A stretch of DNA of 64,000 nt. Source: Geobacteraceae bacterium. Lineage in GTDB: Bacteria; Desulfobacterota; Desulfuromonadia; Geobacterales; Pseudopelobacteraceae. The translations under genes were made by a program, and so were the position numbers. Of this stretch, positions 1 through 64,000 are shown in pieces (positions within the stretch are counted from its first letter, which is position 1; every line of letters begins with the position of its first letter). The DNA lies in the NCBI GenBank assembly GCA_025355325.1, contig JANXZX010000101.1:20922-84921 (forward strand). Direction: 5' to 3'. Under the pieces are notes generated by a model. It saw nothing but the letters and a program-made list of their open reading frames with translations. It was not told where the DNA came from and did not search any database.

Positions 1-189
1 AATAGTTAACAGCAAAACCGGCTCGAAGCTCACGAGCGTGATATCCGGTGTTAATCAACAAACCGTCTCTGCTGTTCAAGCCATCACACAACTGCATTGG
101 TCATACTCCCCGCGCAAAATGAATAAGACGCATCTGACCCATTTTGCATAAGAATGAACGAACCAACACATATTGTATACACATTAAAA

Positions 190-219
190 CTGACAGTTTC
201 TGACAATTCCTGACAATTA
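190..219. repeat. Three tandem 10-bp direct repeats CTGACAGTTT/CTGACAATTC/CTGACAATTA
   Basis: Read directly; helical-phase spacing typical of OmpR-family operators. Confidence 0.6.
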
Positions 220-252
220 AAACTAAGGTGAGGTTGGAGGGAGTTCCGTAAG

Positions 253-2685
253 TTAAGCCATCTCACTGCACAGCCGAACTGTGAAAGTAGAGCCACGTTC
301 GGGAACACTGATACAGCTGACGTCGCCGGCATGAAGTTCGGCGACCCGCTTCACAATATGCAGGCCGAGACCGGCTCCGACAACTTTGGGTAATTGCCCG
401 ATGCGCTGAAAGCGTTCGAAAGCTCTGCCAATCTGGTCCGAAGCAATCCCGATCCCTTGATCGGCAACTTCCAGACAGAGCTCCGTCCCGTTGACGCTCC
501 ATCCCCGTACGGTGATATTGCCACCCTCCGGAGAGTATTTTATGGCGTTATCGAGCAGATTATTGAGCAAAACCTTAATCAACATCGGGTCGCAGTTGTA
601 GCAATCAGGAAGGCCATCCAGATCAGATTCGATCAGGTGCAGTCCGGTTTCAGTACGGGTCTGTTCAATTACGTTTATTACGAGTTGGCGGATATCCACA
701 GGGACCATCGTTGGAACCCACCCGGATGTACAAAGACGCTCCTCTGCAAGACATGTGTCAATCAGGTTGCTCAATCGTTTGGTTGACCCAAGAATTCTCT
801 CGGCATGCTTGAGGCAATCTTTGTCCTTGCAGGCGGTCAGCGTCAGCAATTGGGCCGTACCGTCGATAATCGCCAGCGGGGTACGTAATTCATGAGAAAC
901 AAGCCCCATGAACTGCCGCTGTTCCTCATTGAGACGGTGCTCGCTGGCAAGAGCCTTGGCCAGTTCTTTCTGAGCATGGACACGCTCGGTTATGTCGAAA
1001 TAACTGGCACGAACAAGATCACAGTGCGGCGAAGGAAGCCGAACCAGGCGAACTTCACATAATTTATCCTGGCCTTTGTTGCCCCTGATGGCCCGTTCTA
1101 TGGTGAAGACCTCTCCCGCCAGGACCTTCGCAACATTAGCAACAAAGCTTGCTTCAGGCGGACATCCGTCAGGTTGTTTGGATAGATAAAAGTCTAAAGG
1201 ACTTGACCTGAGCAGAACTTTGCGGCTACAGCCAAACAATTTTTCCGCATTGGTATTGGCATTGACTATACGGTTCTTTTTAATATCAACAACAATGATT
1301 GCTTCCGGGGCAAGATCAACCAGCAGACGATTCAGATTAGCCAGAATATCGTCTTTCTGCCGAAGTTCCTCCACAGCCCGGTTAACACGGGATTCGAGGT
1401 TTTCATTGAGTTCATTCAGCAGCCGGGTCTTTTCATCCAAAGCCAGCTCGGCCTGTTTTCGAGCATCGACATTTTCTACAATCCATATCGTCCCGGCGGA
1501 AAGATTATCAGGATCAATGGCTTTACCGTAATACTTTGCCCAGAATGTAGTACCGTCCTTGCGACTGAGCTTAAGTTCAGAAACGTACAACAGGCCTTTA
1601 GAAACAGTTCCGTATGTATCTCTGCCAGACAGTTCAAATGCTTCATCGGAAGGGTATACCAGGCGAACACTTTGTCCCATCAGCTCATCATTGGAAAACC
1701 CGAACATCTCCTCAAATCGGGTGTTAGCCCAGACAAAATTTCTGTCCTTCGTCAGTGTAATTCCCACACACGCGTTGTCAAGGATTACTCCCCGTTCCTG
1801 GCTAAGTTCATTCAACTGCTTTTCGGCATGAATGCGTTCGGTGATATCCCGCACCACACACACATGGCTGGTTATATTTCCATTGTCGTCGCGAATCGGT
1901 GTAACGCAATGTTCGGATTCAAAAGGCGTCCCATCCTTGCGCATCATTCGATAGGTCGTTTCGTAGTAGCCCTTTTCTTCATAGGCCTGTGCCATCTCGC
2001 TGCCAAAGCGCAGATACATGTGTTCATCCAGATGAAGACGCGAAGTAAGCTGACCGACGATTTCGTCTCGGGTGTAACCGAACATTTTTTCCACGGCACT
2101 GTTGACGTCTTGAATGATTCTGGTGCCGGTCTGAACGATAAACACCGCCTCGTTGAGGCTGGCAAACGTCTGTTGCAGGAGCAGGGCGGACTCCCGGGCA
2201 GCCTTTTCCGCATGTTCCCGCTCCAGCACGGCATCTCTGCTTGCTGCCAGTGCCAGACAAAACTTCTCCGCGTTTTCCCGTTGCACCCGTTTCAACAGTT
2301 CACGTCGGGTAATGTCGGTGCAGGTTACAATCATGTAATTCAGTGCAGGACGGGCAACAAGGATTACCTCTTTAACAGAACCATCCTTAGCGTTGATGCT
2401 CAATTGCAGGGAACTTTGAGTGGGATTATCGGCTTGAGAAGCTATTTGTTTTCCATACCAGCCGAAAATGACTTCAGGAGGGGTAGAAACGCTACAAACC
2501 AGAAGGAGCCATTGTTCGATTCCGGATATATCGTCCGCGGTATATCCGAACAGATCGACAAAGGAACCGTTAACTGACAGGCACCGTCCGGCACTGTCAA
2601 AGCAGCCCGCACCAACAGGCATGGCTTCGAGCAGGATACGCACGTCCTCACAATCGAGTGTTTTAGGTACGGTCGGCTTTTTCAC
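253..2685 (-). CDS. Multi-PAS sensor histidine kinase (HisKA/HATPase)
   Basis: Several PAS/PAC blocks, H-box FMGLVSHELRTPLA, N/G boxes (NLLDNAIKYSPEGG, DQGIGI, GAGLGL); start overlaps stop of upstream regulator. Confidence 0.95.
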   Translation of the reverse strand: MKKPTVPKTLDCEDVRILLEAMPVGAGCFDSAGRCLSVNGSFVDLFGYTADDISGIEQWLLLVCSVSTPPEVIFGWYGKQIASQADNPTQSSLQLSINAKDGSVKEVILVARPALNYMIVTCTDITRRELLKRVQRENAEKFCLALAASRDAVLEREHAEKAARESALLLQQTFASLNEAVFIVQTGTRIIQDVNSAVEKMFGYTRDEIVGQLTSRLHLDEHMYLRFGSEMAQAYEEKGYYETTYRMMRKDGTPFESEHCVTPIRDDNGNITSHVCVVRDITERIHAEKQLNELSQERGVILDNACVGITLTKDRNFVWANTRFEEMFGFSNDELMGQSVRLVYPSDEAFELSGRDTYGTVSKGLLYVSELKLSRKDGTTFWAKYYGKAIDPDNLSAGTIWIVENVDARKQAELALDEKTRLLNELNENLESRVNRAVEELRQKDDILANLNRLLVDLAPEAIIVVDIKKNRIVNANTNAEKLFGCSRKVLLRSSPLDFYLSKQPDGCPPEASFVANVAKVLAGEVFTIERAIRGNKGQDKLCEVRLVRLPSPHCDLVRASYFDITERVHAQKELAKALASEHRLNEEQRQFMGLVSHELRTPLAIIDGTAQLLTLTACKDKDCLKHAERILGSTKRLSNLIDTCLAEERLCTSGWVPTMVPVDIRQLVINVIEQTRTETGLHLIESDLDGLPDCYNCDPMLIKVLLNNLLDNAIKYSPEGGNITVRGWSVNGTELCLEVADQGIGIASDQIGRAFERFQRIGQLPKVVGAGLGLHIVKRVAELHAGDVSCISVPERGSTFTVRLCSEMA

Positions 2686-3413
2686 ATCGATAACCGACCG
2701 GGTGTCGTCGGTTCAGCCACAGCAAGAAAGGCGTATCCGAGGTTGTGCCTGGCATGTACCGGGAGTTTTCCAGCTTCGGCGGAGCGTACTTTGCCTCTCA
2801 GGCGGCTGACCAAAGCTTCAAGACGCTTGTCGGCATAGATGTCGTTCGGTTGGTGGAGCATCCTGAAAATTTCTTCGCGAGACACCGTAGTACCGGGGGA
2901 TTCCAGCAGCTTTTGCATCAAGATACATTCCTGGGCAGTCAAAGGAATTTCCACCCCTAGAGGAGTGATCAACGTTGAGGTTATTGCCGAGAGACGCCAG
3001 CTGGCCTGAGTCTTCTTCCCCAACCTCCCGGCCAGGTTGATCATGGCTACATTCAGCTCCTGGATATGAACCGGCTTGACAAAATACAGGTCGGCGCCTG
3101 TTTCCCGACCGAGCACTCGCTGATCAATCTGACCTCGGGCCGTAACCATTACGATACCGCAATCGCAGCTATTTCGGAGGCGTTTTGCGATTGCGATGCC
3201 ATCTTCTCCCGGCAGCCCGAGATCGAGAACAACAATATCAGTCGGCGATTCTGCCATGACTTTGTCCAGAGCTGCTCCGTCGCAAACACCCAGAGCGTGG
3301 TGACCGAAATGGCGTAAGCCGGTCACGAGGATATCGAGCAGTTCATGGTCGTCTTCAACGACAATGACGCGTAATTGCGCGGAATATGGATGATCGGTGG
3401 TGGAGCCGTTCAC
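2682..3413 (-). CDS. OmpR/PhoB-type response regulator
   Basis: Receiver (VVEDD, VLDLGLPG, K) plus winged-helix C-terminus (VSREEIFRML...LEALVSRLRGKV). Confidence 0.92.
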   Translation of the reverse strand: MNGSTTDHPYSAQLRVIVVEDDHELLDILVTGLRHFGHHALGVCDGAALDKVMAESPTDIVVLDLGLPGEDGIAIAKRLRNSCDCGIVMVTARGQIDQRVLGRETGADLYFVKPVHIQELNVAMINLAGRLGKKTQASWRLSAITSTLITPLGVEIPLTAQECILMQKLLESPGTTVSREEIFRMLHQPNDIYADKRLEALVSRLRGKVRSAEAGKLPVHARHNLGYAFLAVAEPTTPGRLSM

Positions 3414-3640
3414 CAGCTTGAGCCTCCTGTTTTGTATACAGTAACATTATCATATTAATTAAACGCAAAATCAAAGTATTTATCTCAGGCAATTTTTATG
3501 TCGTGAGAGATAATAACAGAGGGAGAATGGTGTCAAAAACGACTTTTGTATACAATAGAACTCTTGACATTATACCTATTTACCTATTTAATATTCGAAT
3601 ATTTATATATTTACGCCCACCAACAGGACTTGCCACTCAT

Positions 3641-4366
3641 ATGCACCTGATGAAAAAAGATATTTACAATCTGGTAACCGTAACTGACGGCAAGACAGAC
3701 TCTGCTGCCATCATCAAGGTGCTTTCCGATATGAAGGCCGGTCGTCTGAAATGCGACCTTAAACTTCTCAATTATTATGAGGAAGTACCGGTATGCTATA
3801 GCTCCAAAATAACCGACGTGGATGCTGACAGCATCGAAATGGCTGTTCATGAGCATCAGGCCTTGATCATAAAACATGACAACAGCACTCTGATAAAAAG
3901 CACACATTTTCACAATGAACTTGGGGTGCATTGTTATGCTGCCTACGTAAGTGTAAACAAGAAAACCGCCATCCTGCATAACTTCGCCTATGCGCATATT
4001 CGGGCAGAGCGAAGGGAGGCCGTTCGGGTAAAGATTCATGGAACGATGCCCGTAACATTCTGCTACGATAACGTTGCCATCAACGGGACCATGATTGATC
4101 TGTCGGGAAACGGCGTCTCATTCCATTCCGCACTTGTCCCGGCGACAGACAATGATCAACCGGGATTTTTGCAATTCACCCTCAACGGGACGCCGGTAGA
4201 GGTACCCGGATCATTTGTCAGGACAATAAACCAAAATGATGGTCAGAATATTTGTATGCTTCAGATGAGACCGGACCGGAAGAGCGACACCCTGATCGGT
4301 CAGTTTATTTACCAGCGGCAGGTTGAAATCATAATGCAGCTTAAAGAAGGTCACGTCTTAGAATAG
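3641..4366 (+). CDS. PilZ-domain (YcgR-like) protein; start codon uncertain
   Basis: RREAVRV and DLSGNGVSF match PilZ RxxxR and D/NxSxxG motifs. Confidence 0.75.
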   Translation: MHLMKKDIYNLVTVTDGKTDSAAIIKVLSDMKAGRLKCDLKLLNYYEEVPVCYSSKITDVDADSIEMAVHEHQALIIKHDNSTLIKSTHFHNELGVHCYAAYVSVNKKTAILHNFAYAHIRAERREAVRVKIHGTMPVTFCYDNVAINGTMIDLSGNGVSFHSALVPATDNDQPGFLQFTLNGTPVEVPGSFVRTINQNDGQNICMLQMRPDRKSDTLIGQFIYQRQVEIIMQLKEGHVLE

Positions 4367-4396
4367 ACCGGGGCATACGGAAAACAGGGTTTAATC

Positions 4397-5620
4397 ATGA
4401 GCGAGAACTGTATCATAGGCCGACAGCCGATCCTGGACAGAAATGAACACCTGTATGGCTATGAGCTGCTCTTTCGCGCAACCGATGTTAATGAGTCCGG
4501 AGTTCTGGATGCCGGCCGTGCCACCGCCAACGTCATAATAAATACCCTCGCGCAGTTTGGTATCGTAGATCTCCTTGGCGGGCGCAAGGGTTTCATAAAT
4601 GTTGATATAGACATGCTGATGGGCGATGCCCTGGAATTGCTTCCCCAGGAACATATTGTCATAGAGCTGCTTGAATCCATTGAACCTTCGCCGGCAATGC
4701 TTGGGCGCTGCCTGGCACTCAAAGAAGCCGGATTTATTCTGGCTCTGGATGACCACCTGTACCATCCTGACTTTGCCGACTTATATGCCGTCGTAGATAT
4801 TGTCAAGATCGATCTTCTTCAGTCCCCGATTGAATCACTTCCTGATCTCATAGAGCCCCTGCGACGGTACCCGTGCAAACTCCTGGCCGAAAAAGTTGAA
4901 AGCATCGAGCATTTTGAGAAATGTCATGCCCTCGGTTTTGACTATTTTCAGGGTTATTATTTTGCCCGACCGGACATCCTTAAGAAGAAAAAAATGGATG
5001 AGGATGCGGCCATACTTCTCAAACTCATGCGCCTTTTGGCAGATGAGGCCCGCATTGAGGCAATTGAGCTGGCCTTCCGCGAAAGTCCGTCACTTACGTA
5101 TAAGTTATTAATGCTGGTCAACTCCGTGGCTTACGGAAATCGTCACAAAATCCTGGGAGTGCGTCACGCCATTGCAATGACCGGACGCCAGCAGATCAAA
5201 CGCTGGATACAGTTGGCATTTTTTGCCGCTGATGGGGACGATTCTTTTGATCACCCCCTGGTTGACATGGCTGCCAGCAGGGCCGGGCTTATGGAGCAGA
5301 TAGCCTTTGTTCATCCATATCTCCAGCATGATGCCGATTCGTCAGAAAAGGCCTTTATGACAGGGATTCTCTCTCTGGTAGGAAGCATGTACAACATTTC
5401 CGTTGAAGATATCGTCTCAAACCTTAACCTCAATGAGGAGATTGCCGCCGCCCTGCTTGACCGTACCGGTCATTACGGTTGTCTCTTGCGAGTATCGGAA
5501 TTTCTTGAGAATTTTGATATGTGGTCAGCTTCGGAGGAACTCGTTTCCATGGGTATCAACCCGAATACCCTGCCTGAAATCCAGCTGCGGGCGTTTAACT
5601 GGCGCAAATCCTCAAATTAA
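4397..5620 (+). CDS. EAL-HDOD domain signalling protein
   Basis: IIGRQPILDRNEHLYGYELLFR N-terminus and HDOD region (SPSLTYKLLMLVNSVAYG). Confidence 0.92.
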   Translation: MSENCIIGRQPILDRNEHLYGYELLFRATDVNESGVLDAGRATANVIINTLAQFGIVDLLGGRKGFINVDIDMLMGDALELLPQEHIVIELLESIEPSPAMLGRCLALKEAGFILALDDHLYHPDFADLYAVVDIVKIDLLQSPIESLPDLIEPLRRYPCKLLAEKVESIEHFEKCHALGFDYFQGYYFARPDILKKKKMDEDAAILLKLMRLLADEARIEAIELAFRESPSLTYKLLMLVNSVAYGNRHKILGVRHAIAMTGRQQIKRWIQLAFFAADGDDSFDHPLVDMAASRAGLMEQIAFVHPYLQHDADSSEKAFMTGILSLVGSMYNISVEDIVSNLNLNEEIAAALLDRTGHYGCLLRVSEFLENFDMWSASEELVSMGINPNTLPEIQLRAFNWRKSSN

Positions 5621-6424
5621 TTATTTCAGCGGATACTCCGACATTCTGACAAACCGGAAACCGCGCTTCTGCAATTCCGGTATCGCTGCGATGACTCCCG
5701 CCCCAGTCCCGGCTTCGGGGTGATTCATATGCAGCAGGGCAACATCGCCCGGCACTGCCTTGAGGAGTGCCGCCTTAACCTGGGCAGCGCTCCACGTCGC
5801 CCCGGCATCCCCCAACAGTGAATAGCCCGCAACTTCATGTCCAAGCTCCTGCGAAATCTGCACGGCAATTTCATCATAATATGCCGTTCCCGAGCGATAC
5901 AGCTTTGGTCGCACCCCGCTTACTGCCTCAATCTTGCGGGCGTTCAGCTCGATTTCCTCTACCACTTCAGCAATGTTTTTCGTCCCGGCTATTCCGTATA
6001 TTGATCGCCCGGTGATCGAAGCGGGCTTGTGCCGAATCCCGTGGTTGGCGATTTCAAAAATCGGATTATCGGCCAGCTGCCGGAACAGCTCGGGATTTGC
6101 ATCAATCCAGCGACCGTTTATAAACAGCGTTGCCGGAATTTTCTGAGCGATTAAAAACTCCATCAACCGTGAATCAACACCACTACCTTTGTCACTGCCG
6201 CACGCATCAAAGGTCAGGGCAACAACCTTCTCTTTGGTAGCAAGACGGGTCCGGACACCAGTCACCCGTTCGCCCCACTGGGACGGCGCCACACCGGCAA
6301 ATCTTGCGGTAACCTGCTGTTTCAGGGTTTCCAGTGATGGCGGTGATGAACCGGCATCACTGGAAGTAACTCCGGTGATTATTATAACGAAAAGCGCGAC
6401 GATGACTCTGGTCATTTCATCCAT
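5621..6424 (-). CDS. Polysaccharide deacetylase family protein
   Basis: VALTFDACGSDKGSG, NHGIRHKP, LLHMNHP motifs; N-terminal signal peptide. Confidence 0.88.
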   Translation of the reverse strand: MDEMTRVIVALFVIIITGVTSSDAGSSPPSLETLKQQVTARFAGVAPSQWGERVTGVRTRLATKEKVVALTFDACGSDKGSGVDSRLMEFLIAQKIPATLFINGRWIDANPELFRQLADNPIFEIANHGIRHKPASITGRSIYGIAGTKNIAEVVEEIELNARKIEAVSGVRPKLYRSGTAYYDEIAVQISQELGHEVAGYSLLGDAGATWSAAQVKAALLKAVPGDVALLHMNHPEAGTGAGVIAAIPELQKRGFRFVRMSEYPLK

Positions 6425-6475
6425 CCTTATGATCAGCTGTTTTTCTCATTCTTCTTCAGATTGTGTGTGGATGCA

Positions 6476-6599
6476 ACCACAAAACATTCCCGCTTGACAT
6501 GAAAAAATATAGCGGTAGTCTGTGGGGACTCTGCCATCGCGCAGCAATACGCAACAAATTCTGCTTATCAGGAGCACCACCGTGGCGCGACGACTGCCA
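6476..6599 (+). repeat. Long direct repeat copy 1 (promoter, RBS and start of radical SAM gene)
   Basis: 120/124 identical by eye to 14394-14517; contains TTGACA, AGGAG and GTG GCG CGA CGA CTG CCA. Confidence 0.9.
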
Positions 6600-6621
6600 G
6601 CAGTGCACAAAAGAAGGAATT

Positions 6622-8052
6622 ATGAAAACAAATCCAAATGATTTAGAAACTCACAAGACAATAGAGCTTAACCTTACCACATATGAAAAACTACTTCTGT
6701 TTTCTCCGTTACGGCTGATTATTGCATTGGCGTTGTGTGCATTTGTCGCTGAATATTCAGTGCATCTTCTATTTACCCGTATGTCCGGATTATCCCCGGA
6801 AGCGGAGACACTACTGGATTCCAGCCTGTTATCAAGTGTCCTTTGTCTTTTCTTTATATTTTTGCTGTACCGACCGCTCAAGCACCTTATCGACCGGTAT
6901 CAGATCAATGAGAATCTGCTACAGTACCACAAGGAGAATCTCGAACGGGAGGTCAAGACCCGTACAGCAGAACTGGATTCAGCGTTTCAGAAGTTACGCA
7001 AGGAAATTTCTGAAAAAGACCGGTTGAAGGTGGATCATCAGACCTTATTCTGCACTCTGCATAACACACTGACAAGCATGAATGAAGCATTAGTTTCTCT
7101 GGACCGGCAATGGCGCTATACATATGTCAACGGTGCGGCAGAGCGCATTCTCGGGAAGGGTGCCGATGAGTTGCTGGGCAAAATCTGTTGGGAAATATTC
7201 CCTGAATCAACGAAAACCGCCGCTTTCACGGAGATACGCCGATGTATGGAGGAAAACCGTAGCGTCTCTTTTGAAAATTATGTTCCTGAGCCACGCAATA
7301 GCTGGTATGAGAATCGCTGTTACCCATCTCCGGATGGAGTTACCGTTTTCTTTACTGATATTACGGAGAGAAAATGTACAGAAGAAAAATATCGGGAACT
7401 GAGTGACTATTTTGAAACGACACGGGAGCAGGAGCGACTCGCATTATCACGGGAAATCCACGACGAGATCGGCCAATCTCTCACTGCGCTGAAGCTTGAT
7501 ATTTCCTGGATCGAGCATAAATTTCTACCCGTTAGCAGCGACTTGACCGGGCGCATGAATGCTATGCGCTCCACCCTTGACACTCTCATTGCAAAGACCC
7601 AGAATATTTCATCAGAACTTCGTCCACCGCTTCTCGACAGCCTGGGACTGTCGGCAGCAATAGATTGGCAAGCTCGTGAATTCAGGCGACGTTGCAGCGT
7701 TGAATGCCACCTGATGCTGAACGAGAGTGTTATTATGCCTGATAAAAATTCAGGTACGGTGATAATGCGGATATTACAGGAGGCTCTGACAAACATCGCA
7801 AGACATTCAGGTGCTTCGGAAGTAAGTATATCTCTTTGCAGAGGGAATTCTGATGACATCGTGCTTGAAATTTCCGATAACGGTTGTGGCATCACCCGTG
7901 AAAGGATAGATTCACCGTTGTCCTTTGGACTGATGAGCATGCACGAGCGTGCCCGCCTTTGCCACGGGACTCTGAGCATCAGGGGGATTCAGGGTGAGGG
8001 CACAACCATTCGCCTGGAAATTCCACATAGAGTTAAGGAGGAGACCCATTGA
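6622..8052 (+). CDS. PAS-domain membrane sensor kinase, NarX/DegS-like (HisKA_3)
   Basis: EQERLALSREIHDEIGQSLTALKLDISW H-box; C-terminal HATPase; two N-terminal TM segments. Confidence 0.92.
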   Translation: MKTNPNDLETHKTIELNLTTYEKLLLFSPLRLIIALALCAFVAEYSVHLLFTRMSGLSPEAETLLDSSLLSSVLCLFFIFLLYRPLKHLIDRYQINENLLQYHKENLEREVKTRTAELDSAFQKLRKEISEKDRLKVDHQTLFCTLHNTLTSMNEALVSLDRQWRYTYVNGAAERILGKGADELLGKICWEIFPESTKTAAFTEIRRCMEENRSVSFENYVPEPRNSWYENRCYPSPDGVTVFFTDITERKCTEEKYRELSDYFETTREQERLALSREIHDEIGQSLTALKLDISWIEHKFLPVSSDLTGRMNAMRSTLDTLIAKTQNISSELRPPLLDSLGLSAAIDWQAREFRRRCSVECHLMLNESVIMPDKNSGTVIMRILQEALTNIARHSGASEVSISLCRGNSDDIVLEISDNGCGITRERIDSPLSFGLMSMHERARLCHGTLSIRGIQGEGTTIRLEIPHRVKEETH

Positions 8053-8687
8053 AAAAAATATTAGTGGTAGATGACCACACAATTGTCAGGGAGGGGATCA
8101 TACGACTCCTCCGGGAGTTGCTGGAGCCATCGTTTGATTTTGACGAGGCATCAAATGGCCAGCAGGCCATTGACATGGTATCAAAAGGAGATTACAGCCT
8201 GGTACTGTTGGACATATCCCTGCCCGGTCGGGACGGTCTGGATGTTCTTAGGCAATTGCGCCAGATACACCCGAAAATCCCGGTTATTATGCTGAGCATG
8301 CATCCGGATGAACAATATGCGGTTCGAGCCTTTCAGGCCGGTGCTTCAGGTTACGTGACCAAAGGGAGCGCATCTGACGATCTGCAGGGCGCCATCGAAA
8401 AGGTACTTCACGGAGGACGGTACGTAAGTGCACTCCAGGCAGAACTTCTTGCCGAAGCTGTCGGAGAAGATCACGGAAATGCCTCACTACACAAACTCTT
8501 GTCAGATAGAGAACATCAATTTGTCTGTATGATGACATCAGGAATGACCATGACTGAAATTGCCGGTGCGCTCTCTTTAAGCACCAAAACAATCAGCACC
8601 TATCGTACCAGAGTCCTGGAAAAGCTTCATCTCAGAACCAACGCTGACATCATTAGTTACTGGATCACCCACAACCTCTCAAAGTAG
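8049..8687 (+). CDS. NarL/FixJ (LuxR-type) response regulator
   Basis: ILVVDDHTIVREGI receiver and LSDREHQFVCMMTSGMTMTEIAGALSLSTKTISTYRTRVLEKL HTH; overlaps kinase stop. Confidence 0.93.
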   Translation: MKKILVVDDHTIVREGIIRLLRELLEPSFDFDEASNGQQAIDMVSKGDYSLVLLDISLPGRDGLDVLRQLRQIHPKIPVIMLSMHPDEQYAVRAFQAGASGYVTKGSASDDLQGAIEKVLHGGRYVSALQAELLAEAVGEDHGNASLHKLLSDREHQFVCMMTSGMTMTEIAGALSLSTKTISTYRTRVLEKLHLRTNADIISYWITHNLSK

Positions 8688-8881
8688 CGTTATCCTACGC
8701 TCCACCTCACTTTATCCTACACAATAATTCAGCCTTCTCCTGATTCACAATATCACCTTATTTCAGTACTCTGTATCAACAGGAATGCCTCAAATCACCT
8801 GACGTAACGTTCCGGTTGTTGGAAGAGTATACCCCTAGGCCAGGACATATTCTAACTCAAAAAGGGTGGTCCATCCAGATC

Positions 8882-10015
8882 ATGAAATATTCGAATCTTA
8901 TTAAGATGGGCTTGGCGACGGTCAAGGCCAAAGCGACGGGAAGCTCGACTCCTCTCAATGTCATGATTTCCGCAACCAATCGGTGTCCGGCCCGTTGCAG
9001 TTACTGCAACATTCCCAACCGTAAACAGCACGAGATGACAACTGAAGAGATGACAGCACTCTTCGATGAGCTGAAATCTTTGGGCACTCAGCGGATTGCC
9101 CTGTGGGGAGGCGAACCTCTCGTTCGTGACGATATTGGTTACCTCGTGGATTATGCGAAGAATAAATGTAATTTTTTTGTCAGCCTTGACACAAACGGGT
9201 ATCTGCTCAAGAGTAGAATTGATGAAATCAAAAATGTCGATGTCCTCGTTCTCAGCTTTGATGGGCCACGGGAAATTATGGACAAGAACCGTGAGCCGGG
9301 CAGCTTTGATAAGGTGATGGAAGCTCTGCAATTAGCAACGCAGAAGATGCGGGTTTTTACCATCACGGTTCTAACAAAAGAGAATATCGGTCATATTGAC
9401 TATATCCTGGAACAAGCTAAGAAATTCGGCTTCTCAACATCATTCCAGCTCCTCCACCACACAAAAACGCTGGCTTCAGAAGAAGAGAGCTCTTTACTCC
9501 CAGAAAATTCGGAATACCGAAAAGCAATCAGGCACCTAATTGAGCGAAAACGGCAAGGCTACCCAATCGTCTCAACGATCGCCTACCTCGAATATATTCT
9601 CAAGTGGCCGGACTATTCCCAACCGACATCCACTATTGATTCCGGATTAAAGTGTTGGGCAGATCAGCTGTACTGCAACGTTGACACTGACGGGAAGGTG
9701 TATCCCTGTTCAGGCCTTGTTGAGAGAGTTCCGGCGAAAAGTTTTCTTGAGGTCGGTTTCAAGGAGGCATTTGCTTTCTCATCCAAAGGAGAGTGTAAAG
9801 CCTGCATCGCTTCATGTTTCAATGAATATAACTTCATGCATGCTCTTAACCTTCAGGTTATTTGGAACTGGCTGCAGCATACGCGGAAGGGTGCAAGAAC
9901 GATTACTGACACCGGTTATGTGTACGCCCCCGGTGCAAAGCAAAGCATATCAGGACATTTGGCTTCACGCCTTCTCTGTGATGATGTGTTCCATCCCTCA
10001 GAGAATATTTTATGA
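8882..10015 (+). CDS. Radical SAM/SPASM protein
   Basis: CPARCSYCNIP (CX3CX2C), ALWGGEPL, C-terminal Cys cluster CKACIASC. Confidence 0.9.
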   Translation: MKYSNLIKMGLATVKAKATGSSTPLNVMISATNRCPARCSYCNIPNRKQHEMTTEEMTALFDELKSLGTQRIALWGGEPLVRDDIGYLVDYAKNKCNFFVSLDTNGYLLKSRIDEIKNVDVLVLSFDGPREIMDKNREPGSFDKVMEALQLATQKMRVFTITVLTKENIGHIDYILEQAKKFGFSTSFQLLHHTKTLASEEESSLLPENSEYRKAIRHLIERKRQGYPIVSTIAYLEYILKWPDYSQPTSTIDSGLKCWADQLYCNVDTDGKVYPCSGLVERVPAKSFLEVGFKEAFAFSSKGECKACIASCFNEYNFMHALNLQVIWNWLQHTRKGARTITDTGYVYAPGAKQSISGHLASRLLCDDVFHPSENIL

Positions 10016-10752
10016 CTGTAGCCATGACCAAATTCATAATTTCCTGTTCAGTCGTTCTTGTCTGTGTTTGCGCCATCTTTGCAATTAATTCAGGTGGAGT
10101 GTCTGCTCGATATTTTGAAAACCAGGGGCAAATAACCAGTGAGCATCCAACTATATACCTATTGAGAAATACATCAGATGTATACCGGCTTTGGGAAAAG
10201 AAAAAGGTCCACGGTAGAGTCGTCATCCACCTTGGCAAGTTTCTTCACTATGTTCACCCGGATTTTGACCCAGACTATACGGTACCTAAATCAAACTATC
10301 CATTGAAGGTCATAAAACCGCATGAATTCAAGAATGCTGAGATAAATTTCAGTAATTTTCTTTGGGCAGCCATGGATACCGGTATCGTCAGAAAAACCTA
10401 CAACGTCATCCCACTCACCGATTTTCAAGGCCGCTTTAGTCTTGAGAAAGCAAACACCACTCCGATTGACGTCGTTGAAAACGATTTCGCATCCGCCCGA
10501 ATCATAACAACACGCCTCCCCTCAACACGTGAGCCGGTGCTTCTCAATTTAGATGCTTCCTATTTTGGGAATCTTGATATCTCAGCATTTGAGAATCAGC
10601 TCAGAACCGCACGGCTTCCAGCCGACATAATTACCGTATGCCTTTCGGAAGACTCCCCTGATGTCAGCGAGGCAGAACGCAGGAAGGCACGGGAATTCGT
10701 CAGTAAGATGTCTGGATTTGCCAGCATTGTTGAGCCTGGGAACCGCATTTGA
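10012..10752 (+). CDS. Hypothetical exported or membrane-anchored protein
   Basis: ORF overlapping upstream stop, N-terminal hydrophobic segment; no family recognised. Confidence 0.75.
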   Translation: MTVAMTKFIISCSVVLVCVCAIFAINSGGVSARYFENQGQITSEHPTIYLLRNTSDVYRLWEKKKVHGRVVIHLGKFLHYVHPDFDPDYTVPKSNYPLKVIKPHEFKNAEINFSNFLWAAMDTGIVRKTYNVIPLTDFQGRFSLEKANTTPIDVVENDFASARIITTRLPSTREPVLLNLDASYFGNLDISAFENQLRTARLPADIITVCLSEDSPDVSEAERRKAREFVSKMSGFASIVEPGNRI

Positions 10753-10772
10753 CAGAAACAGGAGAACAATGA

Positions 10773-12035
10773 ATGTTTGGGAAAGCTGCGAGCAACAAGG
10801 TGTTTATATTCGGATTAGTCCTACTCACTCTGATTGCAGCAGGGCTACGTATGTACGGACTTGCGGCTACGCCACCGACCTCGGATGATTTCGGAGTCGT
10901 AGCTTCTGCATTCGATTTCGTAAAAGGTGGTCATTATGGGCCAACCATGTGGCAACACCCCAAATTACGAGACCTCTTGACGTATGTTGCCATGACTTCC
11001 TTTGATGGCAGCGTCTGGGGGGTAAAATTAGTCAGCTTAACCCTCGGCACACTATCTGTTCCCGTTCTGGGGTTACTCGCCAGGAAACTGTTTGCATCAA
11101 ACGGCATCGCGCTTCTGGCGGCGTTTTTTATGGCGATTGATTCCGTTCACATCGATTTTTCCAGACAGGCAATTCAAGAAGTACATATGCCGTTTTTTTG
11201 CCTGCTCGCAATTCTCGCAGCCTTGTACTCAGGTACGAAACGCAACCCACTGCTGCTCATCATATCCGGATTGCTGTTCGGCCTGGGGTTGGCGGGAAAG
11301 TGGTATGTTGTCTTTCCGCTGGTAGTTACTTTCAGCTTTCTGACTTTTTCGACATTTACGGCGGAAGGTGTGTCCAACCGGGAAAAATGTGGCGAGATGG
11401 TTTTGCTCCTTTCAACACTGGTTGTGCTCCCGATAACAGTTTATATGCTCACGTACCTGCCATGGTTCCTGAATCGCGGTTACGACATTTCAGATTGGTT
11501 TACTGCACAGAAATTCATGGCACATGAAAATCTGGTTCATCAGGGATTCAATACCTACCTGATTGAAAATTCCTCTTATCCGGCATTATGGTTCCTCAAG
11601 CCGGTGACATGGGCCGATTTCATTGTTGCGGCCAGTAAGCCGGTAATTTGGATTGCAGTTTCAAACCCGTTCGTATGGATGTTGACTCTGCCTGCCACAA
11701 TATTTCTGCTGTACAAGGGGATTAAGGAAAAGGTCTGGAGCCACCTCTTCATCTCCGCGCTGTTTTGGAGTTCCTATCTGCCACTCGCTCTCGCACGAAG
11801 ACCAATTTGGGTTAACACCTCCTTTGCCGTCACTCCGTTCGCATTCATCATTGTCGCGTATGCCGTAACCACATGGCTCCGGAACACGAAACACAGAGAC
11901 CGGTTCCTATATCTCTATCTCAGCACCGTTATTATCGTATCTGTGCCCTTGTATCTGCTTGCTACCGGAAAGGGATTTGACAATGTGCTGCTACAGCCCA
12001 TTACAGAATTATTCAGGCCAATGAATGAACGATAA
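10773..12035 (+). CDS. Polytopic glycosyltransferase (GT39/ArnT-like)
   Basis: Multiple TM segments, N-terminal PPTSDDFGVVASAFDFVKGGHYGPTMWQHPKLRDLLTY. Confidence 0.8.
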   Translation: MFGKAASNKVFIFGLVLLTLIAAGLRMYGLAATPPTSDDFGVVASAFDFVKGGHYGPTMWQHPKLRDLLTYVAMTSFDGSVWGVKLVSLTLGTLSVPVLGLLARKLFASNGIALLAAFFMAIDSVHIDFSRQAIQEVHMPFFCLLAILAALYSGTKRNPLLLIISGLLFGLGLAGKWYVVFPLVVTFSFLTFSTFTAEGVSNREKCGEMVLLLSTLVVLPITVYMLTYLPWFLNRGYDISDWFTAQKFMAHENLVHQGFNTYLIENSSYPALWFLKPVTWADFIVAASKPVIWIAVSNPFVWMLTLPATIFLLYKGIKEKVWSHLFISALFWSSYLPLALARRPIWVNTSFAVTPFAFIIVAYAVTTWLRNTKHRDRFLYLYLSTVIIVSVPLYLLATGKGFDNVLLQPITELFRPMNER

Positions 12036-13464
12036 CAAAAAAAATGTAGTGATTGTCGGCGCCGGAATAACCGGACTTGTGCTTGCCTACACCCTCAGTC
12101 GCGATGGGCATGATGTGGTGCTGGTCGAAAAGGAACAGCGGGTCGGGGGACTGGCCAGGAGCTACGAATATGATGGATTCGTCTTTGACATCGGTCCGCA
12201 CCGCTTCCATTCAGACCACCCCGAGGTCAACAGCCTGATCCACGAAGTTCTTGATGATGACTATCGAATGATCTCGAGGAAGAGCGGGGTCAAGATGTTT
12301 GAGGCCTATTTTGACTGGCCTTTAGGGCCTGGATCGTTATTAAAACTACCGCTTAAGCATATAGTTCCTATAGCCCTCGACCTCTTGCGAAAGAAAAATC
12401 AAACTACTGACAGCTTTGAAGATTACATTATAAGCAAATACGGGAAAACGCTTTATCAGATATTTTTCAAGCCATATACTGAAAAATTTCTCCAGATGCC
12501 ATGCCCTGAAATCTCACGCGACTGGGCTATTACCGGCATAGACCGCGCTGTTATTGATAAGAAAGCGCAGTTCAATGATCTCTTGTCATTGGCAAAAACG
12601 CTCCTGGAAAGCAAGCCGGAGACTCAATTTATCTACCCGGAAAGCGGTGGGATGCAGGTATTTTGTGATCTGTTGCAGGATCGGATTATTCAATACGGCG
12701 GGCGTGTACTCATGGACTCAAAAATTGACCGGATTGAATACTCGGGTACGTCCGTCACTGGAGTCGCCATAAATGGTGAGGAGTACCGATGCGACGATCT
12801 GGTTTGGACCGCACCGATAAACGAAGTCCTTACCCTACTCAACGAACCGCGAACTGATTTGGAGTATCTTTCGCTAGTTCTCTATAATTATCGCCTCAAC
12901 AGAGTGCCAAACGTTGATTACCAGTGGTGTTACTTTGGCAGTTCAGACATTCCGTTCAACAGAGTTTCAATACCGTCTTTGTTTAATCCGGCACTGGCTC
13001 CAAACGGGAAATCGGGGGCATGTGTCGAGGTTACCTGCATGAAAGGGGATGACTTCTGGAACGCACCGCAGAAAGCGGAGGCTGCAATCAGGAAAAAACT
13101 CTGTTCATCTGGTGTCATTCGAAACACCGGGGACATTGTCGGATTCAATATTGAGAAAGTAAGTAACGCGTATCCGATATACTCTCTCGGCTACAAATCT
13201 GTGCTGGACAACAATCTGCAAAGACTCAGCCGCTATGGAAATCTGAAGCTTCTCGGCCGGACCGGAGCATTCTGGTATAACAACATGGATCACTCCATCG
13301 AAGCTGCCTTATGCTACCACGAGGAGTTAACCGGTATAAAAGTTAAAATGAAGTCGGTTGTGGGCTCGAAGCCTGAAATCATCGACAACGCACCTTTTTT
13401 CCAGCCGTACGGTTTGTCATCAGCACCAGCCACATTAATCAATCAGCGCGCCTGGCCAAAATAG
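12025..13464 (+). CDS. FAD-dependent amine oxidase/protoporphyrinogen-oxidase-like flavoprotein
   Basis: VVIVGAGITGLVLAYTLSRDGHDVVLVEKEQRVGGLARS dinucleotide fold; GPHRFHSDHPEV. Confidence 0.88.
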   Translation: MNDNKKNVVIVGAGITGLVLAYTLSRDGHDVVLVEKEQRVGGLARSYEYDGFVFDIGPHRFHSDHPEVNSLIHEVLDDDYRMISRKSGVKMFEAYFDWPLGPGSLLKLPLKHIVPIALDLLRKKNQTTDSFEDYIISKYGKTLYQIFFKPYTEKFLQMPCPEISRDWAITGIDRAVIDKKAQFNDLLSLAKTLLESKPETQFIYPESGGMQVFCDLLQDRIIQYGGRVLMDSKIDRIEYSGTSVTGVAINGEEYRCDDLVWTAPINEVLTLLNEPRTDLEYLSLVLYNYRLNRVPNVDYQWCYFGSSDIPFNRVSIPSLFNPALAPNGKSGACVEVTCMKGDDFWNAPQKAEAAIRKKLCSSGVIRNTGDIVGFNIEKVSNAYPIYSLGYKSVLDNNLQRLSRYGNLKLLGRTGAFWYNNMDHSIEAALCYHEELTGIKVKMKSVVGSKPEIIDNAPFFQPYGLSSAPATLINQRAWPK

Positions 13465-13475
13465 TTCACGCATTA

Positions 13476-14210
13476 TCATGCACGATGTTTATTGCCGGTA
13501 AACCGGGAAATAATCGAGTTAAGCCGGAGTTTCCAGACCATTAGTACCGCTTCCCGGACAATAGTTCCCGACATTTTTGAAGTACCAGCATGACGATCAA
13601 CAAAAATTATCGGTATTTCGGCAATGCGGAACCCTTTTTCCATGCAATGGTAATTCATTTCAATCTGGAACGAATAGCCGTCTGATTTTATTCTGGAGAG
13701 GTCGATTGCTTCGATAGTAGAACGCCGAAAGCATTTGAACCCGCCTGTGCAGTCCCGCAACGGCAAACCGGTAACCAACCGTGCATACACACTCGCAAAA
13801 TAACTTAAGATCAGACGTCTGATTGGCCAGTTGACAACACTTACTCCGTTGAGATAACGAGACCCGATAACCAGATCATTTTCCTCGATTGCAGACAGAA
13901 AGGAAGGCAATGATTTTGGGTCATGTGAAAAATCAGCATCCATTTCAAACAAATAGTCTGCACCCATCGCAAGCGCCGCTTTAAATCCCTCTCGATAGGC
14001 AGAACCCAAACCAAGTTTCCCTGCGCGATGCAGTACGTGAACCCGGTCGTTTCCAGATATCAGTTCATCGATAATTGAGCCGGTGCCGTCCGGAGAATTA
14101 TCATCAACAAAAAGTATCTGGAGATCAGGGCTCTGTTCGAGAACAGCACTTGTTAAAGGCCTGACATTATCTTTTTCGTTGTAGGTTGGTATTATAACAA
14201 ATGCCTTCAT
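13476..14210 (-). CDS. Polyprenol monophosphomannose synthase-like GT2
   Basis: VIIPTYNEKDNVRPL, FVDDNSPDGTG, EMDADFSHDPKSLP. Confidence 0.9.
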   Translation of the reverse strand: MKAFVIIPTYNEKDNVRPLTSAVLEQSPDLQILFVDDNSPDGTGSIIDELISGNDRVHVLHRAGKLGLGSAYREGFKAALAMGADYLFEMDADFSHDPKSLPSFLSAIEENDLVIGSRYLNGVSVVNWPIRRLILSYFASVYARLVTGLPLRDCTGGFKCFRRSTIEAIDLSRIKSDGYSFQIEMNYHCMEKGFRIAEIPIIFVDRHAGTSKMSGTIVREAVLMVWKLRLNSIISRFTGNKHRA

Positions 14211-14393
14211 AAATCCGCCTCCAATTGAAATTGCCTAATACTACATGACTCCGAACCACGTTACTTAAGGATATAAAAACCACTCTTTGATATATATGAG
14301 CGCTGAACTATTAAAGTCAAGTTTTACAGTATGCTGAAAAACTCCGATAATAATACTGACGCATATGCAATAGAACCACTTATCATGTTCGAC

Positions 14394-14517
14394 ACCACAA
14401 AACATTCCCGCTTGACATGAAAAAATATAGCGGTAGTCTGTGGATGCTCTGCCATCGCGCAGCAATACGCAACAAATTCTGCTTATCAGGAGCACAACCG
14501 TGGCGCGACGACTGCCA
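14394..14517 (+). repeat. Long direct repeat copy 2 (native-looking promoter of radical SAM gene at 14500)
   Basis: Matches 6476-6599 at constant offset 7918; four mismatches seen. Confidence 0.9.
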
Positions 14518-15819
14518 AAAATGCTGTATGCCGATCATAAAGGAAACATCTTCGACCATCCCGAACTCTGTATGGCCGGGATGAGCGGTGACGTACCGAC
14601 CCTGCCGGAGGATATCGAACTGATACCGCTTCCCGAGGACAGCAGGCTGTTTACCATGCCGGCCATGCCGCCCGTCGCCTGGGACCCGCGCAAAAAAACC
14701 TTCATCACAGTTGATACCCTGAGGGAGGGGAAGCGAAGTCATCGTATCCAGGCGGTATCCGCCTTCATGGCCCCCGGCTATCTGCGTACCCTGCTGCCGG
14801 CGTGTGATTATTCACGCAAAACCGAACTGCTGCCGCTCTGGTCATATACTGCCGTAGGGTGGGATGAAGATCGCGACTGTTTCGTGGTCGCGGCAACCAA
14901 AGTGGACAACAACAGCAACTGGAATCCGGTTAATTACGATGACCGAACCCTTGACCCGCTGGTCAGAGAGATGCTGAAGCAGATGCCGGACAATCGACTG
15001 CTGGAGCAGCTGTCTCGCTGCGCTGTTGACTATCACTGCTTTGCCGCGAAAAACCTGTTCTACCGCCGCTGGGAGGCGCCGTTGCCGACTTCTCCGGTCT
15101 GCAACTCGGCCTGCCTCGGCTGCATCAGCCTGCAGGCATCGGAATGCTGCCCCTCCAATCATGACCGGATCGGCTTCGTCCCGACGCCGGAAGAATTGTG
15201 CGAACTCGCCCTCCCCCATCTGGAGAAGGCAGAAGAGGCAATCGTCTCCTATGGTCAAGGATGCGAGGGTGATCCTATTCTGCAGGCCGACACCATTGCC
15301 GAAGCGACCCGGCGCATGAAAAAGGGGACTTCGCGCGGGACGGTCAATTTCAACTCAAACGGATCGATACCCGAACGGGTACAGCAGTTGTGTGATGCCG
15401 GTATGGATTCGTTCCGATTTTCCATGAATTCGGTGCGAGAAGAGCCCTATAATTGCTATTACCGGCCCAAGGGGTACCGGTTCGACGATGTGCTCCGCTC
15501 GGTACATATTGCCAAACAGGCCGGTCGTTTTACTTCGATCAACTATCTGGTTTCTCCCGGTGTGTCAGATGCCCCGGAAGAGGTCGAAGCTCTGCTGAAA
15601 TTTGTCGCCGAAACGAATATCGATATGATTCAGATGCGCAATCTGTCTATTGATCCTGAGTACTACAACCGAGAAATGGGTGTGCAGGGCAAAGGGATCG
15701 GCATGTATCGACTGCTGCAGCGTTTGAAAAAAGAGTTCCCGCGCCTGCAATTCGGTTACTATAATAGAACCAAAGAGAATTTTTATCCTCCCGGATTTGA
15801 GACCGGTTGGCCAATCTGA
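14500..15819 (+). CDS. Radical SAM protein (GTG start inside the direct repeat)
   Basis: CNSACLGCIS (CX3CX2C), VSYGQGCEGDPIL; AGGAG RBS before GTG. Confidence 0.85.
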   Translation: MARRLPKMLYADHKGNIFDHPELCMAGMSGDVPTLPEDIELIPLPEDSRLFTMPAMPPVAWDPRKKTFITVDTLREGKRSHRIQAVSAFMAPGYLRTLLPACDYSRKTELLPLWSYTAVGWDEDRDCFVVAATKVDNNSNWNPVNYDDRTLDPLVREMLKQMPDNRLLEQLSRCAVDYHCFAAKNLFYRRWEAPLPTSPVCNSACLGCISLQASECCPSNHDRIGFVPTPEELCELALPHLEKAEEAIVSYGQGCEGDPILQADTIAEATRRMKKGTSRGTVNFNSNGSIPERVQQLCDAGMDSFRFSMNSVREEPYNCYYRPKGYRFDDVLRSVHIAKQAGRFTSINYLVSPGVSDAPEEVEALLKFVAETNIDMIQMRNLSIDPEYYNREMGVQGKGIGMYRLLQRLKKEFPRLQFGYYNRTKENFYPPGFETGWPI

Positions 15820-16002
15820 TTGAGCATGTAGGAGGGTGTTCTTCATACTAAATGCGAGTCAGATGATTTCCGATTATATCGGCCAGATCATTATTGATGC
15901 TGAAACAGCAAAGAATGAAACAGCCAAGCCGGAACAGAATTAGCTTGCATATCCATATCGGTTAAATATAATGCTCCATATCACAGCTTAAGGAGCACTA
16001 CA

Positions 16003-17307
16003 TTGAATCTATTAGAGTCGATCACATTTTGGAACCCCTGGTGGCAAAACGAGAGTGACTGGCTTCAGGCAGTCGAACGGGAAGGCATAGGCCTTATCCG
16101 TGATCTTCTGAAACGGAAGGAAATACTCACTATCACCGGCGTCCGCCGATCCGGTAAAACTACAATACTGCATTTGCTTGTTCAAGGCCTCCTGAATGAA
16201 GGCGTCACTCCACGCAACATACTCCATCTAAACCTGGAAGATCCGGCCTTCACCGGCATATCAATCCTTACCCTGTACGAGAAGTATCTCGAACTGATGA
16301 ATCCTGACGAAAGCCTGTATCTTTTTCTCGATGAAATACAGGAAGCTGACCAGTGGCAGCGTGACCTTCGCAAACTCTATGATGGATCTCGGAATATCAA
16401 GATGGTCATAACCGGATCTAACTCTTCCCTGCTCAAAGGTGAGTACGCCACCCTCCTGACAGGCCGGACTCTGACAACGGAAATATTCCCCTTTTCATTT
16501 CGAGAGGCGCTTATTGCATCGGGCTGGAATAAGGGATTTGAGCTTCATGTCCTGTTAGCCAACAAATCAAAGATGATATACCAGTTCAATGAGTACCTGA
16601 AGGAAGGTGGATTCCCCGAAGTCGTTCGCGAGCCGAACAAAAAACTCAAGACACTTCTGCTCAAAGAATATTACAATTCCATCCTGACCAGGGACGTGCT
16701 GCGCCGCTATCCCATACGCCAGACAGCCCGCTACGAAGCAGCGGCACACTATCTCATCAGCAATGCCACCTCACCCTTCAGCCCGAAAGGATTATCACCG
16801 ATTCTCGGTACTGCACAGCATACGCTTGAGGAGTACCTGAGCTACTTAGAGGATGTGTACCTCTTTTTGACGCTAAAACATTTTTCCTATTCGGTTCGTC
16901 AGCAACTAACCTACCCTCGCAAGATATACAGCATCGACAACGGCTTCATACAGACGGTCTCATTCAAGTTTTCAGAGGACACCGGCAAGTTACTTGAAAA
17001 CCTTGTGTTGACTGAACTAATACGGCGTGGCTGTGAGTGCTACTACTGGAAAGGTAAAAAAGAATGTGACTTTCTGATAATGGAAAACGGCAAGGTTACA
17101 ACTGCTATTCAAGTCACGGCAACCATGAATGATCAGACAACTAAAAAGCGCGAGATTGCCGGTGTCATGGAGGCGATGGCTGAGTTTAGTCTTTCGGAAG
17201 GCTATATACTGACGCTTGAGGAAGAGGAAACCATTCAGGAGAATGAAAATACTATCCACGTACTACCTGTTTGGCGTTGGTGTCTGATAACTTCAGAAAA
17301 ACAATAG
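16003..17307 (+). CDS. AAA ATPase with DUF4143-type C-terminus
   Basis: ITGVRRSGKTTIL Walker A, LYLFLDEIQEADQWQRDLRKLYD, C-terminal LLENLVLTELIRRGCECYYWKGKKECDFLI. Confidence 0.88.
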   Translation: MNLLESITFWNPWWQNESDWLQAVEREGIGLIRDLLKRKEILTITGVRRSGKTTILHLLVQGLLNEGVTPRNILHLNLEDPAFTGISILTLYEKYLELMNPDESLYLFLDEIQEADQWQRDLRKLYDGSRNIKMVITGSNSSLLKGEYATLLTGRTLTTEIFPFSFREALIASGWNKGFELHVLLANKSKMIYQFNEYLKEGGFPEVVREPNKKLKTLLLKEYYNSILTRDVLRRYPIRQTARYEAAAHYLISNATSPFSPKGLSPILGTAQHTLEEYLSYLEDVYLFLTLKHFSYSVRQQLTYPRKIYSIDNGFIQTVSFKFSEDTGKLLENLVLTELIRRGCECYYWKGKKECDFLIMENGKVTTAIQVTATMNDQTTKKREIAGVMEAMAEFSLSEGYILTLEEEETIQENENTIHVLPVWRWCLITSEKQ

Positions 17308-17517
17308 CTTTTGCATCCAAATTGACGTAACGGACTCTACCACCACTGGTGCTGTACATGCTCCTTTGTGGTCTATATCAATCGCATTTCCATTCAGCTA
17401 ATAGTAAGCCAGACTTTTCTACTACATACGGCACTATTCCACTTGCATACTTCACAACTTCTATATAAAATATCGCGTATTATTAGAATGTTACATCAAT
17501 ATATGTAAGGACATACG

Positions 17518-19095
17518 GTGCGTATATTTATCTCCATCAGCTTGCTAGTCTGTATGTTGGCCATGAGTTTTACCGCCTGGACTGCTGAGGATCGTTCTCT
17601 GATTGTCCGCAAGAAGAGCTCTTCCACCGAACGGCGCCTGGCATTGGTTATCGGTAACAACAGCTATCAGGACGCACCACTGAAAAACCCGATGAACGAT
17701 GCCGATGCCATGGCCGCAGCCCTTAAAGAAACAGGCTTTGAGGTAATTATACGCAAAAACGCTGACAGGCGTGCCATGTTTTCCGCCATTAAAGAGTTCG
17801 GCCAGAAGCTGAAGAAAAATGATGTTGGCCTTTTCTACTACGCCGGTCATGGCATTCAGGTTGAAAGCCTGAATTACCTGCTTCCGGTTGACCTGCGCAA
17901 CAGCGACCTGCAGGATGCCGATGACCTGCGCCGCGACGCCCTGCCTCTTAACGAACTTATGGAACGAATGCGGGACGCCGGCACCAACAACATCGTCATA
18001 CTTGATGCCTGCCGCGATAATCCTTTTCTGGCTAAATTGAGTAGAAGTTCCTCGCGTGGTCTGGCCAAAGTGGTTACACCGGCCAGTACATCAATCCTCT
18101 ATTCCACGGATCCCGGCAATACAGCATCGGACGGCGCGAGCGGTGATAACGGCATCTTCACAAAACACCTGGTGGGGACAATCCGCAAGGAAGGACTGGA
18201 ACTTGTTGACGTCATGCGCGAGGTTTCCCTCGCGGTCAATCGCGATACTTCAGGCGTACAGAGACCGGTCTTTGACGGAGTATTGTCGTCCAAATTCTAT
18301 TTTAATCCATTAGAAGCGCCATTACCTCCTGTCACAATCCCCACCGTGCCTGCGACTACAGTTACACCTGTTTCGGACCTGCGGTTTTGGGAAAGCGCAG
18401 AAAAGGCAAATACACTCTCCGCATACCGTGCCTATTTAAAAAAATTCCCCTCTGGTGATTTTGCGGATATTGCCTTAGATAAAATTCAGCAGTTTGAGGC
18501 TGATAAAACCAGGGCGACAGAAGCATCTAAAGCCGATCTTGAGAGAAAAACTCTTGAAGTCGCAGAAAAGGAACGATTGATAAAGGAACGACTGGAACAG
18601 GATCGACGATTGAAAGAATTGGAAGCAAAGCTCGTGCAAACGGAGGAAAGATCAAAGCAGATTGGAAATAAATTCCTTAAATCTATTGAAGTAAAAAAAG
18701 GAATAGAGACTAATAAATGCAAGGAATACTCCGATGATCCCCTGATCTATACTGACCCGCAGACCTGCCTGATGTGGCCGAGGAATGGGAACCTGGCTGA
18801 CAAAAAGCTTGATTTGAACGACGCCAGAAAGTGGGCAAAGAAACTAACTTATGGTGGCTACAGTGACTGGCGAGTACCAACAGTTGATGAACTTGAGACT
18901 TTTATTAAACAAGGGGGCAGGAGACCCTCTGAGTGGCTTAATAGTTCAGGTTTTAACAACGCCAAAGACCAATACTATTTAACCTCCAGCAAAAGAATGT
19001 GGACCATTGTCATCGATTTATATAGTGGCAGCATAAATGACAGGATAGCCCAGCCTTCATCCTCCTACGTCTGGCCAGTTCGCGGCGGAGAGTAA
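17518..19095 (+). CDS. Caspase-like (peptidase C14) protein with C-terminal DUF1566/Lcl domain
   Basis: RLALVIGNNSYQ, FYYAGHGIQ and IVILDACRDNPF His/Cys dyad; LMWPRNGN...DWRVPTVDELETFI C-terminus; signal peptide. Confidence 0.9.
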   Translation: MRIFISISLLVCMLAMSFTAWTAEDRSLIVRKKSSSTERRLALVIGNNSYQDAPLKNPMNDADAMAAALKETGFEVIIRKNADRRAMFSAIKEFGQKLKKNDVGLFYYAGHGIQVESLNYLLPVDLRNSDLQDADDLRRDALPLNELMERMRDAGTNNIVILDACRDNPFLAKLSRSSSRGLAKVVTPASTSILYSTDPGNTASDGASGDNGIFTKHLVGTIRKEGLELVDVMREVSLAVNRDTSGVQRPVFDGVLSSKFYFNPLEAPLPPVTIPTVPATTVTPVSDLRFWESAEKANTLSAYRAYLKKFPSGDFADIALDKIQQFEADKTRATEASKADLERKTLEVAEKERLIKERLEQDRRLKELEAKLVQTEERSKQIGNKFLKSIEVKKGIETNKCKEYSDDPLIYTDPQTCLMWPRNGNLADKKLDLNDARKWAKKLTYGGYSDWRVPTVDELETFIKQGGRRPSEWLNSSGFNNAKDQYYLTSSKRMWTIVIDLYSGSINDRIAQPSSSYVWPVRGGE

Positions 19096-19431
19096 TTTTG
19101 CTTCATATAGGGCGGCTGGCGTTTCCTCAGCATTGCAAACCCCTTATCCGTGCAATTTTATAAGTTCTTTTACCTTTTTATTGCTACACCTGCCAGCACA
19201 ACTCCCACGGGGAGACTAGATATTACAGCGAATGGCGGAGTATTTTAGTAGCGAACAGGTTGACTGAAATCCCCATAACAACCAGAGGCGTTAAGTTATT
19301 TCAGAAAGACTCAGAAAAGTCTGTGGCCTAGTTTACTGAAGCGACTGTAGTGGCGAATACAAAACCCGTGGAGATTAAAAAGTAGCAGAATTTATCTACA
19401 CTTCCGAAAAGAAGAGAAGGCAGGGAAGAAG

Positions 19432-19761
19432 TCAAAAGTCTGATGTACCGGTGTATCGACCGCTGGGAAGTCTGGTGCAAAAGCGCCCTCTATAATATTT
19501 ACCATCCGGGCACAAAGCAAAAAATCCAATGTTGTGAATAAATATGGCTGAAGGGGATGACATAGGTTCGATACCATTATCCGCTACGATGCTACTAACA
19601 AGAACTAAACCGCACTTAGTCCCTTGAATATACGTACCGTCAACCGGACATTGCCTGCATTTACCATCGAGATGGTACGTGCCATTGGGACAATGTATAG
19701 CAGCATACAACGGAGACGCAAATAAGATACTGAGAACAATTAAAATAATCTGTTTTGCCAT
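19432..19761 (-). CDS. Small secreted Cys-rich hypothetical protein
   Basis: Signal peptide; repeated CPxGxY...C motifs. Confidence 0.5.
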   Translation of the reverse strand: MAKQIILIVLSILFASPLYAAIHCPNGTYHLDGKCRQCPVDGTYIQGTKCGLVLVSSIVADNGIEPMSSPSAIFIHNIGFFALCPDGKYYRGRFCTRLPSGRYTGTSDF

Positions 19762-20319
19762 TCTGGCAATCAACATACTTCGATTAACCATACATGGGCT
19801 CCTTAACAGCATTTATTCTCTCTTATATTATCCTTAAGAAAAACTGCTTATGAAACCTATATCCAATACAATAAATTTAAATACTAATAATTATATAAAT
19901 ACTATGAACAACACAAGGAGACGACCAAAATATATTGCGTTAAAAACTATATCTTTCCATACTGAACCAAGCAAAACACATTACGGCGCTTCATAACACG
20001 AACTTTTCAAACAAACAACATAAATTTACCGTAGAAAAACCACCTATTTTAACCGATAAGTATAGTACAATCGTACATCTATTAGCACAAGATAACACAA
20101 CTTCATCTATCTCCACTCTATACACTAACAATTCAACGCAAATCAGATAAACTTACGGTACTTACGAAACAGTTTTACAGTCGACATATTTGAAGCGTTT
20201 TTATTCGGTATTTTCCACTCAAGAAAAATCACATTTTTTTAGTGAAAAAATACCGCTGAACGTCTAAAATGTCTCCGCTGGTCAATTCAAATGAATTAAA
20301 ACTTCCAAGGAGGGAACCC

Positions 20320-21531
20320 ATGAATAACAGATTGATCCAATTATCCCTGGCACTTGCAGCTGGAGCACTGTTCTTGTCTGGCTGTGCAACCGTCCAACCA
20401 AAGTGCACTTCCGCCGGAGACAATTCTGCTCACCATTATCTGATTGGCATGAAAGCACTGGAAGACAACAAGATTCCGGTTGCTCAGGAAAAGTTTGAAC
20501 GCGCCCTGTATTGCGACGAAGAGTTCAGCACCGCCCACTCGGGACTGGCAATTGTCCTGGCTGAAAGAGTAAAAGCCCAGGCTGACCAGGGCTTCAAGAA
20601 TGTTGAAATGGAGCGCGTCGCCGAAGAACTGAAGAAAGCAAAAAAATATGCCGACCGCCCGGATCAGTTTTTCGATTACTACGCTGCGGTAATTCGTACC
20701 AATACCCTTACGAAACCAAAGAATTGGCTTATCAATGCTGAGGACGCCTATATTGAAGGCGCTAAACTGAAAGTGGATGAGCGCAATCTGACCTACTACT
20801 TGGGAACAGAAGCTCTCCCCTATTTCATGGGTGTTGCCTGGCTTGAGGGGAATGAATTCCAAAAAGCACGCGACTCTTTCAGCACTGTTCTGGGTGCCAA
20901 GCGGGAAGGCAAATGGCATGAAAAAGCCGACAAGGGCTGGAAGCGGGTTGACAAAATTGTCCGTGCCATGAGCGGAATCACCGTCGGTGATGTCGGCAAG
21001 TTAATCGCACCAAAAGATAGCGTTTCCCGTGCCGACCTGGCAGCACTCATCATCGACGAGTTGAAGATTGAAAAATTGATGGCCGGACGGATTCCACTTT
21101 CCTCCCAGTCTGCAAAAAAAGCCGAGTTTACACCCGCTGACATGACTTCCCACGCATTCAAAGAGGAAGTTCTCACTCTGATGAAGTGGAACGTTCGCGG
21201 CATGGAACCGAAATACGATGAAACCACCCGCGCTTACCTGTTCAAGCCAAACGATCCGGTATCCCGTGGCGAAATGGCTTTTATCCTGGAAGACGTGCTG
21301 ATAAAACTGACCGCCAATGAAAAAATTGCCACCGCCTATTTTGGACAGGACAATTCACCGTTCCCTGATGTCAAGGCAACCTCGGTGTATTACAATGCCG
21401 TCATGAACATGACCAGCCGCAGTATCATGGAAGGCGAGTTGTCCGGCGAATTCAGAGTCAACGCTCCGGTAGACGGCGCCGAAGCCCTGTTGGCCAGCCG
21501 CGTCCTTAAACAGAAAATAAATACTTACTAA
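20320..21531 (+). CDS. TPR lipoprotein with SLH-like repeats
   Basis: Lipobox LFLSGC; TPR-like helices; C-terminal PFPDVKATSVYYNAVMNMTSRSIMEGE SLH-like. Confidence 0.75.
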   Translation: MNNRLIQLSLALAAGALFLSGCATVQPKCTSAGDNSAHHYLIGMKALEDNKIPVAQEKFERALYCDEEFSTAHSGLAIVLAERVKAQADQGFKNVEMERVAEELKKAKKYADRPDQFFDYYAAVIRTNTLTKPKNWLINAEDAYIEGAKLKVDERNLTYYLGTEALPYFMGVAWLEGNEFQKARDSFSTVLGAKREGKWHEKADKGWKRVDKIVRAMSGITVGDVGKLIAPKDSVSRADLAALIIDELKIEKLMAGRIPLSSQSAKKAEFTPADMTSHAFKEEVLTLMKWNVRGMEPKYDETTRAYLFKPNDPVSRGEMAFILEDVLIKLTANEKIATAYFGQDNSPFPDVKATSVYYNAVMNMTSRSIMEGELSGEFRVNAPVDGAEALLASRVLKQKINTY

Positions 21532-21551
21532 ACACCAGGGGGGAATCGTTT

Positions 21552-22472
21552 ATGAAAACAATAATCGCAACAGTTCTGCTTACACTTGCCTTTGCCGTTG
21601 CCGCCAGCGCCGACAGCATTGAAATCAACGCAGCCTTTACAAAAACACAGAAAATGCTCAACGATAAAAACCTTGCACTTACCGGTGGGCCGGGTGGTGC
21701 TCGTGACGACCTGTCAGCTTTCACTCAGGAAACACTTATGTTTTATGGGGAAGCTGTAGGAAACCCCATCCATAAGTCACCTGCACAACGTGAACTGATG
21801 GCAAAACGCGCTGCGGTTGTCACGGCACAACGCGCTCTTATGGAATATATTGAAGGTTTTGTTCTGGTCGGCGTAACTCTGGTAAAAGACGGCATGGCAG
21901 AGAATGACGTTATTGTCTCTACGGTGGCCGGCATGGTTAAAGGTAGCGTGGTTGTTTCTCAGGAATATAACAAAGAAACTGACACCGCTATCGCCGTAAT
22001 CAAGCTGGGAATGCACGGACCAAAAGGTTTTGCTTCCGCTTTCTATGAGAAGATGAACAGTGATCCCAAGCTGAAAGAAATGATCAAAACCGATAAGAAA
22101 CCTTTTAAAGCAGATGCAATCAAGCTTGATGAAAAGTATGACGGCCTGATAATCGACGCCACCGAGCAAAACTTCCGCCCGGCACTTATCAACCGGATAT
22201 TTGCAGCCAAAGGCGACATACTGTACGATCCTGCAAAAGTCAGCCAGAAGGTTCTTGTCGAGCAGGGCTGCGGTGAATACACCAACACTGTTGACAAAGC
22301 CAAAGCTGCTCTGGAAACAAGAGGGGTAAAGAATCCTCTCATTATTAAAGCAACCGGCACGGTCAATCCATCCGACCTCCAGGTTACAGATGACGATGCC
22401 GTAACCATTTACTCTGCCAACCAGAAGGGCAGCTTCATGGCATCAGCAAAAGTGGCCTTCGTATTGAAATGA
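21552..22472 (+). CDS. LPP20-like exported protein
   Basis: Signal peptide; MAKRAAVVTAQRALMEYIEG region typical of LPP20/FlgT-like proteins. Confidence 0.6.
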   Translation: MKTIIATVLLTLAFAVAASADSIEINAAFTKTQKMLNDKNLALTGGPGGARDDLSAFTQETLMFYGEAVGNPIHKSPAQRELMAKRAAVVTAQRALMEYIEGFVLVGVTLVKDGMAENDVIVSTVAGMVKGSVVVSQEYNKETDTAIAVIKLGMHGPKGFASAFYEKMNSDPKLKEMIKTDKKPFKADAIKLDEKYDGLIIDATEQNFRPALINRIFAAKGDILYDPAKVSQKVLVEQGCGEYTNTVDKAKAALETRGVKNPLIIKATGTVNPSDLQVTDDDAVTIYSANQKGSFMASAKVAFVLK

Positions 22473-22485
22473 AACGCAAACGGAT

Positions 22486-22520
22486 TACGGGGTGGCCTTG
22501 GGGTCACCCCGTTTTTTTTG
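22486..22520 (+). terminator. Rho-independent terminator
   Basis: ACGGGGTG...CACCCCGT stem followed by T8. Confidence 0.85.
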
Positions 22521-22543
22521 GTGAAAATTGATGGGAGGTCGCT

Positions 22544-24316
22544 GTGAAACCCATGAGTCCTTTAAGGCCCAAAGTGCCCCGCTACTATCTGTCTCTACTT
22601 GTCGCAATTTTTGTAATCTCTACAAACCCCGCCTGGGCCAAGACAGTAGTAATTGAGGGGACGCTCAACGGGACGGTCACGGTAAAGAAAAATGTAACTT
22701 TTTCTGTTGATCAGACACTCAGTCAGTTCGACTACCAGTTTTCGGTGCCATCCGTTTATGACTCCGCCGGTAATATTCAGCGGCTCGATAATTTCAAGGT
22801 TGTGGCAACCCCGCAGCCGACGGAAGCGAAAGAGACCACCGATCAGTATGGCAATCGTTCCCGCAAGCTGTCATGGCGCAATCTGCAAAGCGATGCTCAG
22901 ATAAACATCAGCTATACCACCGATATTACCGCAAACATCTCCCCACACACAAGTCGAGCACCATTTCCCCTGACAGGCATCCCTCAATCTGAACGGCAAT
23001 TTCTAAAAAAAAGCAAGCTCGTTCAGAGCGATTCCCCTCAGGTAACTGAGCTGGCCCAGGAGCTGACTGCCGGTGCCACAACTGAGCACAAGGCGGTAAA
23101 CGCCATTCTCACCTATGTTGCCGATGCCATCAAGTATCAGTATAACCCAAAAGAATATGACGCTCTTTACGGACTCACCACCGGTACCGGAAACTGTCAG
23201 AATTTTTCTCACCTTGCCATAGCTCTGCTGCGGGCCTCCGGCATTCCTGCCAGGATCTCGATTGGTCAGGCACTGAAAAACAAGTGGAAGATCCCGTTGG
23301 ACAACAAAGGGTCGTCACTGGTGCAGGGCATCGGAGAAGGCCTGCATGCCTGGATAGAGGTCTGGTACCCCGATATGGGTTGGCTTCCGTGCGACCCCCA
23401 GATGTCGAAGCTGTTCACCTCTACGCGCCATATCAAGTTTGGTCATGGCCTGGATGCATCTGATATCCTTGAATACTGGAGCGCACTGCCGGTCGTTCCC
23501 CGAATGACCGAAAATCTGGACGCAGCATACTCAACCGACACGGTTGATCTGCGCTTTCGCGAGGCGTTTGCCCAGCCTGCCAGTTATCTGATTGCCGGCC
23601 TGGTAAATGATGTAAAACCGGCGCAGAAAGAAGCACCGACAATCATACCGCCACCGGTTTTGACACCTCCGCCACCGACAATCAAACCGCCGCCTGTTAC
23701 ACTCCCTCAGCCGTCGAAACCCAAGCCGAAGGCCAGCAAACCGAAGCCGAAGCCGAAACCGGAATCTGTGCAGCAAAAACCGGGCATTCCGGTAGAGATC
23801 GGTAATCGAGACTTCCCAACCATGGTCGAGGCATATCAGGTGGATGGCAACGTCGGTCGCCCAAGCTTCGACAGGGAGACTGCCGAATACGCAACCTCCA
23901 AGTATCTTTACGCTCAGGCATTCACCATTAATTCTCCGCTTGCCATCAAAGATGCCGGACTTGCCATGCGCAAGTTTGGCGGTGACGGCACAGTGTATCT
24001 TGATGTTGTCCGGGATGAAGGTGGTAAACCAAGTCTGGACGGGATTCGCTCCATGCCGGTTTCTTTGGAAAAGATAACGCGCAAACCGGGTTACTATTGG
24101 GTCGATTTCACACTGCCGGAAAACACGAGGCTTGCACCGGGAAAATACTGGCTGGTGCTGAGGCATTCCGGCGAAGCGATCATGAACTGGTTCTACACCC
24201 CCGGCAAACGGGTTAATGGCCCTGATGACAGCCGCTCGACCGCCAAAGGCTGGCAGTGGGAAGATATTCTGGCTGGAGAATTTGTCTACCGGGTGCGTGG
24301 TGTGGTCTCAAAATAG
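22544..24316 (+). CDS. Transglutaminase-domain exported protein with Pro/Lys-rich linker
   Basis: TGTGNCQNFSHLAIALLRASGIPARI, HAWIEVWYPDMGWLPCDP (Cys-His-Asp triad); PPPP/KPKPKP linker. Confidence 0.88.
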   Translation: MKPMSPLRPKVPRYYLSLLVAIFVISTNPAWAKTVVIEGTLNGTVTVKKNVTFSVDQTLSQFDYQFSVPSVYDSAGNIQRLDNFKVVATPQPTEAKETTDQYGNRSRKLSWRNLQSDAQINISYTTDITANISPHTSRAPFPLTGIPQSERQFLKKSKLVQSDSPQVTELAQELTAGATTEHKAVNAILTYVADAIKYQYNPKEYDALYGLTTGTGNCQNFSHLAIALLRASGIPARISIGQALKNKWKIPLDNKGSSLVQGIGEGLHAWIEVWYPDMGWLPCDPQMSKLFTSTRHIKFGHGLDASDILEYWSALPVVPRMTENLDAAYSTDTVDLRFREAFAQPASYLIAGLVNDVKPAQKEAPTIIPPPVLTPPPPTIKPPPVTLPQPSKPKPKASKPKPKPKPESVQQKPGIPVEIGNRDFPTMVEAYQVDGNVGRPSFDRETAEYATSKYLYAQAFTINSPLAIKDAGLAMRKFGGDGTVYLDVVRDEGGKPSLDGIRSMPVSLEKITRKPGYYWVDFTLPENTRLAPGKYWLVLRHSGEAIMNWFYTPGKRVNGPDDSRSTAKGWQWEDILAGEFVYRVRGVVSK

Positions 24317-24331
24317 GGAGGAGCACATAAC

Positions 24332-25405
24332 ATGAAGCGACTGACAATAAGTTTGATGATTCTGATGCTACTCTGCCTTGCAGGGCAGACGGTGTTTGCT
24401 GCCGGTGTAGCTTCCGCACGCAAGCTAAGCGGTGACGTGACGTACCGTACCGGAAAGCAAGCGCAGTATGCAGCACTTGCTGCGGGAGCAACTCTGGCGG
24501 AAGGGAATTGGGTACATACCGGCAAAAACGGTTGGGTGGAACTGCTACTCCCTGACGGCAGCACCATCACTTTGGCCAACAATACCGAACTTGAACTGAC
24601 CCGGCTGAAGATCGGCAAGGATAAACGGGAGGGTGTTTTCGGCCTGGCCCAGGGGAAGCTGAGGGCCTCTGTGGTGAAGGTGGCCGGTAAACAGGCCGAT
24701 TACAAAATCAAAAGCAGTACGGCTGTAGCCGGCGTTAAAGGAACCGAATTCCTGATGATGACTACGGGCCCGGCCAACGTATTCTTCGGCAACGAAGGAA
24801 AGGTGTCGATTGGCGGCACCGGCAAGGAGCAAAAACAGATACAGGAAGGCACCATGACCCAGACCACCCGTGGTTATGAACCGCTGGAACCTGTTTCTGT
24901 GGAGAAGGGCAGCGCCCTGGCCGAAGCAAAAGATACCTTTAATGCTATTACCGGGAGTATTCCACCTGCGGACTGGATGGCTGGCGACGCCCTGCCGATC
25001 ATCATTGCCCGCTGGAACGTCAACTACAGCCGGTACCTGACAGACCGCGGCAGTTATCAGGAAGCGCTGCGAGTGCTTCAGATTGCCATTGACCTGACCC
25101 AGGCGGCCGAAATAAGAGCCGATGCATGGCTGGAACGGGGTACCATCCAGGGACGTTTTCTTGATAACCCGCGTGCTGCCCTGGCTGAATTCCTTCTGGT
25201 GCTGGAAGAGTATTCACGTTTGCCACAGGCCGAACTGGCCCTGTTCCAGGTTGGACAAACCCTTTACGAGCTAAAACTCTACGATCAGGCTGCCGAGCGC
25301 CTGAATCAGTATCTCAGCACCTATCCGAACGGTAGATTCCGCAACAAAGTCGAGGTGCTGTTGAACAGCCTGAATACTCTGCCCAAATCAAAGGGCACTA
25401 AATAA
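24332..25405 (+). CDS. FecR-domain exported protein with TPR C-terminus
   Basis: SGDVTYRTG...LAEGNWVHTGKNGWVELLLPDGSTITLANNTELEL...AVAGVKGTEFLM. Confidence 0.88.
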   Translation: MKRLTISLMILMLLCLAGQTVFAAGVASARKLSGDVTYRTGKQAQYAALAAGATLAEGNWVHTGKNGWVELLLPDGSTITLANNTELELTRLKIGKDKREGVFGLAQGKLRASVVKVAGKQADYKIKSSTAVAGVKGTEFLMMTTGPANVFFGNEGKVSIGGTGKEQKQIQEGTMTQTTRGYEPLEPVSVEKGSALAEAKDTFNAITGSIPPADWMAGDALPIIIARWNVNYSRYLTDRGSYQEALRVLQIAIDLTQAAEIRADAWLERGTIQGRFLDNPRAALAEFLLVLEEYSRLPQAELALFQVGQTLYELKLYDQAAERLNQYLSTYPNGRFRNKVEVLLNSLNTLPKSKGTK

Positions 25406-27516
25406 TGAAGCTGTTTCGCCAGGGGGTAACCAGATACCAGCTTGCAATATTTCTGATTATTGCCGTGCTGTCAGCAATTGCCGGGCTGGTCCTCTACCGG
25501 GAAACGTTTCCTTTCGCCCAACAGATTGACCTGCGGCTCAAGGATGCCCGTTTAAATATTCGCGGAGTACAGCGATCGACTGCTCCCGTTACCATAGTTG
25601 CCATTGACAACAAGAGCATCAAGGAACTGGGTCGATGGCCATGGTCGCGGGAATTGACCGCCAGACTGATCAGCGCCACTGCCGGTCAAGGTGCCCGGAC
25701 AATAGCTCTGGATATGGTTTTTTCCGAGCAGCAGACAGAAGAGACTGATAGAGCCCTTGCCACATCCATCGCTAAAGCGGGCAATGTGGTGGAGGGCTAT
25801 TTTTTCAGGGGGGAGGAGCAGCAGGATGACCCCAATCTGCTCGACCAACTGGCAAAATCAAAAATAGCAATGATTAAGATGGCTCCCGGAGTTGAAGCTG
25901 TTCCGCTACCGACCTATGAGCAGGTGGACGGCAACATCGCCGAAGTAGGGAACGGTGCCGCCGGTTTCGGATATTTTAACCAAATTGCTGATTTTGACGG
26001 CCTGTATCGCTCTGTTCCTTTACTGATGCTCTTCCGGGGAGACATCTACCCATCCCTCGCGTTGGCCGCCACAAACCACTTTCAGCGAAACCAGTTGCAG
26101 GTGGATATCGAGCAGTTCGGCGTCTCCAGCATCAGATCAGGCGATAATACAATTCCTGCGAATGAACAGGGAAAACTGTCTCTGGCCTATTACGGGCCGG
26201 GTGCAACCTTACACACCGTGTCAGCTGCCGATGTCATCGCCGGACGCCTGCCTGCCGGAACACTGAAAGACCGCTTGATATTTATCGGCGTTACTGAAAC
26301 AGGCATTGCTGATTTGCGGGCCACCCCTCTGGACCCCTCTTATCCGGGAGTGGAGATTCATGCCACGTTAGCCGCCAATATTCTTGAGCGTACGTTCCTG
26401 ACCCGTGGCAGCCAGACTATGGCAATCGAAATGGCAGCTATATTTTTATTTCCACTGCTGCTGACATTCTTCCTGGCCGCTGTTCCGGGGGCTTTATACG
26501 CCTTGTCCGTCTTTTTTGTTCTGGCGGCAGGATATCTTGGAACGAACATCCACCTATTCAATGCGTACAATCTGGACCTGAGTATTGCGTACCCCCTTCT
26601 ACCGCTTATCTTTACCTATCTGGGTGGAGAATGCTTCCGCAACCTTGTCGTTGAACGCAAGGGGCGGCATCTTAAAAAGGCCTTCAGCACCTATCTCTCA
26701 GCTGATCTTGTGGCGGAAATAGCCAAAAATCCGGATTTTCTGAAGTTGGGCGGAGAAACCCGTACTATTTCGATTCTTTTTTCCGACATCCGCGGTTTTA
26801 CTACTATTTCAGAAAGTCTTACACCTGAAAAACTCGTAGCCCTGCTGAATCGCTATCTATCACCCATGACCCGCATCGTCATGGAAGAGAAGGGCACACT
26901 CGACAAGTTTATCGGCGACGCCATAATGGCTTTCTTCAACGCACCGCTGAATGTGCCCGATCATCCGGATAAGGCCTGTAGCTGCGCATTACGGATGTTG
27001 AAAGAGCTGGAATCGCTGAACACCCAACTGAAAATCAATGACATACCTGCCATTGCAATCGGCATTGGAATTCATACTGGTGAAGCGGTTGTCGGCAACA
27101 TGGGAGCTGACATTCGCTTTGACTACACTGCAATCGGCGATTCAGTCAATCTTGCTTCGCGTCTGGAAAGTCTTACCAAGTTCTACGGTGTTTCGGTTCT
27201 CGTGAGCGAAGATACCCGCCAGCTCGTCGGCAACGAATTCCAATTCCGCGAACTGGATCTCGTGCGCGTCAAGGGTAAACACAAACCTGTTGCCGTCTAT
27301 GAGTTACTTACGGGATCCACCGAATTTTCAGATTCATTTGCCGAAGGCATCAGACTTTACCGTGAGCGTGACTTTGAAAAGGCGCACGAGATTTTTGAGC
27401 GCCTTTCAAATTGTAACGATAAAGTTTCAGGATTGTATGTAGAACGCTGCCAGACATTCCTGTCAGATCCGCCTGATGCCGACTGGGACGGTGTTTACGT
27501 TGCGTTATCGAAGTAA
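25405..27516 (+). CDS. CHASE2-domain adenylate/guanylate cyclase
   Basis: N-terminal CHASE2 (VTIVAIDNKSIKELGRWPWSREL), three TMs, class III cyclase (ILFSDIRGFTTISESL, GDAIMAFFNAP). Confidence 0.93.
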   Translation: MKLFRQGVTRYQLAIFLIIAVLSAIAGLVLYRETFPFAQQIDLRLKDARLNIRGVQRSTAPVTIVAIDNKSIKELGRWPWSRELTARLISATAGQGARTIALDMVFSEQQTEETDRALATSIAKAGNVVEGYFFRGEEQQDDPNLLDQLAKSKIAMIKMAPGVEAVPLPTYEQVDGNIAEVGNGAAGFGYFNQIADFDGLYRSVPLLMLFRGDIYPSLALAATNHFQRNQLQVDIEQFGVSSIRSGDNTIPANEQGKLSLAYYGPGATLHTVSAADVIAGRLPAGTLKDRLIFIGVTETGIADLRATPLDPSYPGVEIHATLAANILERTFLTRGSQTMAIEMAAIFLFPLLLTFFLAAVPGALYALSVFFVLAAGYLGTNIHLFNAYNLDLSIAYPLLPLIFTYLGGECFRNLVVERKGRHLKKAFSTYLSADLVAEIAKNPDFLKLGGETRTISILFSDIRGFTTISESLTPEKLVALLNRYLSPMTRIVMEEKGTLDKFIGDAIMAFFNAPLNVPDHPDKACSCALRMLKELESLNTQLKINDIPAIAIGIGIHTGEAVVGNMGADIRFDYTAIGDSVNLASRLESLTKFYGVSVLVSEDTRQLVGNEFQFRELDLVRVKGKHKPVAVYELLTGSTEFSDSFAEGIRLYRERDFEKAHEIFERLSNCNDKVSGLYVERCQTFLSDPPDADWDGVYVALSK

Positions 27517-27532
27517 TATACGGAGGTCCTCC

Positions 27533-29842
27533 ATGCCTAAATGGCACTATGTTATTAAAGCCGCATCACTGTCTTTAACAGGATTGATTATTTCACTGTC
27601 CGTTGCCGGTTTTTGTTGTGCGGCAGATAAATCCAAGCCGGCGAAACTTGTGCCGACCAGTGCTGATGCTACGTGTGTGCTGCCGATATCAGGGCAGTAT
27701 TTTGATGCAGGAAATGTTGCCTCAGGTAATTTTTCAATTAACCTCAACAGTGCATTCACCACCCAACAGGTGGCGCAGGTGGAAAACAGCGTCAAGGCAT
27801 GCCAGAGCCTCATATCCAGCAGACTTCTCGGCCTCCAGGACAGGGGTTCACTGCTCATGCAGGATAAAGCGTCGATGCAGGGGATGCAAAACATCAAGAC
27901 CCAGATAAATCGCCTGGAGGCTTTAAAGAGAGAAAAAGAAGAGATCAAGAGCACTCTGAGCAAAGACATTTCCCAGGTTGCATTGAAAGGGCTGTACGCA
28001 GTGGTGCTTGAGGCGGATCTGAAAACGCCCCGGGACAAGTTATTGGAAATGGCGAAAAATCTGATCGCGCCTCAGGCCATTCAGGACATCAGGGGAGTTT
28101 CGATAAACTCTGTTTCGGTTGTCAAAGACAGCAGGCTCGTATTCGACCGCATTGTGGCGGAAACATCCGGTGAAATGGACGTTGAAACCATCCTTACTGA
28201 TGATCGCAAATCTTTTTCCGGAAAATCTCAGCTGCTGTACGTGGCGGTAGTCCGGGTGAAACCACTTACCGGAAAAATAAAGCACGGGACGTCCGCAAAA
28301 AGCTCAACGAAAGGTTTTGTGGCAGACCTGCTTTCACTTCAGAAAAATTCGGAATTTTTCTCGCAGGAGTTGGCTAAGTATACGAACAAAACCTATTCTA
28401 CTGAAAAAATGAAGTCCCTCGAAGAAATTGTTTCGGTATGGCAAAATGTAGTCCAGCAGGGAAACGCCCAGGCAACCAAGAAAACCGGGGAGTTGCTTGC
28501 GAACCTTAACAACCAGCTTCAGGCGAAAGATGCCGAAATTGAGGCAGCCGGCCTGAAAATTACGGATTCTCGAAAAAAACTCACCGAGCTTTACACTGTG
28601 ACCAGATACAACAAATGCAAGCTGAACCCGGAAGAGTGTCTTGATGATGCAATTGCCCATATTGATCAGGAATTTGGCACTGTAATCAATGCAAGCATCG
28701 CCGAGAAGGAGAGAGAGTACGTTTCATCGAGGGGCATTGTAACCGGAAGCGGGGATCCCGAAAAAGAGGTCAAGCGACTCGTACAGGATTTTTATCAGAA
28801 CCTCAGAATGTCGTATTCAAAACGTGAGCAGATATTGAACGTGACGGCAGTGGAAAACATGATGCTGACAAGTGCCAGTGATACGCGGGGCTACTACGTT
28901 GTCAGGAACCCGAGAGGTGTCACGATATTTCCCTATTATGATGACAACGGCAATATGCACACTATGGTGGCAATGAATTTCCAGGTGAACCGTGAAAGCG
29001 TATCGGCACAGACAACTGACGAGCCTGTACAGCAGGCGAAACCAACGCCAAAACCGCCACGCAAGTCAGAATCAAAACCTGTGCCGCAACCCAAAAAAAT
29101 AACCCGCGCAGAGCCTCCTCCGCCTCAACCGGCTCCGCAACTGCCGACTTCCTGCACAACCGACAGCATAACCGGAATGAAATTTGTTCTGGTCAAGAGC
29201 GGCTGTTACCTGATGGGAGATAACAGCAGTAAAGACACACCATTCCACGAAGTGTGTTTAAGCAGCTTCTGCATCGGTAAGTACGAGGTAACGCAAGGCG
29301 AGTGGAAAAAAATAATGGTGATCGAAAACCCCTCAAAGAACAAGAGCGGTAACGACTACCCGGTTGAAAATGTGAGTTGGGGTGATGCAAAAGGTTTTCT
29401 TGAGGAGCTGAACAAAAGGACCGGAAGCAACTATCGTCTGCCGACAGAGGCGGAGTGGGAATTTGCGGCTCGAAGTCGTGGTTCCGAAGCTACATGGTCT
29501 GGCACATCAACAGAGTCTGCACTTGGCACCTTCGCCTGGTATAAGGTTAATTCAGACGGCAAAACTCATCCGGTGGGCAAGAAAAAACCAAACAAACTCG
29601 GCTTATATGACATGACCGGGAACGTGTGGGAATGGGTGGAGGACAGCTTCAGTTCAGATGCGTACAAAACACACAGCAAAGACAACCCTGTTAACGAATC
29701 TGGGGGGCGCTCAAAGGTACGCAGAGGGGGCTGCATGGAAACCGATGCGAAGAAAATGAAGAATAACGACCGCGATGGACATCGACAGGGAGGAAATTCA
29801 GGCGAGCTTGGCTTCAGAGTTGTTTTTTCAGTGGATCAGTAA
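27533..29842 (+). CDS. SUMF1/FGE-sulfatase domain protein with N-terminal coiled region
   Basis: KYEVTQGEWKKIM, YPVENVSWGDAKGFLEELN, YRLPTEAEWEFAARS, GNVWEWVEDSF. Confidence 0.9.
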   Translation: MPKWHYVIKAASLSLTGLIISLSVAGFCCAADKSKPAKLVPTSADATCVLPISGQYFDAGNVASGNFSINLNSAFTTQQVAQVENSVKACQSLISSRLLGLQDRGSLLMQDKASMQGMQNIKTQINRLEALKREKEEIKSTLSKDISQVALKGLYAVVLEADLKTPRDKLLEMAKNLIAPQAIQDIRGVSINSVSVVKDSRLVFDRIVAETSGEMDVETILTDDRKSFSGKSQLLYVAVVRVKPLTGKIKHGTSAKSSTKGFVADLLSLQKNSEFFSQELAKYTNKTYSTEKMKSLEEIVSVWQNVVQQGNAQATKKTGELLANLNNQLQAKDAEIEAAGLKITDSRKKLTELYTVTRYNKCKLNPEECLDDAIAHIDQEFGTVINASIAEKEREYVSSRGIVTGSGDPEKEVKRLVQDFYQNLRMSYSKREQILNVTAVENMMLTSASDTRGYYVVRNPRGVTIFPYYDDNGNMHTMVAMNFQVNRESVSAQTTDEPVQQAKPTPKPPRKSESKPVPQPKKITRAEPPPPQPAPQLPTSCTTDSITGMKFVLVKSGCYLMGDNSSKDTPFHEVCLSSFCIGKYEVTQGEWKKIMVIENPSKNKSGNDYPVENVSWGDAKGFLEELNKRTGSNYRLPTEAEWEFAARSRGSEATWSGTSTESALGTFAWYKVNSDGKTHPVGKKKPNKLGLYDMTGNVWEWVEDSFSSDAYKTHSKDNPVNESGGRSKVRRGGCMETDAKKMKNNDRDGHRQGGNSGELGFRVVFSVDQ

Positions 29843-29856
29843 TTTCCTTCAAAACG

Positions 29857-29894
29857 CATAATGCGAGTCACCAACCGTGGTGACTCGCATTATG
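29857..29894. terminator. Perfect 17-bp palindrome (4-nt loop) between convergent genes; likely bidirectional terminator
   Basis: CATAATGCGAGTCACCA-ACCG-TGGTGACTCGCATTATG. Confidence 0.6.
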
Positions 29895-29925
29895 TCAAGC
29901 TACTTCCATTCCAACAGATATATGA

Positions 29926-30651
29926 TTATTCATCCAACTTTATAGAATCTCTCGTTTTTTCACGACGCTTTTCATCTTTTGCGGAAAACTTGGCTAAACA
30001 TTCCTTACTTTTATCCACCATGGCGCAGGTTAGATAATCAGCGATATTAATCACGCATGCTCGAATAGCCTTGCCAGCAGGAGTTTTTTCCTCACTTTCC
30101 GTATGTCCTCCAACACCCATAAAACTTCCGGAAAGCCTGAGAGCTGATGATTCAGAGTTTGCCTCTATGGTACGCGTTTCTATTACTTCGCTCGTTTCTA
30201 CTTCAACAACCTTCAGGTCAACGGCTATATAAGCTTTTGCTTTCCCTCCCCCGACGCCAAAACCCATGAAATTGAGTCCCCCGCCCTTCTTGGCGGCATT
30301 TTCTTCAAATGAGGACACTGTTGCGGTAACGATATACTGGGCACCCTTAATCTTGCCCAGCTTGGATTTGGTGGAAGGCTCTACAAGGCCGGATTCTCCG
30401 AATTTGAGTTCACTGACAACTTTGTCAATTTCTTTCCGTTCAACCAACTTGAATTTCTTGGTACTTGCCAGTTCATTGGTCAACATATCGGAAAGCTCAG
30501 CCCCGGTTCCGGATCTCCACCATGACGCGTGAGTATTGTTGGTAAACCGCATGACCGCGAGACGCGGAGCGTCGGATCCTGCAGCATATACAGTGGAAGA
30601 AACAGCGCTTAACACGAGCAGACAGAGAGACATTCCAATAACTTTCTTCAT
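29926..30651 (-). CDS. CsgG-like exported protein
   Basis: RLAVMRFTNNT...LSDMLTNELASTKKFKLVERKEIDKVVSEL; QYIVTATVSSFEE. Confidence 0.82.
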   Translation of the reverse strand: MKKVIGMSLCLLVLSAVSSTVYAAGSDAPRLAVMRFTNNTHASWWRSGTGAELSDMLTNELASTKKFKLVERKEIDKVVSELKFGESGLVEPSTKSKLGKIKGAQYIVTATVSSFEENAAKKGGGLNFMGFGVGGGKAKAYIAVDLKVVEVETSEVIETRTIEANSESSALRLSGSFMGVGGHTESEEKTPAGKAIRACVINIADYLTCAMVDKSKECLAKFSAKDEKRREKTRDSIKLDE

Positions 30652-30893
30652 GGTGAATCCTCCTCAATATTTTTTATTGCGACTTTGTTGTGTTTCTCAG
30701 GAAGTAAAGTGAAAATGACGTACCACTATCATCTGCCATCAGGAGTTCAGAGAACCAACATGTCCATTTTCGAACGTAGTTATACCATCACAAAGCGAGA
30801 AGTCAAGCTTCTCATAAAGAGGTGTATCTATTTGATTTTATAAGTTATTATGCACTAATTTATATTTCGGATCACACTGTCCTACGCCAGCAG

Positions 30894-32042
30894 TTACTCT
30901 CTGATATATTTCAACTTTAACGTCTGTCTACTAAATTCAACAAGCTTGAACTTTCCCTTCTGTTCAAGACTGTTAGCCAGATAGATCGGATTTTCGGAAT
31001 ATTTCACCTCAAACTCTCCAATACCGGCGTCGGCCACTTCGAGAACCCACACGGTATTCTGAAGAATATCCTTGATGGCAAAATTATCACTCAATTCAGA
31101 TACGTCACTGACTTTGATGGCAACTTTTTTCGAAACACCCTGAATATTTTTACTTACTTTATCCAAAATGACCGGCGTAAGTTTATCCGTAATTTCTTTC
31201 AAACTTACCGCCGCAGCATCTTCAACACTGCCTGCAAGCCCTTTCCCCTGCTCAACGCCTGCTGCAAGTATCACCATGCCCCCCTTGGCATCCTTGGTGA
31301 CCAGTCGATAGGTCAATCGCGCAGTAACATTATTGAAAGGCATCGATAATCCGTACCCGATATTTTCACCTTTTTTGGTTGAAACGGTGTACTCAACCTT
31401 ACCGATCAGCAGCAGATTGGTGAGGAACTTGTACATCAGGGATCGCATACTGAGGAATTTCCCGCTTTTTATCGCAGAGTCAACAACCTGCGAGTCAAGT
31501 ACATTCGCTGCGGCAATATCTGTAACCGTGTAGCCCTGGTCCACCAGTTTGCCGATAATGGATTCCGAAAGAATGTTTGATTCTTCGTAATGGGCGCCCC
31601 CCCGTGGCGACATATCCTTGGATATTATGAAGACAGATATTGCATTATTCAGGGCTAAACCGGCCACGGCATCCTGAGCCTTTGTCGGCTCGACACAAGC
31701 GTTGACCCGGACCGAAAGGATTCCTTCTTTGGTGTTTTGGCTCAGCAGCTTGTATGTCGAGACTGCTCCCTTAAGCTCTTTGCTGATCGCATCATCCACC
31801 GCCATCAAGTTCTGCACGATACTCTGCGCTTTTACGTTAACTCCCACAACCTGCTCAATTGCAGCCCACTTGGCGCGTGCGATTGCTTCGGCTTTGGCGG
31901 AAGGGACATCGTTTTTGACAATGGCGGCTTCACCGTCGGTATCAACGCAGGTAATTTGGGCTATGGCAGGTTGCACAACACAAAAAAATATAAACAGTGA
32001 TAAGATTACTTGCATCATAGAGCCTCCCTTGTGTGCCTTCAT
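30894..32042 (-). CDS. Exported FlgT/LPP20-like protein
   Basis: Signal peptide; AKAEAIARAKWAAIEQVVG; Rossmann-like middle region. Confidence 0.6.
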   Translation of the reverse strand: MKAHKGGSMMQVILSLFIFFCVVQPAIAQITCVDTDGEAAIVKNDVPSAKAEAIARAKWAAIEQVVGVNVKAQSIVQNLMAVDDAISKELKGAVSTYKLLSQNTKEGILSVRVNACVEPTKAQDAVAGLALNNAISVFIISKDMSPRGGAHYEESNILSESIIGKLVDQGYTVTDIAAANVLDSQVVDSAIKSGKFLSMRSLMYKFLTNLLLIGKVEYTVSTKKGENIGYGLSMPFNNVTARLTYRLVTKDAKGGMVILAAGVEQGKGLAGSVEDAAAVSLKEITDKLTPVILDKVSKNIQGVSKKVAIKVSDVSELSDNFAIKDILQNTVWVLEVADAGIGEFEVKYSENPIYLANSLEQKGKFKLVEFSRQTLKLKYIRE

Positions 32043-32167
32043 TGTTGTGTCGGTAATATTACCACCAATGAAATTAGCTGAAAAGGGATTGTTTTTGATA
32101 GCATGTAGCCAAAGTTCTAAAAAAGTTGTACATTTCTGGGATATTCACTGGAATCGCTGGAGGTATC

Positions 32168-33052
32168 ATGGACCGAAGAACTTTTTTGAAAGCATCAGGC
32201 GCTGCGTCTCTTCTGGCACCGGTTCTTATCAGGGAGGCACTTGCCGCCAGAGAGCAATCACTGGTGGCCGTAGCAGAGGGCACTGATTATCCGGCCATCA
32301 CCCGCAAGGTCATCAACTCGCTCGGAGGCATGAAGAAGTTCGTCAAACCGGGTGACATCGTGGTGGTAAAACCGAACATGGGGTGGGATAAAGCCATTGA
32401 GTTTGCCGCAAACACACACCCACTGGTGGTTCGTACCGTGGTAGAGGAGTGTCTGGCGGCCGGAGCAAAAAAAGTTAAAGTGTTTGATAATACCTGCAAT
32501 GATTCACGCCGCTGTTATGTCAACAGCGGCATCGAGAATATTCTCAAGGGAATGAAGAACGTCGAGTGCAAACACATCGAAACGGAGCGCTTTAAAAAAG
32601 TTACCCTCAACGGTCACTTTCTCAAAGAGTGGGAACTATACGATGAAGCATTATCCGCCAATGTCTACATCAATGTGCCGATTGCCAAACACCACGGACT
32701 ATCCAAGCTGACGCTCGGCCTCAAGAACATCATGGGTATCATGGGTGGCAGTCGCGGCTACATTCACCGGAATATCGATGTGGCCCTGGCCGATCTGAAT
32801 GCCCATTTCAAGAGTCATCTGACGATTATTGACGCGACACGCATCCTGACGGCCCACGGCCCGCAAGGCGGCAACATCGCCGATGTAAAGGTGCTCAACA
32901 AAGTCATCGCCTCGACCGACATCGTTGCCGCAGATGCCTACGCCACCACCCTGTTTGGCCTGAAACCGGCCGATATTCCGGTGACGGTAGCAGCCTACAA
33001 ACGCGGCCTCGGAGAAATGGACCTGGGGAAAATTAAAATCGTGAAGGCCTAA
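32168..33052 (+). CDS. DUF362 protein with Tat signal
   Basis: MDRRTFLKASGAASLLAP; VVVKPNMGWD; HHGLSKLTLGLKNIMGIMGG. Confidence 0.88.
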   Translation: MDRRTFLKASGAASLLAPVLIREALAAREQSLVAVAEGTDYPAITRKVINSLGGMKKFVKPGDIVVVKPNMGWDKAIEFAANTHPLVVRTVVEECLAAGAKKVKVFDNTCNDSRRCYVNSGIENILKGMKNVECKHIETERFKKVTLNGHFLKEWELYDEALSANVYINVPIAKHHGLSKLTLGLKNIMGIMGGSRGYIHRNIDVALADLNAHFKSHLTIIDATRILTAHGPQGGNIADVKVLNKVIASTDIVAADAYATTLFGLKPADIPVTVAAYKRGLGEMDLGKIKIVKA

Positions 33053-33055
33053 AGC

Positions 33056-34585
33056 GTGAAGCGAACGCCGTCCCGCATCAGCCAGTTATTTTTTCTGGCG
33101 CTGTTTCTGATTCTGTTCGTCCAGACCGAATACCGCGGCAAAGATGAAATCAACGCTGCGGTAAACACCTTCTTCCGGGTTAATCCGCTGGTGCTGTTCA
33201 GTTATGTATTAGCCGCAAAATCGTGGACCTGGCTGCTACTGCCGGCATTGCTGATGACCCTGGCGACATTGGCCCTTGGGCGGTTCTTCTGCGGCTGGAT
33301 CTGTCCGCTCGGGACGATTCTCGACCTTGTCACCACACGAATCCGCAAGACCACCCCGATCAAGGCGCTCAAGGGAAACACCAAATACTGGCTGCTCCTG
33401 CCGCTACTGTCAGCATCACTATTCAATCTTAACCTCAGCGGCCTTCTCGATCCGATTGCCATTCTGCTCCGGGGGCTGACCTTTCTGCTCCATCCGCTGG
33501 CAGGCTTGGCGACCCGTGAAGCGTGGGTGGGACTTTATCACCTGATCGGCGAGCGCCGCGATGCTGTTGCCCCGGCGTATAATCTGATCCACGACAACAT
33601 TCTTCCCTTCCGGGATACAATCTATCCGCTGGCGCTGTTTTCAACGGTCGTACTCCTGACGATTATCGCTTTGGAACGCTTCGAGACCCGTACCTGGTGT
33701 CGTGATCTCTGCCCGTTGGGAACCCTGCTCGGATGGCTGGGAAGGTTCTCTCCATTTCGGCGGATACCGGCCGCTCTTTGTGGCGATTGCGGTGCATGCC
33801 GCGAACTCTGCCCGACCAGCTTTGATCAGAAGAACCTGGTGCAGGAGGAGTGTATCCTCTGCATGGATTGTCAGCGTGGCTGCCCGCATGAACGAATCTC
33901 GTTCCGCCCGTCACTGGCTTTAAAAGGTGCCGGCCCACTGCAGCCGGAGCGAAGGGTTCTACTGGGAGGAATGGCGGCAGGGGTACTGTTGGCCGTTCCC
34001 GCAAAATTCCGCTCCCCCGAGCAGGTTTCCCGGCTGTTGCGACCGCCCGGTGTACGCAGCGAAGATGAATTCCTGAAGCGCTGCGTGCGTTGTGGGGAGT
34101 GCATGAAAGTCTGCCTCAAAAGCGCGCTCTACCCTGCTGCTTATCAGGCCGGTATCGAAGGATTTTATACCCCCCTGATGATCCCTCGGCTCGGATACTG
34201 CGAATATAATTGCACCCTCTGCGGACAGGTCTGCCCGACCGGCGCCATCCCCCTCCTCCCGGTGGAGTCCAAGCGTCGGGAAGTGGTCGGAAAGGCCGTC
34301 TTCGATAAGAACCATTGCCTGCCGTTTGCCCGCAAGATAGACTGCATTGTCTGCGAGGAGCACTGCCCGATTCCCGAGAAGGCCATCCGTTCTCGTGCTG
34401 TCACGGTTATTGGCATTGACGGGATTGCGAGAACGGTCAAGGAACCGTATATTGTCGAAGAAATCTGCAACGGTTGCGGCATCTGCGAGAATGTCTGCCC
34501 ACTTGAGACCAAGTCTGGTATTGATATATTTGCCGTGAAGGACCGGACGCCGATCAGCCGTGAACCTTCGTCCCCTTACGGGTAG
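33056..34585 (+). CDS. NapH/MauM-like membrane 4Fe-4S protein fused to ferredoxin-type domains (GTG start)
   Basis: FCGWICPLGTILD, several CX2CX2CX3CP motifs, N-terminal TMs. Confidence 0.9.
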   Translation: MKRTPSRISQLFFLALFLILFVQTEYRGKDEINAAVNTFFRVNPLVLFSYVLAAKSWTWLLLPALLMTLATLALGRFFCGWICPLGTILDLVTTRIRKTTPIKALKGNTKYWLLLPLLSASLFNLNLSGLLDPIAILLRGLTFLLHPLAGLATREAWVGLYHLIGERRDAVAPAYNLIHDNILPFRDTIYPLALFSTVVLLTIIALERFETRTWCRDLCPLGTLLGWLGRFSPFRRIPAALCGDCGACRELCPTSFDQKNLVQEECILCMDCQRGCPHERISFRPSLALKGAGPLQPERRVLLGGMAAGVLLAVPAKFRSPEQVSRLLRPPGVRSEDEFLKRCVRCGECMKVCLKSALYPAAYQAGIEGFYTPLMIPRLGYCEYNCTLCGQVCPTGAIPLLPVESKRREVVGKAVFDKNHCLPFARKIDCIVCEEHCPIPEKAIRSRAVTVIGIDGIARTVKEPYIVEEICNGCGICENVCPLETKSGIDIFAVKDRTPISREPSSPYG

Positions 34586-34663
34586 GTCCGATCCCGGAGA
34601 CAAAAGGTTATGCTTTACGAACCTGCTGAAAATCGGGTATCTATATTTAAGAGGGAATGACCA

Positions 34664-35038
34664 ATGAACATAATGACCGTAGATGATTCAAAAGCGGTAC
34701 GACTGACTATCGCCCTGACGTTACGGCATGCAGGTCACCGCGTTGTTGAGGCCGCAAGCGGCGAGGAGGCATTGGAGTTGCTGAAAACGGAGAAGGTTGA
34801 CCTGATCATCAGCGATTTTTATATGCCGGGAATGGACGGCAGCCAGTTGGTGCGTCATATTAAAGCCCATGAGGATTTCCGGGCTATTCCGGTGGTCATG
34901 TTGACGACTGAAAACGCCAAGAGCAGACTTGCTGAGGCGAAGGAGGCCGGAGCGATAGGATGGCTGAACAAACCGTTCAAGGCAGAGCATCTGGTGGCAG
35001 CAGTTAAAACCATCTCCGAGAAATTCGGCATTTCGTAA
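34664..35038 (+). CDS. CheY-like response regulator
   Basis: MTVDDSKAVRLTI, LIISDFYMPGMDG, GWLNKPF. Confidence 0.92.
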   Translation: MNIMTVDDSKAVRLTIALTLRHAGHRVVEAASGEEALELLKTEKVDLIISDFYMPGMDGSQLVRHIKAHEDFRAIPVVMLTTENAKSRLAEAKEAGAIGWLNKPFKAEHLVAAVKTISEKFGIS

Positions 35039-35054
35039 CCTGTAGCTCCAAAAT

Positions 35055-36806
35055 TTACCGCCTTGGAACATGAACCGCACTTTTAGATGCTTCGATCAGT
35101 TTGCCGGTTTCCAAAAACAGTGCAATTGAACCGTCCCCGAGAATTCCCGCTCCTGAAATACAAGTTACGTTACGAAAGAGGCGGCCAAGGGGCTTGACCA
35201 CCGTTTTTATTTCACCATGAAGACTGTCCACCACCAATCCCACCCCCGTTTCCCCATGTTTGAAGACGACCACATGCTGCATCGAAGGTGATGGTTCTAC
35301 AACGCCAAGAACCGAGCGCAGGTCAAGGCAGGGGATCAGCCGATCCCTGACCTGAAGACTGCCATTGGGCATTACGGTACGGGACTCGGCATTCGGCAAC
35401 TCCATGGTTTCCAAAACCAGGTCCATCGGCATAATGTAGAGGTTGTCGCCAAGTGAGACCATGAAGCCATCAACCAGTGACAGCGAAAGCGGAATACAGA
35501 TCTGAAAGGTAGTCCCGCCCCCCTCAGCCGTCTCCACATCAATTCTGCCCCGGATTGACTCAACGGCCTTGCGGACGACGTCCATACCGACGCCGCGCCC
35601 CGACAACATGGTGGCATCTTCAAGAGTGGAAAAACCGGGTTCAAAGATATAGTTAAGAATATCAGTTTCCGTAGGAAGAATATCCTTCTTTGCCAGGCCT
35701 CGTTCAATGGCCTTGCGGGCAACACTCTCACGATTTATGCCCTGCCCGTCATCACCAACACGAATAACAATATTCCCCGAATCATGAAACGCTTTCAGAT
35801 GAATAGTTCCAATCGCCGGCTTGCCACGCGCTGTGCGGTCTCCGGCGGCCTCTATGCCGTGATCAATAGCATTGCGCACCAGATGCAACAGGGGTTCGTG
35901 GAGTTTTTCGGCGACTGCTTTGTCCAGTTCGGTTTCCCCGCCGCTGATCAGCAGCTTTATCTGCTTTCCGCTTGAACTGCCAACATCGTGAATAATCCGG
36001 TTGAATCGTTGAAAAAGCGTCTGTACCGGAATCATCCGGAACGACATGGTTTTTTCCTGAATCTGCTTGATCAGGTCGGCGACGTGTATCGCCGATTCTG
36101 TTGACGAGTGATCGCCAAGGCGGCGGATATTCGCTTCCAGCACCGAGGAAGCGGTTACCAGTTCAACAACCAGATCGGACAACTGATCAATCCTGACGGC
36201 ATCGACACGCACCACACGCTGGCTCCTGGCATTCCTTTCACTTGCGGCGACTCCGTCGGCGGGAAATGACTCCCGAGAAGGCTGGACATCGTCCACGTCT
36301 TCAAAAAAGGCAAAACCGGTGCCGGTCGAACCGGGGGAGTTTTCAAGATAACTTTCATCCAGCATATCGTAAGAGCCGGGGTTCTCCTGACCGGCTGGAG
36401 TTTCCTCCGTCCATTCCTTCAGCTGGTCAAGCAATGCCGTGTGCGCGGGCGGAAGTGCGCCGTTATTTTCCGGATCAGCACCGACACAATACTGGTCCAT
36501 CATAGTGCTGATATGGTCGTGGCATTTGAGCAGCAGCACCACAAGGTGCTGGCTGAGCGGCTGTTCATGCTCCCGGATGCGGACAAGTACATGCTCAATA
36601 CCGTGGCAAAAATGTTCGACCGCCTCAAACCTGACAATACTGGCTGAGCCCTTAATCGTATGTACCGCCCTGAACAGCCGACCAAAAGCCTCTGCCTCAT
36701 TAAAATCAGCTTCCAGCACCAGAAGTGCAGACTCCATTTCGGACAGCAGTTCAGCACCCTCAATTGCAAAGGCCTGACGTATTTCCAGCAGTTCCGCATC
36801 TGTCAT
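35055..36806 (-). CDS. cheA: CheA-type histidine kinase
   Basis: HPt FRAVHTIKGSASIVRF; HLVRNAIDHGIE; GRGVGMDVVR; C-terminal CheW-like domain. Confidence 0.92.
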   Translation of the reverse strand: MTDAELLEIRQAFAIEGAELLSEMESALLVLEADFNEAEAFGRLFRAVHTIKGSASIVRFEAVEHFCHGIEHVLVRIREHEQPLSQHLVVLLLKCHDHISTMMDQYCVGADPENNGALPPAHTALLDQLKEWTEETPAGQENPGSYDMLDESYLENSPGSTGTGFAFFEDVDDVQPSRESFPADGVAASERNARSQRVVRVDAVRIDQLSDLVVELVTASSVLEANIRRLGDHSSTESAIHVADLIKQIQEKTMSFRMIPVQTLFQRFNRIIHDVGSSSGKQIKLLISGGETELDKAVAEKLHEPLLHLVRNAIDHGIEAAGDRTARGKPAIGTIHLKAFHDSGNIVIRVGDDGQGINRESVARKAIERGLAKKDILPTETDILNYIFEPGFSTLEDATMLSGRGVGMDVVRKAVESIRGRIDVETAEGGGTTFQICIPLSLSLVDGFMVSLGDNLYIMPMDLVLETMELPNAESRTVMPNGSLQVRDRLIPCLDLRSVLGVVEPSPSMQHVVVFKHGETGVGLVVDSLHGEIKTVVKPLGRLFRNVTCISGAGILGDGSIALFLETGKLIEASKSAVHVPRR

Positions 36807-37753
36807 ACACAGTCCTCCAACTCTTCGGCAGAACGGCGGGATATGGAGGGCTCAGCACACTCGACGCGATTGCGCCCCTCCCGCTTGGCCCGATAGAGAG
36901 CCGCGTCGGCCCGACCGACCAGCGTTTCCAAACTCTTTGCACCCTCACTGTATTCTGCCACCCCCAGGCTGACGGTGACGTTAAACTGCTCCTGCCCCCA
37001 TATAAAAATCTCTGAGGCAATTTCCATCCGGATACGCTCTGCCAGAACGGCAGCACTAGCAAGGTCGGTTTCCGGGAGAACGCAGCAAAATTCCTCACCG
37101 CCGTACCGTCCGACAATATCCACCGAGCGGACCAGATCTTGCAGAATCGCCGCTATGCGGCGCAACGTATAGTCACCACACAGGTGACCACGGGTATCAT
37201 TGATATCCTTAAAGTGATCTGCGTCAGCCATGATAACACTGAAATGGCTCCCAAATCGATGAGCCCGTTCAAGTTCCTCGGTAAGGCGTTTGTCCAGAAA
37301 ACTGCGATTATACAGCCGGGTCAACGCGTCTACCCTGGTCATCTCCAACAATTTTTGTTCATACACCGCATATTCCGTAACATCATGAACGGTGATGAAC
37401 ATGCCGGAGATAGTGCCATCCGGCTCTCTCAGAGGGTTTGCGGAACAGCTCTGCTGCATGTACGGCATCTGATCCGCCGATGAATGCGGATTTTTCAGCG
37501 GGATCAGATAACGGTGAAGCTTCTGGGAAAAATGAGCATAACTGCCAAAGGAGAGCACACTCTTTAAAAGTCTGCGATATTTCGGCTCAGCAAGATTCGG
37601 GTATCTGTTCATGAGCGGTGCGCCGACAATGTCACGTGCAGAAATCCCGCTGTGAATCTCCATCCAGCGATTCCATCCACGGACAGTCAGCTCCCGGTCA
37701 AGCTCAATCAGACCGACATCAATTGATTCAAATATTTGCGCGTTATCGAACAT
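36803..37753 (-). CDS. PAS-GGDEF diguanylate cyclase
   Basis: PAS then VDALTRLYNRSFLDKRL...GRYGGEEFCCVLPET. Confidence 0.92.
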   Translation of the reverse strand: MFDNAQIFESIDVGLIELDRELTVRGWNRWMEIHSGISARDIVGAPLMNRYPNLAEPKYRRLLKSVLSFGSYAHFSQKLHRYLIPLKNPHSSADQMPYMQQSCSANPLREPDGTISGMFITVHDVTEYAVYEQKLLEMTRVDALTRLYNRSFLDKRLTEELERAHRFGSHFSVIMADADHFKDINDTRGHLCGDYTLRRIAAILQDLVRSVDIVGRYGGEEFCCVLPETDLASAAVLAERIRMEIASEIFIWGQEQFNVTVSLGVAEYSEGAKSLETLVGRADAALYRAKREGRNRVECAEPSISRRSAEELEDCV

Positions 37754-37770
37754 TATAGTTGATGTACCGC

Positions 37771-38385
37771 CTATGACACATCCCACGGCTTCCTGGAAAA
37801 ACAGTCCGGACAGATTCCATGACTGAATTGAGCCGCCGAATGATCGGAAATGTATTGCTCCATCTGCTGCCAACTTTTTTCATCATCACGGATTTTCTTG
37901 CAATACATGCAGATCGGTATGATCCCCTCAAGCAGCTTTACCTTTTCCAGAGCTTCTTCAAGTTGCTCGACTTTCCGTTTCAGGAGTATCTCTACAGCAA
38001 CATTCTCTGTTACATCCTGCACGGCAATGAAAATGCCCTCAATTTCCCCCGTTTCGGAGCGCAACGGACCGGCAGTGCAGCTCTGCTGCATGAAGGGCAG
38101 AATATCAACCGATAAATGGGGATTTTTCATGGCAAAAAGATAGCGATGCAATTTCTGGGAAAAATACGCATAGTTGCCAAAGACAAAGACACTCTTTATA
38201 AATCGCCGGTATTTCGGCTCAGAGAGGTTCGGATAAAACTCCAGAATCGACTTACCGACAATCTCTTTCTCAGTGATGCCGCTGTGATGTTCCATCCAGC
38301 GATTCCAGGCACGAACCGTAAGGTCATGATTCAGAACGACCAACCCCGTATTTATGGTCTCAAATATCTGCGCACTTTCACGCAT
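37771..38385 (-). CDS. PAS-domain protein with C-terminal CxxC...CPDC module
   Basis: PAS paralogous to 36803-37753; tail GIIPICMYCKKIRDDEKSWQQMEQYISDHSAAQFSHGICPDC. Confidence 0.85.
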   Translation of the reverse strand: MRESAQIFETINTGLVVLNHDLTVRAWNRWMEHHSGITEKEIVGKSILEFYPNLSEPKYRRFIKSVFVFGNYAYFSQKLHRYLFAMKNPHLSVDILPFMQQSCTAGPLRSETGEIEGIFIAVQDVTENVAVEILLKRKVEQLEEALEKVKLLEGIIPICMYCKKIRDDEKSWQQMEQYISDHSAAQFSHGICPDCFSRKPWDVS

Positions 38386-39019
38386 ATTGGCTTAGATAAT
38401 CCTCAATAGCTTTTTTGAGCCATTCCAGGGTGCTCTGGTCACTGATCAGAAACAGGAAGCCGCTTGCATCGAATTCCGTGAAGTGAAACATGGTCTTGAA
38501 AAAGATGGCAAAAGAATCCTTTCCGGAAAAGGCTCCTTCAAGGGCACTGTGGATCTGATCCTGGGAATAATAGCGCGGCGGACTGTAGCTCACCACGTCC
38601 TTGAGAAGCTCCGCAATTTTACTGATGCACGCACCCATGATGATATTGCTGATCTCAATCAGGGTTTCCTTTTCAAGGACATCGACGTCAAAGTCGGTCG
38701 TGGAGGTACCGGCATTTTCATCGAACAACTGCAGCAGCTTCTTCCCTTCCCCGTGGGGAAAGATGAGTACGCTGGATCCGCTGAATTTTCCGCTGAAGAA
38801 TTGTTTGACCATACCCATGTCGTTACTGCCGGAAATATCTTTGGATATAATCGGCAACACACCATTAAATCGGAGGATATCGATATGCGGCACCGTCAGG
38901 GTAACGTACAGGTTGATAACTTCGGAAAGATCGGCGGCGGCCTGCCCGAAAGCGATGTTCATAATTTCCTGCAGGGCGTCCTTTTCCAACGGGCTCAGGA
39001 GGGGTGCGGTTTCATCCAT
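38378..39019 (-). CDS. CheC/CheX-like chemotaxis phosphatase family protein
   Basis: EKDALQEIMNIAFGQAAADLSEVI and EISNIIMGACISKIAELL duplicated CheC-type motifs. Confidence 0.85.
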   Translation of the reverse strand: MDETAPLLSPLEKDALQEIMNIAFGQAAADLSEVINLYVTLTVPHIDILRFNGVLPIISKDISGSNDMGMVKQFFSGKFSGSSVLIFPHGEGKKLLQLFDENAGTSTTDFDVDVLEKETLIEISNIIMGACISKIAELLKDVVSYSPPRYYSQDQIHSALEGAFSGKDSFAIFFKTMFHFTEFDASGFLFLISDQSTLEWLKKAIEDYLSQYA

Positions 39020-39392
39020 TGTTCACCCCCGCAATAGCAAGCGCCTTGAGGAGCTCAGCCTGAATGACTTCCCTAACCGGCGGTTTTTTGACAATCGAGA
39101 AAGCACCAAGCCGCTGAGCTTTTTCCTGTGTCTGTTTCTGAATATCAGCCGACAGGATAATAACAACAGCATTTGGATAGTCTTCACGCAGTTCTTCCAG
39201 TACATCCAGCCCATTTCTGTCAGGCATGGTAATATCCAGAAAAGTCACGTCCGGCTGCATTGACCTGAATAATTTAAGCCCACCGGCCCCATCACCAGCT
39301 TCAGCCAGTTCATGCCCCTGATCCTTTGGGATACAACTCTTTAAACTCATCCTGGCTACTACCGAGTCATCTACTATAAGAATCTTTGCCAT
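39012..39392 (-). CDS. CheY-like response regulator
   Basis: ILIVDDSVVARMSL, VTFLDITMPDRNGL, VKKPP. Confidence 0.92.
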   Translation of the reverse strand: MAKILIVDDSVVARMSLKSCIPKDQGHELAEAGDGAGGLKLFRSMQPDVTFLDITMPDRNGLDVLEELREDYPNAVVIILSADIQKQTQEKAQRLGAFSIVKKPPVREVIQAELLKALAIAGVNNG

Positions 39393-39566
39393 ACTTCGGA
39401 CCCCTCTGCTCTATATTTATAGATTCATTCATGTTGTAAAAGAATGTCTGATAATATCAGATTTTAATGAATTGGCAACTACGACATTCCGGGGAGATGA
39501 AAATAATTCCCCTGCGAGGCAGCAACTGGACTAAACGGTTAAATGTCTGCTCTCGACGGTAAAACA

Positions 39567-40526
39567 TCATAGAGTTTGGCGAGGTGAAAATGCGGTACAT
39601 ATTTGAGTAGAGACATGATCAAGCATGGCATAACGTCGGGTATACATTGGTCGTTTATTCGACTTCATACTTTCATTCGAACGGCGTTCAAGCTTCAAAG
39701 GTACGCTATACCATCCATCGGGCAATAACCTGCCTCCCAACTCCATCCAGAGCGAATCATAATCAAAAGATAGTTCATAACGAGAAGGTATATAGATAAG
39801 GTGCTTCTTTTTATGAGAATGAATAGCATTCCCTACTCCATAAATGTATGTAACACCTACGGCGCAAGCAAGCTCTTGGGCAACATATACAATGAAAGCT
39901 CTAGGCCAGAGGCCATGCATTGCTTTTGTAATTGGCTTATTATCAGCGCCATTACGTCCTTGAATACAACCAATATACATTGCTAATTTACCATCTTTTT
40001 CATATTCAAAAGAAAAAACCAGGGAGATGATTGTTCCACCAAGTTCGGTACAGCGAAGTGAAATAAGTAACTCCCCTTCCTTGCGAAATGTATTGTCATG
40101 TCCTAATAGTATCTGTGCGTCATATTCCCTACCCACAGGAATATGAGCCAGCATGATCCCCTCAGATTTTAACAAAGCATTCTGAAGGGGTTTGCCGAAT
40201 ACTTGTATAAACGTATATGTATCTGTGAGCACTTTTATCTTTTGGTTAATTCCCCATTTGTGCGACATATATACTCTCAGCGGCTTTAGTGCCAACCGCT
40301 GGTTAAGTCTGGAATACTTGCCCAGCTCAGTTGTTTCAATAACACGAAGCCAATCCAGGACAGCTTTTGGATGAATTATGGCTGCAAGCACATAACGGCT
40401 TTGTTTTTTTAACACCGTCAAGGGTGGCTCCCCAGCGTAACCAGATGCTGCTAAAGACCATGCGGCACGGGCTGCTAGCCATGGAAACATAATATTCATT
40501 ATCTTGATCAACCCCTTATCTATCAA
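39567..40526 (-). CDS. DUF535 (VirK/YbjX-like) protein
   Basis: Overall pattern ...LLGHDNTFRKEGELLISL...YIGCIQG... Confidence 0.65.
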   Translation of the reverse strand: MIDKGLIKIMNIMFPWLAARAAWSLAASGYAGEPPLTVLKKQSRYVLAAIIHPKAVLDWLRVIETTELGKYSRLNQRLALKPLRVYMSHKWGINQKIKVLTDTYTFIQVFGKPLQNALLKSEGIMLAHIPVGREYDAQILLGHDNTFRKEGELLISLRCTELGGTIISLVFSFEYEKDGKLAMYIGCIQGRNGADNKPITKAMHGLWPRAFIVYVAQELACAVGVTYIYGVGNAIHSHKKKHLIYIPSRYELSFDYDSLWMELGGRLLPDGWYSVPLKLERRSNESMKSNKRPMYTRRYAMLDHVSTQICTAFSPRQTL

Positions 40527-40575
40527 GCCTCAGTCATACTTAGCAAGTATAGCAAGCCTCAAATACTTTTGGCAC

Positions 40576-40606
40576 AAAAAAGGCTACATCCGAAGATGCA
40601 GCCTTC
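40576..40606 (-). terminator. Rho-independent terminator downstream of vapC
   Basis: AAGGCT-CATC/GATG-AGCCTT stem with T run on minus strand. Confidence 0.75.
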
Positions 40607-40610
40607 TTGG

Positions 40611-40697
40611 AAAACGCTGGTGACATTCATAAAAACTTTACTAATCAGCCTTTTTTCTTTCGCAAATTAACTTTTTAAGTACGTCCCCTTAGCTTCC
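40611..40697. repeat. Left direct repeat flanking VapBC
   Basis: Aligns at constant offset 941 with 41552-41638; core ACTTTACTAATCAGCCTTTTTTCTTTCGCAAATTAACTTTTTAAGTACGTCCCCTTAG. Confidence 0.85.
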
Positions 40698-40736
40698 CCG
40701 TCCCCTTAGCTTCCCCTTCTGAGAGGTTGAGACATA

Positions 40737-41162
40737 TCAGACTGTTTTTTTCTGGTTGAAAGGATTGATGAAGTTCACACCTGTTTGCTCAATATCTCGA
40801 ACGTTGCGTGTCACCAGAATATGGCCATGAACCATTGCCGTAGCAGCTATTAGGCCGTCAATTACAGAAACTGGATCTGGGATACCGAAACGACCCCACT
40901 GCTCGGAAATTTCATTTGTAATTGGTAGAATCCGGTCACCAGTATCTTTCTGCACTTCGGCAAGCCAAGTATCCAGACGTATGGCGGCTTTAGGATCGCG
41001 GCGGCGTAATAGCTCAATTCCGTGGCGAACTTCTCCGACTACCAGAGTTGAAAGATAAAGACTATCCGACGGAACCGCTTCAAACCATTCTCGCACGTTC
41101 TTATCCATCTTTGAACCTTTGCGCAGTTCCGAAAGCACGTTCGTGTCAATCAGAAATCCCAT
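40737..41162 (-). CDS. vapC: VapC-type PIN-domain toxin
   Basis: FLIDTNVLSELRKG, PVSVIDGLIAATAMVHGHILVTRNVRDI. Confidence 0.9.
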   Translation of the reverse strand: MGFLIDTNVLSELRKGSKMDKNVREWFEAVPSDSLYLSTLVVGEVRHGIELLRRRDPKAAIRLDTWLAEVQKDTGDRILPITNEISEQWGRFGIPDPVSVIDGLIAATAMVHGHILVTRNVRDIEQTGVNFINPFNQKKTV

Positions 41163-41377
41163 TTTTCGCCTCCGCGACCAAAATCGCGCTGTCGTGCGAA
41201 ATCATTATCGTTTCCGACATTTGGCATTTTCATGAGTAAAGACTTAAATGATCGTGGTACTGGCGACGCTTGTTCGGAAAGCGGCCAGATAATTATCTCC
41301 AGCCTTTTGTGATGAAGTTCCACTGGCAGTTGGAACGAGGGTGGTGCATCATTAATTATTTGGCGGATAGGTTGCAT
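41150..41377 (-). CDS. Cognate antitoxin (VapB/Phd-like)
   Basis: Small ORF overlapping toxin start; HHKRLEIIIWPLSE region. Confidence 0.65.
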   Translation of the reverse strand: MQPIRQIINDAPPSFQLPVELHHKRLEIIIWPLSEQASPVPRSFKSLLMKMPNVGNDNDFARQRDFGRGGEKWDF

Positions 41378-41551
41378 AGTTGGATACCCCTCTTTCAATC
41401 CAGATTGTGCGTTTCAGTATACATATGCTTTTATGTTAGAGCAACAAAGCTATTTTAACACGTCGGCCATTTCACTTCCTGCTGCTCATTAATTCCTCGA
41501 TAACGCATTTTGCATTTAAGGCAAGAAACTTCATTTTCAAACGGAGAAAAT

Positions 41552-41638
41552 AAAACGCTGGGGTCGTTCTTTAAAACTTTACTAATCAGCCTTTTTTCTC
41601 TCGCAAATTAACTTTTTAAGTACGTCCCCTTAGTTTCC
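41552..41638. repeat. Right direct repeat flanking VapBC
   Basis: Matches 40611-40697. Confidence 0.85.
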
Positions 41639-41684
41639 TCCAACTTTTTAAGTACGTCCCCTTAGTTTCCTCCTTAGTTTCCTC
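41610..41684. repeat. Tandem 32-bp repeat (2 copies plus partial) AACTTTTTAAGTACGTCCCCTTAGTTTCCTCC
   Basis: Read directly at 41610 and 41642. Confidence 0.85.
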
Positions 41685-41692
41685 TTTGACAA

Positions 41693-42916
41693 TTATGAGT
41701 CTTGTTTTGCAAGCCTTCTTATAAATTCGCCCAACAATGGAACGGCAAATGAGTACTTTCCGTGTCTATTTTTATAAACAAGACCTGCATCAGAAAGTGT
41801 ATTCAACATTTGATTTACATGGCTACTACTAAAAGGCTTGTCCATATCAAATTTTGATAATGCAACAACCTCTTGTACGGTAAACTCGCTGTCTGCATGG
41901 CTGATGTTAGATATGAGTTTCAATAATTCTCTTTGTCTATCAGTAGCTCTAGCATATCTGCCAGCAAAAAAATCTGTATCTAATTTTCTAAGTATTTCTT
42001 CCATTGGTACTGTTGGAGGTTGTTTCCCTGCATTATGATGTTGCACAAAAATATCGAACACCTCTCGACATATAAACTGTATAAAATACGGGTATCCTTT
42101 CGAAATATTTACAATTGATTTTATTGATTCATCGGTCATTGAAATTGGGCATTTTTGTTGTTCAATGGGTTTTATTATAGCATCTTTGCTAGCAGCATCT
42201 TTTAACCGATCCAAAAATACCACTCTGAACATTCTTTCAGAAAAGGTTCTGGCACCTACCAGTTTGGGAAACAAAGTAGGTAATCCAGCCAATACTAGCG
42301 CAAACTTAATCCCTTTCTTTTGTATCGACTGAAATACATCGAGAAGTAACGATAAAGGATACTCATCTTTAGCGGCATGGTCAGTTAGGTTTTGAGCTTC
42401 ATCATACGCAAAAATTAAGCCATTGATGGATGTAACACTGCTCAAGTAAGCATGAACAATTTCGAGTACACGCTTTAATTTGTCGGCGGCAAGTCCAGGA
42501 GTCTCATTAAAAATGTTGTGTAGTGTCGAGTAATTTAAAGCACGAGGGATTTTATGAGAATTTGCACCAAAACCCATTTCTTGTACTTCTGTCACACCAG
42601 TTACAATAGTTGAAGTAACAACCGAGAGATCCGTTAAAAGCCTGATAGCCATATTTGTTTCTGACAAACTTGAAGATTCCGAAAGGTCTGTTCCCACCCA
42701 TAACCAGCCGTTCCGAATCGCTAATGGTTTCAAAGTGTCCAACAGCACTGTTTTTCCAACACCTCTTAACCCGGTAAGTACCATGTTTTCTAGTATCACT
42801 TCTTGTTTTAATAGAATATTGAACTCTTTGATTTCTGGTTCTCTCCCGGCAAGATATGGGGGCATATGACCGGCACCAGGTCGGAATGGATTTTGTAATT
42901 GGTTCACAGTTTTCAT
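41693..42916 (-). CDS. ORC/Cdc6-like AAA ATPase
   Basis: LTGLRGVGKTVLL Walker A; GLIFAYDEAQNL; C-terminal winged-helix-like region. Confidence 0.82.
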   Translation of the reverse strand: MKTVNQLQNPFRPGAGHMPPYLAGREPEIKEFNILLKQEVILENMVLTGLRGVGKTVLLDTLKPLAIRNGWLWVGTDLSESSSLSETNMAIRLLTDLSVVTSTIVTGVTEVQEMGFGANSHKIPRALNYSTLHNIFNETPGLAADKLKRVLEIVHAYLSSVTSINGLIFAYDEAQNLTDHAAKDEYPLSLLLDVFQSIQKKGIKFALVLAGLPTLFPKLVGARTFSERMFRVVFLDRLKDAASKDAIIKPIEQQKCPISMTDESIKSIVNISKGYPYFIQFICREVFDIFVQHHNAGKQPPTVPMEEILRKLDTDFFAGRYARATDRQRELLKLISNISHADSEFTVQEVVALSKFDMDKPFSSSHVNQMLNTLSDAGLVYKNRHGKYSFAVPLLGEFIRRLAKQDS

Positions 42917-43054
42917 ATCCTATTACCTCCTATAGTAAATTTATATCTAACTATAAATTTAGCTTTTAAAATAATCAAGTATTATTTTCGGTGAGGAAGG
43001 GAAATTTTTAGATGGCTGGATGGTCTTTCGGTTTTAATTCGGTTTTTCGGTTCG

Positions 43055-43123
43055 ATATAACGGCTTCGCCAGTGAACGGCGAGCCAGTTTTATTGGCGCG
43101 TCCGCGTCTAATGGCGTGTTAGG
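43055..43123 (-). other. attC-like recombination site
   Basis: Minus strand GCCTAAC (RYYYAAC) ... GTTATAT (6/7 of GTTRRRY), imperfect internal stems CGCCA/TGGCG and GCCA/TGGC; overlaps HNH stop codon. Confidence 0.45.
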
Positions 43124-43601
43124 CATTGAATGCGTTTCCCTTGCCTAGATTGCATTGTTTGCACTTGGTTTCAAGGTTATCATCAGTGGTTTCTCCACCT
43201 TTTGACCAAGGCAATATATGATCAACGTGCAATTCCGTTCCAGGCAGGTTTAATGGGCTCACACCGCAAGACTTGCATCTGAAGCCGTCCCTTACTAAGA
43301 TTCGGAATCTTTGGCGATCTGATATTTCACGCCGTGTGCGCCGTTTTGTTAAATCGATGTTAGGTGAGGTGCAAACGGCTCCAAGTTCTTCATTCGGGCT
43401 TGTGGGCAGATTTGGTGAGTCAGAGTTGACCCAAACTACAAATACGCTAAGAGCTTTAGACCATGTAGCAAATCTATTCTCATATGTGCCAGCCGAGAAT
43501 TGGGAGATCGCCGGCTTTACCTCGGAGTATCTTGGTTGGCGCCCGAGGTTTATCCAAATGAAAGACAGCGGGTGCTTTTCTTCCAGAACAACCGGGCAGA
43601 T
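43119..43601 (-). pseudogene. 5'-truncated HNH endonuclease, not in the supplied ORF list
   Basis: Manual translation: ...WINLGRQPRYSEVKPAISQFSAGTYENRFATWSKAL...RFRILVRDGFRCKSCGVSPLNLPGTELHVDHILPWSKGGETTDDNLETKCKQCNLGKGNAFNA*; no start codon after in-frame stop at 43602. Confidence 0.8.
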
Positions 43602-44306
43602 TTATACCTTTAACGCAACAATACCGCCATTATCAGGCACATCAACGTATCGTCGAAGTTCCTGCTGAGAAGTATGCCCGCCACTCTGCTGCTGTTTTCG
43701 TTTCAGCGCCGCAAGCACCAATTTATAGAGAGACTTCAGTTCTTCAACCGTTTCTTTCAACTGACGATCTTCCGGGTTTCTGCTCCCGCTTTTAATGCTA
43801 TCCGCCTGAACTGTGCCGGATAAAACCGGCTGTTCATGCGGATCCCCTGAACCTAGATTGTCAACGCTGGCTGCCTGTGCCATTTCAGGGGGAGTTTCAG
43901 CGCCGCTGGCCGATTCGGTCATGACACCGACATTCCCGCCACCTTGCAGACCGCCGTTTTCACCAGTAAGAGAAGTTATCTGAGCTGAAATCTGCTTCAT
44001 CTCAACAATCAATGACTTTACCGCACCGGGGCTCATAAACTGAATCATTTGACGCAGCATTTTCAGACGATCCTTCAACATGCCAGCCTTGTCCATTTTA
44101 CTTTGCCGCTCCATTGTCTTCCTGTCCGGCAGCTGTTTAAGCGCTTCACGAGCTGCGACCAGAACCTTCATCTGCTGATCATAGCGGTCATCAGAAACAG
44201 TGGAAGTTCCATCAGGAATCTGGCCAACCAGGCTTCTCTCGGTGCGCGTCAATGGCACATCATATTTATTTACAACAGCAGACAATTCCATAATGGATGC
44301 CCTCAC
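43602..44306 (-). CDS. Hypothetical protein
   Basis: Long ORF; Gln/Gly-rich middle region; no family recognised. Confidence 0.6.
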   Translation of the reverse strand: MRASIMELSAVVNKYDVPLTRTERSLVGQIPDGTSTVSDDRYDQQMKVLVAAREALKQLPDRKTMERQSKMDKAGMLKDRLKMLRQMIQFMSPGAVKSLIVEMKQISAQITSLTGENGGLQGGGNVGVMTESASGAETPPEMAQAASVDNLGSGDPHEQPVLSGTVQADSIKSGSRNPEDRQLKETVEELKSLYKLVLAALKRKQQQSGGHTSQQELRRYVDVPDNGGIVALKV

Positions 44307-44410
44307 AAATGCACACTTTACTTATCGGCACGCACCTCAAAAGATAAACCGCTATACTTAATGAGTAGCATGAGCCAATGACTTACGCTAAAATCAAAGC
44401 AGGAATACAA

Positions 44411-44869
44411 ATGCAATTTTACAGCACTATTAAGGAGATATCCGTGGGCAACAATCCTGAATATCCTGATGGAGAACTTCTTCTTCGCACCTCACCGATG
44501 CCGGGTGACACAAACGGCAACGGTGACATTTTCGGCGGCTGGATCATGTCGCAAATGGATATTGCCGGGGGCATGATGGTGATAGAAGCGACCGGTGGAC
44601 GCGCTGCTACCGTCGCTGTCGATTCAATGAAATTCATCAAACCGGTAAATGTCGGTGACGTGGTCTGCTGCTACGGCAAGGTCATGAGAGTCGGCAATAC
44701 TTCCATAACCGTTCGGCTGGAGGTGTGGGTGAAGCCCTGTTTATGGAAGGTCAAACACCAGAACGAGGACCCGTTTTTTAAAGTCACGGAAGCTTCCTTC
44801 ACCTATGTGGCGATTGACGATTATGGAAAAAAACGGCTGATCCCGAAAAATCAGGTAGCTGACCACTGA
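44411..44869 (+). CDS. YciA-like acyl-CoA thioesterase
   Basis: MPGDTNGNGDIFGGWIMSQMDIAGG hotdog motif. Confidence 0.88.
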   Translation: MQFYSTIKEISVGNNPEYPDGELLLRTSPMPGDTNGNGDIFGGWIMSQMDIAGGMMVIEATGGRAATVAVDSMKFIKPVNVGDVVCCYGKVMRVGNTSITVRLEVWVKPCLWKVKHQNEDPFFKVTEASFTYVAIDDYGKKRLIPKNQVADH

Positions 44870-44870
44870 A

Positions 44871-46082
44871 ATGAATACACATAAATCTTCACATGACATC
44901 CATCACGAACCGCTGCGAAGCTCGGCCGTGCGGGTACTTGCAGGCGGCATTCTCGGCATGATGGTGGCCATGGGGATCGGCCGCTTTGCTTTCACGCCGA
45001 TTCTCCCCCTGATGCAGCGGGACCTGGGCCTGAGCCATAGTGTGGCCGGCGGCCTCGCTTCCCTCAACTATGTGGGATATCTTGCAGGGGCCATTGTGTG
45101 TGCGTTCTGGCCCCGGGTACTCCGAAACACCGCCGTCAACCTGGGTGCCCTGATTATCTGCATTGCCACTACAACTCTGATGGGATTGACTCATTCACCG
45201 TTCTGGTGGGGCTCTCTGCGCCTGCTGGCCGGCGGCTCCAGCGCGATACTATTTGTTTTGATTGCGATCGAAGTCAGCGAAAGCCTGGCATACCATCGTC
45301 ATAGCCACTGGGGAAGCGCCCTCTACGGTGGCATAGGTATGGGAATTGCGCTCAGCGGCGCAGCCGTTTACATTCTGGATCATATTGGCGGCTGGAGCGG
45401 CGCCTGGCTCGGGATGGGGGCGCTTTCCGGTCTGCTGGCCCTCATCGGCATCACCGTGGCCGGAAAACGGCATGTGGCTATCCATGTGCCAAATGCAATG
45501 GAAAAGCCTGCGGGTCGGCTTACCGGCCTGAGCAGACTGGCACCAGCCTATTTCATGGAGGGGGTCGGCTATATAGTAAGTGCCACGTTCCTGGTTACGA
45601 TGATCGCCCATACTCCCGGATTGAGCGGGTTTGCGCACTGGAGCTGGATCGCTGTCGGGCTGGCTGCGGCGCCTTCTACCATCCTGTGGCAGCAGATCGC
45701 TATCCGGATCGGCGTTCGCTATGCACTGGCTTCTGCCTACCTGCTGCAAGCGTTCGGCATACTGTTGAGTATCGGTGCCGGAAGTATTTTCAGAGCCGGA
45801 TTGGCAGCGATCATCTTCGGCGGCACCTTTCTCGGAATTGTAGCGCTGGTTATGGCCGAAGGCGTACGTCGTTCCGGAACCGAAGGACGCAGAGCCGCCG
45901 CTATACTGACTGCATGTTTTGGCGCCGGACAAGTGATCGGCCCGCCCGTTGCGGGAATACTGGCCGACCAACATGGTGACTTCACATTGCCACTGCTGTT
46001 GGCAGCAATTGTAGTGGCTATCGGCTGCGTATTGATCGTCACGGATAGAAAACATTTTGAAAAACAGATGGTATCACCATGA
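44871..46082 (+). CDS. MFS transporter (YbfB/YjiJ-like)
   Basis: GMMVAMGIGRFAFTPILPLMQRDLGLSHSVAGGLASLNYVGYLAGA. Confidence 0.85.
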   Translation: MNTHKSSHDIHHEPLRSSAVRVLAGGILGMMVAMGIGRFAFTPILPLMQRDLGLSHSVAGGLASLNYVGYLAGAIVCAFWPRVLRNTAVNLGALIICIATTTLMGLTHSPFWWGSLRLLAGGSSAILFVLIAIEVSESLAYHRHSHWGSALYGGIGMGIALSGAAVYILDHIGGWSGAWLGMGALSGLLALIGITVAGKRHVAIHVPNAMEKPAGRLTGLSRLAPAYFMEGVGYIVSATFLVTMIAHTPGLSGFAHWSWIAVGLAAAPSTILWQQIAIRIGVRYALASAYLLQAFGILLSIGAGSIFRAGLAAIIFGGTFLGIVALVMAEGVRRSGTEGRRAAAILTACFGAGQVIGPPVAGILADQHGDFTLPLLLAAIVVAIGCVLIVTDRKHFEKQMVSP

Positions 46083-47257
46083 CAGGAAAAGTACCGAGCC
46101 TCACGCCATTTCTGCTCCTCTGCCTGATCGGCTTCGCAGCTTTTTTCAGCTCGTATCTGCGTATCCCGGTCATGCCGCTGCTTGCCGCCTCGCTGGGAGC
46201 AGGCCCGGCCCAGGTCGGCACCATCAATGGCGCCTTCATGCTTACCGCCGGACTACTGTCTATTCCCGCCGGTCTGCTGGCCGACCGCACCGGACGCAAA
46301 CTGCCGATTATCGCCGGTGTAACCGCAACGGCACTCTCGTCGCTACTGGTGACCCAGTGCCACCAACCGGGACAGATGGCTGCAGCCTATGTTCTCTTCG
46401 GCGCCGGTCTGGCAGCCTTTGCCCCCGGCATGCTGTCGCTGGTGGCCGATGTCATGCCGTCTCACCGGCTTGGTCAGGCCTATGGCTGGTACACGACCGC
46501 CATTTATATCGCCATGACGCTGGGACCCGCTACCGGCGGGTATCTGGCAAAAACGTCGGGACTGCGCGAGGTGTTTTTTGTCTCCGGAGTTCTGCTGGCC
46601 GGGGTGACTCTGCTGGCGTTGCTGGCACTGCCGGAGGGGCCTCCCCGCCACAAAACGGAGTTGCACGTTGCTTTGGCAGCCAGCTTCGAATTATTGCACA
46701 ACCGCCGTCTGCTTGCCTGTCTGCTGGCGACCGGCGGCAGCTGCATCGGCTTCGGCGTGTTCCTGACCTTTATTCCGCTGTATGCTTCAAAGTTGGGGCA
46801 TGACCCGGCCCAGGTCGGTCTGGTGTTTGCCGCTCAGGCCATTACCAATGTGGTGGGCAGGGTACCAATCGGCAGCCTTGCAGACCGCTGCGACCGCCGC
46901 TGGCTTGTGGCGGTCGGGCTATTCTGTCTGGCGGTGGCACTGGCGGCACTGGGGCAGGCAGCGCAACTCCCGCAACTGATCGTCTGTGCCGTCGTCATGG
47001 GAGTCGGCATGGCCCTGACCTTCACCGCTATCGGCGCTCTGATCGCAGAACTGGTTCCTGCCGTGCAACGGGGTATGGCCATGGGGATGTATAACAGCTG
47101 CATCTACCTCGGCATGATGTCCGGCGCAACTGTTATGGGTTTCGCTCTGAAACGGATCGGTTATCCACTCGGTTTTGGTTCCGCCGGATGTGTGGTTTTG
47201 GCAACACTGGGGCTTTTTTATCTGATGATGCGGGAGAAGTCGCAGAAGGCGCTATAG
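46079..47257 (+). CDS. MFS transporter
   Basis: 12-TM pattern, LLADRTGRKLPI, overlap with preceding gene. Confidence 0.85.
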   Translation: MTGKVPSLTPFLLLCLIGFAAFFSSYLRIPVMPLLAASLGAGPAQVGTINGAFMLTAGLLSIPAGLLADRTGRKLPIIAGVTATALSSLLVTQCHQPGQMAAAYVLFGAGLAAFAPGMLSLVADVMPSHRLGQAYGWYTTAIYIAMTLGPATGGYLAKTSGLREVFFVSGVLLAGVTLLALLALPEGPPRHKTELHVALAASFELLHNRRLLACLLATGGSCIGFGVFLTFIPLYASKLGHDPAQVGLVFAAQAITNVVGRVPIGSLADRCDRRWLVAVGLFCLAVALAALGQAAQLPQLIVCAVVMGVGMALTFTAIGALIAELVPAVQRGMAMGMYNSCIYLGMMSGATVMGFALKRIGYPLGFGSAGCVVLATLGLFYLMMREKSQKAL

Positions 47258-47293
47258 ATAGGACTTGGAGTTTGATGCGGAGGTCAGGTTTAT

Positions 47294-47686
47294 CTATTCA
47301 AAACGACGAATAACCTGGCCGGTTTTCTCATCCAGTTCGATTACCAGTATTTTCTCTTTTTTAGATGCTTTCTTCTTTTCCGCCACTTCCTGCTGAGACT
47401 TTTGAGTAGCGTACTGTTTTTCATCCAGTTCTTTAGCGGCTGTACGCCGCTTGGCAACGGGATCCTTCGCCTCCAGATCAGCATCCCACACAACCTTTAC
47501 CCGGTTGCGGTACTTTTTCGGGACGTTTTCCAGCCGGTCAGTGATGATGAGCGCTCCGCTATCATCCTTGTACTTGAAAAAATCTGCGCGGGACTCCAAC
47601 GGCAGTAAAAGCTGTATTACAGCTGCAATCACAATCAGAGCGCACAGCGGAAGTGTTATCATTATCCTCATGATGTTCCTCGTCAA
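47294..47686 (-). CDS. DUF4124-like hypothetical protein
   Basis: FFKYKDDSGALIITDRLENVPKKYRNRVKV. Confidence 0.6.
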   Translation of the reverse strand: MTRNIMRIMITLPLCALIVIAAVIQLLLPLESRADFFKYKDDSGALIITDRLENVPKKYRNRVKVVWDADLEAKDPVAKRRTAAKELDEKQYATQKSQQEVAEKKKASKKEKILVIELDEKTGQVIRRFE

Positions 47687-47753
47687 CTTCTGACTTCAAA
47701 AGTTTACTTCCGCCCTGCGCTCAGCTATCGAATCATTCATCATCAGAGCTGAT

Positions 47754-48200
47754 CTACTTGTTATGCCCTTTGCCCTTACCCTTTGACTTGCCCGGCCCTT
47801 CAGCCGGTTCTCCGGCCGCACTACCACCAAATTTGAGATCGCCGCGCTTCAAAGCATGGAACTCGGCGGAACCCGGCTTGATGCCCATACTTTTGGCGAT
47901 TACTCCCCACCCTTTGCCCTGGTTGGCATTATAGACTTTTACTACCTGCTCGGGCGGTTTCTGCGTCCATTGACCGAGCTGGAGACACATGAAGGCATCG
48001 GCCGGTTCCTTGACCGTATCAATTATGGCCCGGACCTGGACGGTTGGAACACCGAACTGGGCACTTACTTTGGCTGAAAAGCCGTTCATATCGGCCCGTG
48101 CCTGAATGTTGAGGTTCTTCAGGAAGTCGTCAAGACCTGCTGCACATGCGACGCTGCTGAAAAGGAACAGCGCCAGTACTGCCATAACAATTCTCTTCAT
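47754..48200 (-). CDS. Exported hypothetical protein
   Basis: Signal peptide; PAEGPGKSKGKGKGHNK tail. Confidence 0.65.
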   Translation of the reverse strand: MKRIVMAVLALFLFSSVACAAGLDDFLKNLNIQARADMNGFSAKVSAQFGVPTVQVRAIIDTVKEPADAFMCLQLGQWTQKPPEQVVKVYNANQGKGWGVIAKSMGIKPGSAEFHALKRGDLKFGGSAAGEPAEGPGKSKGKGKGHNK

Positions 48201-48229
48201 GGTGGATTCTCCTTGTGAATAGAGTGAAC

Positions 48230-49147
48230 CTACGGTGGACATTGAGCACACATCGATTTGAAGAGGTTAGTGCTCAGATAGCGGTCGCCTCGGTCAGGAA
48301 TTATGACGACAATCACGCCTGATTCCAGTTCAGCTGCCAGCCTGAGCGCTCCGGCTACAGCAGCCCCACCGGACATACCGCAAAAAATCCCCTCCCGCAT
48401 CGCGAGCATTCTGGCGGTTTCAAAAGCATCATCGTCCTCTACAACGAGCTTGCGATGACAGGCATGCGGATCGTAAATAGGGGGAATTATCGCTTCCTGC
48501 ATGTTTTTCAGTCCCTGGATTTTATGGCCCAGCACCGGTTCGACAGCGACAATCTGCACTTCCGGCCTGGTTTCCCGAAAATACCTTGAAACCCCCATCA
48601 GGGTGCCGCTCGTTCCCATACCGGCCACAAAGTGGGTGATGGTGCCATTTGTCTGGCGCATAATCTCCGGAGCGGTTGTTTCGTAGTGCGCCAGGACGTT
48701 ATTCGGATTGGCGTACTGGTTGGGCATGTAATAAATGCCGGCGCTTTCTCCATATATTTTGTGAGCCAGACGAATCGCCCCGTCGGTAGCCTCGCAGCCC
48801 GGCGACAGGACTATCTCCGCGCCATACGCTTCCAGCACGCTGCGCCGCTCCACGCTGACGCAGGCGGGCATGACCAGCTTTATCCGATACCCTCTCGCTG
48901 CTGCGATCATGGCAAGGGCAATACCGGTGTTACCCGATGTCGGCTCCAGAATAATCTTTTCCGGGGTCAATTCGCCGCTTTTCTCTGCAGCCAGGATCAT
49001 TTGACGCGCCGGACGATCCTTGATCGAACCACCGGGGTTGTTCCCTTCCAATTTCAACAGAATCCTGATACCCGGCTTCGTACCCGTGGATGTGATTTCA
49101 ACGATTGGAGTTGAGCCGATTGACTCGATTAGACTATGACCCTTCAT
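48230..49147 (-). CDS. Cysteine synthase family PLP enzyme (CysK/CysM)
   Basis: KLEGNNPGGSIKDRPA; PTSGNTGIALAMIAA; GMGTSGTLMG. Confidence 0.92.
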   Translation of the reverse strand: MKGHSLIESIGSTPIVEITSTGTKPGIRILLKLEGNNPGGSIKDRPARQMILAAEKSGELTPEKIILEPTSGNTGIALAMIAAARGYRIKLVMPACVSVERRSVLEAYGAEIVLSPGCEATDGAIRLAHKIYGESAGIYYMPNQYANPNNVLAHYETTAPEIMRQTNGTITHFVAGMGTSGTLMGVSRYFRETRPEVQIVAVEPVLGHKIQGLKNMQEAIIPPIYDPHACHRKLVVEDDDAFETARMLAMREGIFCGMSGGAAVAGALRLAAELESGVIVVIIPDRGDRYLSTNLFKSMCAQCPP

Positions 49148-49268
49148 CTGCGCCTCTTGTACCCGGAGTTGGAATTATCTACATATAATCCTCGGCACCC
49201 GAGACGTCAAGGGTGTTGAGGCATGAACACATTTCGGCTCATGATAGACGGCTGTTAAAAATCAGTCA

Positions 49269-49300
49269 AAAAAAAGGGGACGCCTTTCGGCATCCCCTTA
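49269..49300 (-). terminator. Rho-independent terminator
   Basis: Minus strand AAGGGGATGCC-GAAA-GGCGTCCCCTT then T run. Confidence 0.85.
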
Positions 49301-49306
49301 TCTACA

Positions 49307-49484
49307 TTCTCTCCACCCTGACGTTAATTTTAAGGGCCTCCGGCGAGTTCCTTAATTGTGGGAATCAGTTTACTGTTTCAGGCAAACCCGCGTACTGAAG
49401 GCAGCACACCACAGCAGGGAGCGACCCCCGATTTTTTTAGCATTCCGCCCGGGCGCATCAACCAACGGGCAGGGTAGAGAGAAC
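49307..49484 (-). ncRNA. ssrS: Candidate 6S RNA
   Basis: ~178 nt; closing stem TTCTCTCTACCCTG/CAGGGTGGAGAGAA; 3' GGAGGCCCTTAAAATTAACGTC resembles E. coli 6S GAAGCCTTAAAACTGCGACG; followed by terminator. Confidence 0.65.
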
Positions 49485-49546
49485 AACGTTACGACTAATT
49501 ATTACTCCGATGGATTGAAGAATTCAAGATGTTTCGTATACGCGAA

Positions 49547-50560
49547 TCAGCGGTTCTGCAGAAAAAGTGTCAGATGTCCAATTTCGTTCATCATTTTCTC
49601 AAAACCCGGAAAAGTCAACGACTGAGGTCCATCGGAAAGCGCCTTTTCCGGCTCGGGATGAACTTCAACCAGCACTCCATCCGCTCCGGCAACCAGTGCA
49701 GCTTCGGCCATCGGCGCAACCAGAGAGCGCTTGCCGGTGGCGTGAGATGGATCAACCATGATCGGCAGATGCGACAGTTCCTTGATCAGCGGCACTATCG
49801 AAAGATCCAGCGTATTGCGGGTCGCCGTCTCAAATGTACGGATGCCCCGTTCACAGAGAATGACCTGGTCGTTCCCTTCCGCCAGAATGTATTCGGCAGC
49901 GGCAAGAAACTCTTCAACCGTGGCACTCATGCCGCGCTTTAAAAGTATCGGCTTACGGATTTTGCCCAATTCGCGCAGCAGGTCAAAGTTCTGCATATTG
50001 CGGGCGCCGACCTGTAGCAGATCAGCGTATTCGGCGACTAATCCGACATAATCGGGGCTCATTATTTCAGTCACTATCGGCAGACCGCTCGCTTTTCCGG
50101 CAATCGCCAAGAGCCGCAAACCCTCTTCGCGCAACCCCTGGAACGTGTGCGGCCCGGTGCGCGGCTTGAAAGCGCCACCGCGAAGCATATCGGCCCCGGT
50201 TTTTTTGACGAAGAGGGCCGTTTTAACAATCTGTTCCTCGCTTTCCACTGCGCAAGGACCGCCGACCACAACAGGGCGGCATCCCTGTCCGACTTTGACA
50301 CCCGCTACGTCAACAATGGTATCTTCCGGATGGAAATCGCGCGAAACCAGCTTATAGGGTTTGGAAACATGGATCACGCGCTGTACTCCCGGCAGTTCCA
50401 GTATTTTACTATCATCCACATAACCGTGGTTTCCCAGAACTCCGATGGCAGTTCGTTCACTTCCCGGAATAGGTTCAGCTCTGAAACCCATCTCCTGCAC
50501 TATTCTGCTAATGGCATCAACATCGGTCTGAGTGGCGTTATGGTTCATAACTATCAGCAT
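49547..50560 (-). CDS. aroF: 3-deoxy-7-phosphoheptulonate synthase
   Basis: VVVGGPCAVESEEQI; GGAFKPRTGPHTFQGL; PILLKRGMSATVEEFLAAAEYI; VDPSHATGKR. Confidence 0.93.
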   Translation of the reverse strand: MLIVMNHNATQTDVDAISRIVQEMGFRAEPIPGSERTAIGVLGNHGYVDDSKILELPGVQRVIHVSKPYKLVSRDFHPEDTIVDVAGVKVGQGCRPVVVGGPCAVESEEQIVKTALFVKKTGADMLRGGAFKPRTGPHTFQGLREEGLRLLAIAGKASGLPIVTEIMSPDYVGLVAEYADLLQVGARNMQNFDLLRELGKIRKPILLKRGMSATVEEFLAAAEYILAEGNDQVILCERGIRTFETATRNTLDLSIVPLIKELSHLPIMVDPSHATGKRSLVAPMAEAALVAGADGVLVEVHPEPEKALSDGPQSLTFPGFEKMMNEIGHLTLFLQNR

Positions 50561-50575
50561 TACATTGTCTCCGTT

Positions 50576-51265
50576 CTACTCGTGACGTTCCGACATTTTT
50601 TCAAGTTTATCCATTTGATGCACGACCACCCGATTCCCCTGAACTTCAATGATCCCCTCTTCCTTCAGCTTCTTGAAGGTGCGTGAAATCGTCTCGCTGG
50701 CGGTACCCAACCGGGAGGCCAGCTCGCCTTTTCTAATCCCCAGATCAATATAAGTAATGCCGCCGAAACTGGTCGAGCTCTCGGCGGCACGACGCACAAG
50801 GAAGGAGGCCAGCCGCGAAGTAACATCAGCAAAGGAGAGTTCCTCAATCTGGCGGGCAAACTGCCGCAGCATGAGTGAAAGCGATACCACCAGATTCAGG
50901 GCGAAGTTGGGATTATTGCTCATAAGCTCCATGAAGCCCTGCCGCGGCAAATAGAGGACATCCCCCGCTTCCATGGCACGGGCTTCAGCCGGATATTTGC
51001 CGTCACCAAAAAATGCTGCTTCGGCAAAGGTTTCGCGCGGCTTGACAAAATGGAGCACTTTCTCGCGCCCATCCGGCGACATACGGCAGAGCTTGATGCT
51101 GCCGGATACCAGCAGATAAAAGCCGGTTGCCTCTTCCCCTTCGCAGAAGAGAGTTTCGCCCTTTCTGAAAGTCCGGCGCACCGTAATCGCAGCCAGCTCG
51201 GCAAGATCAGCATCTTTCAAACCGGAAAAGAGCAGCGGTTTTTTTAATTGTTCAATCAGTTCCAT
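50576..51265 (-). CDS. Crp/Fnr family regulator
   Basis: cNMP-binding fold and C-terminal HTH (RKGELASRLGTASETISRTFKKLKEEGII). Confidence 0.92.
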   Translation of the reverse strand: MELIEQLKKPLLFSGLKDADLAELAAITVRRTFRKGETLFCEGEEATGFYLLVSGSIKLCRMSPDGREKVLHFVKPRETFAEAAFFGDGKYPAEARAMEAGDVLYLPRQGFMELMSNNPNFALNLVVSLSLMLRQFARQIEELSFADVTSRLASFLVRRAAESSTSFGGITYIDLGIRKGELASRLGTASETISRTFKKLKEEGIIEVQGNRVVVHQMDKLEKMSERHE

Positions 51266-51272
51266 GGAAGCA

Positions 51273-53282
51273 CTAAACCGATTTTTTGACAAATGCCGCA
51301 ATTTTGGTGGCCACCTGCGGTGTCGTAAATCCGAATTGTTCGGCCAGCACCTTGTCCGGAGCTGAAGCGCCGAAATGCTCTATGCCGATAAACAGCCCGT
51401 CACATCCGATCAGACTCCCCCAAGGCATACCTCGACCGGCCTCAAAAGCCACACGCGGAACACCGGCAGGAAGAAGCTGACTGCGATATTCTGCCGGCTG
51501 GGCAAGGAATGTTTCCAGGCACGGAACGGAGACAACGCGGGCTTTTATATTCTGTGAAGCAAGCAATGCTGTTGCTTCCACCGCCACATGAACTTCTGAG
51601 CCGCTGGCCATAATAACCACATCGGGAATGCCCTCCGGTGAAGTTACGGTGTAGCCCCCTTTGAGCGCGTCTGCCGGAATGAAAGATGATGATCGTGCTA
51701 TGACCGGAAGTTTCTGGCGGGTCAGAATCAACGCTGTCGGGCCGCTGTACTGAAGAGCGGCCTGCCAGGCAAGCGCAGTTTCAACTCCGTCAGCAGGACG
51801 GATAACCTGTAGTCCGGGAATCAGACGCAGCGAGGCAACATGCTCGATCGGCTGATGAGTCGGACCGTCTTCACCGACAAAGAAGGAATCATGGGTAAAG
51901 ATATAGATTGCCTGCTGGTTCATCAGGGCAGAGAGGCGCACCGCCGGACGGCAGTAGTCGGCAAAAACCAGGAACGTCGCGCCATATGGAATAAAGCAGC
52001 CATACAGTGCCATACCGTTCAGGATCGCACCCATGGCATGCTCACGAATACCGAAGTGCAGATTGCGCCCGATAAAGCTGGCGGCCTGAATTGACGAAGC
52101 CCCTTTAATATCGCTGTTATTGGATGGGGACAGATCAGCCGAACCGCCAACAACAGAGGGGATCAGCTCCGCCACCTTCTGCAGAACGGTTCCGGAAAGT
52201 GCCCGGGTTGCGCCATCCTTGCCGGCGATAACCGCCAGCAGTTCTTCAGACAGGTTCGCCGGCAAATGTTTATGCCACATCTTATCCCACAGTTTCGATT
52301 TTTCAGGGTTGGAGGCGTGCCAGGTTTCGAAACCGCGCTGCCAGGCTGCGTAGTGCTGTTTCACTTCTTCGACGCGCTGCTGGCAGGTATCCCGGACATC
52401 CTGTGGTATTACGAACGGAGCGACATCCCAACCAAGATTGGCACGGGTAGCGGCAATCTCATCTGCACCGAGCGGCGATCCGTGAGCACCGGACGATCCT
52501 TGACACTTGGGGCTGCCAAAGGCGATGTGAGTAGTAGCGATGATGATCGAAGGCTTGCCGGTTTCAGCCTTGGCGGCTGCGATGGCTGCCACAATCTGGT
52601 CGTTGTTGTGGCCATCAACCTTCTGTACATGCCACCCGCTGGCTATAAAACGGCCCTCTACATCTTCCGACCAGGCCAGATCGGTTTTTCCTTCAATGGT
52701 GATACTGTTGCTGTCATAGATGTAAATCAGGTTTCCCAGTTTGAGGTGACCTGCCAAAGCAGCGGCCTCGTAGCTAATCCCTTCCTGCAAACATCCGTCG
52801 CCAAGCAGGGTGTAAATGTAGTGGTTAACCGGCTTGAAGTCAGACGTATTAAATCGTTCAGCGGCCATTCTGGAAGCGATTCCCATGCCGACGCCATTTG
52901 CGAAACCCTGACCCAGTGGGCCGGTAGTAACTTCGACGCCGACAGTATGACCGAATTCCGGGTGACCCGGAGTCTTGCTCCCCCACTGACGGAAGTTTTT
53001 GATTTCATCCATCGGCAGGTCAAAACCGAACAGATGCAGCAGCGAATAAAGAAGCATCGAGCCATGACCGGCTGAAAGAATAAATCGGTCCCGGTTAGGC
53101 CAGCGTGGATCATCGGGATTAAATTCGAGAAAATTACCCCACAGAGCTACTGCACAGTCTGCGGCCCCCATCGGAAGACCGGGATGGCCGGAATTAGCCC
53201 GGTCAACCGCTTCGGCGGAGAGAATTCGGATGGCGTCGGAACAGCGCCGGGCCTTGTCTGCGGGAATCATGATGTGATGCAT
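51273..53282 (-). CDS. tkt: Transketolase
   Basis: [59 protein letters not shown]. Confidence 0.95.
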
Positions 53283-53302
53283 GGAAAATCCTTTCGTGTT
53301 AG

Positions 53303-54403
53303 TTATGTAAAGTGGTTAAAACCTTCATTCCTGATGCTAAACGGGGTTCCGTCCTGGTTGACAGCGACCACTCCGGCACAGCTTGACACTATACCAATAC
53401 GTGTCACCGCAACGCCACACTTTTTCACGCAATCGACAATTTTTTGCCGGTTGGAGCGATGGGCGGTGAAACAGAGTTCGTAATCTTCTCCTCCGGAAAG
53501 TGCCATCTGGTGAGGAAGAACGGGGAAATGTGCCGGGCAGGAGCGAAACGCGGAGGAAAGCGGCAGGTCGTCAATGATGATGCTGCCGCCAACGCCGGAT
53601 TGTTCGGCAATATGGCCGTAATCAGCCAAAACGCCATCGCTGATGTCAATCATCGCGGTAGGCAACCCGGCTTCAGTCAGAGCAAGGGCAACGGAAACAC
53701 GGGGAACAGGGTCAAGCAGTCGGGAGATAAGGGCATCTGCCCCTTCGACTCCGCTCAGGGAACGTGAACCGCTCTGGGAACGTGAATCCTGTTTGGCCGA
53801 ACCAGATGGCTGAGAACAAGGTGGCTGAGTGGAGTCGAAGCCCCGCTCGACAAGTTTCAACCCAAGCGCCGCATCCCCCAACGTTCCGGTTACCCAGATA
53901 TCATCGTCCGGCTGGGCCCCGGAGCGCCGAACGATCTTGTCGGGATGCTGTTCTCCCATAATTGTCACGGAAATAACCAGGCCGGACCGAGATGCACAGG
54001 TATCACCACCAATCAGGGCAACCTGATGTTCAGATGCCATCGCAAGGAAACCGCGCATTATTTCATCTATAAAATCAAGGGGAAGGTCAGAAGGAATCGC
54101 CAGGGAGAGCAATGCCCGGCGGGGAACGCCCCCCATGGCCGCAATATCGGAAATGCTGACGGCCAGTGATTTGCGCCCCAGACGGTAAGGGTCATGCCAG
54201 GAGCGGCGAAAATGCACATCCTCCAGCAGCATATCAGTGGAAGTCAACAGGTGCATACCTGATGGAGACACGGTCACTGCGGCATCATCGCCAATACCGG
54301 TAATTACTCCTTCATGAGCAACGACACCGGAGGTAATGCGGGAGATCAGGCCAAATTCACCAAGAGTGGCAAGTGCAGACGAAGAGGAGTGAGTCACAAT
54401 CAC
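53303..54403 (-). CDS. thiL: Thiamine-monophosphate kinase with in-frame low-complexity insertion
   Basis: [37 protein letters not shown]; insertion [32 protein letters not shown]. Confidence 0.9.
53741..53843. repeat. Palindromic REP-like element inserted in thiL
   Basis: Inverted ends CTTCGACTCCGCTCAG / CTGAGTGGAGTCGAAG (one mismatch); internal repeat GGGAACGTGAA. Confidence 0.8.
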
Positions 54404-54525
54404 ATCATTTCTTTTGTATGGTTATAGTGCAGCGGAGAACGCGTTCTGATCACCGGATAATTCGGCGATACATTGTAGCGCACCAGACTTTAATCGCAAG
54501 CAAAATCCTCTCACGTTCATGTCGC

Positions 54526-54600
54526 GACCCTCGAAGGCTTTGCCTGACCCGCGAAGCTTTGAGCGGTCCTCCCGTTTGGTTGTGGAGGGTTTCGAGGGAC
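54526..54600. repeat. Intergenic inverted-repeat element
   Basis: GACCCTCGAA ... TTCGAGGGAC. Confidence 0.55.
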
Positions 54601-54723
54601 AAAGTTTATTTATTGATTAACTCGAACTTAAAGCGAAGTTAGTAAACGACCACTCTCAATCTACTAAATCAAGTGAATACGAGTATCTGAGATACGGCAA
54701 GAGGCATCAGCACCTCCTGCGTA

Positions 54724-54760
54724 AAAAAACCGGGGGGTGTTGTTCCCCCGGTTTTTACTA
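54724..54760 (-). terminator. Rho-independent terminator
   Basis: AAAAAACCGGGGG...CCCCCGGTTTTT. Confidence 0.8.
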
Positions 54761-54793
54761 GCTTTACAATCCCTTCTGATGGATCACGCTTCT

Positions 54794-54994
54794 TCATTTG
54801 TCTCGGGCAAGCACCCACTCGGCATCACATCCGGCATGGAACGGAAGCAGGCCATTGGCTACGATCTCCTTTTTGCTGAACCGTGTCGCCTTATACATTC
54901 CACACCATCCAGTTTCGTTCGACCAGTACCCACTCTTTTTATGGGCCTTAATTTTACTCGCTGAAAAAATTACATAATCATTCTGATCTGACAT
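54794..54994 (-). CDS. Small hypothetical protein
   Basis: 66-aa ORF MSDQNDYVIFSASKIKAHKKSGYWSNETGWCGMYKATRF... ending near a strong terminator; RBS-like AGGGGG. Confidence 0.55.
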   Translation of the reverse strand: MSDQNDYVIFSASKIKAHKKSGYWSNETGWCGMYKATRFSKKEIVANGLLPFHAGCDAEWVLARDK

Positions 54995-55390
54995 GCTTCC
55001 CCCTAAGGTTGCCCGACTCGAACCATGAACGTGAACACACTTCACTAAGCTCCATAGCTGCGCGCAGCAAGAATATTTAAAACGGTTCATTGTATCCAAC
55101 ATATTTAAAAAAATAAACCTTAATTTTTCAATCTATGAAAAAATGTGGAACTTAAATATATAGGGGGTCTCCGGGGACGTGTATATTTATCTACTAACGT
55201 AAACACCTTCGAGTCGCCAGTAGCTGTCAGTCCCCCCACGCTGTCAGCGACCACACTGACCCCGGCACGGAGGAGATTTAACTGTTAGCCGACCTCGGTT
55301 CCATGGTGCCCCATCAGGCGAACCGCCAAATGGCAGATGATACTTCACTAACAAGTGGCGACAAATCGCTGTGACTATTTCTCTGATTGT

Positions 55391-55582
55391 CTACACTAGC
55401 GAGAATTTAGCATCAAGCTCTCGCATTTGACGTAACTCTTTAATGAATTTTCCGCTGCCGAGTATTCTTACTTCGCGTAATTCTTCGTCCAGATACGCAA
55501 GAATGTCCTTTGTTATTGTCGCGAAATAATGTTGCAACGACCAGCCTGATATGCTAGTTTTTACGGGTTTACATTCAACCAT
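55391..55582 (-). pseudogene. Possible remnant of Y1/RAYT-type transposase C-terminus
   Basis: EELREVRILGSGKFIKEL resembles (D)ERILGSGEFV segment of REP-associated tyrosine transposases. Confidence 0.3.
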
Positions 55583-55601
55583 ATTATCAACTCAAAGGAG
55601 C

Positions 55602-56561
55602 ATGAACGTGAAAATCATTACCACTACGAAACTGATTACAGCCACACTCTGTATGGCAGCACTTGTAGGCTGCCAGGGCGGCTCCAATTCCGGCGGATCA
55701 AAGAGTGAAGGGAAAAAAGAGGGAAAAGTGCTGGCAGAAGTAAACAGTGGTACAATCACCACAGGAGATTTTGAGCGTGAGCTGAAAAATCTGCCCGAAT
55801 ATCTGAAAGCTATGGCCGATACACCTCAGGGGCGTAAGGAGATGTTGGATACAATCGTCATTCGCGAGTTAATTCTACAGCAGGCATCCAAAGACGGACT
55901 CGACAAGGGCCCTGAAATTGAGGAGAAACTGCAGGATCTCAGAAAACGTCTGATCGTTGAATCATTCCTCAAGAAAAAAGTTGAGGCTGACTCCAAAGTT
56001 TCTGATGAAGATTTGAAAAAGTTCTATGAGCAGAACAAAGATAAGTTCAAAGCCGGCGAACAAATCAAAGCCAGCCACATCCTGGTAAAAACCGAGGCCG
56101 AAGCAAAAGACATCGCAGCTAAACTGAAGTCCGGTGGAAATTTTGAAGAACTTGCCAAAAAAAGCTCCGTGGATTCCTCTGCTGCCAAAGGTGGCGATCT
56201 GGGATGGTTCGGTAAAGGAAGCATGGTGCCGGCATTTGAAAAAGCAGCCCTTGCTCTTAAGGAAGGTCAGATTTCAGATGTTGTTAAATCCGATTTCGGC
56301 TTCCATATTATTAAACTGACCGGTAAGCGTGCAGCTGGCATCCGCCCTCTGGAAGAGGTCAAAGACCAGATTAAAGCTGCCATTATGCCGACGAAGCAGC
56401 AGGAAATTTTTCAGAAGATCAAGGATGAGTTGAAAAAGACCGCCAAGATTTCGATAAAAGAAGATGTGCTGAACACCATCGGCGGCAATAAGGAAGAGCC
56501 GAAAGCGGACGCAAAGAAACCGGCAGAAGCCGCAAAACCGGCAGCACCCGAAAAGAAATAG
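55602..56561 (+). CDS. PpiC-type peptidylprolyl isomerase lipoprotein
   Basis: Lipobox LVGC; KASHILVKTEAEAKDIAAKLKSGGNFEELAKKSSVD...GGDLGWFGKGSMVPAFEKAAL. Confidence 0.92.
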   Translation: MNVKIITTTKLITATLCMAALVGCQGGSNSGGSKSEGKKEGKVLAEVNSGTITTGDFERELKNLPEYLKAMADTPQGRKEMLDTIVIRELILQQASKDGLDKGPEIEEKLQDLRKRLIVESFLKKKVEADSKVSDEDLKKFYEQNKDKFKAGEQIKASHILVKTEAEAKDIAAKLKSGGNFEELAKKSSVDSSAAKGGDLGWFGKGSMVPAFEKAALALKEGQISDVVKSDFGFHIIKLTGKRAAGIRPLEEVKDQIKAAIMPTKQQEIFQKIKDELKKTAKISIKEDVLNTIGGNKEEPKADAKKPAEAAKPAAPEKK

Positions 56562-56666
56562 CGACCGTCAATCCAGTTACCGACAGGTTTTAACCAAATC
56601 AGACCGGAAGTGCGGGTTTATTCCCCCTTCCGGTTTTGACATCTTTCTGAAGAAAAGAGCTCCCCC

Positions 56667-57740
56667 ATGAAACACCATACCTTGGCAGCGGTGACAACTT
56701 CTCTGGCCCTGCTTGTACTGGTTGGATGTGCCGGCAACGATTCAACTGTTTCCAAAGATCCGATGGCAGCAACACTCGCGTTGGGGGCAACAGCCCCCAC
56801 TTCTGACACTGCTAAAAAAACCGGAAAAGAAATCAATGCTATTGCGGCAATTGTCAATGATGCTGTCATTACCCTGAATGAGCTCAACCGGGAATCAGTG
56901 CCTGCGATCAACGATGCGGAGAAGAAAGGCACCTTAAATAACGCAGACCGGGCCAAAATCCGCCGCACCGTCCTTGATCACCTGATTGAAAAGAGTCTGA
57001 CCGAGCAAAAAATTAAGGAACTGAATATTCGAGTTTCCGAAGAAGAAATCCGTCAGGCAATAGATGATGTCCGCAAGCAGAACAACATTCCTTCACAAGA
57101 AGCTTTGGTGACGGCTCTGGCCAGCCAGGGCCTTTCTTTTGACCAGTACCGGACTCAGCTTCAGGAACAGCTCGAAAAGCTGAAACTGGTGAGCATGGAA
57201 GTTCGTGCCAAAGTTTTGGTGAGCGAGACCGAGATGCGAGACTACTATGCAGCCAATCTGGCAAAGTACACCGAGGAAGAGAGCTTCCGCGCCCGGCACA
57301 TATTTTTTAAAACGGGGGAAAAAGCGCCTCCGGCGGAAATACTGAAATCTCAGGCCACAGCTCTCGCTGTTCTGGCTGATGCCAAAGAAGGCAAAGATTT
57401 TGCCGACCTGGCAAAGAAATTTTCTGAAGACCCGGCAGCCCGTAAGGACGCTGGTGATCTGGGAAGCTTTAAAAAGGGAGACATGCAGCCGGAACTGGAG
57501 AAGGCCATCCTCTCCCTGAAACCGGGTGAAATCAGTGAATTGGTGAGAACCCCCATCGGATTGCACATCATTAAACTTGAAGCCAGAGTGGCAGGAGCAG
57601 CTAAGCCTTTTGAAGGTGTCAAGGCGGAGATTGAAGAAATTCTCTACCGCAAAAAATCGGAGGAACGCTTCAATCAATGGGCTAAAGAACTGCGCAGCAA
57701 AGCCAGTATTGAAATCAAGGACTTGGAACAACTGCACTAG
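56667..57740 (+). CDS. SurA-like peptidylprolyl isomerase lipoprotein
   Basis: Lipobox LVGC; SurA_N region; RARHIFFKTG...DAGDLGSFKKGDMQPELEKAI. Confidence 0.92.
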   Translation: MKHHTLAAVTTSLALLVLVGCAGNDSTVSKDPMAATLALGATAPTSDTAKKTGKEINAIAAIVNDAVITLNELNRESVPAINDAEKKGTLNNADRAKIRRTVLDHLIEKSLTEQKIKELNIRVSEEEIRQAIDDVRKQNNIPSQEALVTALASQGLSFDQYRTQLQEQLEKLKLVSMEVRAKVLVSETEMRDYYAANLAKYTEEESFRARHIFFKTGEKAPPAEILKSQATALAVLADAKEGKDFADLAKKFSEDPAARKDAGDLGSFKKGDMQPELEKAILSLKPGEISELVRTPIGLHIIKLEARVAGAAKPFEGVKAEIEEILYRKKSEERFNQWAKELRSKASIEIKDLEQLH

Positions 57741-57761
57741 TACGCATACCATTTCAAACAA

Positions 57762-57801
57762 AAAAACAGCCGCTGACCCGAAAAGGGAAGCGGCTGTTTT
57801 T
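57762..57801 (+). terminator. Rho-independent terminator
   Basis: AACAGCCGCT...AGCGGCTGTTTTTT. Confidence 0.9.
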
Positions 57802-57820
57802 TATTAATTTTCGGCTGCGG

Positions 57821-58561
57821 TTATTCCCGGCGACGAAGATGCCCCAAAAACTCCTCACAGGTAAGTTGCTTTTTCCTCACCAAGTGCGCTATTTCCCTGC
57901 TCATGGCAAGTTTTTCCCCTTCCTTCATTCCGTCCTTTAACAGAACAAAAATCGGGGTGTTACTGCCGTAAGGATATAAGCGAAACCGTTCCTGCAATTC
58001 GAACGCGGACATATCAGACAGCATCTGGCTGCTGAAGACCATATAAACCGGATGGATTGATGAAAGAGCCAGGGCTTCCTTGCCGGTATACGCTTTGACG
58101 GCTTCAAATCCCAATAATTCAATAGCTTTGGTCAGGCCCTCTTCGCCTGATCTTGAAACTATCATTGACTGTAGATCCCACGTTTCAGCCTCTTCGGTCA
58201 AGCCATAGACGGCCAGACGATCATGGAGGTACGTCTCATCTATCGGGAGGGTAAAAAAACCGGCAACCGGGAACACGCCGCCAACTTTTCCCATTTCACT
58301 GAGAAAAACAGGTAATACAGGAATATCACGGGTATCAGGGGACTTTTTAATGGTATGCAGCAAGCCCCAGCCACCATCGGAAAACGGCGATATATCAAGT
58401 ACGACCCCCAAGGGCCTTCCCGCAGCAAGGTTGTCGTACTGCTCTATTCGACAGACATAACCGCCGGCTTCCAGATATGACAAAAGCGTTTCTTCGCGTC
58501 CGGACCCCGGTTTAACACCAAGAATCCAAAGCTCTCTGCGTGGTTCCATGTTGGCTGCCAT
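57821..58561 (-). CDS. Degenerate receiver-like (pseudo-response regulator) protein
   Basis: Two receiver-like halves (GVVLDISPFSDGGWGLL, YMVFSSQMLSDMSAFEL). Confidence 0.55.
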   Translation of the reverse strand: MAANMEPRRELWILGVKPGSGREETLLSYLEAGGYVCRIEQYDNLAAGRPLGVVLDISPFSDGGWGLLHTIKKSPDTRDIPVLPVFLSEMGKVGGVFPVAGFFTLPIDETYLHDRLAVYGLTEEAETWDLQSMIVSRSGEEGLTKAIELLGFEAVKAYTGKEALALSSIHPVYMVFSSQMLSDMSAFELQERFRLYPYGSNTPIFVLLKDGMKEGEKLAMSREIAHLVRKKQLTCEEFLGHLRRRE

Positions 58562-58646
58562 AGTCGCTCCTGCTTATAAATGCATTGATCAATAAAATGT
58601 TCTCATAGCAGAAAACTGGACAATAAACCAGATTAATCCTCGGCTT

Positions 58647-60140
58647 TCATTCCGTAGAATAAAGTTCGAGCACGCGTTCAATTATATTTGTCGTTGATTT
58701 ACCATCCACAAAGGTTACCAGCTCGACCCGACCTCCATATGATTCAACGATATCCTTTCCGACAACTCCGTCCAGAGAATAATCACCCCCCTTGGCCAAA
58801 ATATACGGTTTGAGAGCAGAGATCAGCTCAAGCGGAGTATCTTCATCAAAGACCACAACATAATCGATGCAATCAAGCGCAGCCAGCAGATGAGCCCGTT
58901 CCTCCTGGTCGATCAATGGCCGTTTTGGCCCTTTCAGACGACGAACCGAGGCGTCGCTGTTAAGCCCCAGCACCAGCAGATCGCCAAGATTTCGTGCTTT
59001 CTGCAGGTATTTAACATGACCGGCATGCAGGAGGTCAAAGCAGCCGTTGGTGAAAACAACCCGCTTGCCTCTGTTTTTCTCAGCCGCAATAAGCGGGACA
59101 AGCACATCAAGACTCTTGATTTTTGTATGACTGTCTTTGTGGGCCAGTGAAACCGTATCGATGATTTCCTGGGGCGTAACTATTGACGTACCCAGCTTGC
59201 CAACGGCAATTCCCGCAGCAACATTTGCCAAACGGGCAGACTCGACCACACTGAACCCGGAAGCGATCCCGACGGCCAGTGCGGCAAGCACGGTATCCCC
59301 CGCACCTGAAACATCAAAAACTTCGCGGGCGACTGTAGGAATATGGACAATTTCGCCGTTCTGCGAAAAAAGAGACATCCCCTCCTCACTGCGGGTAACC
59401 AGAAGATGCTGCAAGCCTACCGCACTCATAATGACACCGGCGGCCTGTGTCAAGGTCGCAACATCAGTGATTGAAATTCCGGAGGCCGCCTCGGCTTCCT
59501 TGCGATTGGGAGTAAGGAGCGTTGCCCCGGCATAGCGGGAATAATCCGACCCTTTCGGGTCAACCAGTACCGGAATGCCAGCGGCAGTTGCCGCATTAAT
59601 GGCCGCAGCAATAACAGTAGGGGTCAGCACCCCCTTATTGTAGTCCGAAAGCACAATAACCGAAAATTCGCTCGCATGACCAGCCACCCAAAGACAGAGT
59701 TGTCGTTCAACTGCTGCCGGCACCGCTTCACGTGATTCGCGATCAATGCGGACAATCTGCTGATGCGCCGCCACAACTCTCGTTTTGCGGCTGGTACGGC
59801 GGGCGGAATCCTGGAAAATCGCACTGGTATCAATATGATGATGACAAAACTGCCCCAGCAGCTCGCGGCCGTTCTGATCGTCGCCAACGACGGAGCAGAC
59901 TGAAACCTGTGCCCCTAACGCCGCAAGATTGTGCACAACATTGCCGGCACCTCCCAGACGAAGTTCTTCACGGATAACATCAACCACCTGCACCGGCGCC
60001 TCCGGCGAAATACGATCCGCCCTCCCCCACAGGTACTCGTCCAGCATCAGGTCACCAATGACCAGACAGCGAATTTCAGAACTATGGGCAAATAGAGTTT
60101 CTATAGTGGTACGGTCCACACGTCCTCCCTGCGGGTTCAT
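58647..60140 (-). CDS. hldE: Bifunctional heptose-7-P kinase/heptose-1-P adenylyltransferase
   Basis: VIGDLMLDEYLWGRADRISPEAPVQV; DVSGAGDTVLAALAVG; VFTNGCFDLLHAGHVKYLQKAR. Confidence 0.95.
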   Translation of the reverse strand: MNPQGGRVDRTTIETLFAHSSEIRCLVIGDLMLDEYLWGRADRISPEAPVQVVDVIREELRLGGAGNVVHNLAALGAQVSVCSVVGDDQNGRELLGQFCHHHIDTSAIFQDSARRTSRKTRVVAAHQQIVRIDRESREAVPAAVERQLCLWVAGHASEFSVIVLSDYNKGVLTPTVIAAAINAATAAGIPVLVDPKGSDYSRYAGATLLTPNRKEAEAASGISITDVATLTQAAGVIMSAVGLQHLLVTRSEEGMSLFSQNGEIVHIPTVAREVFDVSGAGDTVLAALAVGIASGFSVVESARLANVAAGIAVGKLGTSIVTPQEIIDTVSLAHKDSHTKIKSLDVLVPLIAAEKNRGKRVVFTNGCFDLLHAGHVKYLQKARNLGDLLVLGLNSDASVRRLKGPKRPLIDQEERAHLLAALDCIDYVVVFDEDTPLELISALKPYILAKGGDYSLDGVVGKDIVESYGGRVELVTFVDGKSTTNIIERVLELYSTE

Positions 60141-60147
60141 TTGTTGT

Positions 60148-60717
60148 TCAAGAAAACATGCTTTTTTCAAGCAGATCACACACTACGTGAATGATAGTGA
60201 TATGCCCTTCCTGAACACGAGGCGTATCATTAGTAGGTACTATCAGGGCAAGATCACAGACATCCTTTATTGACCCGCCATCTTTGCCAAGCAGGCCAAC
60301 CGTACGGCATCCGTTTTCACGCGCCAGCTTCAGCGCCAGCAGAACATTTGGAGAATTGCCGCTGGTGGAAATTCCGACGACCAGGTCACCCGGCTGTGCC
60401 AATGCTTCAACCTGACGGCTAAACACCCGGTCGAAACCATAGTCATTACCGATGGCGGTCAATATCGACGTATCTGTCGAAAGCGCAATCGCCGGCAACC
60501 CCCGGCGTTCCATCTTGAAACGCCCGACAATTTCCGCCACAAAATGCTGGGCATCCGCCGCCGAGCCGCCATTTCCCATTACCAGCAATTTCCCGCCGTT
60601 TGCGAACGTTTCCACCAGCAGCGTCACCATGTCGGCAATCCGGGGGGCCAGTTCCCGTTCAATCTGAGCGATGACTTCGCGGTGGGCTGTTAACTGTGTT
60701 CTGATTTCTGATATCAT
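60148..60717 (-). CDS. gmhA: Sedoheptulose-7-phosphate isomerase
   Basis: [35 protein letters not shown]. Confidence 0.93.
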
Positions 60718-61778
60718 GCTGCCTCCTCCATATGTCTTGTATCACTATTGTTATCAGCAAGAATATTGGTGATCAACTCTTCACGCGATAGAGCAGCATC
60801 TGCTCCGGGAAAATCAATTCCATCGGATCCGCACGCCAAAAGCAGATGGGGTGAACTGCTCCGCAGCAACGCCACTTTCCGCAGAAAATCCCGCAACGGA
60901 AACAGGAACGATAACGGGAGCAGAGTTATGCCGGTATGCAGAGCATCCCAGCCCATTTTCCGAAAAACCTTATACTGACGACGATGCAATAACAATGTAA
61001 AACTATGGCCAATGCGGGCAGCATTCAGAATAGCGGCAACTATATCGCTAAGGAACCCGGCATCTGCTTCAGCACCAAAATAGACACCGTATTGCCGGTC
61101 GTTCCCCCACCTGGAAATATACGCTGAGCGGCTATTCTGCAGCATTTCTTTCCTGCGTTGAGCCGAACCAAACTGTTGGGCGGCGGAACAGGCCAGCCGC
61201 AGACGAGATGTTAAACAGGTGCGATACCCTTTTGCCGCGACTCTCCGCACGTACTCTTTCACGCACCACTCATCCCCGTCAAGATGCTCGTCAAAGGCAC
61301 CAACGACCATTCGCATCTCGGTGCGCAGCATGAGTGTCGTCAAAGAAACCATGCAGCTCTCCATTACGGTGCTCCCCGGCGTCAGGTCCGGCAGTTTTGG
61401 CGCATGAGCCCCGAAAAAAAGAGGCGATACAATCCCGGCTCCGGAGGTCTCAGCCGCATTCACCAATACATCCAGCCATCCGGCCTGTACGGCAACGTGC
61501 GGACGGATAATAACGGTATAATCGCTGTCGGAACGGGACAGACCAATGTTGATGGCAGCAATCAGCCCGACATTTCTTTCGGATTTAATAAACAGCCCCT
61601 GATCACCCAATGACTCGGAGAACTCTTCCAGCATCAATTCGGTCTCACGACTGCTGCCATTATCGACAACAATCAGACGTGCTCCGGGTGAGTGCGTCAG
61701 AATCGCCGCAAGACAGGCACGGGTTTCAAAGAGGTTGTTCCATACCGGAACGAGAATGTCAATGGTTGGGGAAATCAT
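60714..61778 (-). CDS. GT2 family glycosyltransferase
   Basis: [34 protein letters not shown]. Confidence 0.85.
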
Positions 61779-61845
61779 AGGGGGTATGGAAAGGTTCTAT
61801 TTCAGCAGGGCACGGAGACTGGTCCCCGTGCCCTGCCGGAATAAA

Positions 61846-62922
<1,077 letters not shown>

Positions 62923-63041
62923 CTAAGGCTGTGTCTTCAAAGATCATATGATACCCTAACGGGGCCCCGGAGTAAGGCGTCCGCCGGCGCTTTCGACCCC
63001 GCATCCAACCCCCGCATTCGACCTTATTCCCGCAGCGCCAC

Positions 63042-63341
63042 ATGTCCCTGGACCTCGAGCAGATCCGCCGTATCGCCCGGCTTGCGTGCATCGCGATCGG
63101 CGAGGCCGAAGCCACGGAAACCGCCGCGCAACTCAACGCCTTTCTTGCCCTGATCGAGCAACTGCAGGCCGTGGATACGACCGGCATCGAGCCGATGGCG
63201 CATGCGCTCGACGCGCAGTTGGCAAGCGGCCAGCGCCTGCGTGAAGACAAGGCCGTGGAGCCCGACCTGCGCGCCGAATTCCAGGCGCAGGCCCCCGCGG
63301 TGGAGAACGGCCTTTACCTAGTGCCGAGAGTCGTCGAGTAG
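63042..63341 (+). CDS. gatC: Asp/Glu-tRNA amidotransferase subunit C
   Basis: [15 protein letters not shown]...[27 protein letters not shown]...LREDKAVE...[12 protein letters not shown]. Confidence 0.93.
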
Positions 63342-63358
63342 CGTTTTCGATCGCTCCC

Positions 63359-64000
63359 ATGCTTAACGCTTCGGTTATCGAATTGTCCGGCGCCCTGGCC
63401 GCGGGGAGAGTATCGAGCGTCGAGCTGACGCAGCTCTTTCTTGCGCGCATCGCAAAGCTGAATCCGGAGTTGAACGCCTTCATCACCGTCGACGCCGAGC
63501 GCTCGATGAAGGATGCAAGGGCCGCCGACGCGCGCCGCTCGGCGGGCGAAGCGGGCGCCCTCCTCGGCGTCCCCATTGCCCAGAAGGACATCTTCTGCAC
63601 GCGGGGCATCGCCACGACGTGCGGCTCGAAGATGCTGGCAAATTTCGTATCGCCCTACGATGCGCATGTCATCGAGAAGTTCGGCGGGGCCGGCGCGGTG
63701 CTCCTTGGCAAGACCAACATGGACGAGTTCGCGATGGGCTCTTCCAATGAATCGTCGTTTTTCGGTCCGGTACGCAATCCGTGGCGCACGAGCGCGGTGC
63801 CAGGCGGATCCTCGGGGGGGTCTGCGGCAGCCGTTGCCGCGCGCATGGCCCCGGCCGCGACCGGTACCGACACCGGAGGCTCGATCCGCCAGCCGGCTGC
63901 GTTTTCCGGCATCTGCGGACTCAAGCCAACGTACGGTGTCGTGTCGCGCTACGGCATGATTGCCTTCGCCTCGTCCCTCGACCAGGGCGGACCTTTGGGC
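63359..64000 (+). CDS. gatA: Asp/Glu-tRNA amidotransferase subunit A (truncated by window end)
   Basis: [63 protein letters not shown]. Confidence 0.95.

Follow-up and report, generated by a model that had tools for sequence, protein, structure and literature searches.

Nine genes clustered within a 64,000-nucleotide stretch of a Geobacteraceae genome (the window) raise the question of what a set of envelope proteins encoded beside a nucleotidyl cyclase does for the cell. The cluster is real and conserved. Its core codes for homologues of two flagellar outer-ring proteins (FlgP and FlgT), for a CsgG-type protein and for a putative wall-binding lipoprotein; since this core is found in flagellum-less bacteria too, and is accompanied in this lineage by an adenylate cyclase with a linked sensor, it probably builds an unnamed envelope structure. 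On balance, we favour a flagellum-independent outer-membrane ring assembly equipped with its own sensor. An outer-membrane ring core of FlgP, FlgT and CsgG type that does not depend on flagella had no place in the sequence-only reading, which put a caspase-like protease at the centre.

Gene content and catalytic residues

An ORF check of the window recovered all nine open reading frames of the cluster, with the coordinates and strands first assigned to them. They are given here with the other features of the locus:

17518-19095, + strand: exported caspase and Lcl_C protein (Pfam Peptidase_C14 and Lcl_C, the latter formerly called DUF1566); peripheral, own transcription unit
20320-21531, + strand: TPR and SLH lipoprotein, core (two Pfam SLH repeats, lipobox Cys22, Shine-Dalgarno sequence)
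21552-22472, + strand: FlgP/LPP20-like ring-fold protein, core, with an additional, unassigned conserved domain at the C terminus (profile match)
22487-22520, + strand: intrinsic terminator, a GC-rich stem of 11 bp and then a run of eight T (sequence inspection)
22544-24316, + strand: periplasmic transglutaminase-fold protein (TGL) with intact Cys-His-Asp (Pfam Transglut_core, 96 bits)
24332-25405, + strand: exported FecR and TPR protein, putative sensor partner (Pfam FecR and TPR)
25405-27516, + strand: CHASE2 class III nucleotidyl cyclase with adenylate-type residues Lys501 and Thr575 (Pfam and residues)
27476-29842, likely start 27533, + strand: coiled-coil and SUMF1/FGE-type protein, rare accessory (Pfam FGE-sulfatase, 144 bits)
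29858-29893, no strand: perfect 15-bp inverted repeat (loop of 6 nt) in the gap where the SUMF1 and CsgG genes converge
29926-30651, - strand: CsgG-type outer-membrane protein (Pfam CsgG/LpoB; CsgG, 169 bits)
30894-32042, - strand: FlgT-like protein, core, with a FlgP-type N domain followed by more alpha/beta domains (profile and fold)
32126-34585, + strand: DUF362 and Fer4 pair, syntenic flank

The TPR/SLH reading frame spans 20269-21531, its probable real start being the ATG at 20320, which is preceded by AAGGAGGG. The caspase gene lies 1.2 kb upstream of the rest across an AT-rich gap and forms a separate unit. The strong terminator at 22487-22520 divides the remaining plus-strand genes into a TPR/SLH and FlgP-like pair and a TGL-FecR-cyclase-SUMF1 group, with the CsgG and FlgT-like genes on the strand opposite to both. 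An Rfam scan of the window returned zero matches.

The enzymes retain their catalytic residues. The Cys-His-Asp triad of TGL is invariant in all 36 sequences compared, and the transglutaminase fold also serves proteases; crosslinking by this protein is a guess from the name of the fold. Both metal-binding aspartates of the cyclase (D461 and D505) are invariant together with N582 and R586 (9/9 sequences), and the adenine-type residues K501 and T575 occur in 7/9 and 8/9. By these residues the protein is a class III adenylate cyclase, with cAMP as its predicted product. The caspase has its His (YAGHG) and Cys (DACRDNPF) motifs. The SUMF1 protein is a peripheral and rare accessory, the SUMF1 N-terminal protein being found in 4 of 58 relatives, always at this cluster.

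Ring-type folds at the conserved centre

FlgP, FlgT and FlgO are accessory rings of high-torque flagellar motors. The conserved centre of the cluster is the TPR/SLH lipoprotein gene, followed by the FlgP-like (LPP20-like) gene, with which it shares a strand in 58/58 occurrences. The TPR/SLH profile found no match in a search of the PDB. The FlgP-like protein belongs to no Pfam family, but its profile matches structures of the FlgP/LPP20 fold, including the solved FlgP structures 9hmf, 8z5n and 9yfg (E values 7e-11 to 1e-6). Residues 63-140 align unbroken to residues 72-149 of 9hmf_C, spanning the ring-forming insert, so that the protein has the SHS2 domain of the FlgP family with its hairpin insert between the helix and the second strand; this insert is reported to drive the formation of rings by FlgP (PMC12222027). 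We relied on the sequence profile here because the AF2 model of the protein is weak (pLDDT 70), its fold search returning T. pallidum Tp0624 and FlgP. The N terminus carries a signal peptide and no lipobox, and is thus not that of a FlgP lipoprotein; the lipobox is also absent from some Helicobacter FlgP (PMC11756786). The missing lipobox, the weak model and an extra conserved C-terminal domain that flagellar FlgP does not have speak against the ring assembly.

Similarity to FlgT emerged from profile and fold searches, which were needed as phmmer with the single FlgT-like sequence returned noise only. FlgT_N scores slightly under its Pfam cut-off (27.1 versus 28.8 bits), and the FlgT-like profile matches FlgP 9hmf at E 6e-7. 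In Foldseek, the AF2 model (pLDDT 82) has as its best PDB folds Vibrio FlgT 8z5n_0 (E 8e-9) and 3w1e (E 2e-8) over about 300 columns. The protein therefore shares with FlgT an N domain followed by further domains, though the low TM score (about 0.3) reflects a differing domain arrangement. The CsgG-type protein is a member of its family by Pfam score, and CsgG crystal structures are matched at E 1e-4.

The CsgG homologue raises the alternative of CsgG-based secretion, in which the rings would mainly gate or support an export channel in the outer membrane. Its cargo, a surface fibre or adhesin, would be processed by the transglutaminase-fold enzyme, and cAMP would govern attachment or the growth of biofilm. 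The fn3-repeat proteins that adjoin the module in Nitrospirota-type loci, a family resembling outer-membrane beta-barrels (f32) that neighbours it at many loci and the FecR and CHASE2 operon that governs biofilm in Burkholderia (PMC5192318) are consistent with such a role. However, CsgG is absent near many loci, the substrate family varies between them and curlin repeats were detected in 0/14 module-bearing genomes, the E. coli control being positive. Neither CsgE, CsgF nor a curlin family was matched among the scanned neighbour-family representatives. We reject classical curli on the absence of curlin repeats, and regard CsgG-based secretion in general as rather unlikely.

Conservation, linkage and independence from flagella

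The module that underlies the favoured ring assembly, comprising the TPR/SLH lipoprotein and FlgP- and FlgT-like proteins with proteins of CsgG, FlgO or GNA1162 type, recurs across Geobacterales, other Desulfobacterota and Nitrospirota. We traced it from two independent anchors, the FlgP-like gene (79 named loci) and the TPR-SLH gene (30 phylum-wide loci). At the TPR-SLH-anchored loci a FlgP-like gene was present in 27/30 and a FlgT-like gene in 19/30, against 0/20 control regions. At one locus (L066) genes for FecR, CHASE2-cyclase, GNA1162-TPR, CRP, FlgT-like, CsgG, TPR-SLH, FlgP-like, FlgO and TGL all run in one direction. FlgO proper (PF17680) is present in Nitrospirota-type loci, and a CRP-type cAMP-receptor gene is added at some related loci; the window locus itself has no CRP gene.

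Independent scatter of the families in related genomes, which the sequence-only reading had named as fatal to its proposal, is not what the test showed. Among 58 close relatives, and with shared ancestry ignored in the Fisher tests, the FlgP-like gene is present in 18/18 genomes with TGL (p 7e-11), 18/19 with FecR (p 1e-9) and 13/14 with the FlgT-like gene (p 4e-6), so these three occur almost only alongside it. The CHASE2-cyclase follows the same pattern less strictly, being mostly found in such genomes (18/24, p 6e-6). All four genes usually lie within 10 kb of the FlgP-like gene, and TGL, FecR and the cyclase accompany the core even when unlinked on other contigs. The cyclase has a FecR-TPR neighbourhood, within 10 kb in 16/19 genomes. 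Because of this linkage and co-occurrence, the grouping goes beyond chance; they also bear out the earlier proposal of a set of envelope genes with a cyclase as its output, which is here seen to recur and for which we found no description or name as a combined set in open-access papers.

Homology to FlgP, FlgT and FlgO would also be expected of flagellar motor parts (basal disk, H/T ring) whose genes sit outside the flagellar locus, with the remaining genes as bystanders, and FlgI is present in all 14 FlgT-like-bearing genomes among the 58 close relatives (p 0.03, uncorrected). This explanation is contradicted by eight genomes, each at least 96% complete, in which FlgP- and FlgT-like genes are present and FlgI and rod/hook genes absent, and in which the module is therefore non-flagellar. 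Moreover, the FlgP-like gene is not associated with FlgI in the close relatives (p 0.33), the module is missing from many relatives that do have flagella, and module loci lie far from FlgI (3.54 Mb versus 0.70 Mb in genome G046, different contigs in G000). Judged by gene content alone, the FlgP-like module has no flagellar-motor role. A flagellar part is thus rejected as a general explanation, and we consider it improbable at this locus.

We find it similarly hard to credit a variable genomic island, with unrelated envelope genes gathered in a hotspot. The DUF362-Fer4 pair lies directly 3' of the FlgP-like gene in five genomes of the same genus (L022-L025 among the loci, and L027, which reads LPP20-DUF362-Fer4), and the block from TGL through FecR, cyclase, SUMF1 and CsgG to FlgT is flanked by two gene pairs that adjoin each other in sister genomes. 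Gene order is shuffled among genomes, and one locus (L010) has a Y1-type transposase. An island does not explain why the same gene families come together again around the core in bacteria of different families and phyla, nor why TGL, FecR and CHASE2-cyclase accompany that core even from other contigs.

The caspase is not the centre of the cluster, being multi-copy (five in this genome) and near only 10/79 related loci. Its dyad is intact, that frequency exceeds what is expected for a dispersed family and PADLOC gave weak matches to generic domains (caspase and Pycsar cyclase). A module for stress, death or phage defence with the caspase at its centre is nevertheless very improbable, given that caspases are usually absent from core loci, that the closest relative of the window caspase (61%) sits elsewhere in the same genome and that none of the nine proteins was recognised by PADLOC as a Pycsar effector. 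Phage defence of either Pycsar or caspase type is accordingly rejected, the matches being to generic domains only, with no cognate effector or partner among the nine.

Proposed assembly and nearest known systems

In the ring assembly that we favour, the FlgP-like and FlgT-like proteins, with their SHS2 fold and ring-forming insert, would, once exported, polymerise into rings at the periplasmic face of the outer membrane. The CsgG/FlgO-type protein would sit in or on the membrane inside the ring, as a putative channel. The lipid of the TPR/SLH lipoprotein may tie the assembly to the outer membrane and its SLH repeats to the cell wall, and in this lineage the transglutaminase-fold enzyme may mature or remodel the assembly or its cargo. 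In the periplasm, the FecR-TPR protein could sense the state of the assembly and signal to the CHASE2 domain of the cyclase, the predicted cAMP then tuning expression via CRP-type regulators. The caspase and SUMF1 proteins would be add-ons.

The conserved set of the same protein classes in flagellum-less bacteria offers a concrete non-flagellar relative for study. The role of such rings outside flagella would become a testable question in culturable Geobacterales, and CHASE2/FecR cyclases gain a candidate thing to sense. More tentatively, we suggest that an as yet unnamed outer-membrane ring machine, independent of flagella, is widespread in Desulfobacterota and Nitrospirota and is wired here to cAMP via the FecR-CHASE2 cyclase; the flagellar FlgP/FlgT/FlgO rings were perhaps recruited from it, or the reverse. 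The family from which FlgP derives is broad, and its basal disk has been called comparatively ancient (PMC12222027).

The nearest known system is the flagellar FlgP basal disk of Campylobacter and Vibrio with the FlgT/FlgO outer rings, which shares the FlgP-type SHS2 fold with its insert and the FlgT-like fold. In Vibrio, flgT, flgO and flgP are adjacent (VF_1885-1883; PMC3948606), and the same gene classes are adjacent at module loci, with FlgO itself in those of Nitrospirota type. In contrast to the flagellar set, the module occurs in flagellum-free genomes, its FlgP-like protein exceeds flagellar FlgP in size, has a conserved domain at the C terminus and lacks a lipobox, and its partners are a TPR/SLH lipoprotein, a transglutaminase and a cyclase. 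Curli secretion shares the CsgG-family protein and differs in its curlin repeats. On the signalling side, a FecR/CHASE2-cyclase/TPR/phosphodiesterase cluster reported from Campylobacterota (PMC9239204) likewise places a CHASE2 cyclase beside an exported FecR protein with TPRs, whereas the window set is linked with outer-membrane genes of ring type and its ORFs include no phosphodiesterase; the locus of Geobacter sp. OR-1 (L045) does have an HD-GAF gene. The Burkholderia BiofilmReg operon (PMC5192318), which controls biofilm, also pairs a FecR protein with a CHASE2 receptor, but there the CHASE2 domain belongs to a histidine kinase accompanied by a response regulator, FecR bears LysM and ring genes are not described.

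Organization of the locus

ORF calling and Pfam searches recovered all nine genes proposed as a cluster by the sequence-only reading, at the positions and with the domain types it had claimed: caspase, TPR/SLH lipoprotein, LPP20-like (hereafter FlgP-like), transglutaminase, FecR, CHASE2-cyclase, SUMF1, CsgG-type and FlgT-like. Eight of the nine proteins have N termini of the export type, whether an ordinary signal, a lipobox in the TPR/SLH protein or a signal-like sequence, and the CHASE2-cyclase, with its predicted membrane segments, is an inner-membrane protein. The plus-strand genes are split into at least two units. The TPR/SLH and FlgP-like genes make up the first, which is ended by a strong terminator, while in the second transglutaminase, FecR, cyclase and SUMF1 follow one another with ends that overlap or leave short gaps. 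CsgG and FlgT are encoded on the minus strand.

20320-21531, plus strand, TPR/SLH lipoprotein gene
21552-22472, plus strand, FlgP-like gene
22487-22520, plus strand, strong terminator 3' of the FlgP-like gene
22544-24316, plus strand, transglutaminase gene
30894-32042, minus strand, FlgT-like gene

The caspase and TPR/SLH genes are separated by a 1.2 kb AT-rich gap (19096-20319, GC 0.38), whose sole ORF (19432-19812, minus strand) matched no Pfam family. The SUMF1 and CsgG genes converge, and the space between them contains a perfect 15-bp inverted repeat with a 6-nt loop (29858-29893). DUF362 and Fer4 genes lie directly 3' of the FlgP-like gene in five same-genus genomes (loci L022-L025 and L027), in four of which the TPR/SLH gene precedes it; in the window a six-gene block parts the FlgP-like gene from DUF362/Fer4 (32126-34585).

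Conservation and composition of the module

Searches of 58 related genomes with single protein queries found the FlgP-like gene in 23. It is present in 18/18 transglutaminase carriers (Fisher p 7e-11), 18/19 FecR carriers (p 1e-9) and 13/14 FlgT-like carriers (p 4e-6), and FecR occurs with the CHASE2-cyclase in 19/19 (p 4e-11), all p values being uncorrected for shared ancestry among the 58 genomes. The lone genome outside the FlgP-like set is a 66%-complete assembly. This pattern is kept within the genus and weaker outside it. Where both genes are present, the distance to the FlgP-like gene is within 10 kb for the transglutaminase (14/18 genomes), FecR (12/18) and the cyclase (9/18), each against a random expectation below 1%; in G001, G002, G011 and G012 all three are still present, though on other contigs.

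The FlgP-like gene extends to named Geobacterales/Desulfuromonadales, Syntrophorhabdales, Nitrospirota (Thermodesulfovibrionales, Magnetobacteriaceae) and some Betaproteobacteria (Hydrogenophilales, Thiobacillus). Its 79 loci include TPR/SLH (57), transglutaminase (35), FlgT-like (about 36) and FecR (23) genes, with CsgG-type and GNA1162-TPR proteins as repeated neighbours; Nitrospirota-type loci add FlgO (PF17680) and CRP genes. Taken as an independent anchor, the TPR/SLH lipoprotein was found in 46/297 genomes across the phylum, and 30 loci fetched with it held the FlgP-like gene in 27 and the FlgT-like gene in 19. None of 20 control regions from carrier genomes contained any of these families. 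One complete genome has the order FlgT, GNA1162, CsgG, TPR/SLH, FlgP-like, f32. This last family, whose small exported members end in F, look like outer-membrane beta-barrels and match no Pfam family, recurs alongside the module (L074:472-1296, L054, L059, L060, L071, L100). In a betaproteobacterial variant (L105, L107, L109-L113), DUF4384-like, FecR and GNA1162-TPR genes are divergent from the FlgP-like gene, and no TPR/SLH, transglutaminase or CHASE2 match lies nearby.

The SUMF1-type gene is rare in relatives, yet every occurrence is at this locus. A minority of loci have DUF4384 proteins and caspases close by, the latter in several architectures (Lcl_C, SUMF1, WD40), and the window caspase has its nearest relative in a paralogue elsewhere in its own genome. 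At L026, L046, L056, L058 and L075 the module adjoins proteins that combine WD40 repeats with a caspase domain at the C terminus. In the window's own genome (L032, C159), a caspase-SUMF1 fusion and a DUF4384 gene adjoin SHMT, aminotransferase and sigma-54 regulator genes, neighbours that also flank the FlgP-like cluster in G020 (L008). A Y1-type (IS200-like) transposase lies amid two caspase genes adjoining the cluster in G035 (L010:4308-4850).

Relatives of flagellar ring proteins and their relation to flagella

The FlgP-like family profile matches FlgP chains in flagellar motor structures (9hmf, E 6.6e-11; 8z5n FlgP, 1.4e-6), the alignment running unbroken through an insert tied to ring formation in the Campylobacter motor (PMC12222027). 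The best-conserved part of the window's FlgP-like protein is the C-terminal 110 residues (195-306; DGLIIDA..RPALINRIF..AKVAFVLK), which matched no Pfam family and which flagellar FlgP lacks. The FlgT-like profile also matches FlgP (E 6e-7). The two best fold matches of its AF2 model (pLDDT 82) are Vibrio FlgT, at TM-scores of only about 0.3, indicating a shared fold and domain order rather than close structural similarity.

Among the related genomes, presence of the FlgP-like gene is not associated with that of FlgI (p 0.33). FlgI and rod/hook genes are absent from G035 (99% complete), which carries the core pair together with transglutaminase, FecR and cyclase; eight further genomes with FlgP- and FlgT-like genes (G073, G076, G130, G145, G158, G207, G275, G300) likewise have neither. 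Hence, the module is not flagellar in these carriers, with the caution that among the 58 close relatives FlgT-like genes are confined to FlgI-bearing genomes.

Proposed mechanism and comparison with known systems

The FlgP- and FlgT-like proteins probably form rings beneath the outer membrane, with which the CsgG/FlgO protein and, in some species, the beta-barrel-like f32 are probably located. The TPR/SLH lipoprotein is the probable anchor of this assembly, whose state FecR and CHASE2 would probably turn into cAMP. The cyclase carries adenylate cyclase residues, and in Nitrospirota-type loci the module has CRP genes as neighbours. The formation of rings, the channel activity, the cargo and the direction of signalling are features that we infer.

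In the open-access literature searched, we found no report that describes the signalling and ring halves together, nor one that presents the ring half as a gene module free of flagella. The signalling half matches a FecR/CHASE2-cyclase/TPR cluster reported from Campylobacterota (PMC9239204) and resembles a Burkholderia biofilm operon (PMC5192318). For the ring half, the match is the flagellar set flgT-flgO-flgP (PMC3948606).
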